From an uncultured Flavobacteriaceae bacterium (GTDB taxonomy: Bacteria > Bacteroidota > Bacteroidia > Flavobacteriales > Flavobacteriaceae), in assembly GCA_905480425.1 (NCBI GenBank), contig CAJQQG010000012.1:1-64000 (forward strand): a stretch of 64,000 nt of DNA, read 5' to 3'. Position numbers and translations under genes: made by a program. The notes under the pieces are model-generated. The model was not told where the DNA came from. It saw only the letters and a list, made by a program, of their open reading frames with translations, and did no database searches. Shown one piece after another: positions 1 to 64,000 of this stretch. The first letter of the stretch is position 1; each line of letters opens with the position of its first letter.

Positions 1-1
1 G

Positions 2-169
2 AAAAAGGATACATTTTCTAAAGAATTTTATATTAATCCCGTATGTGGTGTGCCGGTTTCAAAAATAAGTCCAAAACACATTTTAGAACATTTAGGTGAT
101 AAAGTATATTTCTGTTGTGATGGTTGTAAAGTGACCTTCGATAAAAATCCAAAACAGTATATAAATTAA
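2..169 (+). CDS. YHS domain-containing protein (5' truncated by window edge)
   Basis: Open in frame 2 from the window edge: KKDTFSKEFYINPVCGVPVSKISPKHILEHLGDKVYFCCDGCKVTFDKNPKQYIN*; the NPVCG...YFCCDGCK...F..NP pattern is typical of YHS/TRASH-like metal-binding domains. Confidence 0.75.
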   Translation, partial: KKDTFSKEFYINPVCGVPVSKISPKHILEHLGDKVYFCCDGCKVTFDKNPKQYIN

Positions 170-248
170 GGTTCATTAGGAGGACAAACTGCAATAAACT
201 GTTTAATGGAGCTTTAACTTTAGGCTCTAGTGTCTCTAAAAGTGTCTC

Positions 249-281
249 TAAAAAAAGAAACCCCTAGTAATAGTAGGGGTT
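249..281 (-). terminator. Intrinsic terminator downstream of tRNA-Ser (minus strand)
   Basis: 8-bp perfect stem AACCCCTA/TAGGGGTT (259-266 with 274-281), followed on the minus strand by TTCTTTTTT; lies just 3' of the tRNA. Confidence 0.75.
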
Positions 282-295
282 AAGGAACTATTAAG

Positions 296-380
296 CGGAG
301 AAGGAGGGATTCGAACCCCCGGAGGTGTGACCCTCAACAGTTTTCAAGACTGCCGCATTCGACCACTCTGCCACTTCTCC
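296..380 (-). tRNA. tRNA-Ser (anticodon UGA)
   Basis: Minus strand GGAGAAG...CTTGAAA anticodon loop...GGTTCGAATCCC T-arm...CTTCTCC; 7-bp acceptor stem, long variable arm; CCA not encoded. Confidence 0.95.
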
Positions 381-481
381 AATGCGGTGGCAAATATACA
401 TTCCTTTTTATTGAATAGAAAATATTTAAATGACTCTTTGCAATAAAATAGCTTTTGGATTTTCGTAATTTTGAAATCTCT

Positions 482-1237
482 ATGGAAGATATTTATCAAG
501 CTATAATATTAATAATAATTGGATTTCTGGCGGGCGTAATTAATACTTTGGCGGGAGGAGGGTCTTTATTCACTCTACCTGTATTGATTTTTTTAGGGTT
601 GCCCCCTAATATTGCAAACGGCACAAATCGAATTGCTATTGTAATACAATCTCTTACTGGTACTTTGGGCTATAAAAGTAAAGGAGTGTCTTCGTTTCCA
701 TTCAACATTTACTTAGCTATTAGTGCTAGTATTGGCGCACTTATTGGTGCTCAAATTGCAATAGATTTAGACGGTAAACTTTTCAGTAAAATTTTAGCTA
801 TTATTATGATTGTTGTTGGAGTTATGATGTTAATTAAGAATAAAAAAAGAGCTCTCAATTTGCCAGAGAGGCTAACTGGAAAGTATTTAGTGTATGGTTG
901 TTTTGGATTCTTTTTTGTGGGTATATACGGTGGATTTATTAATGCAGGTATTGGTATAGTGATCATGATTTTTTTAAATCGAGTACATCATATGTCATTA
1001 GTTAAAACAAATGCTACAAAAACAGCCGTTGTTTTCATTTACTCAAGTCTAGCTTTAGGTTTGTTTGCTTTTAACGGAGCTGTGGATTGGAAAATGGGCT
1101 TACTAATGTCATTTGGAACTAGCTTCGGGGCATGGTGGACCAGCCGCTGGTCAGTAAAAAAAGGAGATAAAGTAATTAGAGCAGCGATGTTACTTACCAT
1201 TGTTATTATGGCAGTTAAACTATGGTTTTTTGAGTGA
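482..1237 (+). CDS. Sulfite exporter TauE/SafE family protein
   Basis: Multi-TM protein with GFLAGVINTLAGGGSLFTLPVLIFLGLPPNIANGTNR motif typical of TauE/SafE; ATG at 482 preferred over the TTG at 455. Confidence 0.85.
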   Translation: MEDIYQAIILIIIGFLAGVINTLAGGGSLFTLPVLIFLGLPPNIANGTNRIAIVIQSLTGTLGYKSKGVSSFPFNIYLAISASIGALIGAQIAIDLDGKLFSKILAIIMIVVGVMMLIKNKKRALNLPERLTGKYLVYGCFGFFFVGIYGGFINAGIGIVIMIFLNRVHHMSLVKTNATKTAVVFIYSSLALGLFAFNGAVDWKMGLLMSFGTSFGAWWTSRWSVKKGDKVIRAAMLLTIVIMAVKLWFFE

Positions 1238-1239
1238 TT

Positions 1240-2376
1240 TTAATAGTTCTTAAAACTTTGAATGGTTATACCATAGCCAGTTATTCCAATTCTGGGTTGT
1301 TGAGCTGTATTGCTTATCACACAAAGATTCTTAATATTTAAGTCATGTAATATTTGTGCCCCAATTCCATAATCCTTAGCATCCATTTTCATAGGGGGTG
1401 CTTTATCTAAAGTTCCCTTTAATTGCATTGATTCTAGCTCAGAAATTCTACTAAGCAAGTTTTCTGAGGTTTGTTCTTGGTTAATAAAAAGTAAGGCTCC
1501 TTTACCTTCATTATTAATAAGTTTAAAGATATCATCTAGTCCTTTTTCGACAGAACCTGTTAGGGTTCCTAAAATATCATTGGTTATTCTTGATGAATGA
1601 ATTCTGGTAAGCACTACATCTTCAATTTTCCAATGTCCTTTAGTTAGTGCTAAATGAATATTACCATTTGTGGTTTGTTCATAAGCACGTAAACGAAAAT
1701 CTCCATAGCGAGTTTTTATAAGGGTGTCAGATTTCTTTTCAATTAAGCTATCGTGCTGCATACGGTAGGAAACTAAATCTTCTATAGAAACAATTTTTAA
1801 TTGAAACTTTTTAGCCACCTCTATTAGTTGAGGAAGACGTGCCATACTTCCATCTTCATTCATTATTTCTACAATAACACCTGCAGGTTGCATTCCAGCC
1901 AAACGAGCAAAATCGATAGCAGCTTCAGTATGCCCGGTACGCCTTAATACACCTCCAGATTTTGCAATCAAAGGGAAAATATGCCCAGGGCGCGACAAAT
2001 CAAAGGGAGTAGTGATTGGGTCAATGAGTGCTCTTACAGTTTTGGAGCGGTCTGCTGCAGAAATCCCGGTTGTAACACCTTTGCCTTTTAAATCGACTGA
2101 AACGGTAAAGGCCGTTTCTAAAGGGTCAGTATTATTAGACACCATTTTTCCCAAATTTAATTCTTGGCATCTACTTTCGGTTAAAGGTGCGCAAATTAGA
2201 CCTCTTCCGTGTGTAGCCATAAAATTGATTAATTCAGGACTTATTTTTTCTGCTGCTGCAATAAAGTCTCCTTCATTTTCGCGATTGGCATCATCTACGA
2301 CAATAATTACTTCTCCATTTTTTATGGCATCAATTGCGTCTGCAATTGCATCTAGTTGGATCAAGTCTTTATTCAT
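1240..2376 (-). CDS. ribB: 3,4-dihydroxy-2-butanone 4-phosphate synthase with degenerate GTP cyclohydrolase II domain (RibBA-type)
   Basis: DDANRENEGDFIAAAE and RTGHTEAAIDFARLAG motifs of RibB; C-terminal RibA-like region lacks zinc Cys. Start placed at MNKDLIQLD because the longer ORF overlaps the lptF 3' end. Confidence 0.9.
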   Translation of the reverse strand: MNKDLIQLDAIADAIDAIKNGEVIIVVDDANRENEGDFIAAAEKISPELINFMATHGRGLICAPLTESRCQELNLGKMVSNNTDPLETAFTVSVDLKGKGVTTGISAADRSKTVRALIDPITTPFDLSRPGHIFPLIAKSGGVLRRTGHTEAAIDFARLAGMQPAGVIVEIMNEDGSMARLPQLIEVAKKFQLKIVSIEDLVSYRMQHDSLIEKKSDTLIKTRYGDFRLRAYEQTTNGNIHLALTKGHWKIEDVVLTRIHSSRITNDILGTLTGSVEKGLDDIFKLINNEGKGALLFINQEQTSENLLSRISELESMQLKGTLDKAPPMKMDAKDYGIGAQILHDLNIKNLCVISNTAQQPRIGITGYGITIQSFKNY

Positions 2377-2380
2377 TTTT

Positions 2381-3829
2381 TTATTTATTTTTCTTGAAAA
2401 AGGAAAGGCGTTTAATTTTTTTCTCAATAGGGTAGTAGAGGTTTGAAAGACTAACAAAACCTTTGTCAGAAGAAGCTCTACGTGTTAAAATAATTGCAAA
2501 AGGCGCTAGAATAATAGTAGACAGCCAAGAAGCCAAAAAAGGTGAGATGCTGTTGTCTTCTGCTGCATTTTTACTAAATAAGCCAATGTAGTGGTAGGTA
2601 AGGAATATTAGTACTGCCAGTACCAGGGGAAGTCCTAAACCTCCTTTCCTTATTATAGCCCCCAAAGCCGCTCCAATTAAAAACAATAAGAGTGAAGCAA
2701 ATAAGAGAGTGTACTTTTCGTGGAGGGTAATCTTGTGAAGATTAATTAGTTTTTGATAGGCAAAAAAGGAGCCTCGTTTTGTGTTTAAATTCCGAATAGA
2801 GCTTCTTATTTTTATTCTACTTTCATCAATCACTTTACTTTGCTTCCAAAACTCATTAGTAATGATAAATTGAAATAAGTTTTCTGGGAGTGAATCTATA
2901 GTTACCACAGCTTCATTTTTCCGAGCTGTTCTTGACAATACACTTTGCCTTCCAAAGTTTTCGCTAAAGGCATTTTGTTCTTCTGTGAATGATTGTTGAA
3001 GGGTGTCTATACTTTCTTTAAGTTGTTCTATTTTCTGCATTCTAAAGGTCGACTTGTAGCTTTCTTCTTCTAGATTTACATTATTAAATTTAGATAAGTC
3101 AATGTTCATCTCGTATTCTTCAAAAGCTACTTTAGTATGGGGAATTCGTTGACGATCTTTAGACTTTTTCGGAATGACTTCTTCATAGCGATTTCCGTTG
3201 TAAAGAACTAGTTTTAAGTTAGGATCACTGGTTTCACTTTTCATTTCTCCACGTTCCGCTTTAATGACAATATTGTTTTCGCTATTGGGGGTGTATTCGT
3301 GAATAATAACTCCTTCTAGAAAACGATCATTGTCTCCATACTTTCTATCTACCTTAATATTAATTTCACCAATTTCATTAAAAATACCCTCGCGTATTGC
3401 TAGTGTAGGTTCTAACTTTGCTAGGTTACGACGTAAATTATATGATTTTAATTCCCCATATGGAATCACGTGATTTGAAAAATAAAAGGTACCAATTCCT
3501 AAGAAAATGTGAAAAATAACGAGTCCTAACATAGCACGTTGTAATGAAATTCCAGTAGACTTCATAGCGGCAAATTCATAGTTTTCAGAAAGCGTCCCAT
3601 AAGTCATTAGAGAAGCAAGTAATACGGAAAGGGGCAGAACTAATGGAATTAGCTTGGGTGAATAATAAAGTAAAAATTTTGAAATGATAATTATGTCAAG
3701 ACCTTTTCCTGCCAGCTCGTCTATGAAAAGCCAAAAAGTCTGAATTATAAATATAAACATGCAAATGGTGAAGACGCTAATTAAGCGGCTTAAATAACTT
3801 TTCATGATATATTGATCCAGGATCTTCAA
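2381..3829 (-). CDS. LptF/LptG family LPS export permease
   Basis: MKILDQYIMKSYLSRLISVFTICMFIFIIQTFWLFIDEL N-terminus and terminal TM helices typical of YjgP/YjgQ permeases. Confidence 0.88.
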   Translation of the reverse strand: MKILDQYIMKSYLSRLISVFTICMFIFIIQTFWLFIDELAGKGLDIIIISKFLLYYSPKLIPLVLPLSVLLASLMTYGTLSENYEFAAMKSTGISLQRAMLGLVIFHIFLGIGTFYFSNHVIPYGELKSYNLRRNLAKLEPTLAIREGIFNEIGEINIKVDRKYGDNDRFLEGVIIHEYTPNSENNIVIKAERGEMKSETSDPNLKLVLYNGNRYEEVIPKKSKDRQRIPHTKVAFEEYEMNIDLSKFNNVNLEEESYKSTFRMQKIEQLKESIDTLQQSFTEEQNAFSENFGRQSVLSRTARKNEAVVTIDSLPENLFQFIITNEFWKQSKVIDESRIKIRSSIRNLNTKRGSFFAYQKLINLHKITLHEKYTLLFASLLLFLIGAALGAIIRKGGLGLPLVLAVLIFLTYHYIGLFSKNAAEDNSISPFLASWLSTIILAPFAIILTRRASSDKGFVSLSNLYYPIEKKIKRLSFFKKNK

Positions 3830-3833
3830 GTGA

Positions 3834-4478
3834 TTAATTGTTTATGTAGTAATCTGGGTAGTTTGAGAAATCAAAAGTAAAATGATTTTTTTCCAAAGGA
3901 ATATTTATTTCTTGGTTTGAAATGGTAAGCGTTGTTCGAGTACCGTTCATATCTATTTCTATAAGGCGATAAATATTTTTTTTAATAATATCAATACCCA
4001 GTAATAAATATTTTATTTCATTATTTTCATCACTAGGAAGTAGTTTTACAAATTGAATTGGTCGTCCAAAAATTGTTTGTTTAATGTCCCACTGGTAGTC
4101 ATATCCTTCTTTATAGAAGTTTAAAAGTTTGATTGGGTTTATGCCAAAATCTTCATCTTCTTTAGCTGTTGTAATAGTAATTTCTTCATTTTCTGGAACA
4201 ACCGTATATGTTTTTTCACCATCATAGAGTTGCTCTACTCCTAAATACATAAGTTTATATTTTTCGTCTTTTATGGTAATGGAGCCATTAGTTTCTTGCT
4301 TAATATTTTCTTGTCTGTTTTCTAATACATATGAAAAATCAAAAATCATAGTCTCATAAGCAGCAATGGTAAGGGATACTTCATCCAATAATTTTTTTGC
4401 AGCGGTAGAGGTTTGCGCACTTAGTTGTTTAAAGCCAATAAAGAAAATTATAACACTTAAAGTATAGATTTTTCTCAT
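3834..4478 (-). CDS. Outer membrane lipoprotein carrier protein LolA-like
   Basis: Signal peptide plus LolA-like fold pattern (AKKLLDEVSLTIAAYETMIFDFSYVLENRQEN...); adjacent to ftsK as is common in Flavobacteriia. Confidence 0.82.
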   Translation of the reverse strand: MRKIYTLSVIIFFIGFKQLSAQTSTAAKKLLDEVSLTIAAYETMIFDFSYVLENRQENIKQETNGSITIKDEKYKLMYLGVEQLYDGEKTYTVVPENEEITITTAKEDEDFGINPIKLLNFYKEGYDYQWDIKQTIFGRPIQFVKLLPSDENNEIKYLLLGIDIIKKNIYRLIEIDMNGTRTTLTISNQEINIPLEKNHFTFDFSNYPDYYINN

Positions 4479-6799
4479 AATACTCCATCATTTAAAAGAC
4501 GATCTAGAGTTGCTAAATCAGTAATTAAAACTTGTCTTGCTTTGCTTCCCTCAAATGGCCCTACAATGCCAGCCGCTTCCATTTGATCAATTATTCTTCC
4601 AGCTCTATTGTAACCTAGTTTTAATTTACGTTGTAACAAAGACGCAGATCCTTGTTGAGCTGTTATGATTACTTCTGCAGCATCTCTAAATAATGCATCA
4701 CGATCGCTGGCGTCAATATCTATGGTGCTAGTATTTTCCTCGCTTATATATTCTGGGAGAAGATGCGCGTCTGCATAGCCTCTTTGTCCTCCAATATAAG
4801 CAGCAATTCTTTCTACTTCTGGAGTGTCCACAAAGGCACACTGAATTCGGGTAAGTTCATTTCCTTGAGTATAAAGCATGTCACCTCGACCAATTAATTG
4901 ATCAGCACCACCGCTGTCTAGAATCGTACGCGAATCAATTTTTGAAGTTACCCTAAAGGCAATTCTTGCTGGGAAGTTTGCCTTAATAATACCAGTAATT
5001 ACATTAACAGAAGGACGTTGAGTGGCAATAATTAAATGAATACCGATAGCTCGTGCCAGTTGTGCTAAACGAGCAATAGGAGTTTCAACTTCTTTTCCTG
5101 CAGTCATAATTAAATCTGCAAACTCATCAACTACTAAAACAATGTAAGGTAAAAAGTTATGGCCATCTTCTGGATTCAACTTACGTTCTCTAAATTTTGT
5201 ATTGTATTCCTTTAAATTCCTACACATTGCATTTTTAAGCAATTCATAACGGTTATCCATTTCAATACATAATGAATTTAGAGTATTTATCACCTTAGTG
5301 TTATCAGTAATGATAGCTTCTTCAGTATCGGGGAGCTTGGCTAAATAGTGGCGTTCAATTTTGTTGTAAATATTGAGCTCAACTTTTTTAGGGTCTACAA
5401 GGACAAATTTAACTTCAGCTGGATGTTTTTTGTAAAGTAGTGATGTCAATACAGCATTTAGTCCCACGGATTTTCCTTGTCCAGTAGCGCCTGCCATAAG
5501 TAGGTGGGGCATTTTTGCTAAGTCTACGACAAAGGTTTCATTGCTTATAGTTTTACCCAATGCAATGGGAAGTTCCATTTCTGCAGTTTGAAATTTGGTG
5601 GCACTAATGACAGAGCGCATAGAAACAATGGATGGGTTTTGATTAGGTACTTCAATTCCGATAGTTCCCTTTCCAGGAATAGGAGCAATAATTCGAATTC
5701 CAAGAGCAGATAGAGATAATGCAATATCATCTTCTAAATTTTTAATTTTCGAAATTCTCACACCTGCTTCAGGCACAATTTCATATAATGTAACTGTAGG
5801 ACCAATTGTGGCTTTGATGTTCGCAATCCCAATTTTATAATTGTTAAGGGTTTCTACAATTTTATTTTTGTTCAGTTCAAGCTCTTCTTGGTTAATTGTA
5901 ATACCGCTATCTCCGTAATCTTTTAATAAGTCAAACCCAGGCATTTTAAAATTACTAAGTTCTAGGGTAGGGTCAAAAAAACCTTGTTTTTCAACTAATT
6001 TTTTTGCTAGTTTTTCATCAACTATTTCTTCTTCCTTAGCCTCAATTTCCATTGTAAGAGTTGCTTTTTCTGAAGTAATTTCAGTATTGAGAGAAGGTTC
6101 CTCTTTCGGAATTTCTAGTTCTTGTTTTGAAGAGGTAGATGGATTCGTATATTTGTCATTAGAAGTAATATCAAACTCTATATTAGATTTAAGATCTGCT
6201 GAAGTAGTTTCTTCTATGGGTTTATTCTCTTTATTTTTTAGCTTCTGCCACTGATTGATAATTTGCTCTGGTGTCCACCCTAATTCGATAACTAAAAAAC
6301 ATAAAAAGAAAAAAAGTAGAATTCCAAAAACACCAATATTTCCAATGTATATAATTAAAAATGCATTGATTTCAAATCCCACAATACCAGAAAATATAGG
6401 AGTGTCTCTAAAGAAATAACCAATTGCTATAGAAAGCCACAACATATGGGCTAGTCCCCATGCCCACGTAGCTAAAAGTTTTTGTGTAGACCATTGTAAG
6501 AATAGTTTTAAGCCAGTAATCCCAATGAGATAGGCGAATAGAATTGATGAAAAACCTACACCTTTATAGATGAAAAGATGCCCTACATAGGCCCCCAGCT
6601 TATTTAAAAGATTTTTTGAAGTTACAGCTTTATCAGACAACGAACCAAGTGTACTAAAATCTGCTTGCCATGTAAAGAAATAAGATATAAAGGAAATGGT
6701 AAGGAGAATAGAAATCAATAGGAGCCCTGCCCCTAACAAGACTTTTCGTTGTCGTTTTTTTATTAAATCTGTTTCAGTGATTTCTTTTTTTTTGGCCAT
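4475..6799 (-). CDS. ftsK: DNA translocase FtsK
   Basis: N-terminal TM helices, MPHLLMAGATGQGKSVGLNAVLTSLLYKKHPAEVKFVLVDPKKVEL motor motifs, C-terminal gamma winged helix (SASLLQRKLKLGYNRAGRIIDQMEAAGIVGP). Confidence 0.96.
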   Translation of the reverse strand: MAKKKEITETDLIKKRQRKVLLGAGLLLISILLTISFISYFFTWQADFSTLGSLSDKAVTSKNLLNKLGAYVGHLFIYKGVGFSSILFAYLIGITGLKLFLQWSTQKLLATWAWGLAHMLWLSIAIGYFFRDTPIFSGIVGFEINAFLIIYIGNIGVFGILLFFFLCFLVIELGWTPEQIINQWQKLKNKENKPIEETTSADLKSNIEFDITSNDKYTNPSTSSKQELEIPKEEPSLNTEITSEKATLTMEIEAKEEEIVDEKLAKKLVEKQGFFDPTLELSNFKMPGFDLLKDYGDSGITINQEELELNKNKIVETLNNYKIGIANIKATIGPTVTLYEIVPEAGVRISKIKNLEDDIALSLSALGIRIIAPIPGKGTIGIEVPNQNPSIVSMRSVISATKFQTAEMELPIALGKTISNETFVVDLAKMPHLLMAGATGQGKSVGLNAVLTSLLYKKHPAEVKFVLVDPKKVELNIYNKIERHYLAKLPDTEEAIITDNTKVINTLNSLCIEMDNRYELLKNAMCRNLKEYNTKFRERKLNPEDGHNFLPYIVLVVDEFADLIMTAGKEVETPIARLAQLARAIGIHLIIATQRPSVNVITGIIKANFPARIAFRVTSKIDSRTILDSGGADQLIGRGDMLYTQGNELTRIQCAFVDTPEVERIAAYIGGQRGYADAHLLPEYISEENTSTIDIDASDRDALFRDAAEVIITAQQGSASLLQRKLKLGYNRAGRIIDQMEAAGIVGPFEGSKARQVLITDLATLDRLLNDGVL

Positions 6800-7072
6800 A
6801 AATCAATGCTCTATCGCAAAAATACAAATTCAAAACCAAAAAATAGACTAATAAGTTCTGGCATGTAAGATATTTTTAAACACATTATTTAGCACTATTA
6901 GCATGATATATTAATAGAATATTACTCAATAATAAGAAATGAATATTAGTTGTCATAAACAGATTTTAATGATTTGGTGTAATAATCTAATTCAATATTA
7001 CTATATGTAAAACTAATAGTCTAATGTCTAAAAAATCTAAAAGGAGTAGTACATTTATAAAAAATATAAATT

Positions 7073-9196
7073 ATGAGTGAAAGCAAATGTCCATTCCATG
7101 GCTCTATAACCAAACCCAATGTTGGAACTGAAAACAACAACTGGTGGCCTAATCAATTAAATATTGATATTCTTCGTCAGCATGACTCCAAAAGCAACCC
7201 TATTTCTGAGGTTAATTACAGAGAGAATGTTAAGAATTTAGATCTTGATGCTGTTAAATCAGATCTCAAAACAATGCTCAAAGATTCAAAAGATTGGTGG
7301 CCTGCAGACTGGGGGCATTATGGTCCATTTTTCATTAGGATGACTTGGCATGCAGCTGGCACTTATAGAACAGGCGATGGTCGTGGTGGAGCTGCTACAG
7401 GAGCTCAACGTTTTGCACCATTAAACTCATGGCCAGACAACGGTAACTTAGATAAGGCTCGACGTTTACTTTGGCCAATCAAAGAAAAATACGGGAACAA
7501 ATTGTCTTGGGCTGATCTACTTGTTCTTGTTGGTAATGTTGCCATCGAAGATATGGGTGGTCCAAACCACGGTACCGTTTTAGGGCGTGAAGATATTTGG
7601 CATCCAGAAAAAGATATTTATTGGGGAGCAGAAGATGAATGGTTAGGAGATATGCGCTATGGCGATACTCGCCAATCACTTGAAAACCCTCTTGCTGCAG
7701 TTCAGATGGGATTGATTTATGTAAACCCTGAAGGACCTAACAGTAACCCTGATCCAGCTCTTTCAGCTCAAGATATTCGTGAAACTTTTAAGCGAATGGC
7801 TATGAATGACACAGAAACAGCTGCTCTAACTGCTGGAGGTCACACCTTTGGAAAAGCTCACGGAGCTGGAGATGCTGGTCTCGTTGAAGCAGAACCCGAA
7901 GGAGCTCCAATTGAAATGATGGGACTAGGCTGGAATAATAAACATGCTTCTGGCGTTGGAATAGATGCTATAACTAGTGGAATTGAAGGGCCTTGGACCA
8001 CCAATCCTACACAATGGGATATGGGTTATTTAGAACTTTTATTTAAATACGAATGGGAATTAAAAAAGAGCCCTGCCGGAGCTTGGCAATGGCATCCAAT
8101 TGATTGTGCTGAGGAAGATATGGTTCCTCAAGTTGATGGTAGCGATGTTAAAGTGCTTCCAATGATGACTACTGCTGATATGGCAATGAAAGTTGATCCA
8201 ATTTACAATAAAATCTGTCAACACTTTATAGCAAATCCAGAGGAATTTGGAGAGGCGTTTGCAAAAGCTTGGTTTAAATTACTCCACCGAGATATGGGAC
8301 CAAAAACCAATTATATCGCTGGTGACCATAAGGATGTTAGTTATATATGGCAAGATCCCTCGCCTGTTGGTAAAACACTTAATGTCTCAGAAGAACAAAT
8401 AATACGTGATGCTATTGTTAACTCTGGACTCAGTGTTCAAGAAATGGTCAATACTGCATGGGCAAGTGCAAGTACCTTCCGAAGTTCTGACAATCGCGGT
8501 GGAGCAAATGGTTCTCGTATCCGTCTTCAGCCTCAAAAGGATTGGGAAGTAAATAAACCTGAAGAACTTTCTAAAGTTTTAGGTATTTATGAACAAATTG
8601 CTTTCTCTCAAGGAGTAAGTATTGCTGATGTAATAGTAATTGGTGGTGCAGTTGGTATTGAAAAAGCCGGGGGACTAAAAGTAGATGTTACAACTGGACG
8701 GGGAGATGCCTCCCAGGAAAATACTGATGTAGATTCATTCAATTTACTAAGACCAAGAGCTTGTGGATTTAGAAATTATTCTGAAAAAGAATTTGCTGTA
8801 AGTCCGGAAGAGATAATGTTAGATAAAGCTCAATTATTAGGTTTAAGCCCAGTGGAAATGACTTTACTGATAGGCGGAATGCGATCAATGGCTATCTCAC
8901 ATAGTGGAGACGGTATTTGGACAGATGGCAACTTAAACAATAGTTGGTTTAAAACCCTTCTTTCTATGGACGTAAAGTGGAGCACCACAGGTTACAATAG
9001 TTACGTTGCTAAGAATAGAATGACTAATGAAGAGATTAGAACTGCCTCAAGAACAGATCTCGTAATTGGATCTAACTCTGAATTGAGAGCCATAGCAGAA
9101 ATATATGCTCAAGATGACAACAATGAGAAGTTTGTTAATGACTTTATTCAAGTTTGGAATAAAGTAATGAATGCAGATCGTTTCGATATCAAATAA
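7073..9196 (+). CDS. katG: Catalase-peroxidase
   Basis: [19 protein letters not shown] distal site, [12 protein letters not shown] proximal His, [13 protein letters not shown]-terminal SESKCPFHG. Confidence 0.98.
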
Positions 9197-9207
9197 GTAT
9201 TTTGATT

Positions 9208-9244
9208 TAAAAAAAAGCATCTCAGATTTGAGATGCTTTTTTTA
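9208..9244. terminator. Bidirectional intrinsic terminator between katG and nhaC
   Basis: A8-GCATCTCA-GATT-TGAGATGC-T7: perfect 8-bp stem flanked by A and T tracts between convergent genes. Confidence 0.9.
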
Positions 9245-9258
9245 ATTATTAACATAAT

Positions 9259-10692
9259 TTATTTTTCTTTGAGAGCTTTGATTTTTATATCAAAAGCAGC
9301 ATAGAGTAATGTCATAAAAGGACTGATCCAGTTAAAGATAGCATATACAAAATATTCGCCAACTCCCACTCCTAAAACACCAGATTGATATGCACCACAA
9401 GTATTCCATGGAATTAAAACAGAGGTAACTGTTCCAGAGTCTTCTAAAGTTCTACTAAGGTTTTCAGGTGCTAGTTTACGGTCTTTATATGCTTTTGTAA
9501 ACATTTTTCCTGGAATAACTATAGAAAGGTATTGATCTGAAGCTGTCAGATTTATAGCTAGGCAAGAAGCTACAGTACTTGCGAATAATTGGAAAGTAGT
9601 TTGTGCCCAATTAAGTAGTGCATTACTAATACGTTCTAAAGCTCCTATTGCGTCCATTATACCACCAAAAACCATAGCACAAATAATAAGCCAAATAGTC
9701 CCCAGCATACCTTCCATTCCACCAGAGGTAAATAAGTCGTTAAGCAATGCATTAGAAGTAGTTATTTCTGTGGAAACTGAAATTGCATCCATGATAGCTC
9801 TGTAAGCTACCTCAGAAGTCAGTATATTTGATTGTGTAATTTCTAAAAGAATATCACTTTGAAAGAGTAGGGCAAAAACACCCCCCATTAGTGTACCGAC
9901 AAGTAAGGCAATTAAAGGTGGACTTTTTTTAACGATTAATACGATAACTGTGGCAGGGACTAAAAAAAGCCATCCATTAATAGTAAATTTTTCATTGATT
10001 GCTGCCATTAACGTTATAGTATCTGCTTGTCCAGTAGTTTCCTGAGTTAAGCTTAAAATTAAAAAAACAATCAGTGTAATCACAATACTTGGAATGGTGG
10101 TTAAACTCATGTAGCGAATATGAGAAAATAATTCTCCACCTGCCATGGCTGGGGCTAAGTTGGTGGTATCTGATAAAGGAGAGAGTTTATCCCCAAAATA
10201 TGCACCTGAAATAACTGCTCCTGCAACCATTCCAAGAGGTATACCTAGTACCTTCCCGATGCCAATTAATGCAATACCAACAGTTGCAGATGTTGTCCAG
10301 CTACTTCCTGTGGCCAAAGAAATTATTGCACAAATAACAATGCAGGCAGGAAGAAATATACTGGGATGTAAGATTTGTAATCCATAATAAATCATTGCTG
10401 GGATAATACCGCTAATTAACCAAGTACCAGCTAGGGCTCCTACAAATAATAAAATGAGTAAAGCACCGGTAACAGACTGAAGATTTTCTGCTATTTTCTC
10501 AAGCATGGTATCATACTTAACCTTATAGAAAAAACCAATAATTCCTGCAATAGCTCCACCTATTAGTAAAATAAATTGATTGGATCCTCCTAAAGCATCA
10601 TCACCATAAATAAGGACGTTATAAGATAGGAGAAGTACTAAGATAATAATGGGCAAAAGGGCTACGCCCAGAGAAAGTTCTTTCTTTTTCAA
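9259..10692 (-). CDS. nhaC: Na+/H+ antiporter NhaC family
   Basis: Multi-TM with GAVISGAYFGDKLSPLSDTTNLAPAMAG and DQYLSIVIPGKMF characteristic of NhaC. Confidence 0.9.
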   Translation of the reverse strand: MKKKELSLGVALLPIIILVLLLSYNVLIYGDDALGGSNQFILLIGGAIAGIIGFFYKVKYDTMLEKIAENLQSVTGALLILLFVGALAGTWLISGIIPAMIYYGLQILHPSIFLPACIVICAIISLATGSSWTTSATVGIALIGIGKVLGIPLGMVAGAVISGAYFGDKLSPLSDTTNLAPAMAGGELFSHIRYMSLTTIPSIVITLIVFLILSLTQETTGQADTITLMAAINEKFTINGWLFLVPATVIVLIVKKSPPLIALLVGTLMGGVFALLFQSDILLEITQSNILTSEVAYRAIMDAISVSTEITTSNALLNDLFTSGGMEGMLGTIWLIICAMVFGGIMDAIGALERISNALLNWAQTTFQLFASTVASCLAINLTASDQYLSIVIPGKMFTKAYKDRKLAPENLSRTLEDSGTVTSVLIPWNTCGAYQSGVLGVGVGEYFVYAIFNWISPFMTLLYAAFDIKIKALKEK

Positions 10693-11133
10693 ACTATTTT
10701 TCTTGAATTACAAGTTTAATCATTTTAATTCAAATAGTTCTACCGAATCAATTTCTAAAATAATTTTAAATTAAACCTAAGTTAGCTCCACTTTAATATT
10801 TCTAAATATATCAAAATCGATATTTATAAGTGATTGATTTACTGTACGTAGAGAAAAATTCCAACTAATAGATCAAATCATAAATTCACTTTCGTATGAA
10901 GAGGGAGGTGTAAACCCCACCTGCTTTATAATGAGATAGATTTTTCAGTAATTATTCTTTGGACTGTTAATTACTCCTTTAGATTATAAGTTTCTATTAG
11001 GTTTTGGTGAAAAGAGTTCGAGAATTAAATCATCAAGGACTTTTTAAGTAATAAAAAAATAAAAATCCATTCTTTTGCATTATGGTGTACAAAGAAACAT
11101 TTGTACTTTTGAAATCAATTAAAGAATTTGATT

Positions 11134-12534
11134 ATGAGTGTTTATGATGTAGCAATTATTGGTTCTGGACCCGGAGGTTATGTAGCGGCAATTCGATGCG
11201 CACAATTAGGAATGAAAACAGCACTTGTTGAAAAATATAGTACACTTGGGGGAACATGTTTAAATGTTGGATGTATTCCTTCAAAATCTCTTTTAGATTC
11301 CTCTCACCATTATGAAGATGCCCAAAAACATTTTGCAGAACACGGGATTGAAATAGAAGGTGAAATTAAAATCAATTTTAAACAAATGATTGATCGAAAA
11401 GCTTCAGTTGTAGATCAAACAACTAAAGGAATCGATTATTTGATGAATAAAAATAATATTGACATTTTCGAAGGCTTGGGAAGCTATATTGATGCAACAC
11501 ATATAAAAATCGAAGGTAAAGATACCCAAATTATTGAGGCTAAAAATAGCATTATAGCCACTGGCTCTAAGCCGGGAACCCTTCCATTTATTTCTTTAGA
11601 TAAAGAAAGGGTAATTACCTCTACAGAAACATTAAAGCTTAAAGAAATACCAAAACATTTAGTTATTATTGGTGGTGGTGTTATTGGACTTGAATTAGGA
11701 CAAGTATACTGCCGACTAGGCGCCAAGGTTTCTGTTATTGAATATGCAGACAGAATTACACCCATAATGGATGCAGGTTTGTCAAAAGAACTAATGAAAG
11801 TCATGAAAAAACAAGGAGTAAAGTTTTTCCTATCTCATGGTGTAAATAAAGTTAGTCGAAAAGGCGATGTAGTTAAGGTAACTGCAAAAGATAAAAAAGG
11901 GTTAGAGGTTCATTTTGAAGGGGATTATTGTCTGGTATCTGTAGGTCGTAAACCATTTACTGCCGGTTTAAACGCAGATGCAGCAGGGGTTCAATTAAAC
12001 GAGCAAGGTCAGGTAGTTGTTGATGATCATTTACAAACAACTACAACTAATATTTATGCAATAGGTGATGTTGTAAGAGGTGCAATGCTTGCACACAAAG
12101 CGGAAGAAGAAGGTGTAATGGTTGCTGAACTTTTGTCAGGACAAAAGCCACATATAGACTACAATCTCGTGCCTAATGTAATTTATACATGGCCTGAAGT
12201 AGCCTCTGTTGGAAAAACAGAAGAGCAGCTTAAAGAGGCAGGTATTTCATACAAAACTGGACAATTTCCTATGAAAGCTTTAGGGCGTGCCCGAGCCAGT
12301 ATGGATACCGACGGTTTTGTTAAAATCCTTGCAGACACTCAAACCGATGAAGTTTTGGGTGTTCATATTATTGGTGCACGTGCAGCAGATTTAATCGCCG
12401 AGGCGGTAATTGCTATGGAATTTAGAGCATCTGCTGAAGATATTGCTAGGATGAGTCATTCACATCCAACTTATGCAGAAGCTATAAAAGAGGCAGCTCT
12501 AGCTGCTACTGAAGATCGCGCATTGCATATCTAA
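11134..12534 (+). CDS. lpdA: Dihydrolipoyl dehydrogenase
   Basis: GGTCLNVGCIPSKSLL redox disulfide, GSGPGGYVAA FAD site, AIGDVVRGAMLAHKAEEEG, SHSHPTYAEAIKEAA dimerisation motif. Confidence 0.96.
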   Translation: MSVYDVAIIGSGPGGYVAAIRCAQLGMKTALVEKYSTLGGTCLNVGCIPSKSLLDSSHHYEDAQKHFAEHGIEIEGEIKINFKQMIDRKASVVDQTTKGIDYLMNKNNIDIFEGLGSYIDATHIKIEGKDTQIIEAKNSIIATGSKPGTLPFISLDKERVITSTETLKLKEIPKHLVIIGGGVIGLELGQVYCRLGAKVSVIEYADRITPIMDAGLSKELMKVMKKQGVKFFLSHGVNKVSRKGDVVKVTAKDKKGLEVHFEGDYCLVSVGRKPFTAGLNADAAGVQLNEQGQVVVDDHLQTTTTNIYAIGDVVRGAMLAHKAEEEGVMVAELLSGQKPHIDYNLVPNVIYTWPEVASVGKTEEQLKEAGISYKTGQFPMKALGRARASMDTDGFVKILADTQTDEVLGVHIIGARAADLIAEAVIAMEFRASAEDIARMSHSHPTYAEAIKEAALAATEDRALHI

Positions 12535-12540
12535 GTAACT

Positions 12541-12577
12541 ATTTCCTTAGAAGGAAATGATTTAAGATTATTTTTTT
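12541..12577 (+). terminator. Possible terminator downstream of lpdA
   Basis: Stem ATTTCCT/AGGAAAT with TAGA loop, T-run about 12 nt downstream (non-canonical spacing). Confidence 0.35.
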
Positions 12578-12618
12578 GACTAAATCTAGGGTTAAAAAAA
12601 AATCTATTGAATTAATTT

Positions 12619-13899
12619 TTACATTATTAGTTTCATTTTTTGACGAATTCTCTCCAGTCCTAGGTTACCAATACTTCCCAAGTGGGTGTGATTCACGTTT
12701 CTGTTTGGAAGGAAATCCCCTTTTTCAATAGCTTGACCCAACTCACGATAAGCATCTCGGAATGGTTTCCCAGCAATAACTTCTGTGTTGAGAGTATCCA
12801 CACTAAAGAGGTAATCATATTTTTTCTGGGCAGTAATATCTTGTGTTACCTCAAGTTGGGGTAAACTAAATAATAGTATGTCCATGCAGTCTTTCAATTC
12901 TTGCACGGCTTCAATAATAGGTCCTTTAGCTAATTGTAAATCTCTGTGATAACCACTAGGTAAGTTAGAAGTTAGTAAAGTTAATTGGTTGGGAAGAGCT
13001 TGAAGATTATTACATTTTCCTCTTACTAGTTCAAACAAATCAGGGTTTTTTTTGTGTGGCATAATACTTGAGCCTGTAGTTAAATTTTTAGGGAAAGAGA
13101 TGAAGTTAAAATCTTGTCCCATGTACAGGCAAATATCCATACTTAACTTTGCCAAGCTATTCCCAATACTTGAGAATGCTATAGAAGTACTTTTTTCCAA
13201 TTTTCCACGACTCATTTGTGCAGCAAGTGAGTTAATTTTTAATTGATCAAATCCTAACAATTCTGTCGTTAATTCACGGTCAATTGGGAAAGCACTTCCA
13301 TAGCCTGCTGCACTTCCTAAAGGATTTTGATCGGCAACTTTATATGCAGCTTCCCAAAAATATAAATCATCAATCAAATTTTCGGCATATGCAGCTAACC
13401 ACATTCCCACAGAAGATGGCATGGCAACTTGTAAATGTGTATAACCTGGAAGTAAGTTATTTTGATATTTTTCAGCTAATTCAAGTAAAAGGTCAAAAAT
13501 TGCAATGACTTGGGTTTTAATTTCACCCAATTCCTTTTTTAGGTATAGGTGCATGGCAACAAGTACTTGATCATTTCGAGAACGTGCGGTATGAATTTTC
13601 TTCCCCAAATCGCCTAGTTTTTTAGTTAGTGCATGCTCTATTTTAGAATGCATATCCTCAAATTCATCTTCAATTGTAAAATTCCCTGTTTCTGCAGCTA
13701 TTTTTAAATCCTCTAATACCTTACATAATTGTTCAGATTCAGGGACACTTATTAATCCAATTTTAGCTAACATTTTTGCGTGAGCTATAGAAGCTTGACA
13801 ATCGTATTGTGCCAAAAATAAATCGTATTCACGATCATTTCCTACAGTAAATTTATCAACTTTTTCGTGGGCTACAACCCCTTTTTGCCAGAGTTTCAT
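12619..13899 (-). CDS. argH: Argininosuccinate lyase
   Basis: MKLWQKG...DMHSKIEHALTKKLGDLGKKIHTARSRNDQV and GSSIMPHKKNPDLFELVRGK signature. Confidence 0.96.
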   Translation of the reverse strand: MKLWQKGVVAHEKVDKFTVGNDREYDLFLAQYDCQASIAHAKMLAKIGLISVPESEQLCKVLEDLKIAAETGNFTIEDEFEDMHSKIEHALTKKLGDLGKKIHTARSRNDQVLVAMHLYLKKELGEIKTQVIAIFDLLLELAEKYQNNLLPGYTHLQVAMPSSVGMWLAAYAENLIDDLYFWEAAYKVADQNPLGSAAGYGSAFPIDRELTTELLGFDQLKINSLAAQMSRGKLEKSTSIAFSSIGNSLAKLSMDICLYMGQDFNFISFPKNLTTGSSIMPHKKNPDLFELVRGKCNNLQALPNQLTLLTSNLPSGYHRDLQLAKGPIIEAVQELKDCMDILLFSLPQLEVTQDITAQKKYDYLFSVDTLNTEVIAGKPFRDAYRELGQAIEKGDFLPNRNVNHTHLGSIGNLGLERIRQKMKLIM

Positions 13900-13900
13900 A

Positions 13901-14950
13901 TTATAAAATGTTTTTTAATAATTCAATATAAATGGTAATGCCATCTTCAATTTCTTTTACATAAATATATTCATCTGCAGAGTGGGAACGTGTTGAATCA
14001 CCGGGACCTAATTTTAATGAGGGACATTCTAATGCTGCTTGATCTGATAGAGTTGGTGATCCATACGTTTTTTTTCCCAAAGAAATTCCAGCTCGAATTA
14101 GAGAATGATTTATATCGATTGAAGAACTTTTTAATCTTAATGAACGTGCATTGACTTCGCAAGGAAGTACAGCTTTTATATATCGTTCAATTTCACTATT
14201 GGTGTAGCATTCATTAACCCTAACATCAATAACTAGTTTTACTTGGGATGGAACTACATTGTGTTGGCTTCCCCCATCAATTTGAGTCAGTGTTACTTTA
14301 ACGGGCCCTAAAATAGGTGAAACTTTATCAAATTTAATTGAATTGATTGCTTGAATCACTTCTGGAATTTTTAATAAAGGATTATCTGAGTTGGGGTGGG
14401 CAGCATGACTAGGGGTACCCTTTATGATTGCTTCAAAGACAACCAATCCTTTTTCGGCTATTGCTAAATCCATTAAAGTTGGCTCCCCTATAATAGCTAA
14501 ATCTATTTTAGGTAGTTTTGGTAATAATCCTCTCAAACTTTTTTGACCTGCAATTTCTTCCTCGGCAGTAGCCGCCATCAGTAAATTATATTTGGGATTA
14601 GGATGAGCATAATAATGAGTGAATAATGTGATTAGAGAAACCAAAGCTCCTCCAGCATCATTACTCCCCAGCCCATATAATTTACCATCAATAATATCGG
14701 CTGAAAATGGATCTCGAGTATAGCCTTTGTTAGGCCTCACTGTGTCGTGATGTGAATTCAATAAAAGAGTCGGTAATTCGGAATTAAAATTTTTATTAGT
14801 AGACCAAATATTATTATGTTGTCTTGAAAAGGGAATATTAGATTCATTAAACCATGTTTCAATTCGATCAGCGGTTTTATTTTCTGATCCGGAAAATGAC
14901 TCAATTCGAATTAGATCTTGCAGTAGAGATATGGCTTTTTGAGTAATCAT
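13901..14950 (-). CDS. argE: M20 family acyl-ornithine deacylase (ArgE-like)
   Basis: LLLNSHHDTVRP, GLGSNDAGGALVSL, TAEEEIAG metal-binding motifs; position in arg operon. Confidence 0.88.
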   Translation of the reverse strand: MITQKAISLLQDLIRIESFSGSENKTADRIETWFNESNIPFSRQHNNIWSTNKNFNSELPTLLLNSHHDTVRPNKGYTRDPFSADIIDGKLYGLGSNDAGGALVSLITLFTHYYAHPNPKYNLLMAATAEEEIAGQKSLRGLLPKLPKIDLAIIGEPTLMDLAIAEKGLVVFEAIIKGTPSHAAHPNSDNPLLKIPEVIQAINSIKFDKVSPILGPVKVTLTQIDGGSQHNVVPSQVKLVIDVRVNECYTNSEIERYIKAVLPCEVNARSLRLKSSSIDINHSLIRAGISLGKKTYGSPTLSDQAALECPSLKLGPGDSTRSHSADEYIYVKEIEDGITIYIELLKNIL

Positions 14951-15723
14951 TATAATTTAATTTGAGTATATTCATTAGATTCAGTAATCATTTTTGAATT
15001 ACCAATTCGCACCTTAGTAACACCTTTTTTCAAAGCTTCAAAGCAATTTTTTATTTTGGGGAGCATTCCTTCATTTATAATTCTTTCTTTTTTCAAATAT
15101 TCGTATTGATTTAAATTGATTGATGGAATGACCGAATCTTCATCCATTAGTTTTTTGAGAACTCCTTTTTTTTCAAAACAATAACTTAAGGTTACTTCAA
15201 AATACGCTGACATTGATGAGGCAATTTCGGCAGCTATGGTGTCCGCGTTTGTGTTTAGTAATTGACCATTTTTGTCATGAGTAACAGCACAACACACAGG
15301 TGTTATCTTTTGATTTAATAATAAATTAAATAGAGCTGAATTCACGGAAATAACATCTCCTACAAAACCAAAGTCAATAGGTTTTGAGGATCGTTTTTTT
15401 GCCACTACACTATTACCATCTGCACCCGTAAGTCCCAAGGAATCACAGCTGTATGCTTGTAGAAGAGCAACTATGGTTTTGTTTAATTTCCCTGCATACA
15501 ACATGCTAATGATTTCTAAATTTGCCTTATCTGTTACACGTCTTCCTTCAATAATTTGAACTGGAATATTGAGCTTGTGTGCCATTTGTGTAGCTTCTTT
15601 TCCGCCGCCATGAACTAAAATTTTAGCTCCTCTAATTTTAGTAAAATCAATTAAAAAATCACTGAGTGTTTCATGATTTTCAATAACATTACCTCCTACT
15701 TTAACTACCTGTAGCTTATCCAT
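14950..15723 (-). CDS. argB: Acyl-glutamate kinase (ArgB family)
   Basis: VVKVGGNVIEN, ILVHGGGKEATQMAHKLNI, NTNADTIAAEIASS motifs. Confidence 0.93.
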   Translation of the reverse strand: MDKLQVVKVGGNVIENHETLSDFLIDFTKIRGAKILVHGGGKEATQMAHKLNIPVQIIEGRRVTDKANLEIISMLYAGKLNKTIVALLQAYSCDSLGLTGADGNSVVAKKRSSKPIDFGFVGDVISVNSALFNLLLNQKITPVCCAVTHDKNGQLLNTNADTIAAEIASSMSAYFEVTLSYCFEKKGVLKKLMDEDSVIPSINLNQYEYLKKERIINEGMLPKIKNCFEALKKGVTKVRIGNSKMITESNEYTQIKL

Positions 15724-16663
15724 TTTCTAAAATTTTTTTCAAAACTACTTGAGTAGCAAAGGTTCTATTATTTGCTTGTTCAATAACCAATGAATTTGAG
15801 CTGTCAAGTACATCATCAGAAACAACAATATTTCTTCGAATTGGTAAACAATGCATGAATTTTGCATTATTTGTTTTTTTCATCTTTTCACTAGTTACCA
15901 TCCATTGAGGATCGGTTCGTAATATTTTTCCATAATCTGAATAAGAAGACCAGTTTTTTGCATAAACAAAGTCTGCATCCTTTAAAGCTTCTTCTTGGTT
16001 GAAAATCAAGGGAGTTTTTTTTGTAATTGCTGGATTTAATTCATAACCTTCGGGTTGAGCTATAACAAAATCAGCATCCAATTGTTGTGTCATTCTAATA
16101 AATGAATTTCCGACTGCATGGGGCAGTGCTTTTGGATGAGGTGCCCATGTCAAAACAATCTTGGGTCTTTTTTTACTTTGATGTTCTTTAATTGTAATGG
16201 CATCTGCTAAAGCTTGTAAAGGATGGGCAGTTGCACTTTCCATATTTACTACAGGAATACTTGCGTACTTAGCAAAATTTTGTAAAACTTTTTCTGCTTC
16301 ATCACTTTCTTTATCATTTAGAGATGCAAAAGCTCTTACAGCAACAATATCACAATATTGAGAAACTACAGCAGCCGCTTCTTTTATGTGCTCAGAACGT
16401 AATCCATTCATTTGGGTTCCATCTTCAAATTCTAGTGCCCAAGCTTCGTTTGAAAAATTCATAATCATATTATGTATTCCAAGATGTTGTGCTGCTTTTT
16501 GAGTGCTTAAGCGGGTACGTAAACTCGGATTAAAAAACAACATACCGAGTGTTTTATTTTTTCCAAGAGTCTCAAATTGAAAAGGATTTTTTTTTAATTC
16601 TATTGATTCTGTAACAGCATCATCTAAATTTGGGAGGTCCTTTAATGTTAAAAATTGTCTCAT
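15716..16663 (-). CDS. argF': N-acyl-ornithine carbamoyltransferase (probably N-succinylornithine type)
   Basis: FFNPSLRTRLSTQKAAQHLG carbamoyl-phosphate motif, MHCLPIRRNIVVSDDVLDS; Bacteroidetes AOTCase/SOTCase-like. Confidence 0.9.
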   Translation of the reverse strand: MRQFLTLKDLPNLDDAVTESIELKKNPFQFETLGKNKTLGMLFFNPSLRTRLSTQKAAQHLGIHNMIMNFSNEAWALEFEDGTQMNGLRSEHIKEAAAVVSQYCDIVAVRAFASLNDKESDEAEKVLQNFAKYASIPVVNMESATAHPLQALADAITIKEHQSKKRPKIVLTWAPHPKALPHAVGNSFIRMTQQLDADFVIAQPEGYELNPAITKKTPLIFNQEEALKDADFVYAKNWSSYSDYGKILRTDPQWMVTSEKMKKTNNAKFMHCLPIRRNIVVSDDVLDSSNSLVIEQANNRTFATQVVLKKILENG

Positions 16664-16672
16664 AGATAGTGA

Positions 16673-17818
16673 TTAATAGTTGATACCTTTATTTTTTAAA
16701 GCAATTATTAAAGCATCAAAAAAGGTATCAAAATGTTTCTCTTTTATGGTCAAAGGAGGTAAAATTCTTATAAGTTTTTTATTACTACTTCCCCCTGTGA
16801 AAATTTTGTGGTTATAAATAAGTTCTTTTCTGAGATCTGCTACTTCAAAATCAAATTCTAAACCAAGCATTAAACCTCTTCCTTTTATTTTTAAAAGATG
16901 CGGTAGTCCTTTAGCTCTAGTTCTGAAATAATTTTCTAAAACAACTGCTTTTTCTTGCAATCTTTCTTCTTCTAAAACTTCTAAAACCGCTAAAGATGCA
17001 CTACAAGCAAGATGGTTTCCTCCAAAGGTAGTTCCTAACATTCCATATTTGGCCTCAATATCTGGACCTACCAGGATACCTCCAATTGGAAAACCATTTC
17101 CCATTCCTTTAGCCATTGTAATAATGTGCGGTCTAATATTGTACTTTTGGTAGGAGAAAAAAGTACCTGTTCTTCCAAAACCAGCTTGAACTTCGTCTGC
17201 AATTAGACAACTGCCAAATTTTTTACATAAACGTTCCATGCTAAAAACGAATTCTTCAGAAGGCTGGTCCAATCCCCCAACTCCTTGAATTCCCTCAAAA
17301 ATAACAGCACAATACTGTTTTGTAGCTAATGCTTGATGAAGTGCTTTTTCGTCATTAAATGGTAAAAAGGTAACCTCTTGTTGTTTATTAAGAGGGGCAT
17401 TTATTCTAGGGTTATCTGTAACGGCAACTGCTGCTGAGGTTCTTCCGTGAAAGGCATTATGGAAAGCAATTACTTTTTTTCTATTGGTGTGAAATGAAGC
17501 AAGTTTCAAAGCATTTTCAATAGCCTCAGCTCCAGTACTACATAAAAACAGTTTGTAGTCATGAAGACATGATTGTTCCCCGATAGCATCTGCCAACTTT
17601 TGTTGTAATGGGTTTTGAATTGCATTGGAATAAAATCCAATTTGCATTAATTGCTGTTTTATTCTCTCTACATAATGAGGATGGGAATGTCCAATTGAAA
17701 TAACTGCATGACCTCCATAGAGATCAAGGTATTCTTTATTATGTTCATCATATACAAATACATCTTTTGCACGAACAGGGGTAACATCATATAACGGATA
17801 AACCTCGAATAATTTCAT
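16673..17818 (-). CDS. argD: Acyl-ornithine aminotransferase
   Basis: Class III PLP aminotransferase: FCSTGAEAIENALKLA (here LFLCSTGAEAIENALKLA), LIADEVQAGFGRTGTFF, ITMAKGMGNGFPIG. Confidence 0.93.
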   Translation of the reverse strand: MKLFEVYPLYDVTPVRAKDVFVYDEHNKEYLDLYGGHAVISIGHSHPHYVERIKQQLMQIGFYSNAIQNPLQQKLADAIGEQSCLHDYKLFLCSTGAEAIENALKLASFHTNRKKVIAFHNAFHGRTSAAVAVTDNPRINAPLNKQQEVTFLPFNDEKALHQALATKQYCAVIFEGIQGVGGLDQPSEEFVFSMERLCKKFGSCLIADEVQAGFGRTGTFFSYQKYNIRPHIITMAKGMGNGFPIGGILVGPDIEAKYGMLGTTFGGNHLACSASLAVLEVLEEERLQEKAVVLENYFRTRAKGLPHLLKIKGRGLMLGLEFDFEVADLRKELIYNHKIFTGGSSNKKLIRILPPLTIKEKHFDTFFDALIIALKNKGINY

Positions 17819-17819
17819 A

Positions 17820-18614
17820 TTATTGCTTCGCTATTTCATTAATTTTATCAAATGAGGCATTTAAACCTTTAATTAGCGATGAACTTAATCCTTGATGCTC
17901 CATTTCATTTAGGCCTGTAATTGTACAACCTCTAGGAGTGGTTACTCGGTCAATTTCTTCCTCAGGGTGTGTACCCGTTTCAATTAATAGACTAGCAGCT
18001 CCCATGGCAGTTTGCATTGACATCTGTAAAGCAACATCTGCATCAAACCCTAACTGAACTCCACCTTGGGTTGTTGCTCTAATCAATCGCATCCAAAACG
18101 CAATTCCACTGGCGCATAAAACTGTTGCTGCCTGCATGTGATTTTCGTCTATAGTCAACGTCGTGCCTAAGCCGTTAAAAATAGCCTCGGCGATGGGTAA
18201 GCTTTTTTTACCTACATTATTATTACAGAGACAGGTCATTGATTTACCTACAGAAATTGCAGTATTAGGCATTGCTCTAATAATTGGATATTGATTGCCT
18301 ACCTGGGTCTCCATTCGACCAATTGTATAACCTGTTATAGTGGAAATTAATACGTGTTTATCGTTAAGGATTGGTTTTATTTCATTTAAAATAGCATCAA
18401 ACTGACTGGGTTGAACGGCAAAGATTATGATGTCTGCGTTTGATAAAGCTTTTGAATTATCTTTAGTCAGAGTTACATTTTTATATTCTTTCCAATTGGA
18501 AAGTGTATCTAGATTTCTTTTGGTTAGATATAAAGTAGTGTAGGTGTTATTAATAACCAACCCTTTGGCTATACTTAAACCCAAATTCCCAGTACCTATA
18601 ATTGCTATTTTCAT
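17820..18614 (-). CDS. proC: Pyrroline-5-carboxylate reductase
   Basis: IAIIGTGNLGLSIAKGL Rossmann, IRAMPNTAISVGKSMTCL, TTPRGCTITGLNEMEHQGLSS. Confidence 0.92.
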   Translation of the reverse strand: MKIAIIGTGNLGLSIAKGLVINNTYTTLYLTKRNLDTLSNWKEYKNVTLTKDNSKALSNADIIIFAVQPSQFDAILNEIKPILNDKHVLISTITGYTIGRMETQVGNQYPIIRAMPNTAISVGKSMTCLCNNNVGKKSLPIAEAIFNGLGTTLTIDENHMQAATVLCASGIAFWMRLIRATTQGGVQLGFDADVALQMSMQTAMGAASLLIETGTHPEEEIDRVTTPRGCTITGLNEMEHQGLSSSLIKGLNASFDKINEIAKQ

Positions 18615-18624
18615 GTTAAATTTT

Positions 18625-19596
18625 TTAAAAAATGGAGGCTTTTAGATTAAGGCCTAGATTTTCCTCCCAGCCCATAATGAGGTTTGTATTTTGAATGGCT
18701 TGTCCGGAAGCACCTTTTACCAGGTTATCAATTACACTTGTTATTAAAAGTTTGTTTTGGTATTTATGCAAATGAATAAAACAATAATTTGTATTAATAA
18801 CTGATTTTAAACTAACCTCTTGATCTGAAATTTGCGTAAAAGGGTGAGACTCATAAAATGTGTGATAGTATTTTTTAGCTTTTTCTAAACTACCCTCAAA
18901 AGAAGTATAAAGAGTTGTAAAAATACCACGAGTAAAATCTCCGCGCTGTGGAATTAAATAAAGTTCACTTGGAGAATCTAACTGCTCTAAACTCTGATGA
19001 ATTTCGCCTAAATGTTGATGAATAAAGGGCTTATACCATGATAAGTTATTATTTCTCCAACTAAAGTGACTGGTAGTATTTAGACCAACTCCAGCTCCTG
19101 TACTACCAGTAGTAGCATTAATGTGAACAGGACTATTTATTAAATTTTGGTTTGCCAAAGGTAAAAGCGCTAGTTGAATTGCAGTAGCAAAACATCCTGG
19201 ATTAGCAATAGACTTTGAATTTTCGATCTTTTCTTTTTGAAGTTCAGGAAGACCATACACAAAATTCCTCCCTTCAAAGGTTTGGTCAGCTTCTAGTCTA
19301 AAATCATTTCCTAAATCGATAATAATGGTTTTATCAGAAAAAAAATGTTCATTTAAAAAAGTTTTTGAATTACCATGCCCTAAGCATAAATATAAAATAT
19401 CAATATCTGATTCAATAGAATCTGTAAAGTCAAGTGATGCACTTCCTAAAAGATCTTGGTGAACTGAATTTAGTGATTTCCCAGACCTTGTAGTGCTGTA
19501 AACAAAAGATAATTTTAATGCTGGATGTTGAAGGACTAAACGAATGAGTTCACCTCCTGTGTAGCCTGAACCACCAATAATTCCTACATTTTTCAT
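18625..19596 (-). CDS. argC: N-acyl-gamma-glutamyl-phosphate reductase
   Basis: VGIIGGSGYTGGELIRLVLQHP, SIANPGCFATAIQLALLPL active-site Cys. Confidence 0.96.
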   Translation of the reverse strand: MKNVGIIGGSGYTGGELIRLVLQHPALKLSFVYSTTRSGKSLNSVHQDLLGSASLDFTDSIESDIDILYLCLGHGNSKTFLNEHFFSDKTIIIDLGNDFRLEADQTFEGRNFVYGLPELQKEKIENSKSIANPGCFATAIQLALLPLANQNLINSPVHINATTGSTGAGVGLNTTSHFSWRNNNLSWYKPFIHQHLGEIHQSLEQLDSPSELYLIPQRGDFTRGIFTTLYTSFEGSLEKAKKYYHTFYESHPFTQISDQEVSLKSVINTNYCFIHLHKYQNKLLITSVIDNLVKGASGQAIQNTNLIMGWEENLGLNLKASIF

Positions 19597-20786
19597 AATT
19601 TTTTATTGATATTTTGATATATTTTTGTGGCATTAGCAGTGAGCTTAATAAATCCTTTTGCTTCATCTGAAGTCCATCCTTTATTCATTTCTCCATAGCT
19701 TCCAAACTCTGCATGCATCAGATCATTTGGAGATGAAATACCAAGAAGCTCAAAGCGATAAGGGTGAAGCTTAATAGAAACGGTTCCACTTACTTGTTTT
19801 TGGCTACTTTCCATAAATGCCTCCATGTCTCGCATTACAGGATCTAAATAATGTCCTTCATGTAGTTGCATTCCATAGAAATTGGCTAATTGTTCTTTTT
19901 GATATAGTTGCCATTTTGTTAAAGTGTGCTTTTCTAAAAGGTGGTGTGCCTTAATAATAATTATGGAAGCAGCGGCTTCAAAACCTACTCTTCCTTTTAT
20001 TCCTATTATGGTGTCGCCAACATGAATATCTCTTCCAATAGCAAACTTTTTTGCATGCTCTTGAAGTTTTTGAATCAATTCCACTGGAGACCCTAATGTT
20101 TTGTTCACTTTGATGAGCTCTCCTTTTTTGAAACTAAGAGTTAAAAATTCGGGAGTTTCTGTTTTAAGCTGACTTGGGTATGCTGCATCTGGTAATGGAG
20201 AATCTGAGGCAAGAGTTTCTGCTCCACCTACGCTTGTTCCCCATAAACCTTGGTTTATAGAATATTTCGCTTTTTCCCAAGGAAGATTAATACCTTGAGT
20301 TTTTAAATATTTTATTTCATCTTCTCTAGATAGTTGGAGATCTCTAATTAAGGTGATGATTTTTATTTCAGGGGCTAATACTTGAAAAATCATATCAAAA
20401 CGTACCTGATCATTTCCTGCACCTGTACTACCATGAGCAATATACTTTGCTCCAATTTTTTTGGCATAATTAATAACTTCTATAGCCTGAATAATTCGTT
20501 CTGAACTAACAGAAAGGGGGTAATTATTATTTCGTAAAACATTACCGTAAATAAGGAATTTTACAATTTTGTTATAAAAAGAATCTAAAGCATCAATATT
20601 TTTGTACAAATGTGCACCCATTTGATATGCCTTTCCTTGAATGATATCAATTTCATTTTGAGAAAAACCACCGGTATTAATACTGACAGCATGAACTTCA
20701 AAATCATCTTGAGAAAGTTTTTGAAGTGAATATGAGGTATCTAATCCTCCACTATAGGCCAAAACTAATTTAGATTTATTTATCAT
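19593..20786 (-). CDS. argG: Argininosuccinate synthase
   Basis: KLVLAYSGGLDTSYSLQKL, IAHGSTGAGNDQVRFD motifs. Confidence 0.96.
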   Translation of the reverse strand: MINKSKLVLAYSGGLDTSYSLQKLSQDDFEVHAVSINTGGFSQNEIDIIQGKAYQMGAHLYKNIDALDSFYNKIVKFLIYGNVLRNNNYPLSVSSERIIQAIEVINYAKKIGAKYIAHGSTGAGNDQVRFDMIFQVLAPEIKIITLIRDLQLSREDEIKYLKTQGINLPWEKAKYSINQGLWGTSVGGAETLASDSPLPDAAYPSQLKTETPEFLTLSFKKGELIKVNKTLGSPVELIQKLQEHAKKFAIGRDIHVGDTIIGIKGRVGFEAAASIIIIKAHHLLEKHTLTKWQLYQKEQLANFYGMQLHEGHYLDPVMRDMEAFMESSQKQVSGTVSIKLHPYRFELLGISSPNDLMHAEFGSYGEMNKGWTSDEAKGFIKLTANATKIYQNINKKL

Positions 20787-21381
20787 TTTTATTTTTTAGT
20801 GAAATTGCTGTTTTAATTCTTTGTACTATTTTTTTATTAATAGGTATATTTTTCATTTCTTTTTTTGGATCAAATAACATCCCAGTACATAAACACATTT
20901 GGCGTTCTGTCCTGGTTAAAATATCATAATTTTTACAAGTTTGACAGCCTTTCCAAAATTCAGGATCATCTGTAAGTTCTGAAAAGTGAACTGGTTTATA
21001 ACCTAGTTCATAATTTATTTTCATAACAGGCATACCTGTGGTAATTCCAAAAATTTTAGCCTTCGGATATTTTTTTAAAGAAAGTTTAAATACTTCTCTT
21101 TTAATTTTTTTAGCAAGACCTTTTCCGCGTTGCTTAGGAGTAACAATTAATCCGGAATGAGCTACATATTTTCCATGCCCCCAGACCTCTATGTAACAAA
21201 AACCAGCAAATGAATTATTTTCAATCGCTATAACTGCATTGCCATTTTTAATTTTTGAAGCAATATATTCAGGAGTACGTCTGGCGATTCCAGTGCCTCT
21301 ATTTTTTGCAGAATCATCAATGCATGCACTGATATTTTTAGCATAAGATATGTGTTCCGCAGTAGCGCGTAATATTTTCAT
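20776..21381 (-). CDS. GNAT family N-acyltransferase with Cys-rich C-terminus; candidate first enzyme of arginine pathway
   Basis: VTPKQRGKGLAKKIKREVF acyl-CoA motif; C-terminal GCQTCKNYDILTRTERQMCLCTGMLFDP; first gene of arg operon, overlaps argG. Confidence 0.85.
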   Translation of the reverse strand: MKILRATAEHISYAKNISACIDDSAKNRGTGIARRTPEYIASKIKNGNAVIAIENNSFAGFCYIEVWGHGKYVAHSGLIVTPKQRGKGLAKKIKREVFKLSLKKYPKAKIFGITTGMPVMKINYELGYKPVHFSELTDDPEFWKGCQTCKNYDILTRTERQMCLCTGMLFDPKKEMKNIPINKKIVQRIKTAISLKNKNDK

Positions 21382-21461
21382 TTTGTGTATTAATAAATAA
21401 GAAATTTGTTTAGTTCGAGAAGAGAGAAGGGCACACCATACTCCATAAATAATCTACACCC

Positions 21462-21479
21462 CTAGGGGCGACGAAACAT
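21462..21479 (-). CDS. Putative arginine leader mini-ORF MFRRP*
   Basis: ATG TTT CGT CGC CCC TAG on minus strand, 98 nt or less upstream of the first arg gene and immediately downstream of the promoter; two adjacent Arg codons. Confidence 0.45.
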   Translation of the reverse strand: MFRRP

Positions 21480-21488
21480 CGGGCGCAA

Positions 21489-21523
21489 CAAAAGTAATGA
21501 AGTGCCTGGAAAAATATACAAAA
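21489..21523 (-). promoter_or_regulatory. Bacteroidetes-type promoter of the arginine operon
   Basis: Minus strand TTTTG (21523-21519) - N22 - TACTTTTG (21496-21489); fits TTG-N17-23-TAnnTTTG consensus. Confidence 0.65.
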
Positions 21524-21661
21524 GTGGTGTTTTGAACATAACATTGCAAATATCACTAATTTTTATTAGATATCAAAAAATATATTTAATAGTACATATT
21601 TTTAGGATCTATATTATTGGATTACGAATGTTTATCTTTGTGCTTTATAAAACTATAACAA

Positions 21662-22939
21662 TTGAATATTAATCTTACTGCTCTTTCTGGAAAGCGGTTT
21701 TTACTTGCTCACAGTGGTGGCTTGGATAGTTGTGTATTAGCAAATTTATTGCTTGAAGCTTCAGTTGATTTTAGTGTAGCACATTGTAATTTTCAATTGA
21801 GAGGATCTGAAAGTGACGACGATTTCTTTTTTGTTGAAAAATGGTGTCAAGAACACAGTATCCCTTTTTTTTCAAATATTTTTTCTACTAAGACCTACAT
21901 GGAGTTCCATAAAAAGAGCACCCAATTGGCAGCTAGAGAATTAAGGTATAAGTGGTTTAATTGTTTATTGGCAACATATGATTTTGAAGCTTTAATAACA
22001 GCACATCATCTAAATGATCAACTCGAAACTTTTTTTATAAATACCACTAGAGGTACTGGTATTTCTGGTCTTTTAGGGATTCAAGAAAATGACAAATTGT
22101 ATCGACCTTTGCTTCAAGTGTCTAAAAATTCCTTAGTTATTTATGCGGAAAAGCATTATATTAAATGGCGTGAAGATCGATCAAATGAGACAAACGATTA
22201 TTTACGTAATAGCATTCGACATCTTGTTTTAGACCCTTTAATAAAATTACAGCCAAAGGCACTAGACAATTTCAAAACTACTCTGAGAAATTTAACTGAA
22301 GCTAATTCTTTTATACATAATTCGTTGGATACTCTAAAGCAATCGACCTTCATTCAGCAAACCGATTATGTAAGTATATCGATAGCTGGATTAAAAAAAA
22401 TTCCTCAATCTTTATTTTGTATTCATCACTGGTTTTCTCCTCTAGGTTTTCAAGCTTTGGAGGTTATAAAGCTATTAAATGCTGATAGTGGAAAAATATT
22501 ATTATCCAAGACCAACCGACTGTTGCGTGATCGATCAGTTTTAATATTGACAGAAATCCCCATCAAAATAAAAGACTCTTTTAAAATTGATTTAAAAAGG
22601 TTTAAGATCTCGGTGCCTATTAATTTATCATGGAAGTTTATTAATACGGTTTCTTTTTCTTGGAAGTCAAGTGAAGCAGCACTAGATTACAAATTATTAA
22701 CAAAGCCTCTTTTAATTCGTAAATCAATCAAAGGAGATTACTTTTATCCGACAGGAATGTCTGGTAAAAAACTTCTTAGTAAGTTCTTTAAAGATGAAAA
22801 ATATTCTCTTTTGGAAAAGGAAAAACAGTGGCTTTTATGTTCAGGTGATCAAATTGTTTGGGTAGTTGGTAAAAGATGTGACCAACGTTTTGCAGCAGAT
22901 AAAAAAACAAAAAAAACCGTATTAATATCATGTTTATGA
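21662..22939 (+). CDS. tilS: tRNA(Ile)-lysidine synthetase
   Basis: FLLAHSGGLDSCVLANLL PP-loop, LITAHHLNDQLETFFINTTRGTGISGL; probable TTG start. Confidence 0.93.
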   Translation: MNINLTALSGKRFLLAHSGGLDSCVLANLLLEASVDFSVAHCNFQLRGSESDDDFFFVEKWCQEHSIPFFSNIFSTKTYMEFHKKSTQLAARELRYKWFNCLLATYDFEALITAHHLNDQLETFFINTTRGTGISGLLGIQENDKLYRPLLQVSKNSLVIYAEKHYIKWREDRSNETNDYLRNSIRHLVLDPLIKLQPKALDNFKTTLRNLTEANSFIHNSLDTLKQSTFIQQTDYVSISIAGLKKIPQSLFCIHHWFSPLGFQALEVIKLLNADSGKILLSKTNRLLRDRSVLILTEIPIKIKDSFKIDLKRFKISVPINLSWKFINTVSFSWKSSEAALDYKLLTKPLLIRKSIKGDYFYPTGMSGKKLLSKFFKDEKYSLLEKEKQWLLCSGDQIVWVVGKRCDQRFAADKKTKKTVLISCL

Positions 22940-24909
22940 AAATGAAGTGGGTAATGTTTTTATTGGGAACTATTTTTGTTCAAGCTCAGCTTGATTCAGA
23001 GCCTGTAGTTTGGGAAACTCACATAGAAAAAACTGAAGATAACCGCATCATACTATTTTTCGAAGCCAGTATTGCTCCAAAGTGGCATTTATATTCTCAA
23101 TTTTCAAGTAAAGACGGTGCTTTACCTACTGAATTTGTTTTTAATCCTAGAGGATATGAGAGAATTGGTAATGTTGAAGAAAGCACTTCAGTTACAGAAT
23201 ATGATAATGTATTTGAAATGGATCTGACCTATTTTAATGATCGGGCAACTTTTCAGCAAGAATTATTTATATCAGATTCTTCATTATCGACAATATCTGT
23301 AGAGGTTAATTACCAAGCCTGCGATGATAAACTCTGTATTTTTAGATCTGAAATCTTTAGATTTTCATTAGACGGAAATGATGTTGCTAACACACTAGTA
23401 ACTGATGAGACAAGTCAACGTCTCTCCTCTGAGTTAAAGCTTGAATTATTGAATACAGACTTATTAGAAAGTACACTTTCAGAAGAAATCACCAATTCTT
23501 TTTCAAATATTTTCTTGTTAGGGTTTATCGCTGGTTTGCTAGCACTATTAACACCTTGCGTTTTTCCGATGATACCACTCACAGTATCTTTTTTCATAAA
23601 ACAAGCTAATAGCCGCTCTAATGGAGTTTATAATGCTTTGTTGTATGCTTTTTTTATTGTATTAATTTATGGTTTGTTAAGTCTTCCTTTTCATTTTATT
23701 GACTCTTTAAATCCTGAAATTTTAAACACACTAGCTACAAATGTAACCTTGAATTTGATCTTTTTTGGAGTGTTTGTATTTTTTGCATTTTCTTTTTTTG
23801 GATTTTATGAATTAACACTTCCCACAAAATGGGGAAACAAAACAGATCAAGGAACTTCTTTTAAGGGTGGTATTGGTATTTTTTTCATGGCACTTACCTT
23901 AGCAATTGTTTCTTTTTCCTGTACAGGACCAATTTTAGGAACCTTGTTAGCAGGTTCATTAACTGCAGATGGAGGAGCTATACAGCTTAGTGTGGGAATG
24001 TTAGGCTTTGGTGTTGCTTTAGGCTTTCCTTTTGGACTTTTTGCATTATTTCCCAATGCATTAAATGCATTACCAAAATCTGGAGGATGGATGACTACTT
24101 TTAAGGTTTTTTTAGGTTTTTTAGAATTAGCACTTGCATTAAAATTCCTTTCAAATGCGGATCTAGTTGCTCATTGGGATTTGTTGAAACGTGAAGTTTT
24201 TATTGCAATTTGGGCCTTCATTTCTTTGCTATTAACCCTTTATCTTTTTGGTGTGATTAGTTTTAAGCATGACGTTAAACAAAAACTGAGTATTCTTAGG
24301 ATAATAGTTGCAACTATCAGTTTTCTTTTTACATCTTTTCTAGTGTATGGATTATTTTCAGAGGAAAATGAATTCAAAATTTTAAGTGGTTTTCCACCTC
24401 CCGAATTTTATAGTATTTCTTCAAAAGAGTCAGACTGCCCTTTAGGTTTAGAATGTTATAAAAATTATTCAACTGGTATTGCAATGGCCAAAGCAACAAA
24501 TAAACCCATTTTATTAGATTTTACTGGCTGGGCGTGTGTTAATTGCCGGAAAATGGAAGAAAATGTATGGTCAGATTCTGAGATATTTTCTTTGTTAAAT
24601 GAAAATTACATAATCATTTCTCTTTATGTAGATGATGGTAAAAAACTTTCTAAAGATGCGCAATTCAATTATCAATATCCAGATGGTCGTATTAAGGTAA
24701 TTAACACAATAGGAAAGAAGTGGGCCACATTTCAGGCAATAAATTTTAAAACGGCTTCTCAGCCTTATTATGTTCAGATGATGTCAGATGGTAAAATACT
24801 TAATAGTGCTATTCAGTATACTGATATCCCAACTTTTAAAGCTTGGCTAAAAAAGGGATTGAAGAATAGTAAGAAGGAACATCCCAAAGCTAAATACCTT
24901 ACTTTTTAG
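22930..24909 (+). CDS. Protein-disulfide reductase DsbD family (thiol:disulfide interchange)
   Basis: N-terminal DsbD alpha-like domain, TM region FIAGLLALLTPCVFPMIPLTVSFF, C-terminal thioredoxin domain LLDFTGWACVNCRKMEENVW. Confidence 0.92.
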   Translation: MFMKMKWVMFLLGTIFVQAQLDSEPVVWETHIEKTEDNRIILFFEASIAPKWHLYSQFSSKDGALPTEFVFNPRGYERIGNVEESTSVTEYDNVFEMDLTYFNDRATFQQELFISDSSLSTISVEVNYQACDDKLCIFRSEIFRFSLDGNDVANTLVTDETSQRLSSELKLELLNTDLLESTLSEEITNSFSNIFLLGFIAGLLALLTPCVFPMIPLTVSFFIKQANSRSNGVYNALLYAFFIVLIYGLLSLPFHFIDSLNPEILNTLATNVTLNLIFFGVFVFFAFSFFGFYELTLPTKWGNKTDQGTSFKGGIGIFFMALTLAIVSFSCTGPILGTLLAGSLTADGGAIQLSVGMLGFGVALGFPFGLFALFPNALNALPKSGGWMTTFKVFLGFLELALALKFLSNADLVAHWDLLKREVFIAIWAFISLLLTLYLFGVISFKHDVKQKLSILRIIVATISFLFTSFLVYGLFSEENEFKILSGFPPPEFYSISSKESDCPLGLECYKNYSTGIAMAKATNKPILLDFTGWACVNCRKMEENVWSDSEIFSLLNENYIIISLYVDDGKKLSKDAQFNYQYPDGRIKVINTIGKKWATFQAINFKTASQPYYVQMMSDGKILNSAIQYTDIPTFKAWLKKGLKNSKKEHPKAKYLTF

Positions 24910-24919
24910 CATTTAAAAA

Positions 24920-25648
24920 CTATCTTTCAAAGTAAACTTCTTTAAAAGGGATGCGGAAACGATCTCCGTAAATTCCCTCAGGCATTCTAATTCCACAACC
25001 AATGACCATACTAATTTCCGCAGTCTTAGGTAGGTTTAGTATTTTTTTTAATTTCTTCGAATCAAAACCTTCCATTGGACATGTATCATATCCTTGGGCC
25101 GCCATGCTCATCATGAAATTTTGTGAGGCCAAGGCAACGCTTTTATGTCCAACAACCCTGAGGTCTGAGGCGCTAACTTCCCTGTAAGAAGTTTTGTTTT
25201 TTCTGAAGAATGCTGTTCCTAATTTATTTAAAAATCCTTGCATCTTACTTCCACCACGATAAAGCTTGGGAATTATTTTTTGATAATAACTTAAGGCTCT
25301 TTCTTGGGTTTTTGGATCAACGATATTGTTTTTACTAAACCCTTTTTTAATGAATTCAATGTTAGCCTTAACGCGTTCAGGCCATAAATCTCTGCGAACA
25401 ACAGGAATTACAAGTTGAAGTGCTGTTTTTGCAGCTGGTTGGTTAAAACAGGTAGCTGCAATTGCTTTTTTCTGATCTTCAGACGTAATATGGTAGAATT
25501 CCCAAAGTTGTAAGTTGCTACTGGTGGGTGCTAATGTAGCATGTTTTATGCATTGTCTTACTGCTTCTGAGTCAATAGGTTGCTCTGCATCATAAACCCT
25601 CACAGACCTTCTATGAGCGATTGCCTCAGAAAATGTTTTTTCTTTCAT
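24920..25648 (-). CDS. Nitroreductase family protein
   Basis: AIAHRRSVRVYDAEQPIDSEAVRQCIKHATLAPTSSNLQLWEF FMN-binding pattern; NFMMSMAAQGYDTCPMEGFD. Confidence 0.88.
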   Translation of the reverse strand: MKEKTFSEAIAHRRSVRVYDAEQPIDSEAVRQCIKHATLAPTSSNLQLWEFYHITSEDQKKAIAATCFNQPAAKTALQLVIPVVRRDLWPERVKANIEFIKKGFSKNNIVDPKTQERALSYYQKIIPKLYRGGSKMQGFLNKLGTAFFRKNKTSYREVSASDLRVVGHKSVALASQNFMMSMAAQGYDTCPMEGFDSKKLKKILNLPKTAEISMVIGCGIRMPEGIYGDRFRIPFKEVYFER

Positions 25649-25650
25649 AC

Positions 25651-27042
25651 TTATAATTTTTTCAATAGAAATTTTAGAAATTTTAATGATTTAGGGTAAG
25701 GGGCATAGCGCTGAGGTAAATCAAACCAAAAGGGACGTTTAACAAGTGGTTTTGCATGTGTAAAAATATCAAAGCTATATTTCCCATGATATGATCCATT
25801 TCCACTTGTTCCGATACCTCCAAAAGGTAAGTTTGTATTCGAGAAATGAATTACAGTATCATTAACAACTCCACCTCCAAAAGAATACTTTTTAATTAAA
25901 TTATTTATAAATTTTTTAGATGAACTAAAAATATAAAAGGCTAAAGGATTTTTAAGTTTACTTAAAACAAGATCAAGGCCTTCTTCTGTTTGATAGGATA
26001 ATACAGGAAGAATTGGGCCAAAAATCTCATCTTCAATTAGACGGCTATCCATCGCAGGTTCGTTTACAAGTGTGGGTTCAAAATAAAGACTTTCTCTATC
26101 CATGTTCCCGCCAAATAAAATATTTTCGTTTTGTAAATCTTTTTTTAATTTGTCAAAATGTTTTTTATGAATTAGACGTCCGTAATCATCAGATTTTTTT
26201 GCATCAGGACCAAAGGCTTTTTCTATTTCTTGAATCAACTCCTTAATTAAATCATCTTTGTGATCTTTTTTAACTAATATATAATCTGGAGCAATACATG
26301 TTTGTCCACAATTAAGAAATTTACCCCAAATAATTCTCCGTGCTGTTTTTTGAATAGGCGTAGTTCCATCAACTACACATGGACTCTTGCCACCTAATTC
26401 TAGAGTTGTTGGAGTTAAAAATTCTGCAGCAGCTTTTGCTACAATTCTGCCCACATGAGTGCTTCCAGTGTAAAATATATAATCCCACTGATATTTTAAT
26501 AACGCTTCACCTACGGTAACATCCCCTTGAATTACTTTTACCCAATTTTCAGGAAAAACCTCCATTAATATTTTTTCTATAATTTGAGCCGTATGGGGTG
26601 CGGATTCTGAGGGTTTTAAAACTGCTGTATTCCCCGCAGCAATTGCTCCAATAAATGGAATCATAGCTAGTTGGAAAGGGTAATTCCAAGGGGAAATTAG
26701 TAAGACAGTTCCGTAGGGTTCTGAAATAATAAAATCTTGTGAAGGAAAACTTAAAAGACTTCCAGAAACTCGTTTTGGAGCCGCCCATTCTTTAATGTTT
26801 TTTATTAACAGTGATAATTCTTTTTGAACCATCAAAACCTCACTAGTATAAGATTCAAAAGCAGGTTTTTTTAAATCTAAAAACAATGCATCCATGATGC
26901 TTGCTTCTTTTTTGTCAAGTAATTTCTTTAATTTCTTGAGGTATTGAATTCTTTTTTCTACACCATCTATTTTATGTTGTTTAAAAAAAACACGATGGTC
27001 CTTTTGAACTTTTAAAATAAATGAAGGCTCACTATTTTTCAA
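25651..27042 (-). CDS. Aldehyde dehydrogenase family protein
   Basis: ISPWNYPFQLAMIPFIGAIAAGNTAVLKPSE, TLELGGKSPCVVD, FLNCGQTCIAPDYILV catalytic Cys. Confidence 0.93.
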   Translation of the reverse strand: MKNSEPSFILKVQKDHRVFFKQHKIDGVEKRIQYLKKLKKLLDKKEASIMDALFLDLKKPAFESYTSEVLMVQKELSLLIKNIKEWAAPKRVSGSLLSFPSQDFIISEPYGTVLLISPWNYPFQLAMIPFIGAIAAGNTAVLKPSESAPHTAQIIEKILMEVFPENWVKVIQGDVTVGEALLKYQWDYIFYTGSTHVGRIVAKAAAEFLTPTTLELGGKSPCVVDGTTPIQKTARRIIWGKFLNCGQTCIAPDYILVKKDHKDDLIKELIQEIEKAFGPDAKKSDDYGRLIHKKHFDKLKKDLQNENILFGGNMDRESLYFEPTLVNEPAMDSRLIEDEIFGPILPVLSYQTEEGLDLVLSKLKNPLAFYIFSSSKKFINNLIKKYSFGGGVVNDTVIHFSNTNLPFGGIGTSGNGSYHGKYSFDIFTHAKPLVKRPFWFDLPQRYAPYPKSLKFLKFLLKKL

Positions 27043-27232
27043 TTTTTTTATGTAAAGTTACTAAAAAACAAAGCTCCATTTTTTAAGTGATTGAATGTCT
27101 TAAAATATAATAACAAAGTAGTTGATTATCAGTATTTTAATAGGCATTTATTAAGGTTGGGTATAGGAGTGTAATTTTAGACATACTTATTGAATTCTAA
27201 ACATGTATTATATTCGTAAATATTTTTAATTA

Positions 27233-28909
27233 ATGGTTTTAAATAAATACAGTAAATTAGTCACTCAAGATTCGACTCAACCTGCAGCACAAGCTATGCT
27301 TCATGCTATTGGATTGACAGATGATGATTTTAAAAAACCACTTGTGGGTATTGCTTCCACTGGTTATGAAGGAAATCCTTGTAACATGCATTTAAATGAT
27401 CTTTCACAAGATATTAAAGTTGGGATTAATTCGCAATCAATTGTCGGTTTAGTCTTTAACACCATTGGGGTAAGTGATGGTATTTCTATGGGAACTCCTG
27501 GAATGCGATTTTCACTTCCTTCGAGAGATATAATTGCCGATTCTATTGAGACAGTAGTCCAAGCAATGTCTTATGATGGTTTAGTTACCGTTGTTGGTTG
27601 TGACAAGAACATGCCAGGCGCACTAATGGCAATGCTACGATTAAACCGACCTTCTATCCTTGTTTATGGAGGCACTATTGCAGCTGGTTGTCATAATGAT
27701 AAAGAGTTAGATGTTGTTTCAGCTTTTGAAGCTTGGGGAGAAAAAGTTGCAGGAAAAATTGACGAGAAAGAATATAAAAACGTTATTAAAAATGCATGTC
27801 CAGGCGCAGGGGCCTGTGGAGGGATGTATACAGCAAACACTATGGCTTCTGCTATAGAGGCTTGCGGAATGGCACTTCCATATAACGCTTCTAATCCTGC
27901 AGTAAGTAAAGACAAAAAAGAAGAATGTTTAGTGCTTGGTACTCACATTAAAAACTTATTAGAACTTGATCTTAAGCCACTGGATATTGTTACAAAAAAA
28001 GCATTAGAAAATGCATTGCGTTTAATTGCTGTTTTAGGGGGATCAACAAATGCAGTACTTCATTTTTTAGCAATTGCTAAAGCAGCTGAAATTGATTTAA
28101 CCATTGACGATTTCCAACGTATTAGTGATACTACACCTTTCTTAGCGGATTTAAAGCCAAGTGGAAAATACTTAATGAAAGATTTACATGCTGTAGGAGG
28201 AGTTCCTGCAGTAATGAAGTATATGTTGGAACAAGGAATGTTACATGGTGACTGCATGACAGTAACCGGTAAAACTTTAGCCGAAAATTTAGCTTCTGTC
28301 CCCGGTTTGTTAGAAAATCAAAAAGTAATCAGACCTTTGGACCAACCAATAAAGCAAACAGGTCATATTCGAATTTTAAAAGGAAATCTTGCTACGGGTG
28401 GTTCTGTGGCTAAAATAACAGGTAAAGAAGGACTTATTTTTAAAGGACCTGCACGTGTTTTTGATGGAGAATATGCTGCAAATGACGGTATTAGAGATGG
28501 TAAAGTAAAATCTGGTGACGTAGTAGTTATTCGTTACGAAGGTCCAAAAGGAGGTCCTGGAATGCCTGAGATGTTAAAGCCTACTGCTGCTATTATGGGT
28601 GCAGGCTTAGGCAAGAATGTTGCCTTAATTACTGATGGTCGTTTCTCTGGAGGAACTCACGGTTTTGTTGTCGGTCACATTGTCCCTGAGGCTCAAGAAG
28701 GAGGTGCGATTGGTCTACTGCAGAATGGTGATATAATTACCATTGATGCAGAGAAAAATATTTTAAGTGTTGGTTTAAGTGACACTGAACTTTTTAAGCG
28801 AAAAGAAGCTTGGGTAAAACCACCTTATAAATTTAAACAAGGGGTATTATTTAAATATATCAAAAGTGTAAAAACAGCCTCTGAAGGATGTGTTACTGAC
28901 TCTGAATAG
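27233..28909 (+). CDS. ilvD: Dihydroxy-acid dehydratase
   Basis: [61 protein letters not shown]. Confidence 0.97.
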
Positions 28910-28911
28910 TT

Positions 28912-30645
28912 ATGAAAAATCACAAAAATCAAAAGAACCAAAAGTCTCCAAATGATTCTATTACTATTTCTGGAGCAGAAGCAGTTATTCGTTGTTTATT
29001 AGCAGAAGAGGCTAATTTAGTTTATGGATATCCTGGAGGAGCAATCATGCCTATTTATGATGAATTATATAAGTATAAAGATCAATTACACCATGTGCTA
29101 ACGCGACACGAACAAGGAGCAACTCATGCTGCACAAGGTTTTGCCCGTACATCAGGTAAAGTAGGTGTGGCTCTTGCTACTTCTGGTCCTGGTGCAACTA
29201 ATTTGGTAACAGGAATAGCAGATGCACAAATTGATTCAACTCCTATGATTTGTATAACTGGTCAGGTAGCTTCTCATTTACTAGGATCAGACGCTTTTCA
29301 AGAAACAGATATTATTGGAATTTCTACACCAGTTACAAAATGGAATTATCAAATCACTAAGGCAAGTGAGATTCCTGAAATCATGGCTAAAGCATTCTAT
29401 ATAGCACGTTCTGGAAGACCAGGACCTGTTTTAATTGACATAACAAAAGATGCTCAATTTGAAATGTTTGATTTCAATTACGTCAAATGTACAGGAATTC
29501 GAAGTTATTGGCCCAATCCACCATTAAATACTAATCATTTAGAGGAGGCTCTCCAGCTCATCAATGAAGCTAAAAAGCCATTTATTGTTTGGGGACAGGG
29601 TGTGATTTTGGGTCAAGCAGAACAAGAGTTTAAAGCGTTTGTTGAAAAATCTGGTATCCCAGCAGCTTGGACTATTTTAGGACTTTCAGCCCTTCCTACC
29701 GATCACCCTTTAAATCGAGGTATGGTTGGAATGCACGGAAACTATGCTCCTAATTTATTAACTAACGAATGTGATTTATTAATTGCTATAGGAATGCGTT
29801 TTGATGATCGTGTTACAGGTGATTTAAACACATATGCTAAACAAGCTAAAGTCCTTCACTTAGAATTAGATCCTGCAGAAGTAAATAAAAATGTAAAGGC
29901 TGATGTAGCATTAATAACTAATTGTAAAATCAGTTTAAAGGCACTAACGAAAAGAATTTCTAAAAACACCTTCCCGAAATGGTTAAAACGTTTTGATGCA
30001 TTAGATGTTATTGAAAATGAAAAGGTGATTAAAGGAGATTTATTTCCTATAAAACCAGGGATTACAATGGGTGAGAGTATTGCGATGATTAATAAATACA
30101 CTAAAGGAGATGCTGTTATTGTAACCGACGTAGGGCAACATCAAATGGTAGCTTGTCGGTATGCAAAATTTAATCAATCAAAAAGTAATGTAACCTCAGG
30201 AGGATTAGGAACTATGGGCTTCGCGCTTCCAGCGGCCATTGGTGCTAAAATGGGGGCCCCTATTAGAGAAGTAGTTGCAGTGATCGGGGATGGAGGCTAT
30301 CAAATGACCATTCAAGAATTAGGAACTATTTTTCAACAACAAGTTGCGGTAAAAATCGTGATTTTGAATAATGATTTCCTTGGGATGGTTCGTCAGTGGC
30401 AGCAATTATTTTTTGACAAACGATATGCTTCGACAGAAATGACAAATCCAGATTTTGTGACTATAGCAAAAGGATATCATATAGAAGCAGAACGTGTTGA
30501 AAAACGTGAAGATTTAGACCAAGCAGTTGGAAGGATGATTGCCTCCGAAAAGCCTTTTTTTTTAGAAATATGCGTTGAAAAAGAAAATAATGTTTTCCCA
30601 ATGATACCAACTGGAGCAAGTGTATCAGATATTAGATTAGAATAA
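28912..30645 (+). CDS. ilvB: Acetolactate synthase large subunit
   Basis: GYPGGAIMPIYDEL, RHEQGATHAAQGFARTSGKVG, ThDP motif VIGDGGYQMTIQELGTIFQQQVAVKIVILNN. Confidence 0.97.
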   Translation: MKNHKNQKNQKSPNDSITISGAEAVIRCLLAEEANLVYGYPGGAIMPIYDELYKYKDQLHHVLTRHEQGATHAAQGFARTSGKVGVALATSGPGATNLVTGIADAQIDSTPMICITGQVASHLLGSDAFQETDIIGISTPVTKWNYQITKASEIPEIMAKAFYIARSGRPGPVLIDITKDAQFEMFDFNYVKCTGIRSYWPNPPLNTNHLEEALQLINEAKKPFIVWGQGVILGQAEQEFKAFVEKSGIPAAWTILGLSALPTDHPLNRGMVGMHGNYAPNLLTNECDLLIAIGMRFDDRVTGDLNTYAKQAKVLHLELDPAEVNKNVKADVALITNCKISLKALTKRISKNTFPKWLKRFDALDVIENEKVIKGDLFPIKPGITMGESIAMINKYTKGDAVIVTDVGQHQMVACRYAKFNQSKSNVTSGGLGTMGFALPAAIGAKMGAPIREVVAVIGDGGYQMTIQELGTIFQQQVAVKIVILNNDFLGMVRQWQQLFFDKRYASTEMTNPDFVTIAKGYHIEAERVEKREDLDQAVGRMIASEKPFFLEICVEKENNVFPMIPTGASVSDIRLE

Positions 30646-30647
30646 CC

Positions 30648-31178
30648 ATGGAGAAAAAAACCTATACAATATCAGTATATTCCGAAAATAACGTGGGCTT
30701 GCTTAATCGCATTTCCGCAATTTTTTTAAAGCGTCATATTAACTTGGAAAGTTTTTCAACTTCAGAATCTGAAATACCTAATGTTTTTCGGTTTGTAATT
30801 GTTATCAATATCACACCCGATAAAGTTCATAAAATTGTTCAGCAAATTGAAAAACAAATAGATGTTATTAAAGCATATTATCATACCGATGAGGAAACTA
30901 TTTTTCAAGAAAATGCGCTATACAAAGTTAAATCTAGTTTTCTTTTTGAAGAACGTCAAATTCAAAACATCATTAAAGCAAGTCACGCAACAATAGTTAC
31001 TGTATCACCTGAATTTTTTGTTATTGAAAAAACAGGATTTAGAGAAGAAACAGAACAGTTGAGAAAAGATTTATCACCTTTTGGTTTGTTACAGTTTGTT
31101 CGTTCTGGACGAATTTCAGTAACTAAAGCAAAAATGGGGATCTCAGAGATATTAAATACCTTTAAAAATAATAATTAA
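30648..31178 (+). CDS. ilvN: Acetolactate synthase small subunit
   Basis: ACT domain [31 protein letters not shown]; between ilvB and ilvC. Confidence 0.93.
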
Positions 31179-31186
31179 TAAAAATT

Positions 31187-32659
31187 ATGTCAAATTACTT
31201 CAATCAATTATCATTACGTAATCAACTTCATCAATTAGGACAATGCCGTTTTATGGATGCCTCAGAATTTGAAGATGGAATCAGGGTTTTAGCTGGAAAA
31301 AAAATTGTAATCGTTGGCTGTGGAGCTCAAGGCTTAAATCAAGGATTAAACATGCGTGATTCAGGTTTGGATATTTCTTATGCACTTCGTGAGGGAGCTA
31401 TAAAACAAAAAAGAGTTTCGTATCAAAATGCTGTTTCTAATAATTTCCATGTAGGAACCTATGATGTATTAATTCCCGCTGCAGACGTTGTAATTAATTT
31501 AACACCTGATAAAAACCATACTCCTGTTGTGAAAGCTGTAATGCCTTTAATGAAAAAAGGAGCAACACTATCTTATTCTCATGGATTTAATATAGTTGAA
31601 GAAGGAACGAAAATTAGAGAAGATCTTACTGTAATTATGGTAGCTCCTAAATGTCCCGGTTCAGAGGTTAGAGAGGAATATAAACGTGGTTTTGGAGTAC
31701 CAACACTTATAGCAGTTCATCCTGAAAATGATCCACAAGAAAATGGACTTGCACAAGCAAAAGCTTATGCTTTTGCAACCGGAGGTCATCGTGCAGGAGT
31801 TTTAGAATCATCTTTTGTAGCCGAAGTTAAATCTGATCTAATGGGTGAACAAACAATCCTCTGTGGTGTTCTTCAAACTGGATCAATTTTAAGTTTTGAT
31901 AAGATGGTTGAAGAGGGGATAGAGGCAAGTTATGCTGCCAAACTTATTCAATATGGGTGGGAAACTATCACAGAAGCTTTAAAGCACGGTGGTATAACAA
32001 ATATGATGGATCGTTTGTCAAATCCTGCTAAAATTAAAGCGTTTGAATTATCAGAACAACTTAAGGAAATTTTGACTCCATTATTTCAAAAGCATATGGA
32101 TGATATTATGTCTGGACACTTTTCAAAAACAATGATGGAAGACTGGGCGAATGATGACAAAAATCTTTTGTCATGGAGAGCTGCAACGGGAGAAACAGCT
32201 TTTGAGAAAACAGTTATTACTGACCAAGAAATTACCGACCAAGAATTTTTTGACCACGGAATCTTAATGATTGCGTTTGTTCGTGCTGGAGTAGAATTAG
32301 CTTTTGACACTATGGTTGCTGCTGGTATCAAAGAAGAGTCTGCTTATTACGAATCTTTGCATGAAACTCCATTAATAGCCAATACAATTGCACGTAAAAA
32401 ATTATTTGAAATGAACCGGATTATTTCTGATACAGCAGAATATGGTTGTTATCTTTTTGACCATGCAGCAAAACCAATGCTTACTGAATTTATGAAAGGT
32501 ATTAAGAAATCAGTTATTGGAGCTGGTATATCAACAACAGACCTTGGTGTTGATAATAAACAATTAATTGACATCAATGAAATTATTCGTTATCATCCAG
32601 TGGAGATGATTGGATATGAACTCCGAGCATCCATGGTTGCGATGAAGAAAATTGTTTAA
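31187..32659 (+). CDS. ilvC: Ketol-acid reductoisomerase (class II, long form)
   Basis: [31 protein letters not shown]; duplicated C-terminal knotted domain; 490 aa. Confidence 0.97.
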
Positions 32660-33912
32660 TGGAAAGAGTAATGCCTTCTATAGAGGGAGTGTATAATGCT
32701 GCACAAACAATAAATAAGGTTTGTAAAAAAACTCCTTTAGAGTTGAACGAGCGTCTATCAGAATTGGTGCATGCTTCAGTGCTTTTAAAGCGCGAAGATT
32801 TACAACAAATTCGTTCTTTTAAAATTAGAGGTGCCTTTAATAAAATTGCTTCACTTACAAATGATGAATGTGAAAAGGGTATTGTATGTGCTAGTGCTGG
32901 AAACCATGCGCAAGGATTTGCTCTAGCCTGTAAACAGCTAAAAATATTTGGGGTAATATACATGCCTGCAACAACTCCTCAGCAAAAAATTGCACAGGTA
33001 GCTATGTTTGGTGGTTCTTTTGTAAGAATTGAATTAACAGGAGATACATATGATGCCTGTCAAAAAGTAGCAATTAAAATAGCGCATGAGAATAATAAAA
33101 TTTTAATTCATTCTTTTGATGATTTAAAGGTAATAGAAGGACAAGCTACAATTGCTTTAGAAATGTTAGAGCAAAATAAAGGTACATTTGATTATATAAT
33201 TGTACCTATTGGTGGTGGGGGATTAATTTCGGGAATTATCACTGTTTTTAAAAAATTGTCACCTTCTACTAAAATTATAGGAGTTGAGCCTGAAGGTGCT
33301 TCTTCAATGAAATTTGCTTTGGATAGAGGTGAGTGTGTTGCACTCAATGAAATGGATCCTTTTGTTGATGGAGCAGCCGTAAAAAAGGTAGGTGATCTAC
33401 CATATGCTATTTGTAAGGATAGCTTAGATAAAATCATAACGGTTCCCGAAGGCAAAATTTGTCAAAGTATTTTGGATTTATATAATATAGAAGGAATTGT
33501 AGCAGAACCAGCCGGTGCATTGGCAATATCGGCTCTTGATTTTTTAGGAGAAGAGGTAAGAGGTGCATCAATTGGAGTTCTATTGTGTGGTGGAAATAAT
33601 GATATTTTAAGAATGCCAGAAATTAAAGAACGAGCACTTTTATATGCAAATTTGAAACACTATTTTTTAGTTCAATTTCCTCAACGTGCTGGTTCATTAA
33701 AACAGTTTGTTTCTGAAATTTTAGGGCCAAATGATGATATTACATATTTTGAATTTTCAAAAAAGAGTTTTCGTCCCAATACAACAGCTCTAGTGGGAAT
33801 TGAAGTGTTAAAGGTTACAGATTATCAGCGTTTGGTTGATAGTATGAAAAGTCATAACTTCAAATTTGATTATTTGAATAATAAACAAAGCTTATTTGAG
33901 TTTTTAATCTAA
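32659..33912 (+). CDS. ilvA: Threonine dehydratase (threonine ammonia-lyase)
   Basis: LLKREDLQQIRSFKIRGAFNKIA PLP Lys motif, ASAGNHAQGFA, IIVPIGGGGLISG; C-terminal ACT-like region. Confidence 0.95.
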   Translation: MERVMPSIEGVYNAAQTINKVCKKTPLELNERLSELVHASVLLKREDLQQIRSFKIRGAFNKIASLTNDECEKGIVCASAGNHAQGFALACKQLKIFGVIYMPATTPQQKIAQVAMFGGSFVRIELTGDTYDACQKVAIKIAHENNKILIHSFDDLKVIEGQATIALEMLEQNKGTFDYIIVPIGGGGLISGIITVFKKLSPSTKIIGVEPEGASSMKFALDRGECVALNEMDPFVDGAAVKKVGDLPYAICKDSLDKIITVPEGKICQSILDLYNIEGIVAEPAGALAISALDFLGEEVRGASIGVLLCGGNNDILRMPEIKERALLYANLKHYFLVQFPQRAGSLKQFVSEILGPNDDITYFEFSKKSFRPNTTALVGIEVLKVTDYQRLVDSMKSHNFKFDYLNNKQSLFEFLI

Positions 33913-33925
33913 AATAAAATAAAAA

Positions 33926-35521
33926 ATGAAAGTAATCATAAATGAAATTCCTAAAGAATTTCAAATTAAGCCTTATACGTGTGATCAATATCTAGTAAAT
34001 GGTCATTTAAAAACATGGAAAGGCGCAACTTCAAATGTTTACTCAACTATTAAGACTAGAGATTCTTCAGGAGAGCTAGTTTCGACATTATTAGGGTCTA
34101 TTCCTGACATGGAAACACCACCAGCCTTAGAGGCCTTAGAGGCTGCGGAAATGGCATTTCAAAGGGGTCAAGGCTTATGGCCTACAATGAAGGTAGGAGA
34201 TCGTTTAAAGCATATGGAAACTTTTGTTGAAAAAATGAAAGAACACCGTGAGGAAGTTGTAAAACTTTTAATGTGGGAAATATGTAAAAATAAATCAGAC
34301 TCTTACAAAGAGTTTGACAGAACAGTAGACTACATAGTTGATACTATTGAAGCTTATAAAAATCTAGATCGTAAAGGTGCTAAATTTGATAAACAAGGAG
34401 ATGTGTATGCTCATATAAGAAGAGGTCCCCTGGGCGTTGTTTTGTGTTTAGGTCCCTATAACTATCCTTTAAATGAAACTTTTTGTTTGCTTATTCCTGC
34501 TATTATAATGGGAAATACTGCTATTTTCAAACCTGCAAAGCATGGGGTACTTCTTATTGCTCCCTTACTTAAGGCTTTTCAAGAAAGTTTTCCTCCAGGA
34601 GTAGTGAATATTTTATTTGGGAGAGGTCGTAAAATTGCATCTCCTATCATGGAAACTGGTAAAATTGATGTCTTAGCTCTTATTGGTCATAGTTCGTCAG
34701 CTGTTTCTTTACAAGATCTGCATCCAAACAAAAATCGACTTCGTTTGGTATTAGGTCTTGAGGCTAAAAATCCAGGAATTATTCTTCCAGATGCTGATTT
34801 AGACCATACTATAAAAGAATGTATTTCGGGAACATTGTCCTATAATGGACAACGTTGTACCGCTTTAAAAGTTCTATATGTTCACGAATCCATTGTAGAT
34901 GAATTTAATCGTCGTTTTGCGGAGGCTGTTGATGCGTTAAAATTCGGAATGCCTTGGGAAGATACTTTTTTAACTCCCCTTCCTGAACCAACTAAACCAA
35001 AGTATATTCAAGAGTTAATAGATGATGCAGTTTCAAAAGGTGCGAAAATATTAAATAAACGTGGAGGTGATTTATCTGATAATTATTGTTTTCCAGCAGT
35101 TTTATATCCCGTGGATGAATCTATGAACTTATACCACGAAGAACAATTTGGTCCAGTAGTGCCAATTATTTCTTACAAAGAAATTGATGAACCTTTAGAT
35201 GCTATGGCCGCTTCGGATTATGGTCAACAAGTAAGTTTATTTGGAAGAGATGTTAGGAAAATTGGACCACTAATAGACACATTAGCAAATTTGGTATGTC
35301 GAGTAAATTTGAACTCTGCCTGTCAACGTGGGCCAGATGTATATCCATTTACTGGGCGGAAAAATTCTGCTGTAAGTACATTAAGTGTTTATGATGCTTT
35401 ACGCTCTTTTTCTATTCGTACTTTTTTAGCATCTAAAGATACTCCTTATAACAAAGAGATTTTAGAGAGTTTACTGAATTCAGATAGTTCAAATTTTGTT
35501 TCTACAGAATATTTACTCTAG
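33926..35521 (+). CDS. NADP-dependent (non-phosphorylating) glyceraldehyde-3-phosphate dehydrogenase-like aldehyde dehydrogenase
   Basis: ALDH fold: [67 protein letters not shown]; GapN-like. Confidence 0.85.
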
Positions 35522-35639
35522 GATTAAAAATATTATTTTATAATTAGTATTGATGATATTTTTTTGGGTTTTAAAATCAAACAATTAGTTTGTTCTAATT
35601 CCCTGGTTTCGATAAAACCAATGATTTATATTTATTTAA

Positions 35640-36356
35640 ATGCATTATAATCGTAAAAAATACTTCTTAGGTTTTTTAATTCCATTTGTATCTATTTTCA
35701 TATTTTCTTCATGTTCTGTTTTAAAAAAATATGATGAAAAATCTCGGAAATGGGCCTACCCAGAGATTGAGGCTTTTGAACGTCAAGATACTATTGTTGA
35801 TTATCCTAATGATGCAATTCTATTCATTGGAAGTTCAAGTATCCGACTATGGAAAACTCTAACTCGTGAAATGCATCCATATCCTATTATTCAGCGAGGT
35901 TATGGCGGTGCTCATTTTAGGGATATGGTCTTTTTTACCGATCGTGTTTTATCCGACCATGAATTAAGTATGGTGGTTTGTTTTGTTGCTAATGACATAA
36001 GTGGTTCTAAGGACGATGGAACTCCTAAAGAGGTGTTTCGTCTTTTTAAATATTTCATTAAACAAATTAGAGCTAAATATCCTAAAATTCCAATTATGCA
36101 AATTGCTATTACCCCTACCCAGAGTAGATGGGAATATTGGACTAAAATTTCAAGTGTAAATAATTTAATTAAAACTTATTGTGAAGTCAATGATAATCTA
36201 TATTTTATTGATACTGTTGACGAATTTTTAAATGAAAATCAACAACCTAGATCAGAGTTGTTTATAAGTGATCAACTTCATTTAAATAAAAAAGGATATG
36301 AAGTTTGGAGTAAGATTATTAGAAGTGAAATTAAAAAGCTTAAAATAATTCGTTAG
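35640..36356 (+). CDS. SGNH/GDSL hydrolase family lipoprotein
   Basis: Lipobox-like FSSC; block I ILFIGSSSIRLW, DQLHLNKKGYEVW catalytic D-x-x-H. Confidence 0.88.
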   Translation: MHYNRKKYFLGFLIPFVSIFIFSSCSVLKKYDEKSRKWAYPEIEAFERQDTIVDYPNDAILFIGSSSIRLWKTLTREMHPYPIIQRGYGGAHFRDMVFFTDRVLSDHELSMVVCFVANDISGSKDDGTPKEVFRLFKYFIKQIRAKYPKIPIMQIAITPTQSRWEYWTKISSVNNLIKTYCEVNDNLYFIDTVDEFLNENQQPRSELFISDQLHLNKKGYEVWSKIIRSEIKKLKIIR

Positions 36357-36960
36357 GTTTTTTTTTAAAGCACATAAACGTAAATTTTTGCTGAGTATCA
36401 AACGGAGTACTATGTACTTCTTCTTTACCTTCAGTTGAATTAAAGTTCTCTTTGAAATTAGCTTTAAGTTTATCGAAATTGTATTGGGTGATATTTAAAC
36501 CACTACATTTTAATGGACCATTTTCTGAAAATGTTCCAATCACTAATCCTTGCGAAACATAGCGATTCACTTTTTCAGTGTAATTCTTTATTTGTGAGGC
36601 TTCTGTTAGAAAATGAAACGCCGCTCTATCATGCCAAATAGAATAATTTTTCGTGGGCTTAAAGTCTAAGATGTCACAAACAATCCAGCTAACTATTTTG
36701 GAGTTTTCTCCTAAGCGCTCTTGGGCACGAAGAAGTGCTTTTTCTGAAATATCCAAAACAGTAATATCTGTAAATCCTTCTTTTATTAGAACATCTACTA
36801 AATGACTATCACCCCCACCAACATCGATTATAGGTTTAGAAGAATCAATTTTTAATGATTTAATAAATTCTATTGAAGTTTTGGGATATTTTTGTGTCCA
36901 ACTAACTTCTTGGGGTGTTTTAGTATTGTAAACAGTTTCCCAATGTTTTTTTTTATTCAT
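36340..36960 (-). CDS. Class I SAM-dependent methyltransferase
   Basis: PIIDVGGGDSHLVDVLIKEGFTDITVLDISEKAL motif I/II; HDRAAFHFLTE. Confidence 0.85.
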   Translation of the reverse strand: MNKKKHWETVYNTKTPQEVSWTQKYPKTSIEFIKSLKIDSSKPIIDVGGGDSHLVDVLIKEGFTDITVLDISEKALLRAQERLGENSKIVSWIVCDILDFKPTKNYSIWHDRAAFHFLTEASQIKNYTEKVNRYVSQGLVIGTFSENGPLKCSGLNITQYNFDKLKANFKENFNSTEGKEEVHSTPFDTQQKFTFMCFKKKPNELF

Positions 36961-36963
36961 TTT

Positions 36964-39129
36964 TTAAAGATTTAGCCAATAATTGACTTTTAAGGTTAGG
37001 CTCCAACCTCTAGAAACTTTTGGTACAATTATTTCATTGCTATTAAAAACTAAAAACATATCAGAAGCTGGCTTATAGCGCCATTGAAAGCGTGAATTAA
37101 AATTCCATAACCCAAGTTGTTCATTATATTGAAATAGATTTGAAAAGAAGATTTTATTTGTAAGTGTCAAGTTTGCTTTCAGTCCTAATAACCAAAATGA
37201 ATTTTCATTCCAAGGAGCGGGTAATTCAATTTGATTGTAATTTATAACTGAATTAAGTTCAAGTATTGGCTGAAAGCGATACCCAAACTCACCAAGAAAA
37301 GCAGTTCGCTTTCCTTTTTCATAATACCCACCTGTTAGTAATTCTGTTGAATAGGTAAAGCGGTTTTGAGGTTTTGAATTATACTTAATCTTATAACTGT
37401 TCCATTGATGTGTTGATCCTGCAAATAAGGAAGAAATATTTGTTCGAAGTGGATCAAAATCAGATAGGAGTTCTATATACTGTCTTCTAATTCCAATTGA
37501 AAATCTACTTCTATTTTTGAAATTAAATAAATAGTCAAATTGTTCGGCTTGATCTTTTTTATTAAAATCCGTATCAAAATAATAAGTTCTTTCTATACTT
37601 GGCCCATGAGATAAAAGTGATGTATTTTTTTTAGTATAGGTTAAATGTCCAACAGTTGCTTGAATTTTGATGTAGTTATTGCGAGGTATAAAACCTACTT
37701 CAGCACTATAATTTCCTGTTATATATTCTTGTTGTAATTTCCATTTCCACCGAGTAGATTGATATTCAATGTGAGAAGCAAATACTTCACCTTGTTTTTT
37801 TTTTATTGGACTTAATGATTTCAAGAACATTAGTTTGCTGTTCCATAGGTTGTCAGCAGAAAAGTAATTATACTCTAAACCAATATTTCGATTATACTGA
37901 GACTGATTTATTTCATTTTCATTGAGCTTAACGGCTTGTTTGTTAATAAAGATTAGACTCACATTAGAACGATCAAATACTTTTCGCTGTAAGGAAACAA
38001 CCCCAAAATTTTCTGCGGCTGTGTTCAAAATTTCATCGCTACGTGTTTGGATGTCCATAAGTCCAATACGCCAATTTTCGTCAATGTTTCCACTAAGCCT
38101 TATTCCAGCTTGAATTGGAACACCCAAACCAATTCTTCTAGAAAAAAATGGACGGATAGTTTTGTATCCAAAGTTTGAAAATAAATCTCCATTTTCTAAA
38201 AAAAACTGTCTTCTTTCAGGAAAAAATAATTCAAATCTATCTAGATTTGTTACCTGTTGGTCTACTTCAGCTTGAGAAAAATCTGGATTTATAGTGGCGT
38301 CTAAATTTAATGATGAATTAAGGCTATATTTTAAATCGCCTCCAATTTTAATTTTATTATTTGATGTTACCCTATTTACGCTCTCCAGATTATTTGAAAA
38401 AAATGGAATTAAAGAAATGTTATTTCCTTGTTTTGGCGGTGGTGTATCCCATATGAGAGCTCCTGCATAGGCAAGGGTTACAGAGGGAAATTGTCTTGGT
38501 ACAGGTGCCCAGCTTGATTTTTCACTGGCTTTTAAATCAAGCCGACTAAAGTTGATTCCCCACTCTGTAATTGCTTTGTCATAACGAATGGACTTAAATG
38601 GTATAGCAATTTCACATACCCACTTTTTTTTATCAAACTTCACTTCAGAATACCATTTAGTATCCCAATTTAAATCTACATTTCGTCCATTATACATTGT
38701 CCCATCCCACTGAGCACCATAAGTATTCAGTCCAAAAGCAAAGCCAGTATTTTGATTATTGAAAGGATCTATAGCTACTAAGAAGTTGTCATTTTTACCA
38801 AAAGAAAAATCTCTTTTTAGCGACTCAATAACATAATCTCCTTGGATACTAGTATTGAAAAAAATGATTGCGATATATAAGTTTTCCTCATCAAAACTGA
38901 TACGAGCTTCTGATAATTGTGTTGCCTTCACTGAATCTATAGGAGTTATCATAAAAAAATCTTTAGCTACTTCAGCATCTTTCCATGTAGTTTCATCCAG
39001 AATTCCGTCTATTTTGATAGACTCCTGTGTCTTTTTAATTGACAGGCGGTAATTTTCCAAGTTTATTTGTCCTAAAAGATGTAATGGTAGGCAACAAAAA
39101 AACAAGAGCTTGATGAGATTTTTTAACAT
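36964..39129 (-). CDS. DUF5916 domain-containing outer membrane protein (CBM9-like N-terminus)
   Basis: Signal peptide, KIDGILDETTWKDAEVAKDF CBM9-like start, NPDFSQAEVDQQVTNLDRFELFFPERRQFFLENGDLF signature, C-terminal beta-barrel ending in aromatic/hydrophobic residues. Confidence 0.85.
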   Translation of the reverse strand: MLKNLIKLLFFCCLPLHLLGQINLENYRLSIKKTQESIKIDGILDETTWKDAEVAKDFFMITPIDSVKATQLSEARISFDEENLYIAIIFFNTSIQGDYVIESLKRDFSFGKNDNFLVAIDPFNNQNTGFAFGLNTYGAQWDGTMYNGRNVDLNWDTKWYSEVKFDKKKWVCEIAIPFKSIRYDKAITEWGINFSRLDLKASEKSSWAPVPRQFPSVTLAYAGALIWDTPPPKQGNNISLIPFFSNNLESVNRVTSNNKIKIGGDLKYSLNSSLNLDATINPDFSQAEVDQQVTNLDRFELFFPERRQFFLENGDLFSNFGYKTIRPFFSRRIGLGVPIQAGIRLSGNIDENWRIGLMDIQTRSDEILNTAAENFGVVSLQRKVFDRSNVSLIFINKQAVKLNENEINQSQYNRNIGLEYNYFSADNLWNSKLMFLKSLSPIKKKQGEVFASHIEYQSTRWKWKLQQEYITGNYSAEVGFIPRNNYIKIQATVGHLTYTKKNTSLLSHGPSIERTYYFDTDFNKKDQAEQFDYLFNFKNRSRFSIGIRRQYIELLSDFDPLRTNISSLFAGSTHQWNSYKIKYNSKPQNRFTYSTELLTGGYYEKGKRTAFLGEFGYRFQPILELNSVINYNQIELPAPWNENSFWLLGLKANLTLTNKIFFSNLFQYNEQLGLWNFNSRFQWRYKPASDMFLVFNSNEIIVPKVSRGWSLTLKVNYWLNL

Positions 39130-39193
39130 AGTTTTAAAGAAAATTCAAGTTGCTTTAAAAATGAATTATTTTAAAACACGATTGTCATTTGAG

Positions 39194-40330
39194 CTAAATT
39201 GTTTTAATAAAAGTATCCCATTTTTTAGCAAAAGAGCTCCATAAATAGTTATTTTTCACTTTTTTTAAATTTTTTTGATACCTCATATAATTATTATCTT
39301 CTAACATATTTTTTATATTTAATGCTATTTCCTTGGGTTCTTTAGAGGTCCATTCTCCTGTTTTATCATTTTCAATTGGAGCTCTAAGTCCTTTTATATT
39401 AGAAACTAATATTGGTTTTTGATAAAAATAAGCAAGTGGAGTTACACCACTTTGAGTCGCGGTATGATAAGTTTGTACAACGATATCTGAAGCTGAGAAA
39501 ATTAATGCGATTTCCTTAGAATTTTTAAAGGTTAAGTCAAAAATAATACGATCGCTTATCCCTAAATGAGAAACGAGATCAATATACTTTTTTGGATTTT
39601 CATAACATTCCCCGGCTATATATAATACAATGTTATTGTTATTTAGAGGAGTTTCATTAAATGCTTTTATTATAAGCTCTAGACCTTTATATTTTCTAAT
39701 TAGCCCAAAGAATAACACGACTTTAGTTTTCTCTGATACAGCTATTTTCTTTCTTGCTAACGATTTGTCAATTGGATCAAGAAGTGTACTAGAAATTGGA
39801 TGAAATCCTGTCCAAACTGGTTTTAAACTATCTTTCTTCACCTGTTTAGCAACATTATCTGAAAGAGTAGTAAAGCCATCTATTTTTTTCCCAAAATATC
39901 TATTTGAAAATGAATCCCAAATTTTCGTTTCATGGGGTATCCAGTTGTCAACCAGTGCAATTTTTTTTATGAATGAATTTATATTTTTAGCAATCACGCC
40001 ATAAACAGGAGCTAGAAAGGGAGTGTAGTATCTAAAAACAATAGTTTTTGGATTCAGTTCATTGATTTTTTTTGCAACTTTTTTCCATCCAAAAGGTAAG
40101 TATGCATGGATGTATTGTTTTATTATAATTCCATTTGGGGCTTTTGCTAGTGATAATGGACTGCTTCCTGGAAAGAAAAACTGAGGATATAGCGTTGTAA
40201 AGGTTAATAATTCAACTGTTTTACCTTGTTCTTGTAGTGCTTTTGCAAGTTCATGTTGTGTCTCAGCAATTCCGCCTCTAAAAGGGTGTGCAGGCCCTAT
40301 AAGCAGATAGTCTAAAGTTTTATTAGACAT
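39194..40330 (-). CDS. Glycosyltransferase family 4 protein
   Basis: LLIGPAHPFRGGIAETQHELAKAL, VVLFFGLIRKYKGLELIIKAF, E-x7-E-like C-terminal motif region. Confidence 0.85.
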   Translation of the reverse strand: MSNKTLDYLLIGPAHPFRGGIAETQHELAKALQEQGKTVELLTFTTLYPQFFFPGSSPLSLAKAPNGIIIKQYIHAYLPFGWKKVAKKINELNPKTIVFRYYTPFLAPVYGVIAKNINSFIKKIALVDNWIPHETKIWDSFSNRYFGKKIDGFTTLSDNVAKQVKKDSLKPVWTGFHPISSTLLDPIDKSLARKKIAVSEKTKVVLFFGLIRKYKGLELIIKAFNETPLNNNNIVLYIAGECYENPKKYIDLVSHLGISDRIIFDLTFKNSKEIALIFSASDIVVQTYHTATQSGVTPLAYFYQKPILVSNIKGLRAPIENDKTGEWTSKEPKEIALNIKNMLEDNNYMRYQKNLKKVKNNYLWSSFAKKWDTFIKTI

Positions 40331-40331
40331 T

Positions 40332-41585
40332 TTATATTGCTAATTTTCGATTCAGTTTTTTTGTTTTTGACCAAATTCCTATCCCAATTGTAACAAAAAA
40401 ATAAACAACAAAATAGACAGTAATTAATGGGTATTCCTGTTGTAGAAATTGATGATAAGGAATTAGAAAAAATAAAACTCCAAGTGCTCCCCTGATTATT
40501 TCAAAGTTAGGTGCCCATTTGTAAAAATCCATTAAAGATGTAAAACCAAAAATAGAAAATAGTAAAACACCACCGAAGCTAAGGCGAAAAGAAGTTTCTA
40601 AGATCTCAAAATTTGTCAAGAAAAATAATAACATCATTACATGAGAGATAAAATGAAAGACAGCAATAAATTTCCATTGTGAACTATAAAAAGGTCTATA
40701 TTTTAACGAATTGTCAACTGGGCGAGTAGTAATTGGGAATTTATTTTCTACATCTTCTGGCCTCCATCCAGTCGGCATGAACCATATTTTAAATTTATCT
40801 TTCAATTTCTTTGAATACCAAGCATCTTTTGTAATACCCCATAAATGTTGATAATTTATTATAATTGGATTCCAACTATTGGTTGGTTTTAGAGTACCAT
40901 ATACTGGAGGCACTTCATCTAACTCCTCTTGAAAAGTTCCAAATATTCGATCCCAAACGCAAAAAATAGCAGACAAATTTTTATCAATATATATTGGGTT
41001 AATTGCATGGTGAACTCTGTGTTGTGATGGGGTTACTAAAATATATTCTAGTAGACCCAATTTTCCAATATGGCGAGTATGATACCAAAATTGAGCAAAT
41101 AAATGAAGGGGTGTCAATACCATAATAATATCTGAAGGGATCCCTATTAATGCTGCTGGTATCAAGAATAAAGCATTAAAGGCAACAATATTTGAAATAC
41201 TTTGTCTTAGCGCACAAGCCAGATTGAATTCCTCGCTACTATGATGAATCATATGTTTGTTCCAGAAAATATTAATTTTATGAGCTAGTCGGTGGATCCA
41301 ATATTGAGAAAAATCAATGCATATAAATGCAGTAATAAATAATATCAACGTACTTTCTTGTTCCCAAATACCAATATTCTTTAATATAAATGGATATGAA
41401 ACCAGTACTAAGGCTAGACCTAAAGCATCTTTAATAACCATTGATATTCCAGAGCTTAAACTAGCGATGGTATCCATAAAAGTATAGGTTTGTTTTTTTG
41501 TAAAATGACCATATAATACTTCTATGACTAAAAGCGCAAAAAACATGGGTATTACCCATAACAAAACAGCAGCATATGCCTCCAT
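40332..41585 (-). CDS. Sterol desaturase / fatty acid hydroxylase family protein
   Basis: His clusters HRLAHK, HMIHHSSEEFN, HRVHHAINP within TM protein. Confidence 0.9.
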   Translation of the reverse strand: MEAYAAVLLWVIPMFFALLVIEVLYGHFTKKQTYTFMDTIASLSSGISMVIKDALGLALVLVSYPFILKNIGIWEQESTLILFITAFICIDFSQYWIHRLAHKINIFWNKHMIHHSSEEFNLACALRQSISNIVAFNALFLIPAALIGIPSDIIMVLTPLHLFAQFWYHTRHIGKLGLLEYILVTPSQHRVHHAINPIYIDKNLSAIFCVWDRIFGTFQEELDEVPPVYGTLKPTNSWNPIIINYQHLWGITKDAWYSKKLKDKFKIWFMPTGWRPEDVENKFPITTRPVDNSLKYRPFYSSQWKFIAVFHFISHVMMLLFFLTNFEILETSFRLSFGGVLLFSIFGFTSLMDFYKWAPNFEIIRGALGVLFFLIPYHQFLQQEYPLITVYFVVYFFVTIGIGIWSKTKKLNRKLAI

Positions 41586-41613
41586 GCCTCCTTTTTTTTA
41601 TAAAAATAAGTAA

Positions 41614-44600
41614 TTAAGAACTAATAACCCAGCTACCCTTCTTTAAAAGGGGATCAGCCTGTTTGAATTTTACAGTTTTAGTTTCGCCGGTAGAAATATT
41701 TTTTATGGTTACCTTTTCATTTCTACCAATTTTAGGTTGCTCTCTAATTATGGTTTCAATTATTTTTTTTCCTGTTTGACTAACTCCGGCACCAACTGAT
41801 CTGTTACGTTGAGCTAATTCTTCTGTATTTAAAACTTCATCTTTAGACGTATTAAAGTTTTTATTCAGTTTTGCACGTTTTGCTTCTTGAATACTTGCAG
41901 GACTTTGGTTTGGAAGTCCTCCTTTGATTAAGAATGATAAAACTTCTTTATTTAAGCTAGCTAGCATTGATTTAAATAATTCGAAAGCCTCAAATTTATA
42001 AATCAATAGGGGATCTTTTTGTTCATGCACTGCGAGTTGAACAGACTGCTTTAATTCGTCCATTTTCCGTAAATGAACTTTCCAAGCATCATCAATTAAT
42101 GCGAGAGTAATATTTCGTTCAAAGTCTTCAATAAGATGTTTCCCTTTACTTTCATATGCCTCTTTAAGGTTAGTAACAACATTTAATGACTTAACTCCAT
42201 CAGTGAATGGAACAACAATACGTTCAAATTTATTACCTGGTCGCTCATAGACTTCTTTAATAACAGGAAATGCCATTTGAGCGTTTAACTCAGTTTTTTC
42301 TTGATAGTGAAGTAGAAGTGCTTCGTAAAGTTTTGTAATTAATGTATCTTCTGATGTCTCAGAAAATTGTTCTTCTAAAATAGGAGCTGTCATTGAAAAA
42401 TTACTAATTATTTCAAACTCAAAGTTTTTATAATCACTTGCAGCCTTGTTGTTTAAAATAATTTCTTCGCAAGTATCAAATAACATATTTAAAACATCTA
42501 ATTTTAAGCGAGATCCTTGTAATGCATGTTTTCTTCTTTTATAAATAACTTCTCTTTGAGCACTCATCACATCGTCATATTCTAAAAGACGTTTTCGAAT
42601 ACCAAAGTTATTTTCCTCAACTTTTTTCTGAGCACGTTCAATCGATTTTGTCATCATAGAATGTTGGATTACTTCACCTTCTTCCAGCCCCATTCTATCC
42701 ATAACTTTAGCTACACGGTCAGATCCAAATAGTCTCATCAAGTTATCTTCAAGTGATACATAAAATTGTGAACTTCCTGGATCTCCTTGACGGCCAGATC
42801 TTCCGCGAAGCTGTCGATCAACTCGACGTGAATCATGGCGCTCTGTTCCTATAATTGCTAAACCACCTGCATCTTTTACAATTTGAGAAAGCTTAATATC
42901 TGTTCCCCTTCCGGCCATATTAGTGGCAATAGTTACAATTCCTGGATTTCCAGCTTCCGCAACAATATCAGCTTCTTTTTTGTGCATTTTCGCATTCAAA
43001 ACATTATGTTTTACCTTTCGAATACTCAACATTTTACTTAGTAATTCTGAAATTTCAACAGAAGTTGTCCCAATTAATATTGGTCTACCTTCTAGAGATA
43101 GTTCAGTTACTTTTTCAATAACAGCATTATACTTTTCACGTTTAGTTTTATAAATCAGATCATCATCATCCTTTCGAACTATAGGTCTGTTTGTTGGAAT
43201 TTCAATAACATCCAATTCATATATTTCCCAAAATTCTCCAGCTTCAGTTACTGCTGTACCAGTCATTCCAGAAAGCTTTTGATACATTCTAAAGTAGTTC
43301 TGAAGGGTAATAGTAGCATACGTTTGTGTAGCTGCTTCAATTTTTACATTTTCCTTGGCTTCAATTGCTTGATGTAGACCATCAGAATAACGCCTACCTT
43401 CCATAATACGTCCGGTTTGTTCATCAACAATTTTAACCTTGTTTTCCATAACCACATATTCCACATCTTTTTCAAAGAGAGTGTATGCTTTAAGTAACTG
43501 ATTCATGCTATGAATTCGTTCACCTTTAATATCAAAATCTTTAAATAGCGTTTCTTTTAAAGAAGCTTCTTTTTTAGCTTCGAGATCTTGTTTTTCAATT
43601 TTAACTATTTCTCCTCCAATATCTGGGAGCACAAAAAAGTTTTTGTCTTCGTTTTCTTCAGAAAGGGCTTCTATTCCCTTTTCTGTTAAATCAATTTGAT
43701 TGTTTTTCTCATCAATAACAAAATATAAAGCTACATCAACTTTTGGCATTTCCCTATTATTATCCTGCATGTAGTGATTTTCTGTTTTTTGAAGTAATTG
43801 CTTAATTCCTTCTTCACTTAAAAATTTTATTAAGGCTTTATTTTTAGGCAATCCCCTAAACACCCTGTATAAGAGTATGGCACCTTCTTCTGAATTACCT
43901 TCTTTTATTTTTACTTTAGCTTCTGCTAAAACACTCGTTAATAAACTTCTTTGTTTTGAAACAAGATTATCTACATTTGATTTTAAGACATCAAATTCAT
44001 GTCTGTCACCCTCTGGTGTTGGTCCAGAGATAATTAAAGGAGTTCGTGCATCATCAACTAAAACTGAATCTACTTCATCTACAATTGCATAATTATGTTT
44101 ACGTTGAACTAAATCTTCGGCAGTATTTGCCATATTATCTCTTAAATAATCAAATCCAAATTCATTATTTGTTCCATAGGTAATGTCAGCTTGATATGCT
44201 TTTCGACGCTCTGAGCTATTTGGAGCGTGATAATCAATACAGTCCAGACTCATTCCATGAAACTGGAAAATTGGAGCCATCCAAGCACTATCTCTTTTTG
44301 CGAGATAATCATTTACTGTAACAAGATGTACTCCTTTTCCAGTAAGTGCATTTAAATAAACAGGTAAGGTAGCTACAAGTGTTTTTCCTTCTCCCGTTTG
44401 CATTTCAGCAATTTTACCTTGATGCAAAACAATTCCTCCAATAAGTTGGACATCATAATGAATCATGTCCCAAGTAATAGGTTTTCCAGCGGCATCCCAA
44501 GAATTTGCCCAAAAGGCTTTATCACCTTTAAGTTCAATGTATTTTTTTTGTTGTGACAATTCTCTGTCATATTCAGAGGCTGTTACTTCAATACTTGTGT

Positions 44601-44976
44601 TTTCAACAAACCGACGTGCTGTTTCTTTAACTACAGCAAAAGCTTCAGGAAGTATTTTATTGAGTACTTCTTCTACAGCGTTTTGGGCTTCTTCTTCTTG
44701 TGAATCGATTTGCTGGTAAAGACTTTCTTTTAAGTCGATATCACTAGTTAATTTAACCTCTTCTAATAATTTCAATATGGTCAAATCAAAACTTTTTCTT
44801 TCTTCAGCAATTTCTTCTTTGAAGATCATTGTCTTTTGACGAAGTTCGTCATGAGAAAGGGTCTCAAGATTTTTTTGATGGCTATTTATTTCTGCAACCA
44901 ATGGAGTAATTTGACTTAAATCTTTTTTGGTCTTGTCTCCTACAAATGTTTTTAAGATGCTATTTAAAAAACTCAT
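41614..44976 (-). CDS. secA: Preprotein translocase subunit SecA
   Basis: MQTGEGKTLVATLPVYLNALTGKGVHLVTVNDYLAKRD, NMAGRGTDIKL, RHDSRRVDRQLRGRSGRQGDPGSSQF. Confidence 0.98.
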   Translation of the reverse strand: MSFLNSILKTFVGDKTKKDLSQITPLVAEINSHQKNLETLSHDELRQKTMIFKEEIAEERKSFDLTILKLLEEVKLTSDIDLKESLYQQIDSQEEEAQNAVEEVLNKILPEAFAVVKETARRFVENTSIEVTASEYDRELSQQKKYIELKGDKAFWANSWDAAGKPITWDMIHYDVQLIGGIVLHQGKIAEMQTGEGKTLVATLPVYLNALTGKGVHLVTVNDYLAKRDSAWMAPIFQFHGMSLDCIDYHAPNSSERRKAYQADITYGTNNEFGFDYLRDNMANTAEDLVQRKHNYAIVDEVDSVLVDDARTPLIISGPTPEGDRHEFDVLKSNVDNLVSKQRSLLTSVLAEAKVKIKEGNSEEGAILLYRVFRGLPKNKALIKFLSEEGIKQLLQKTENHYMQDNNREMPKVDVALYFVIDEKNNQIDLTEKGIEALSEENEDKNFFVLPDIGGEIVKIEKQDLEAKKEASLKETLFKDFDIKGERIHSMNQLLKAYTLFEKDVEYVVMENKVKIVDEQTGRIMEGRRYSDGLHQAIEAKENVKIEAATQTYATITLQNYFRMYQKLSGMTGTAVTEAGEFWEIYELDVIEIPTNRPIVRKDDDDLIYKTKREKYNAVIEKVTELSLEGRPILIGTTSVEISELLSKMLSIRKVKHNVLNAKMHKKEADIVAEAGNPGIVTIATNMAGRGTDIKLSQIVKDAGGLAIIGTERHDSRRVDRQLRGRSGRQGDPGSSQFYVSLEDNLMRLFGSDRVAKVMDRMGLEEGEVIQHSMMTKSIERAQKKVEENNFGIRKRLLEYDDVMSAQREVIYKRRKHALQGSRLKLDVLNMLFDTCEEIILNNKAASDYKNFEFEIISNFSMTAPILEEQFSETSEDTLITKLYEALLLHYQEKTELNAQMAFPVIKEVYERPGNKFERIVVPFTDGVKSLNVVTNLKEAYESKGKHLIEDFERNITLALIDDAWKVHLRKMDELKQSVQLAVHEQKDPLLIYKFEAFELFKSMLASLNKEVLSFLIKGGLPNQSPASIQEAKRAKLNKNFNTSKDEVLNTEELAQRNRSVGAGVSQTGKKIIETIIREQPKIGRNEKVTIKNISTGETKTVKFKQADPLLKKGSWVISS

Positions 44977-45020
44977 ATTCTTCTAGCGTGATTGTCATTA
45001 ATTATATTTTCAAAAGTAAC

Positions 45021-45050
45021 AAAAAAAAAAGCCTCTTTAAGAGACTTTTT
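45021..45050 (-). terminator. Intrinsic terminator downstream of the DUF2795 gene
   Basis: Minus strand AAAAAGTCTCTTAAAGAGGCTTTTTTTTTT: short stem plus T10. Confidence 0.75.
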
Positions 45051-45069
45051 AAATTCGTTAAAGAATGAA

Positions 45070-45291
45070 TTAATATTCATCTTCATTCCATAGATAGTCC
45101 TCTTCGGTGGGAAAATCTGGCCAAATCTCTTCGATTGATTCATAAACATCCTCTTCATCCTCAATAGATTGAAGATTTTCAACTACCTCTAGAGGAGCTC
45201 CTGTTCGAATGCAAAAATCAATTAATTCATCTTTTGAAGCGGGCCACGGGGCATCACTAAGGTATGAAGCAAGTTCCAAAGTCCAATACAT
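45070..45291 (-). CDS. DUF2795 domain-containing small acidic protein
   Basis: 73 aa; MYWTLELASYLSDAPWPASKDELIDFCIRTGAPLEVVENLQSIEDE... matches the DUF2795 pattern. Confidence 0.8.
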   Translation of the reverse strand: MYWTLELASYLSDAPWPASKDELIDFCIRTGAPLEVVENLQSIEDEEDVYESIEEIWPDFPTEEDYLWNEDEY

Positions 45292-45343
45292 AGTTCTATT
45301 GTTTTTTGCAAAAATAGATTTTTATAAAAACTATACAAGTAAA

Positions 45344-45904
45344 TTAAGAATTTAGTTTCCATTTAATTTCCTCTACGTCTAATTCAAGAGCAAAGGTTCT
45401 TGAAAGCGTAAAAAAATAATCTGAAAGACGATTCATATAGGCTATAATTGTAGATGAAATTGAAATTTCTTTATCAAGCTCTGTAACATATCTTTCAGCT
45501 CTTCTACAGACACATCGTGCAAGGTGAGCATAAGAAATTAAAACATGGCCTCCTGGAATTACAAAATTTTTTAAAGGAGGTAATCTAGCAGTTAGAATAT
45601 CAATTTTAGTTTCAATATGCTTCACAGCAATAGGTTGAATTGGAATTAAATTTTTAGGTAAATCTTTTTTAGATTCAATCGATAATTCAGTCGCTATAGT
45701 CATTAATTGCTTTTGAATTTCCAAAAGAGTAGTTTTTGTATCTGTTGTCGTGGTTATATCTCTTATCAGACCCAACCAGGCTATTAATTCATCAATAGTT
45801 CCATAAGCTTTTATCCGAATATCATGTTTCGGAACTCTTTTTCCTGAAATTAAACTGGTAACACCACGATCGCCTGTTTTAGTGTAGATTTTACTGGTTT
45901 TCAT
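45344..45904 (-). CDS. Cob(I)yrinic acid a,c-diamide / cob(I)alamin adenosyltransferase (PduO type)
   Basis: KIYTKTGDRGVTSLISGKRVPKHDIRIKAYGTIDELIAWLGLIR; CVCRRAERYV...YMNRLSDYFFTLSR. Confidence 0.93.
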   Translation of the reverse strand: MKTSKIYTKTGDRGVTSLISGKRVPKHDIRIKAYGTIDELIAWLGLIRDITTTTDTKTTLLEIQKQLMTIATELSIESKKDLPKNLIPIQPIAVKHIETKIDILTARLPPLKNFVIPGGHVLISYAHLARCVCRRAERYVTELDKEISISSTIIAYMNRLSDYFFTLSRTFALELDVEEIKWKLNS

Positions 45905-46000
45905 AATAGCTTTTCATCTTTAAATGTAGGTTTAAAGTACTGGTTTGTAAAAATATATTTTATAATTCGTAATCAATTTTCTTGTTCTTTGGAATTATAT

Positions 46001-47623
46001 TTAACGGATTTTATTAGGATCAATCCTACGACTTAGGGCAAGTAGAAAAAATAATCCTGCAACAAAGACAGACCATCGTGCAATAATATCTCCAAAACGC
46101 ACATAAAAAGTAAGGTTACTTCTACTACTAAGCTTTCCAATTAAAATGGTTTTAGTATTATAAGAAGTTTGGTTTATAATTTCACCTTTTGCATTAATAA
46201 TACTTGAAATTCCAGTATTTGCACTTCTAGCAATATCACGTCTAGTTTCAATAGCTCTTAATCTTGTATAACTTAATAATTGTTTATGTCCCGGAGTTTC
46301 TCCCCACCAAGCATCATTTGAAATTACTGCTAAAAAGGTAGCTCCCTCATTAACATAGCCCGTCACAAATTCCCCAAATATTGATTCCCAACAAATGATA
46401 GGTGCAGCCTTTAATTTAGAATTAGTATGTGAGAAAACATCTCGTTTTTTTTGAGTGACTCTACTGGCAACCGTCCCGCCAAAATTAATTAATACATCAC
46501 CTAACAAGGGCTTTAGAATTGATTTAAATGGCATGTTTTCAACGCCTACTACTAATTTTGACTTATGATATATTTGAAATATTTTATTACTTTGTTCAGC
46601 TAAAGCACTATTATAATAATCAGCCCAAAGGCCTTTTTTTATTAGGTTAGCAGTGAGTGAAGGTGCATTTTCTTGTGCATATAAATCGTATAACTGAATC
46701 CCTGTAATATATTGTGTCAATGGAATCTTTGCCAATTCTTGTTGAAGTTCCTCATGTAATTTTGATCCATTAAACTCACGAAATTCTTCACCATATCCCT
46801 CCGCAAAATAAGTTTCTGGGGACAGAATATAGTCAAGGCTATCAGAATAGAATGGCTGTACTTGCTTTTTCCATAGATCAATAAAATTTGCATTTGTTAA
46901 TGAATATTTAGTACTATAAGGGTCAATGTTAGGTTGAACTAATAAAACTTTTATGTCTTTAGATCCCTCTTCCACTTTTTCGTATAAATAAAGTGAAAAC
47001 GCAATAGGTAGCGCAATAAACATTAGTGGGGCGATCATTTTTATTGCTAGTGGTTTGTATCCAAGAATGGTATTATGATTTTTAAAAATATGAAATAACC
47101 ATACATTTATAACTAATACCCATAGTGAACCACCGAAAACACCTGTATATTCATACCATTGAATCCAATAAATGTTTTCTGAAAATATATTTCCAAGGTT
47201 CAGCCATGTCCATGAAAAGTCCCAGCTTAAGTGAAGTTTTTCAAAGGCAATCCACAAGACAATTAAAAATAAATAAGCACTTCGATTAGGCAGTCTTTTT
47301 TTTGCCCATGAAAAGCATGTAAATATAATAGCATAAAATAGGCTGTTACATATATTAGCAAAAAGCATTCCGATAAGTGAGGAATTAATTAACCACCAAG
47401 TAATAAGTATATTCCAGAGTAGGAATGTAAGATACCCATATCCAAAAACTAGTAATCTTTTTCTTTTAAAGTCACTTAGTTGAATTGAGTTCTCTAAAAA
47501 TAATAAAGGAATTAGAGCTCCAAATATAATAAAGGTAAAACCATTTATTGGCCAAGCTGCTGAAAGTAGCAAAGCTGACAGAATTGACAATAAAAAGTGT
47601 TTAGTTGTTTTAGACATTTCCAC
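46001..47623 (-). CDS. lnt: Apolipoprotein N-acyltransferase
   Basis: N-terminal TM helices; nitrilase domain with LSPETYFAEG, KSKLVVGVENMPF, APIICWESIFGEFV, NDAWWGETPGHKQLLSYTRLRAIETRR. Confidence 0.93.
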   Translation of the reverse strand: MEMSKTTKHFLLSILSALLLSAAWPINGFTFIIFGALIPLLFLENSIQLSDFKRKRLLVFGYGYLTFLLWNILITWWLINSSLIGMLFANICNSLFYAIIFTCFSWAKKRLPNRSAYLFLIVLWIAFEKLHLSWDFSWTWLNLGNIFSENIYWIQWYEYTGVFGGSLWVLVINVWLFHIFKNHNTILGYKPLAIKMIAPLMFIALPIAFSLYLYEKVEEGSKDIKVLLVQPNIDPYSTKYSLTNANFIDLWKKQVQPFYSDSLDYILSPETYFAEGYGEEFREFNGSKLHEELQQELAKIPLTQYITGIQLYDLYAQENAPSLTANLIKKGLWADYYNSALAEQSNKIFQIYHKSKLVVGVENMPFKSILKPLLGDVLINFGGTVASRVTQKKRDVFSHTNSKLKAAPIICWESIFGEFVTGYVNEGATFLAVISNDAWWGETPGHKQLLSYTRLRAIETRRDIARSANTGISSIINAKGEIINQTSYNTKTILIGKLSSRSNLTFYVRFGDIIARWSVFVAGLFFLLALSRRIDPNKIR

Positions 47624-47686
47624 GAATTTAAATTTTTTTGAAGCTATAGCAATTACTATCTTGTCAAAAATTATAAATATTTATTA

Positions 47687-48448
47687 GTGCAGCTAATTAA
47701 ACGAAACATTCCTAACCTTTTTACGGCTTTAAATTTTCTTTGTGGATGTTTTGCAGCTAGCCTTGCTTTTAAGAATTTATTTGAGGCAGCTTTTCTTTTA
47801 GTGCTTCTGGGTACCTTTTTTGATTTATTTGATGGTTTTTTTGCTCGATTATTAAATGCTGAGAGTAAATTCGGACTTCAGTTTGACTCAATGGCAGACT
47901 TAATTACTAGTGGTATTGTACCAGGCATTGTTATGTATCAGTTGTTTCTAGAAATTGGAATTAGAGAAGTAAGTTATGATTTTTTGATTTTTCAAAATGA
48001 GTTTACTTTCTCATTTGCTCCCTTTGCTTTAGTTGGTTTTTTGATTTCCCTTGGTGCTGCAATACGATTATCAAAATTTAATATAGACACAGAACAACGC
48101 TATGAGTTTAAAGGTCTTCCAGCACCAGCAAATGCTCTTTTTATAGTAGCATTACCATTATTGATTGCGCATCCGTTATTTACATTTTTCAAACCTTTTC
48201 TCACTACATATCCTGCCTTAGTTTTTATTTCAATTTTGTCAGCAATATTAATGAATATGAGATTGCCTTTATTTTCTTTTAAAATTCAATCTTTTAAAAT
48301 TCAATCTTTTGAACTTCGAGATTATGGGTTTCAATTGTTACTTATCTTATTGTCTGTACCCACTTTTTATTTTTTACAATGGGTCGCAGTTCCAGTAATG
48401 ATTATAATATATTTATTTTTAAATGTTTTAAAAAATAGTTTTGATTAA
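47687..48448 (+). CDS. pssA: CDP-diacylglycerol--serine O-phosphatidyltransferase
   Basis: DLFDGFFARLLNAESKFGLQFDSMADLITSGIVPG CDP-alcohol phosphatidyltransferase motif; GTG start. Confidence 0.93.
   Translation: MQLIKRNIPNLFTALNFLCGCFAASLAFKNLFEAAFLLVLLGTFFDLFDGFFARLLNAESKFGLQFDSMADLITSGIVPGIVMYQLFLEIGIREVSYDFLIFQNEFTFSFAPFALVGFLISLGAAIRLSKFNIDTEQRYEFKGLPAPANALFIVALPLLIAHPLFTFFKPFLTTYPALVFISILSAILMNMRLPLFSFKIQSFKIQSFELRDYGFQLLLILLSVPTFYFLQWVAVPVMIIIYLFLNVLKNSFD
48275..48310 (+). repeat. In-frame 15-bp tandem duplication inside pssA
   Basis: TCTTTTAAAATTCAA repeated twice plus TCTTTT; encodes SFKIQ-SFKIQ-SF. Confidence 0.9.
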
Positions 48449-48467
48449 TATTATTATGCAAATTATT

Positions 48468-49208
48468 TTAAAAGGATAATTTCTTTTTACGAAGTTCAAA
48501 ATTTTGTCCAAGATATACTTTGCGAACCATTTCATCTGAAGCCAATTCATCTGGGGTTCCCGCCTTAAGAATACTTCCCTCAAACATTAAGTATGTTTTA
48601 TCGGTAATTGCTAAAGTTTCTTGCACGTTGTGATCAGTAATTAATATGCCAATATTTTTCTTTTTAAGATGTGCTACAATACGTTGAATATCTTCTACTG
48701 CAACTGGATCAACACCAGCAAACGGCTCGTCAAGTAAAACGAATTTAGGGTCGGTTGCAAGCGCACGAGCAATTTCCGTACGTCGTCGTTCTCCTCCGGA
48801 GAGCAAATCACCTCTATTTTTTCGAATATGGTTTAAGCTAAATTCATCTAATAACGATTCCATTTTTTCTTTTTGAGCATTTTTAGATAAATCTGTCATT
48901 TGTAAAACACTTAAAATATTATCCTCAACACTCAGCTTTCTAAATACAGATGCTTCTTGGGCAAGATATCCAATGCCTTGTTGAGCACGCTGATACATGG
49001 GAGATTTTGTTATTTCTTTATCATCAAGAAAAATAGCTCCGTTGTTAGGCTTTATTAGTCCAACTATCATATAAAATGAGGTAGTTTTACCTGCTCCATT
49101 TGGGCCAAGTAAGCCTACAATTTCTCCCTGAGAAACTTCTACAGAAATCCCTTTTACAACTTTACGTCCTTTGTACGATTTTTCAATATTGGTGGCTGTA
49201 AGTTTCAT
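48468..49208 (-). CDS. lptB: LPS export ABC transporter ATP-binding protein
   Basis: LLGPNGAGKTTSFYMIVGLIKPNNG, LSGGERRRTEIARALATDPKFVLLDEPFAGVDPVAVEDIQ. Confidence 0.95.
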   Translation of the reverse strand: MKLTATNIEKSYKGRKVVKGISVEVSQGEIVGLLGPNGAGKTTSFYMIVGLIKPNNGAIFLDDKEITKSPMYQRAQQGIGYLAQEASVFRKLSVEDNILSVLQMTDLSKNAQKEKMESLLDEFSLNHIRKNRGDLLSGGERRRTEIARALATDPKFVLLDEPFAGVDPVAVEDIQRIVAHLKKKNIGILITDHNVQETLAITDKTYLMFEGSILKAGTPDELASDEMVRKVYLGQNFELRKKKLSF

Positions 49209-49214
49209 TTTCTT

Positions 49215-49565
49215 CTATTTCTTAGTTGATTCAAGAGTTTCCCAGTATTCGTATGCTCTTCTTAGATGGGGTATGACAATTGTTCCACCCACTAAGGTAG
49301 CTATTTCGAGTGCTTCCATAATCGCCTTTTTGCTAAGTTTCTCCTGATAACATTTCTCGAGATGATATTTAACACAATCATCACACCTTAAAACGGTTGA
49401 GGCAACTAAGCCCAATAATTCTTTTGTAGCTACATCTAATGAACCTTCTTGAAAAGCTTGTTTATCAAGGCTAAAAATCCGTTTTAATGTGTTTGAACCA
49501 CCTTCCAGTAATTGTTTATTCATCCGACTTCTATAGTCGTTAAATTCAGAAATAGGATTAGACAT
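49215..49565 (-). CDS. Carboxymuconolactone decarboxylase family protein
   Basis: KELLGLVASTVLRCDDCVKYHLEKCYQ CxxC-x3-H AhpD-like motif. Confidence 0.88.
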   Translation of the reverse strand: MSNPISEFNDYRSRMNKQLLEGGSNTLKRIFSLDKQAFQEGSLDVATKELLGLVASTVLRCDDCVKYHLEKCYQEKLSKKAIMEALEIATLVGGTIVIPHLRRAYEYWETLESTKK

Positions 49566-50382
49566 TAGTTAGGCCTTTATCTTGATTTCGAGTTACAATT
49601 TTCGCAATAACAATACTTACTTCATATAAAATAAGTATTGGAATACTAACAATTATCTGGCTTACCACGTCTGGAGGTGTAATTATTGCAGAAAGACTTA
49701 AAACAACTACTAATGAAATTTTCCTATTCTTTTTAAGAAATTCAGGTGATACAATTCCAACGCGCGTTAAAAAATAAATTATGATTGGTAACTCAAAAAT
49801 GATTCCAGAAGCTAAAACAGATGCTCGAAGTAAACCAATATAACTACTCAGATCAAAATCATTAAAAATTTCACTACTCACAGAATAGTTTCCTAAAAAA
49901 TTAATAGAAAGCGGTGTAACGATATAATATCCAAAAAGAACTCCTATGAAAAAGAGAAGAGAAGCTATAAATATAAAACCACGTGCATTTTTTCGTTCTT
50001 TTTCATATAGTCCAGGACTAACAAATTTCCAGAATTCATATATTATATAGGGGAATGAAATGATAAATCCTGCAAGAACTGAAGTCCATAGGTGGGCAGA
50101 AAACTGTCCTGCTACGGTTCTACTTTGAATTCTAAATGGTAGTTCTTCAAGACAAAAGCTACTACCTTGTCCTAGTGTTTGCGAAAGTGAGCAAAACCAG
50201 CGATAGGTTATAAAGCTTTTCTTTTTAGGGCCAAATAGAAGTACATCAAATATAAAATCTTTGAAAACAAAAGCTATTGATGCAATAATAACAATTGCCA
50301 AGACAGAACGAATTAAATGCCAACGTAATTCTTCTAAGTGATCCAAAAAAGACATTTCATCTCTTGGCGTAGTTGAGCTCAT
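49558..50382 (-). CDS. tatC: Sec-independent protein translocase TatC
   Basis: MSFLDHLEELRWHLIRS; KFVSPGLYEKERK; FELPIIIYFLTRVGIVSPEFLKKNRK. Confidence 0.95.
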   Translation of the reverse strand: MSSTTPRDEMSFLDHLEELRWHLIRSVLAIVIIASIAFVFKDFIFDVLLFGPKKKSFITYRWFCSLSQTLGQGSSFCLEELPFRIQSRTVAGQFSAHLWTSVLAGFIISFPYIIYEFWKFVSPGLYEKERKNARGFIFIASLLFFIGVLFGYYIVTPLSINFLGNYSVSSEIFNDFDLSSYIGLLRASVLASGIIFELPIIIYFLTRVGIVSPEFLKKNRKISLVVVLSLSAIITPPDVVSQIIVSIPILILYEVSIVIAKIVTRNQDKGLTNV

Positions 50383-50581
50383 ACTTATATTTGATACTTA
50401 GTGTGAAATTTATAAATACAAAAATATCAAAAAACAATCGATTTGAAATGAGAAAAATTGATTTTGGTTTTTTTTAAATTTAAAGAAGCAGATGTTCTTA
50501 AAGAATTTGTAGACGATAATAAAAAGAGTTAACTTAGATAGTATACTTATTAGAATTTAAATTTAAACCATAAATACATTA

Positions 50582-52771
50582 ATGAATTCAGATGATCTAA
50601 AGAAGGCTTTGAAGAAATACTTCGGCTTTTCTTCATTCAAAGGACTACAAGAAAGTGTTATTACTAAAGTGCTTAACAAAGAAAACAGTTTTGTTATCAT
50701 GCCCACAGGTGGGGGCAAGTCTTTATGTTATCAATTGCCCGCGCTGATGCAAGAAGGAACGTCAATTGTTGTTTCACCTCTCATTGCATTAATGAAAAAT
50801 CAAGTAGATGCTATTCGTGGTATTTCTTCAGAAAATGGAATTGCTCATGTCCTCAATTCATCTTTAACCAAAACAGCAGTTGAACAGGTAAAGTCAGATA
50901 TTATAAATGGTGTTACTAAATTATTATATGTTGCTCCCGAATCATTGGCCAAAAAAGAAAATATTGCTTTTTTCAAATCTGTAAAAATTTCTTTTTTGGC
51001 TGTAGATGAAGCTCACTGTATCTCAGAATGGGGTCATGATTTTAGACCCGAATACCGGAATTTAAGAGTTATATTGGAACAATTTGAGCAAGAAATCCCT
51101 GTAATTGCTTTAACAGCTACAGCTACACCTAAGGTTCAAGAGGATATTATGAAAAACCTGAAAATTTCAGGTGCTACTGTTTTCAAAGCTTCTTTTAACC
51201 GTCCAAACCTTTATTATGAAGTACGTACCAAAACAAATCTAGTAGATTCTGATATCATTAAGTTCATCAAACAAAATGAAAATAAATCTGGTATTGTATA
51301 TTGTTTGTCAAGAAAACGTGTTACTGAACTTTCACAAACCCTTCAGGTAAATGGCATTAAAGCACTTCCTTATCATGCCGGCCTAGATCCTAAAACAAGA
51401 ATTAATAATCAAGATAATTTTTTAAATGATGATTGCGATATAATTGTGGCGACCATTGCTTTTGGTATGGGAATTGATAAGCCTGATGTTCGTTTTGTGA
51501 TCCATCATGATATTCCGAAGAGTATTGAAAGTTATTACCAGGAAACTGGACGCGCAGGGCGTGATGGAGGAGAGGGGCATTGCCTAGCCTTCTACGCTTA
51601 TAAAGACATTGAGAAATTAGAAAAGTTCATGTCTGGAAAGCCATTAGCTGAACAGGAAATTGGGATGGCACTTTTGAGTGATATGGTTGCCTATGCTGAG
51701 ACTTCTATTTCTCGTCGTCGATTTATCCTGCATTACTTTGGAGAAGCTTTTGATAATGTAACAGGTGATGGAGGAGATATGGACGACAACATGCGTTATC
51801 CTAAAAAGAAAGTTGAGGCACAAAAAGAACTTGAGCTTTTATTATCAGTTATAAAGGCCACAAAAGAAAAATACAAGTCTAAAGAAGTGGTAAAATCTCT
51901 TTTAGGTGAAAAAAATGCACTTATTCAGTCCCATAAAACACATGAAGCTTCTTTTTTTGGGAGCGGAGATTCAAAAGATTCTTATTTTTGGATGGCTTTA
52001 ATTCGGCAAGCATTAGTTTCAGGTTTTTTGACAAAAGAAATAGAAACCTATGGTTTGTTAAAAATCACTTCACGGGGAAGAGAATATCTTTCTAATCCAA
52101 TCTCATTTTTAATGAGTGAAGATCACAAATTCGATAATATTTCTGCTGCAAACATTATTCAGAATAAATCACAAGGAATACTCGATAAAATATTAATGAA
52201 TATGCTTGTAGGACTAAGGAAACAGGTGGCAAGTGAAAGCAAAGTCCCACCATATGCTGTTTTTCAAGAATATTCTTTAGAGGATATGTGTTTAAAATAT
52301 CCTATCACCCAAGAAGAATTAATTAATATTAATGGTGTAGGAGAAGGAAAAGCAAAGCGTTATGGTGATAAATTTTTATCACTCATTATATCATATGTTG
52401 AAGAAAATCAAATTCTTCGACCAGATGATCTAGTAGTTAAGAGTACTGGAACTAATTCTGCACTTAAATTATTTTTGATTCAAAGTATCGATAGGAAATT
52501 ACCATTACAAGATATAGCTTCAGCTAAACGAATGGACATGGGAAAACTTTTAACAGAGATGGAAACCATAGTTTTTGCTGGAACTCGTCTTTATATAGAT
52601 TATTGTTTTGAAGAACTTTTTGACGAAGATCAGCAAGAAGAACTATATGACTACTTTATAGAGGCCGAATCAGATTCTATTAAAGATGCCTATGATGAAT
52701 TTGACGGAGATTATGAAGAAGAGGACCTTCGATTGTATCGACTTAAATTTATGAGCGAGATTGCCAATTAA
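50582..52771 (+). CDS. recQ: ATP-dependent DNA helicase RecQ
   Basis: IMPTGGGKSLCYQLPALMQEG, DEAHCISEWGHDFRPEYR, QETGRAGRDGG; C-terminal HRDC domain. Confidence 0.96.
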   Translation: MNSDDLKKALKKYFGFSSFKGLQESVITKVLNKENSFVIMPTGGGKSLCYQLPALMQEGTSIVVSPLIALMKNQVDAIRGISSENGIAHVLNSSLTKTAVEQVKSDIINGVTKLLYVAPESLAKKENIAFFKSVKISFLAVDEAHCISEWGHDFRPEYRNLRVILEQFEQEIPVIALTATATPKVQEDIMKNLKISGATVFKASFNRPNLYYEVRTKTNLVDSDIIKFIKQNENKSGIVYCLSRKRVTELSQTLQVNGIKALPYHAGLDPKTRINNQDNFLNDDCDIIVATIAFGMGIDKPDVRFVIHHDIPKSIESYYQETGRAGRDGGEGHCLAFYAYKDIEKLEKFMSGKPLAEQEIGMALLSDMVAYAETSISRRRFILHYFGEAFDNVTGDGGDMDDNMRYPKKKVEAQKELELLLSVIKATKEKYKSKEVVKSLLGEKNALIQSHKTHEASFFGSGDSKDSYFWMALIRQALVSGFLTKEIETYGLLKITSRGREYLSNPISFLMSEDHKFDNISAANIIQNKSQGILDKILMNMLVGLRKQVASESKVPPYAVFQEYSLEDMCLKYPITQEELININGVGEGKAKRYGDKFLSLIISYVEENQILRPDDLVVKSTGTNSALKLFLIQSIDRKLPLQDIASAKRMDMGKLLTEMETIVFAGTRLYIDYCFEELFDEDQQEELYDYFIEAESDSIKDAYDEFDGDYEEEDLRLYRLKFMSEIAN

Positions 52772-52836
52772 GCTTTTTTAGATTAACCCATTCGGATTAA
52801 AGAGGATTCTTATCTTTGCCACCAAATAAAATTATT

Positions 52837-53763
52837 ATGGAAGGTATTTACGCAAAATTTGAAACATCAAAAGGTATAGTTTTACTAGAACTAACCTTCG
52901 ACAAAACTCCTGGTACGGTTGGAAACTTCGTTAGCTTAGCAGAAGGGACATTAAAAAATGATCATAAAGGTGCTGGTGAACCATATTATAATGGGATGAA
53001 ATTTCATCGTGTTATTGCTGATTTTATGATTCAAGGTGGATGTCCGCAGGGTTCTGGTTTGGGTGGTCCTGGATATCAATTTGATGATGAATTTCATCCA
53101 GATTTAAAACACAACAAGCCAGGAACGATTTCTATGGCAAATTCTGGACCAGCGACAAATGGAAGTCAATTTTTTATTACCCACGGTAAAACAGACTGGT
53201 TAGACGGAAAACATACGGTTTTTGGTTATGTAACTGAAGGTCAAGATGTTATTAATAATATTACTCAAGGAGACATCATTGATTCGGTAACTATTGAACG
53301 CCATGGAGTAGCCGCAAAAGAATGGGACGCACTAAAAGCATTTGAGGAATTTAATTCTAGTGGTGAAACACGAAAGCAATCGGCTGTTGATGCTGCAGAT
53401 AAAGCAATGTCTACTTTAGTAAAGGGGATGAAAAAAACTACAAGTGGATTATATTATACCATTACGAAAGAAGGTGAAGGAGAACATCCACCAAAAGGAG
53501 CTAATGTTTCTGTTCATTACAAGGGAACATTAGTCGACGGAACTGTTTTTGATTCTTCTTATCAACGAGACCAACCGATAGAATTTTCAGTAGGCGTGGG
53601 ACAAGTTATTCCGGGATGGGATGAAGGAATTTTATTACTTAATAAAGGTGCTGCTGCTCGTTTTGTAATTCCAAGTCATTTAGGATATGGTGCTAAAGGT
53701 GCTGGTGGTGTTATTCCCGCAGACGCTACGTTAATATTTGAAGTAGAACTCATAAAATTCTAA
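52837..53763 (+). CDS. Peptidylprolyl isomerase, cyclophilin-FKBP dual-domain fusion
   Basis: N-terminal cyclophilin (FHRVIADFMIQGGCPQGSGLGGPGYQFDDE, MANSGPATNGSQFFITH) joined to C-terminal FKBP (VSVHYKGTLVDGTVFDSSY...GWDEGILLLNKGAAARFVIPSHLGYG); ATG at 52837 preferred to TTG 52816. Confidence 0.94.
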   Translation: MEGIYAKFETSKGIVLLELTFDKTPGTVGNFVSLAEGTLKNDHKGAGEPYYNGMKFHRVIADFMIQGGCPQGSGLGGPGYQFDDEFHPDLKHNKPGTISMANSGPATNGSQFFITHGKTDWLDGKHTVFGYVTEGQDVINNITQGDIIDSVTIERHGVAAKEWDALKAFEEFNSSGETRKQSAVDAADKAMSTLVKGMKKTTSGLYYTITKEGEGEHPPKGANVSVHYKGTLVDGTVFDSSYQRDQPIEFSVGVGQVIPGWDEGILLLNKGAAARFVIPSHLGYGAKGAGGVIPADATLIFEVELIKF

Positions 53764-54341
53764 AAACGATCTTCAGGGCTATTGCCTTGATGCCATTTTA
53801 TATTACAGCCTATACTTGGATATTGAATTTCAAGCATGGGCTTTTTTGATAGCATGATTTTAACTGCTTTATGTAAATTTTCACCTGTTATTGGTATTGT
53901 GTTTCCAGGCCTTGAAGCGTCATATCGCCCCCTATAAACTAGCTTCAAGCCTACATCAAATAAATAAAAATCCGGAGTACACGCAGCCTTATAGGCATGA
54001 GCGATCTCCTGAGTTTTATCATATAGATATGGGAATAAAAACTTTTTATTAAATGATAATTTCGCCATTTCTTGAGGGCCATCTTGAGGATGAGAATGTA
54101 TACTATTACTTGATATAGCAATCGTATTAATACCTTTTGATTCTAATAATTCTGCACTTGAAACTATTGAATCTATTAAGTGAACAACATACGGACAATG
54201 ATTACATATAAAAATAATTAAAGTACCTTTTGAACCTTTTAATGACTCTAATTTAGACTGTTTTCCAGTCACCACATTTAGAAGAGAAAAATCGGGAGCA
54301 ATTCTTCCTAATGGAAGCATATAAGATTCAGTAAGCGCCAT
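53760..54341 (-). CDS. Thioredoxin family / AhpC-TSA-like redoxin
   Basis: LPLGRIAPDFSLLNVVTGKQSKLESLKGSKGTLIIFICNHCPYV; HCPY near thioredoxin position. Confidence 0.85.
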   Translation of the reverse strand: MALTESYMLPLGRIAPDFSLLNVVTGKQSKLESLKGSKGTLIIFICNHCPYVVHLIDSIVSSAELLESKGINTIAISSNSIHSHPQDGPQEMAKLSFNKKFLFPYLYDKTQEIAHAYKAACTPDFYLFDVGLKLVYRGRYDASRPGNTIPITGENLHKAVKIMLSKKPMLEIQYPSIGCNIKWHQGNSPEDRF

Positions 54342-54395
54342 TTTTTATATATCTGAATTTAAAAGTAGTATTTTTATACCATTCAAAATAGATTC

Positions 54396-54722
54396 ATGAT
54401 TGATTATAATACTTTTGAAAAAATAGATTTACGAGTAGGGACTATTATCTCTGCTATTAATTTCCCTGAGGCTAAAAAGCCTGCTTTTCAGTTAAAAATA
54501 GATTTTGGGCCCTTGGGGGTTTTAAATTCATCAGCGCAAGTAACAAATCGCTATTCCCTAGAAGAGCTTCTAGATCGTCAAGTAATAGCTGTAGTTAATA
54601 TTGGAACAAGAAAAATCGCAAATTTTAAAAGTCAGTGCTTGGTTCTTGGAGCTACAGAGGAAAAAGATGTTATCCTATTGGCCCCTGAATCTAAATTGGC
54701 CAATGGACAACAAATTTTGTAG
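54396..54722 (+). CDS. tRNA-binding domain protein (CsaA-like)
   Basis: FEKIDLRVGTIISAINFPEAKKPAFQLKIDFGPLG; VVNIGTRKIANFKSQCLVLGA. Confidence 0.92.
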   Translation: MIDYNTFEKIDLRVGTIISAINFPEAKKPAFQLKIDFGPLGVLNSSAQVTNRYSLEELLDRQVIAVVNIGTRKIANFKSQCLVLGATEEKDVILLAPESKLANGQQIL

Positions 54723-54723
54723 G

Positions 54724-57237
54724 CTACATTTTGTCAGATAGATAAAGTGCATTTGTTATTATGCGATTTGTGCCGTACCAAAATGCTCTAAAGTTAGTGT
54801 TATCGGTTAATATGATTACTCTTCCTTTGCCTATTCTGTTAACTTTAAAAGGGACTGTGTCTTTTAATAGTGCTAAATTTTCTTCAGATATATAACCACT
54901 AAGTAACGGAGTCTTCGTGTATTGGATTGGGTTATTATAACTATTTTCATCTGCTTTAATGAAAATATTGGTATTTCTAAAAATGGGTAATGTTGTATTT
55001 TGGTAACCAAAATTTATAGGATGACTTCTATCAATTTTTGTGTTGAAAATTGCTCCACCTGTAACTTGGGCACCTCTAAAAGCATTTTTATTGTCAAAGC
55101 TAATATTTTTTGCTATTATATTTTCTTCTAAAAAATCTAATGTTATAAACTCATTTTTATTTAACCATTTTGTGGTGTATCGATAACCAATAAGGGTACC
55201 TCCTTCATTTACAAATTCTTTGATTTTATCAATATGTGGATCTAATCCTGAACCTGAAAAATTCGGAATAATAAAGTGACTGTATCGACTTAAGTCAACT
55301 TTCCTTAAATTACGAACATCAATTTTAGTGATTGTAATCTCATGTCTTGTGTCAAGTAAATGCCATATTTCACCTGCATCATAACTGCGAACTCCATCGC
55401 CTACTAAAAGAGCTATTTCTGGTTTTTTAACTTTTGAAAAATCACCAGACCCAAGATCAATACCCTCAGTATGGCCAGTATTTGCTCCTACAATAGTCAC
55501 ATGAGTTTCTGCCGCAGCTTTTTGCAGAATCTTATAAAGTTCATTTTCATCAATAACTTGATTTTTAACAGGAACCATATAGGTCCCATAATCATAGTTA
55601 TTACCCTCTAAAGTAAAAGGAGTAAGACCTACTTTTATTCTAATATTTTGTTGTTGTAATTTATTTATCAATTTAGGCACATAGTAATTATGTGCTTCAA
55701 ATACATATGCATAAGAACCTTTATTTGTTACTTTTCCTATGGGAGCTTTTAAATCATTTACAATATTTCCAATATTTTCAATGCTGTTTTGATATTCATA
55801 ATCTAGATTAAAAGCATAGGGGAGTGTCCAAGCAGAAACATCATAAAACAAACTGTCTTGAAATTTTGTTTGAGTACTGAACATTGCATGTATCAATTTA
55901 TTTTTCTTTTGTTCTAAAGGAATAATATAGCTTGTTTCTGGGATGAATTTTTTTCCTTTTTTCACTATATTATTTTTTAGATGATGAATTACGATGTCAT
56001 GACGTTTAAAAATACGTGCTAGTTCATATGTGGTTACTGGATCCTTAGGATTTCCGAAAACAATAGCTTTTCGCTTATTTTTTTTAGCTTCAATTAAGGA
56101 CGTTTTATAGAAGTCTTGAAAATAATTTAATAGCTCTACGCGCATCGAACTAGCTGCTTTTAAGGTGGAAAAAGCTGCAGTTAATTGATTACGAATAGTA
56201 AAAGGAAAAGTTAGTGTTCCGTTGTCGCTTTCTTGAATGTGGCCTCTTGAACTTGCTTGTTCAAATAAAATTCCAATACCTCCATTAACATCTGGATAGG
56301 TAGATCCTTTTCCGTAATAAAAATCATCAAAATTCTCTTGAGAATAATATAATGAACCTATTTTATCAAAAGCATCAATATGGAATGCACTAATTTTTTC
56401 AGTCAATTTCTGATTCATTAATGGAGTCAATGGATTAACACGAGAAGGATGTCCTGGTTGAAAAAAGAAACTAGAGTTAGTTCCCATTTCATGATGATCT
56501 GTTAAGATATTCGGAAGCCACTTGGTAAATGTTTTTAGACGAGCTTGCGATTCTGGTAATTGTCCAGGAAGCCAATCTCGATTTAGGTCAAACCAATAGT
56601 GATTAGTTCGACCTCCAGGCCAAACTTCGTTATATTCTCTATCATTTGAGTCTGCTGTTAAGTTTTGATTTCTATTAGTATTTGCCCAATAGGCAAATCT
56701 TTGAAGTCCATCAGGGTTAAAACTTGGGTCAAAGAGTATTACCAAATCTTTTAACATTTGAAGTGTTTCTGGAGCTTGGCTTGCTGCCAGATGATAGGCT
56801 GCTAAAAGCCCAGCATTTGCGCCACTTGGTTCATTTCCGTGAATTGAAAATCCTTGATAAACTACTAATGGTTGAGATGCAATGGAAACTTTACTTCCTA
56901 TAGGGTCCGATAGTTTAAGATGTTCTTTTTGTATAGATCCTATATTTTTATGATTTTCAGGACTGGTAATCGTGAGTAATAAAATTGGTCTTCCCTCATA
57001 AGTTTTGCCTCTGTTCTCAATAGTAATACGATCTGAAGCTTTAGCGAGTTCGTACATATAGTTTATTAACTTATCATGTGAGACATGCCATGTTCCTACT
57101 TCATATCCTAATAATTCAACAGGGGTAGGAATTTTATTATCGTAAGGATGTGTTTGATCTAAATAGTAATCGAGTGTAACCTGGCTAAATATAATTCCGC
57201 CTGATAGAAGAAATAAAAGGGATAGAAGATTTTTCAT
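54724..57237 (-). CDS. M14 family zinc carboxypeptidase, secreted
   Basis: Signal peptide; GFSIHGNEPSG (HxxE), NRNQNLTADSNDREY, DLNRDWLPGQLPES. Confidence 0.88.
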   Translation of the reverse strand: MKNLLSLLFLLSGGIIFSQVTLDYYLDQTHPYDNKIPTPVELLGYEVGTWHVSHDKLINYMYELAKASDRITIENRGKTYEGRPILLLTITSPENHKNIGSIQKEHLKLSDPIGSKVSIASQPLVVYQGFSIHGNEPSGANAGLLAAYHLAASQAPETLQMLKDLVILFDPSFNPDGLQRFAYWANTNRNQNLTADSNDREYNEVWPGGRTNHYWFDLNRDWLPGQLPESQARLKTFTKWLPNILTDHHEMGTNSSFFFQPGHPSRVNPLTPLMNQKLTEKISAFHIDAFDKIGSLYYSQENFDDFYYGKGSTYPDVNGGIGILFEQASSRGHIQESDNGTLTFPFTIRNQLTAAFSTLKAASSMRVELLNYFQDFYKTSLIEAKKNKRKAIVFGNPKDPVTTYELARIFKRHDIVIHHLKNNIVKKGKKFIPETSYIIPLEQKKNKLIHAMFSTQTKFQDSLFYDVSAWTLPYAFNLDYEYQNSIENIGNIVNDLKAPIGKVTNKGSYAYVFEAHNYYVPKLINKLQQQNIRIKVGLTPFTLEGNNYDYGTYMVPVKNQVIDENELYKILQKAAAETHVTIVGANTGHTEGIDLGSGDFSKVKKPEIALLVGDGVRSYDAGEIWHLLDTRHEITITKIDVRNLRKVDLSRYSHFIIPNFSGSGLDPHIDKIKEFVNEGGTLIGYRYTTKWLNKNEFITLDFLEENIIAKNISFDNKNAFRGAQVTGGAIFNTKIDRSHPINFGYQNTTLPIFRNTNIFIKADENSYNNPIQYTKTPLLSGYISEENLALLKDTVPFKVNRIGKGRVIILTDNTNFRAFWYGTNRIITNALYLSDKM

Positions 57238-57482
57238 AATTAAGTTTCTTAATTATTAAAGGTTGAAATAATTATTTAGAGGAAAAAATAAAAGAGAAGT
57301 ATTTTAAAGTAAATTTTTTTTTTATAGAAAAAAGTATTGATTTAAAGTTATATGAATTAAATCTTTTCAGAATAGAAGTTTTTATAATGTCATTTTCTGA
57401 TCAATCTAGGACCTAATTTTTAGGAAAAAATCTAATTGATTGATTTAATAACTGAGTAAAGTTTTTAGAAAATATCTTATTC

Positions 57483-59231
57483 CTATATATCTGAATGTTG
57501 TTTTTTAGATAATTCTTTGTAATAACCTTTAGCATTAATTAAATCAATGTGCCTACCTTTTTGAACGATTTGTCCATTTTCAAGAATAATTATAAGATCT
57601 GCGTGTCTTACAGACGAAATTCGATGGCTAACTATAATTGTAGTTTTATTTTTAGTCGCTGTTTTCAGGTGTTTTAAAATCTCTTCTTCAGTATCAGTAT
57701 CAACTGCAGAAAGACAATCATCTAAAAGTAAAATATTTGGTTTTTTTATTAATCCCCTGGCAATAGAAACACGCTGAATTTGACCTCCAGAAAGTGTAAC
57801 ACCTCGCTCACCTAAAAGAGTTTTGTATCCTTCTTTAAAACCAATAATGTTATCATGAACTTTTGCATGTTTTGTTGCCTTTTGAATTTCTTCTTTGTTA
57901 GCATTTATTGATCCAAAACGAATATTATCTTCAATGCTTTCAGAAAATAAAAATGAATTTTGTGGTACATAGGCCAATGAACTCCTGATTTCTTCAATTC
58001 GATAGTCTTTTAAGTTAAATCGATCAATTTCAATGGATCCTTCTGAGGGATCATAAAGTCGTGATATTAAATCTAAAAAAGTAGTTTTACCTGAGCCAAT
58101 ATTCCCAATAACCCCCAGGGTAGTTCCTGAAGGAATTTCAAGAGAAATATTTCTTAAGGCAGTAATATTTGTTTCGGGATAGACTAATGAAACATTTTTA
58201 AATTTAATATTCCCATTTATGGGTTTATTTATTCCTGGACCATCATCAATTTCAGGTTTTTCTTTTAAGAAAACATTAATTCTTTTTTGAGATGCTTCTG
58301 CTTGTTGAACTATTGAAGTAATCCATCCCACGACTGCAACAGGCCAAGTAAGCATATTAACATAAATAATAAATTCTGCAAGTACCCCAATTTCGATTTT
58401 TCCATTTATGTATTGATTTCCCCCTACATAAATAACAATAAGGTTTGAACACCCAATAAGTAAAATCATAAGTGGGAAAAACCAAGCCTGAACTTTCACA
58501 AGACTCATGTTTTTTTCAAAACTATCGTAAGCTAAGTCAGAAAAATTCTCATTCATTTTATGCTGCAGGTTGTAAGACTTAATTACAGAAATCCCACTAA
58601 ATGTTTCTTGAGCGAAAGAAGACATTTTAGAAAGTATTTCTTGAACTAATGTGCTCTTCGTATTAATAATTCGACTCAGCTTATAGATCGTTACAGATAA
58701 AATTGGAAGTGGTAACATAGTATATAAAGTCAGTTCAGGCGCAATGCTTATCATATAAGAAATTACTATAATAAATAGTGAAATTGTATTAACACTATAC
58801 ATAAAAGCAGGACCAACATACATTCTTACTTTACCAACATCTTCGCTTATTCGATTCATCAGGTCACCCGTTCGGTTGTTTTTATAAAACCGTTGAGTTA
58901 GTCTTTGATAATGCCAAAAAATTTCATTTTTTAGATCAAACTCTATAAATCGAGAAACATTTATAATAGTTTGTCGCATTAAGAACGTAAGGAATCCAGA
59001 AATTAAAGTAGCTCCAATAATAATGAGAATATTAATTAGTAAAACCTTTTTTATAACTTCTGATTCTCCACCAGGAGATTGCAAATATTTTTCAACTGCC
59101 GTCAAAGAGTTTCCGATAAGTCGAGGAGCAAATAATGAAAAAATTCTTGCTATAATGGTAATTAAAAAACCTAAAAGAAGTTTTGTTCGGTATTTTAAAA
59201 AGTATTTATTTAGATATTGAAGTTCTTTCAT
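57483..59231 (-). CDS. ABC transporter ATP-binding protein/permease (exporter half-transporter)
   Basis: 6-TM permease domain plus GVIGNIGSGKTTFLDLISRLYDPSEG and LSGGQIQRVSIARGLIKKPNILLLDDCLSAVD. Confidence 0.93.
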   Translation of the reverse strand: MKELQYLNKYFLKYRTKLLLGFLITIIARIFSLFAPRLIGNSLTAVEKYLQSPGGESEVIKKVLLINILIIIGATLISGFLTFLMRQTIINVSRFIEFDLKNEIFWHYQRLTQRFYKNNRTGDLMNRISEDVGKVRMYVGPAFMYSVNTISLFIIVISYMISIAPELTLYTMLPLPILSVTIYKLSRIINTKSTLVQEILSKMSSFAQETFSGISVIKSYNLQHKMNENFSDLAYDSFEKNMSLVKVQAWFFPLMILLIGCSNLIVIYVGGNQYINGKIEIGVLAEFIIYVNMLTWPVAVVGWITSIVQQAEASQKRINVFLKEKPEIDDGPGINKPINGNIKFKNVSLVYPETNITALRNISLEIPSGTTLGVIGNIGSGKTTFLDLISRLYDPSEGSIEIDRFNLKDYRIEEIRSSLAYVPQNSFLFSESIEDNIRFGSINANKEEIQKATKHAKVHDNIIGFKEGYKTLLGERGVTLSGGQIQRVSIARGLIKKPNILLLDDCLSAVDTDTEEEILKHLKTATKNKTTIIVSHRISSVRHADLIIILENGQIVQKGRHIDLINAKGYYKELSKKQHSDI

Positions 59232-59358
59232 AACTGTTACTTCAAATATAAGTAAATGGAAAGGGTTAAATTCAAATATAATCCTGAAACTTTTATTGAA
59301 TAATTACATTTTTTTCCACTTTATTGGATTAATTTCGTGTCTAATAAAGTTCTAAAAC

Positions 59359-60303
59359 ATGCTTACAAGACGCCACATTCGCATTAAAGTAATGCAGTCT
59401 GTTTATTCCTTTACAGTTGGGAAACAATTTAAAATTGATGATGAGGTTAAGTTTTTTAAAGAAAGCGTAGAACACACCTTTAATCTTTACCTTCTTCTTC
59501 TTGGTCTTATCAAATCCCTTCATGCACATGCTGAGCAACAGTTGGAAACCATTCAAAAGCATAACATTCAAAACGAAACTCACTTTTTTATTCTTCAAAA
59601 GTTTGCTCAAAATAAAGTTCTTCTTTTTATTAAGAATCATAAAAGTTTGTCTAAGCATTTAAATAATAAAAAACTCATAAATTGGGACTTAGAGTTCAAA
59701 TACTTAAAAGAATTATTTGAACTCGTTACTTCTTCAGCTATTTTTAAAGCCTACATGGCTCTTGAAAACATAAAAATAGCAGATGATTTAAAACTTGTCT
59801 TAAAAATATTTAAAGACCATATCGCTACTTCAAGTTATCTATATGATCATATTGAAGATCAGCGATTGACATGGATTGATGACTTGCCAATGGTGAACAC
59901 CTTTATGCTTAAAATGTTAAAAAAAATAAAAGTAAATAAACCTCAAACTTTATTATTTCCCAAGCCAAATGAAAACCAAGAGGATACAGATTTTGGAATA
60001 CAACTTTTAGAAAAAGTAATTGTAAATGATGAAAAATTACAAAAAGAGCTTTTGGGAAAAACACCAAATTGGGATGCAGATAGAATTGCACAACTTGATA
60101 ATGTTATTTTAAAAATTGCAATTGCTGAATTATTATACTTCCCATTAATTCCATCTAAAGTAACCCTTAACGAATATTTAGAGATTGCTAAAGATTATTC
60201 CACTCCTAATAGCAATAATTTTGTAAATGGTGTATTGGACAAGTTAGTAAAAGAATTTAGTCAAGAAAATCGTTTGAACAAAACAGGGAGGGGCTTGTTA
60301 TGA
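59359..60303 (+). CDS. nusB: Transcription antitermination factor NusB (long Bacteroidetes form)
   Basis: MLTRRHIRIKVMQSVYSF N-terminus; WDADRIAQLDNVILKIAIAELLYFPLIPSKVTLNEYLEIAKDYSTPNSNNFVNGVLDKL. Confidence 0.92.
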   Translation: MLTRRHIRIKVMQSVYSFTVGKQFKIDDEVKFFKESVEHTFNLYLLLLGLIKSLHAHAEQQLETIQKHNIQNETHFFILQKFAQNKVLLFIKNHKSLSKHLNNKKLINWDLEFKYLKELFELVTSSAIFKAYMALENIKIADDLKLVLKIFKDHIATSSYLYDHIEDQRLTWIDDLPMVNTFMLKMLKKIKVNKPQTLLFPKPNENQEDTDFGIQLLEKVIVNDEKLQKELLGKTPNWDADRIAQLDNVILKIAIAELLYFPLIPSKVTLNEYLEIAKDYSTPNSNNFVNGVLDKLVKEFSQENRLNKTGRGLL

Positions 60304-60346
60304 TAACTTTTTTTATTACTTTTGAATTCACTTAATTTATATATTG

Positions 60347-60844
60347 ATGAAAAAAATATTAATCATTTGTTTAGCAATTATCGCCACTACTTTTACAGCA
60401 TGCCAAGACAGTGCAGCGAAAAAGATAACCAACGCAACAACAACTAATGCTTCTAGTTCGAACCCTTCATTGAATGTTTCAGGGCCAATTATCACTTTTG
60501 ATAAAACTGAACATGATTTTGGAACTATTAATGAAGGAGAAACAGTAACAACAGAATTCAATTTCACAAATACTGGCCAAGAGGATTTAATTATTGTTGA
60601 TGCCCGTGGAAGCTGTGGCTGTACAGTTCCACAATATCCTAAAAATACTCCTATTGCTCCTGGAGCTTCAGGAAAAATAATGGTTAGCTTTGATTCAAGT
60701 AATAAGCCTGGAATGCAACAAAAATCAGTAACACTTTCAGCAAATACAGCTTCTGGAAGAGAGATGTTAAGAATAAAATCTAACGTTACTCCAGATCCAG
60801 TAAAGCAACAACAACGTGATGCACAAGCTAAAGCACGTCAATAA
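60347..60844 (+). CDS. DUF1573 domain-containing lipoprotein
   Basis: Lipobox TTFTAC; FDKTEHDFGTINEGETVTTEFNFTNTGQEDLIIVDARGSCGCTVPQYP. Confidence 0.92.
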   Translation: MKKILIICLAIIATTFTACQDSAAKKITNATTTNASSSNPSLNVSGPIITFDKTEHDFGTINEGETVTTEFNFTNTGQEDLIIVDARGSCGCTVPQYPKNTPIAPGASGKIMVSFDSSNKPGMQQKSVTLSANTASGREMLRIKSNVTPDPVKQQQRDAQAKARQ

Positions 60845-60861
60845 ATTTTAATTTAATTACT

Positions 60862-61158
60862 ATGTCAGAAGGCTTATCAAGTCAACTTCCTTTTTTACTG
60901 TTAATGCTAGTGGTATTTTTCTTTTTTATAATACTTCCAGGTCAGCGTAAACAAAAAAAGGAAAAGAATTTTATGAGTGCTATGAAAAAAGGTGATCGTA
61001 TAATCACAAAAAGTGGTTTACATGCTAAAATCATGGAACTCAATGATAAGGATAATACTTGTGTCATAGAAACATTGGCAGGAAAGCTTAAGATTGAACG
61101 TTCAGCTATTTCATTGGAAATGAGTTCAAAGTTAAATGCTCCCCAGATAAAAAAATAA
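60862..61158 (+). CDS. yajC: Preprotein translocase subunit YajC
   Basis: Single TM FFFFIILPGQRKQKKEKNFMSAMKKGDRIITKSGLHAKI. Confidence 0.94.
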   Translation: MSEGLSSQLPFLLLMLVVFFFFIILPGQRKQKKEKNFMSAMKKGDRIITKSGLHAKIMELNDKDNTCVIETLAGKLKIERSAISLEMSSKLNAPQIKK

Positions 61159-61202
61159 CAACTTTTAATCACGGCTCTAGGCGGGATTTTTTTTAATAAA
61201 GG

Positions 61203-62234
61203 ATGTATAAATTCTTAATAAAACCAATACTCTTTCTCTTTGACCCAGAATGGGTTCATCATATCGTTTTTTCTACGCTTAAACTTATACACCGGATTCC
61301 TGGAATGGGAAGTTTGATTAGGGGTCTTTATCAAGTAAAAGATGAACGTTTAGAGCGAAAACTATTTGGCTTGACATTTCCCAATCCTATTGGATTGGCA
61401 GCAGGCTTTGATAAAGATGCTAAACTTTATCAAGAACTTTCTAATTTTGGATTTGGATTTATTGAAATAGGTACATTAACTCCTAAGCCCCAGCCAGGAA
61501 ACCACAAGAAGCGTTTGTTTCGTCTGCCTGAAGATGACGCCTTAATCAACCGTATGGGATTTAATAATGAAGGTGTTGAGGAGGCCATTGAACGTTTAAA
61601 AATGAATAAGGGTGTTCTCATCGGCGGAAATATTGGTAAAAATAAAATCACACCCAACGACGAGGCAGTTTCTGATTATGTTCAATGTTTTGAAGCTTTG
61701 TTTCCCCATGTTGACTATTTTGTTGTAAATGTTAGTTCACCTAATACACCTAATTTAAGAGCCTTACAGGATAAAGAGCCGCTTCAACGCTTATTGCAAG
61801 CTTTGAAAGATTTGAATATGAAAAAAACTAGCCCAAAGCCTATTTTACTTAAAATTGCTCCTGATTTGACTGACAACCAATTGCTTAATATTATTGATAT
61901 CATCACTTCGATTGATATTGACGGAGTTATTGCAACCAACACAACACTTTCTAGAGAGGGATTAAAATCTCCAAATAAAACTGAAGCAGGAGGTCTCAGC
62001 GGAAAACCACTTACCGATAGAAGTACTGATGTTATCCGATTTATTCACAAAAAAAGTAATAATGCTTTTCCTATTATTGGAGTTGGCGGAATTCATTCTC
62101 CTCAGGATGCCTTAGATAAATTAAATGCAGGTGCTTCTTTAATTCAATTATATTCAGGTTTTGTATATGAAGGTCCATCTGTTGTTAAGAAAATTAACAC
62201 AGCAATTCTTAATAACACCCAAATATCTTCGTAG
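61203..62234 (+). CDS. pyrD: Quinone-dependent dihydroorotate dehydrogenase (class 2)
   Basis: [63 protein letters not shown]. Confidence 0.96.
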
Positions 62235-62338
62235 TCAAGTATTTCAAGCTAGATATAGTTTTAGTTTTTTTTAAAAATTACATTTTTTTAATAGTAAAAA
62301 GCAAGACGAATTACCCTGGTTAATATCAACCAGCCGTT

Positions 62339-63418
62339 TTATTCAAAATAACTAAATGTTTCTCCATTTTTAATAGTTTGAACGGTTTCATAAATTAACT
62401 TAATTACATTTTCAACATCTTCACGATGAACCATTTCTACGGTTGTGTGCATGTAGCGTAGAGGTAATGAAATTAGAGCCGAAGCAACACCTCCGTTACT
62501 ATAAGCAAAGGCATCGGTGTCAGTACCTGTGAATCTAGAAGACGCGTGGCGTTGAAATGGTATTTTATTAGCCTCAGCAGTTTCTATAATACGTTCTCTT
62601 AGATTATTTTGAACTGCAGGTGCATATGAAATAACGGGGCCTTTACTTATTTCGGTTTGACCTTCTACCTTCTGATTAATCATTGGGGTTGAGGTGTCAT
62701 GGCAAACATCTGTTACTATTGCAACGTTAGGTTTGATTGTTTGAGTAATCATCTCTGCACCTCTAAGTCCTACTTCTTCTTGTACAGAATTAGTAATGTA
62801 AAGTCCAAAAGGTAATTTTATATTATTTTCAGATAATAAACGGGCAACTTGTGCAATCATAAAACCACCTGCACGATTGTCGATGGCGCGACAAACAAAT
62901 TTATCTTTGTTAAGAGTTTTAAAAGTATCAGGATAGGTAATGACACAGCCAACATGAACTCCCATTTTTTCAACTTCTTTTTTATTTTTTGCGCCAATAT
63001 CAATAAAGATGTTATCCAACTTAGGTACTTCTTCTTTTCCACTTTTTCGGGTATGAATTGCTGGCCATCCAAAAACACCTTCAATAATTCCTTTTTTTGT
63101 TTGGATATTTACCCATTTAGAGGGAGCTATTTGATGATCACTTCCTCCGTTACGAATAACATATATTAAACCGTTGTCTGTAATATAGTTTACGTACCAA
63201 GAAATTTCATCAGAATGTCCCTCTATAACTACTTTGTATTTTGCCCCTGGATTGATAACACCAACGGCAGTGCCATAAACATCGGTTATAAATTCATCTA
63301 CATAGGGCTTTAGGTAGTCCATCCAGATTTTTTGCCCTCCACTTTCATAACCTGTTGGGGCCGCATTATTTAAATAATTTTCTAAAAATTTAAGGGCTTT
63401 TTTATCTAGAATGCTCAT
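62339..63418 (-). CDS. M42 family metallopeptidase
   Basis: NAAPTGYESGGQKIW; VIEGHSDEISWYV; RAIDNRAGGFM; SVQEEVGLRGA; ATG at 63418 preferred. Confidence 0.92.
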   Translation of the reverse strand: MSILDKKALKFLENYLNNAAPTGYESGGQKIWMDYLKPYVDEFITDVYGTAVGVINPGAKYKVVIEGHSDEISWYVNYITDNGLIYVIRNGGSDHQIAPSKWVNIQTKKGIIEGVFGWPAIHTRKSGKEEVPKLDNIFIDIGAKNKKEVEKMGVHVGCVITYPDTFKTLNKDKFVCRAIDNRAGGFMIAQVARLLSENNIKLPFGLYITNSVQEEVGLRGAEMITQTIKPNVAIVTDVCHDTSTPMINQKVEGQTEISKGPVISYAPAVQNNLRERIIETAEANKIPFQRHASSRFTGTDTDAFAYSNGGVASALISLPLRYMHTTVEMVHREDVENVIKLIYETVQTIKNGETFSYFE

Positions 63419-63445
63419 AATTATAAAGTTGAAATTTAAGAAAAC

Positions 63446-63453
63446 CAAAAGTA
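63446..63453 (-). promoter_or_regulatory. -7 box TACTTTTG upstream of M42 peptidase gene
   Basis: Minus-strand TACTTTTG about 28 nt upstream of the ATG; matches Bacteroidetes TAnnTTTG; -33 element not verified. Confidence 0.45.
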
Positions 63454-63595
63454 AGAATATTCCAAATAAAAAGACCTCCCTTTAAAATATTTGTATTTTT
63501 GAGCTTTATAAAAATAAGCTGCTTTATTTTATAATTTTAATAAACAACAGTTTTTTATAGAAATAATTAACTAAGATATAATAAGCATTTTCTCA

Positions 63596-64000
63596 ATGAA
63601 TTATTTTTTTCTCTACTTATTTTTTTTCATTGCTTTTTTTTCGAATGCGCAAATTATAGTTCCTTCTGACTTTGAAGGAGAATTATTGTATAAGTTTGAA
63701 ACGGATTCTATACCAGACTCTGGAATTCGATTAAAAGAAGTAATCCTTTTTCAACCCCTTCGTTTTAAAAGCATGAATCAGCTTAGGGACTATGTGATTC
63801 TTAGAAACCGTACCTTAAGAGTTTATCCCTATGCTAAGTTAGCTTCAGATCGTCTGGACACTTTAAGTAAACGCTTGACTAATATTAAGGGAAAGAAACG
63901 AAAACGCACTTACCTTAAACGAGTAGAAAAATTCATTTACGATGAATTTGAAGTTGAGTTAAGAAAATTATCACGTTCCCAGGGACGTATTCTCATTAAG
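63596..64000 (+). CDS. DUF4294 domain-containing protein (3' truncated by window edge)
   Basis: ATG at 63596, open to window end: signal peptide MNYFFLYLFFFIAFFSNAQ then VILFQPLRFKSMNQLRDYVILRNRTLRVYPYAKLASDRL. Confidence 0.8.
   Translation, partial: MNYFFLYLFFFIAFFSNAQIIVPSDFEGELLYKFETDSIPDSGIRLKEVILFQPLRFKSMNQLRDYVILRNRTLRVYPYAKLASDRLDTLSKRLTNIKGKKRKRTYLKRVEKFIYDEFEVELRKLSRSQGRILIK

Follow-up and report, generated by a model that had tools for sequence, protein, structure and literature searches.

The locus analysed here raises the question of how bacteria that mostly lack ArgR adjust arginine synthesis to the supply of arginine. It lies in a stretch of 64,000 nucleotides from a marine Flavobacteriaceae bacterium (the window), which carries an arg operon with the gene order GNAT-argG-argC-proC-argD-argF'-argB-argE-argH, where argF' stands for N-acetylornithine carbamoyltransferase and argE for an ArgE/DapE-type deacylase. 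Among 35 genomes of the host's order, a search for ArgR (PF01316) gave a match in only one, while the same search detected it in 9 of 14 control genomes, a Bacteroides among them. Furthermore, neither the window nor nine further loci contained an Rfam leader match above the gathering score, and the matches elsewhere were tRNAs only.

Extent and coding signal of the leader ORF

A preliminary description of the region upstream of this operon had reported, on the minus strand and 80–100 nt upstream of the first arg gene, the arrangement TACTTTTG ttgcgcccg ATG TTT CGT CGC CCC TAG GGGTG, and a palindrome, CCCCTAGGGG, enclosing the stop codon. Both are present in the arg leader as described; however, the ORF had been read too short, the promoter named is not conserved, and the second hairpin at 21444–21423 was overlooked. 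As the ORF begins upstream of 21523, its 5' part falls outside the interval then considered (21382–21523). The following features are relevant here:

20776..21381, minus strand: first gene of the arg operon, a GNAT-fold acetyltransferase (Pfam Acetyltransf_1 above and Acetyltransf_7 below cut-off)
21560–21381, minus strand: leader of the arg operon
21547..21554, minus strand: likely −7 box of the promoter, GATATTTG (TACATTTG in the family), 7 nt ahead of ORF1, from the conserved box
21462..21539, minus strand: ORF1, leader peptide MFKTPLLYIFPGTSLLLLRPMFRRP followed by a stop, 25 codons including three Arg codons, from the open frame and Arg density
21462..21479, minus strand: mini-ORF MFRRP-stop, the last five codons of ORF1, whose own ATG is not conserved

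Two of the three Arg codons of ORF1 in the window are adjacent and stand directly before Pro-stop. The five codons MFRRP, previously regarded as a unit, continue a frame that opens with an ATG further upstream, at 21539, and form the C-terminal end of the 25-codon ORF. First-gene homologues were fetched from genus members and their upstream DNA was lined up, revealing that the upstream ATG keeps a constant distance from the hairpins in nearly all of them. Conservation, by which the preliminary description had proposed to judge the mini-ORF, was not found for its ATG, which among the loci listed is shared by the window and its nearest relative L002 (first gene product 99% identical) and by no other; the Arg codons, however, are kept across Flavobacteriaceae before the same GNAT-argG operon, together with the in-frame stop and the CCCC/GGGG hairpin. 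Peptides read in the same frame include MSEHYQHTNLSSNATFPLRRPRRRPFGV in a locus of the same genus (L009), and MKGQRHISNTLSNLAPVRPFSRRRRP (L031) and MKGQNYITTTISTTAQVRPFSPRRRRP (L034) in other genera, each followed by a stop. Conservation does not extend to the body of the peptide and is limited to its Arg-rich end, which ranges from RRP to RRRRP before the stop (typically RRRRP), with RRPxGV in the window's genus.

This coding signal was quantified in 57 non-redundant leaders (<82% identical in core). Counting 20 codons upstream from the anchor, no stop interrupts the ORF1 frame in 56/57 leaders, compared with 18/57 for each other frame. Arg accounts for 220 of 513 positions (43%) in the last nine codons, versus 32 (6%) and 17 (3%) in the other frames; the frame was anchored on a CGY codon, making one position Arg by construction, and 163 of 456 positions are Arg when it is left out. 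CGC and CGT dominate among these codons. An ORF with at least three Arg within its last seven codons is found in 44/57 arg leaders and in 0/23 his/ilv upstream regions of the same family, and the whole 64 kb contain only 10 such short ORFs on both strands, ORF1 included; the element is therefore not a chance occurrence. The family comparison thereby supports what had been proposed in outline, i.e., a leader ORF with clustered Arg codons that ends in a hairpin ahead of the arg operon.

A TTTG box precedes the ORF1 start by 4–9 nt, mostly 7, in 31/57 leaders, and TAnnTTTG is given in a study on F. psychrophilum as the −7 consensus of flavobacterial sigma-A (PMC9723704). From this spacing, transcription should start at the ATG or a few nt before it, and translation may therefore begin almost at the RNA 5' end. 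Nearly leaderless translation, as suggested earlier, is plausible for ORF1, the ATG of which follows the −7-type box by 7 nt, but the promoter and the ATG originally named are not supported: the sequence TACTTTTG is not conserved and reads CACTTCCG in L002.

Hairpins P2 and P3

Downstream of the Arg codons, the leader comprises two hairpins and a spacer:

21457..21470, minus strand: hairpin P2, CGCCC-CTAG-GGGTG, from a terminator-like scan of the window and the P2 arms in 57 leaders
21423..21444, minus strand: hairpin P3, GGAGTA-T-GG-TGTGC-CC-TTCTCT, from a covariance model
21382..21422, minus strand: spacer between P3 and the first gene, from base composition

In the window, the 5' arm of P2 consists of the last Arg codon and the Pro codon, and the stop codon lies in the loop. 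The family form is CGCCC-GTAA-GGGTG, so that CCC CTAG GGG in the window corresponds to CCC GTAA GGG in most genera; the ORF1 stop is located in the P2 loop in most genera and just past P2 in most of the window's genus. P2 varies little among the 57 leaders, with the compensated forms CGCAC/GTGCG, CGCC/GGCG, and CGCCC/GGGCG, and it is the sole terminator-like hairpin of the region in the window (1 found versus 0.1 expected in shuffles). Support for a further hairpin before the Arg codons, P1, was weak (mean z −0.98). Masking a ribosome on the Arg codons abolished P2 in folding (0.69 to 0.01). No conserved alternative or antiterminator pairing partner emerged from ribosome-masked folding of the leaders, and the formerly envisaged switch between CGCCC-CUAG-GGGUG and other local pairings is not supported.

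As the CGCCC of the P2 5' arm is constrained as RNA and encodes Arg-Pro by itself, one could regard the leader as a conserved structured RNA whose Arg-rich ORF is a mere by-product of a GC-rich hairpin sequence with CGY repeats. We consider this highly improbable: Arg codons are found as far as eight codons 5' of the hairpin arm, 56/57 leaders have this frame open versus 18/57 for the other frames, which are not Arg-rich, and some genera have a second Arg-rich ORF at a separate place.

P3 follows about 15–20 nt downstream of P2. In general, it consists of six stem pairs, one or two bulged bases, GG/CC, and a loop of five bases; the window has one U-U mismatch in the six-pair stem, one bulged base, and two G-C pairs below the five-base loop. 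In a MAFFT alignment, a register shift of one base hid P3 from RNAalifold; the alignment used here was obtained by aligning one register and extending it by a covariance model. The tip GG[UC]GNG[UC]CC (GGUGNGYCC) is near-invariant, being present in 126 of 159 fetched loci with near-duplicates included; as later alignments were collected by the loop motif, this invariance is partly by construction, which does not apply to the stem. In the stem, 96.4% of cells are paired, 6 of 8 pairs show changes on both sides, and the covariation score was reached by 0 of 500 shuffles. On the tree of the first gene product, about 3–4 switches between A-U and G-C, with changes on both sides, were counted for each of the three middle pairs. 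The covariance model recovers P3 in the window's genome with an E-value of 1.7e-4. P3 corresponds to no Rfam family.

The P3 tip is the main unexplained feature of the leader. Pairing between the P3 loop and P2 was rejected, as the loop sequence is unaltered in loci whose P2 has become CGCAC/GTGCG, and a near-invariant loop that is not explained by P2 pairing suggests a further partner. With a small hairpin of this kind occurring about once per genome, such a partner can be sought directly. It is conceivable, though unlikely, that P3 is the true sensor, either as an aptamer for arginine or a pathway intermediate or as the site of a dedicated regulatory protein, and that the Arg-rich ORF merely adds a second, reinforcing input. 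The tip hardly varies among about 120 loci, has no second copy in the genome, and occurs before one operon only, and the bulge lies two pairs below the conserved loop, the usual layout for recognition by a protein. However, P3 comprises only ~22 nt, which is small for a metabolite aptamer, and the independently conserved Arg codons would be superfluous; moreover, P3 is missing from Flavobacterium and from other families of the order, several of them with Arg-rich leader ORFs. We assign a similarly low probability to a two-input sensor in which the Arg codons would report tRNA-Arg charging and the P3 tip would bind arginine or a dedicated protein, the two jointly replacing ArgR across Flavobacteriaceae.

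Short ORFs also start at the base of P3. Where the bulge has two bases, a start codon at the base often opens a four-codon ORF, M/L-E-x-R-UGA, with its stop in the P3 loop (L040, L044, L047, L051, L055, L103, L124, L131, L133, L137, and L159). ORF2 (MEYGxPFSLL...), read from the P3 base, looks conserved within the genus and was discarded, as it is not maintained across the family.

Proposed mechanism and output of the leader

We consider it likely that the GNAT-argG operon is controlled by a leader-peptide attenuator based on arginine codons, with a putative arg-specific RNA output module, and ORF1, P2, and P3 together are probably how Flavobacteriaceae sense arginine shortage. Both the clustered cognate codons in an upstream short ORF with a coding signal and the compensated hairpins P2 and P3 are features of such attenuators. 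When charged tRNA-Arg is scarce, a ribosome would stall on the Arg run, mask the P2 5' arm, and stay on the RNA, and the arg operon would be expressed. When arginine is plentiful, the ribosome would finish at the stop and depart, P2 would close, and expression would be lowered. The sensor half of this model is well supported, the output half is not.

Several further observations bear on the attenuator reading. The his leaders of the same genomes demonstrate the family's use of leader peptides and count in its favor, as do the occurrence of two Arg leader peptides in tandem at about a dozen loci, the near-absence of ArgR, the single P3 copy ahead of the arg operon, and the C-rich, G-poor spacer. 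The lack of a conserved alternative pairing under a simulated stalled ribosome counts against it, as do the weak support for P1 and the P3 loop that P2 pairing leaves unexplained. The same applies to L006 and L023 in the window's genus, in which, by our reading of the sequences, frame and hairpins persist but no more than one or two Arg codons are present; these loci are possibly losing arginine sensing.

An intrinsic terminator between ORF1 and the first gene is absent in nearly all 57 leaders, in a search with his leaders as positive control: only 9/57 arg leaders reach −6 kcal/mol with a T-rich tail, whereas the hairpin and U-tract terminators of the his leaders in the same family are strong (−15 to −19 kcal/mol). 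This agrees with the original remark that a clear poly-U terminator is missing and that the attenuator would be a non-textbook one. Judged from its sequence, the arg leader would work like an amino-acid attenuator while lacking the intrinsic terminator of the classical transcriptional subtype. That P2 itself is a weak intrinsic terminator, acting with the U-rich spacer and disabled when a ribosome stalls at the Arg codons, appears doubtful: P2 and its T-rich tail are terminator-like in the window and some relatives, but the few leaders that reach −6 kcal/mol compare poorly with his, and no role would be left for P3.

Since no terminator is found, we consider Rho-type premature termination the most likely output, although we rate it at somewhat less than an even chance. 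Its site would be the stretch following P3, which is rich in C and poor in G, and P3 would set the decision. The spacer between P3 and the gene contains 18.7% C and 5.3% G in the 57 leaders, versus 11.6% C and 14.0% G before 69 other start codons, a composition compatible with a possible Rho-loading segment. Translational control of the first gene ranks next and is distinctly less probable. Here, translation of ORF1 or stalling on it would alter ribosome loading or reinitiation at the first gene, as for rbfL of S. aureus. Such control would fit the missing terminator, the start-type codon (ATG/TTG) at the P3 base in 45/57 leaders, and the end of ORF2 at the ATG of the first gene in some loci. 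However, ORF2 is not conserved and stops after four codons (MELR) in many loci and after two in L008, and the predicted accessibility of the first-gene start is unchanged between simulated ribosome positions.

Other amino-acid operons of the family have leaders of their own. His-rich leader peptides (e.g., MKFIQSHHHHFHICSQAK before its stop) followed by strong intrinsic terminators are located upstream of hisG in L180, L181, L184, L186, L189, and L190, and on sequence grounds we class these flavobacterial loci as cases of classical his attenuation. Such peptides are readable in some of the his leaders. Upstream of ilvD (L196, L198, L202, and L203), terminator hairpins follow short ORFs rich in Ile/Val/Leu, and these are likely ilv attenuators. 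Several ilv leaders carry terminators, unlike the stretch between ORF1 and the first arg gene.

Relation to known leaders and distribution

Like trp-, his-, and ilv-type attenuators, the arg leader places a short ORF rich in the pathway's own amino acid and overlapping hairpins before a biosynthetic operon; unlike them, it has no intrinsic terminator, the stop lies inside or just after the first hairpin, and the loop of the second hairpin is near-invariant. The fungal arginine attenuator peptide (AAP) is likewise an arginine-related upstream ORF of an arginine-pathway gene. AAP senses arginine through its own nascent chain, whereas the signal in the arg leader is an Arg-codon run at the very end; a conserved internal arrest sequence of the AAP type was not found in the arg leader peptides, the body of which is not conserved.

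In Salmonella, orf34 upstream of speF senses arginine through consecutive Arg codons, with an involvement of Rho and a dependence on the position of the stop codon relative to a downstream hairpin in a 516-nt leader (PMC6386406). As a precedent for an Arg-codon leader coupled to Rho, it counts in favor of the attenuator reading. However, orf34 controls ornithine decarboxylase and not arginine synthesis, and the arg leader peptides do not belong to speF orf34/DUF2618: the conserved HIRRT core is absent and the genes differ, too. The S. aureus leader peptide rbfL also senses arginine limitation by Arg codons, i.e., rare AGA/AGG codons, and blocks the rbf ribosome-binding site, with repression at low arginine (PMC13009471); the arg leader, by contrast, uses common CGC/CGT codons and precedes a biosynthetic operon. 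For F. psychrophilum, the main text of a study on structured 5' regions reports strong clues that amino-acid operons are subject to attenuation by upstream leader peptides, and contains no arg leader (PMC9723704), and the Flavobacterium-type loci that we checked differ from the arg leader by the lack of P3. Within the open-licence literature, we found no described bacterial leader peptide for an arginine biosynthetic operon, and none with P3. If our reading is true, arginine biosynthesis joins the pathways under leader-peptide control, and the control of arginine synthesis in a large family mostly without ArgR is explained. Maribacter, Zobellia, and Robiginitalea are cultivated relatives suited to testing.

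A covariance model of P3 alone gave matches in 154 of 251 Flavobacteriaceae genomes and 127 of 203 genera sampled. All strong matches that were read in the DNA lie directly upstream of GNAT-argG, and P3 is in effect single-copy per genome (24 genomes, stricter model). Among eight secondary or out-of-family matches, seven fall in unrelated sequence and one (L161) belongs to another copy of the arg operon. In a class-wide sample, only weak matches were obtained outside Flavobacteriaceae, the two best of which fall in unrelated sequence.

P3 is absent from L053, L056, L058, and L140–L142, which we take to be Flavobacterium loci. Three of these (L053, L058, and L141) have a different conserved short ORF, ending in ...NRPxTSPEVRML, about 230–260 nt upstream of the first gene. 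In some other families of the order, Arg-rich short ORFs precede the same operon in the absence of P3 (L147, L148 with MNKTTKHINTLAPRFFRRPLWVLN, L150, L151, and L152 with MDSTLRLRRSRRRLRA), which suggests that the leader peptide predates the P3 module. Within Flavobacteriaceae, a second Arg-rich leader ORF (e.g., MKTIKSKIRTFFPAMRFRMRRR or MHTSNKTNQISLRRRRPMRRR, each before a stop) is located 165–190 nt upstream of P3 in L043, L044, L047, L050, L051, L052, L057, L059, L116, L137, L156, and L157. In the tandem loci tested, ORF1 lacks a TTTG box of its own, which suggests that both Arg leader peptides are encoded in tandem on a single transcript.
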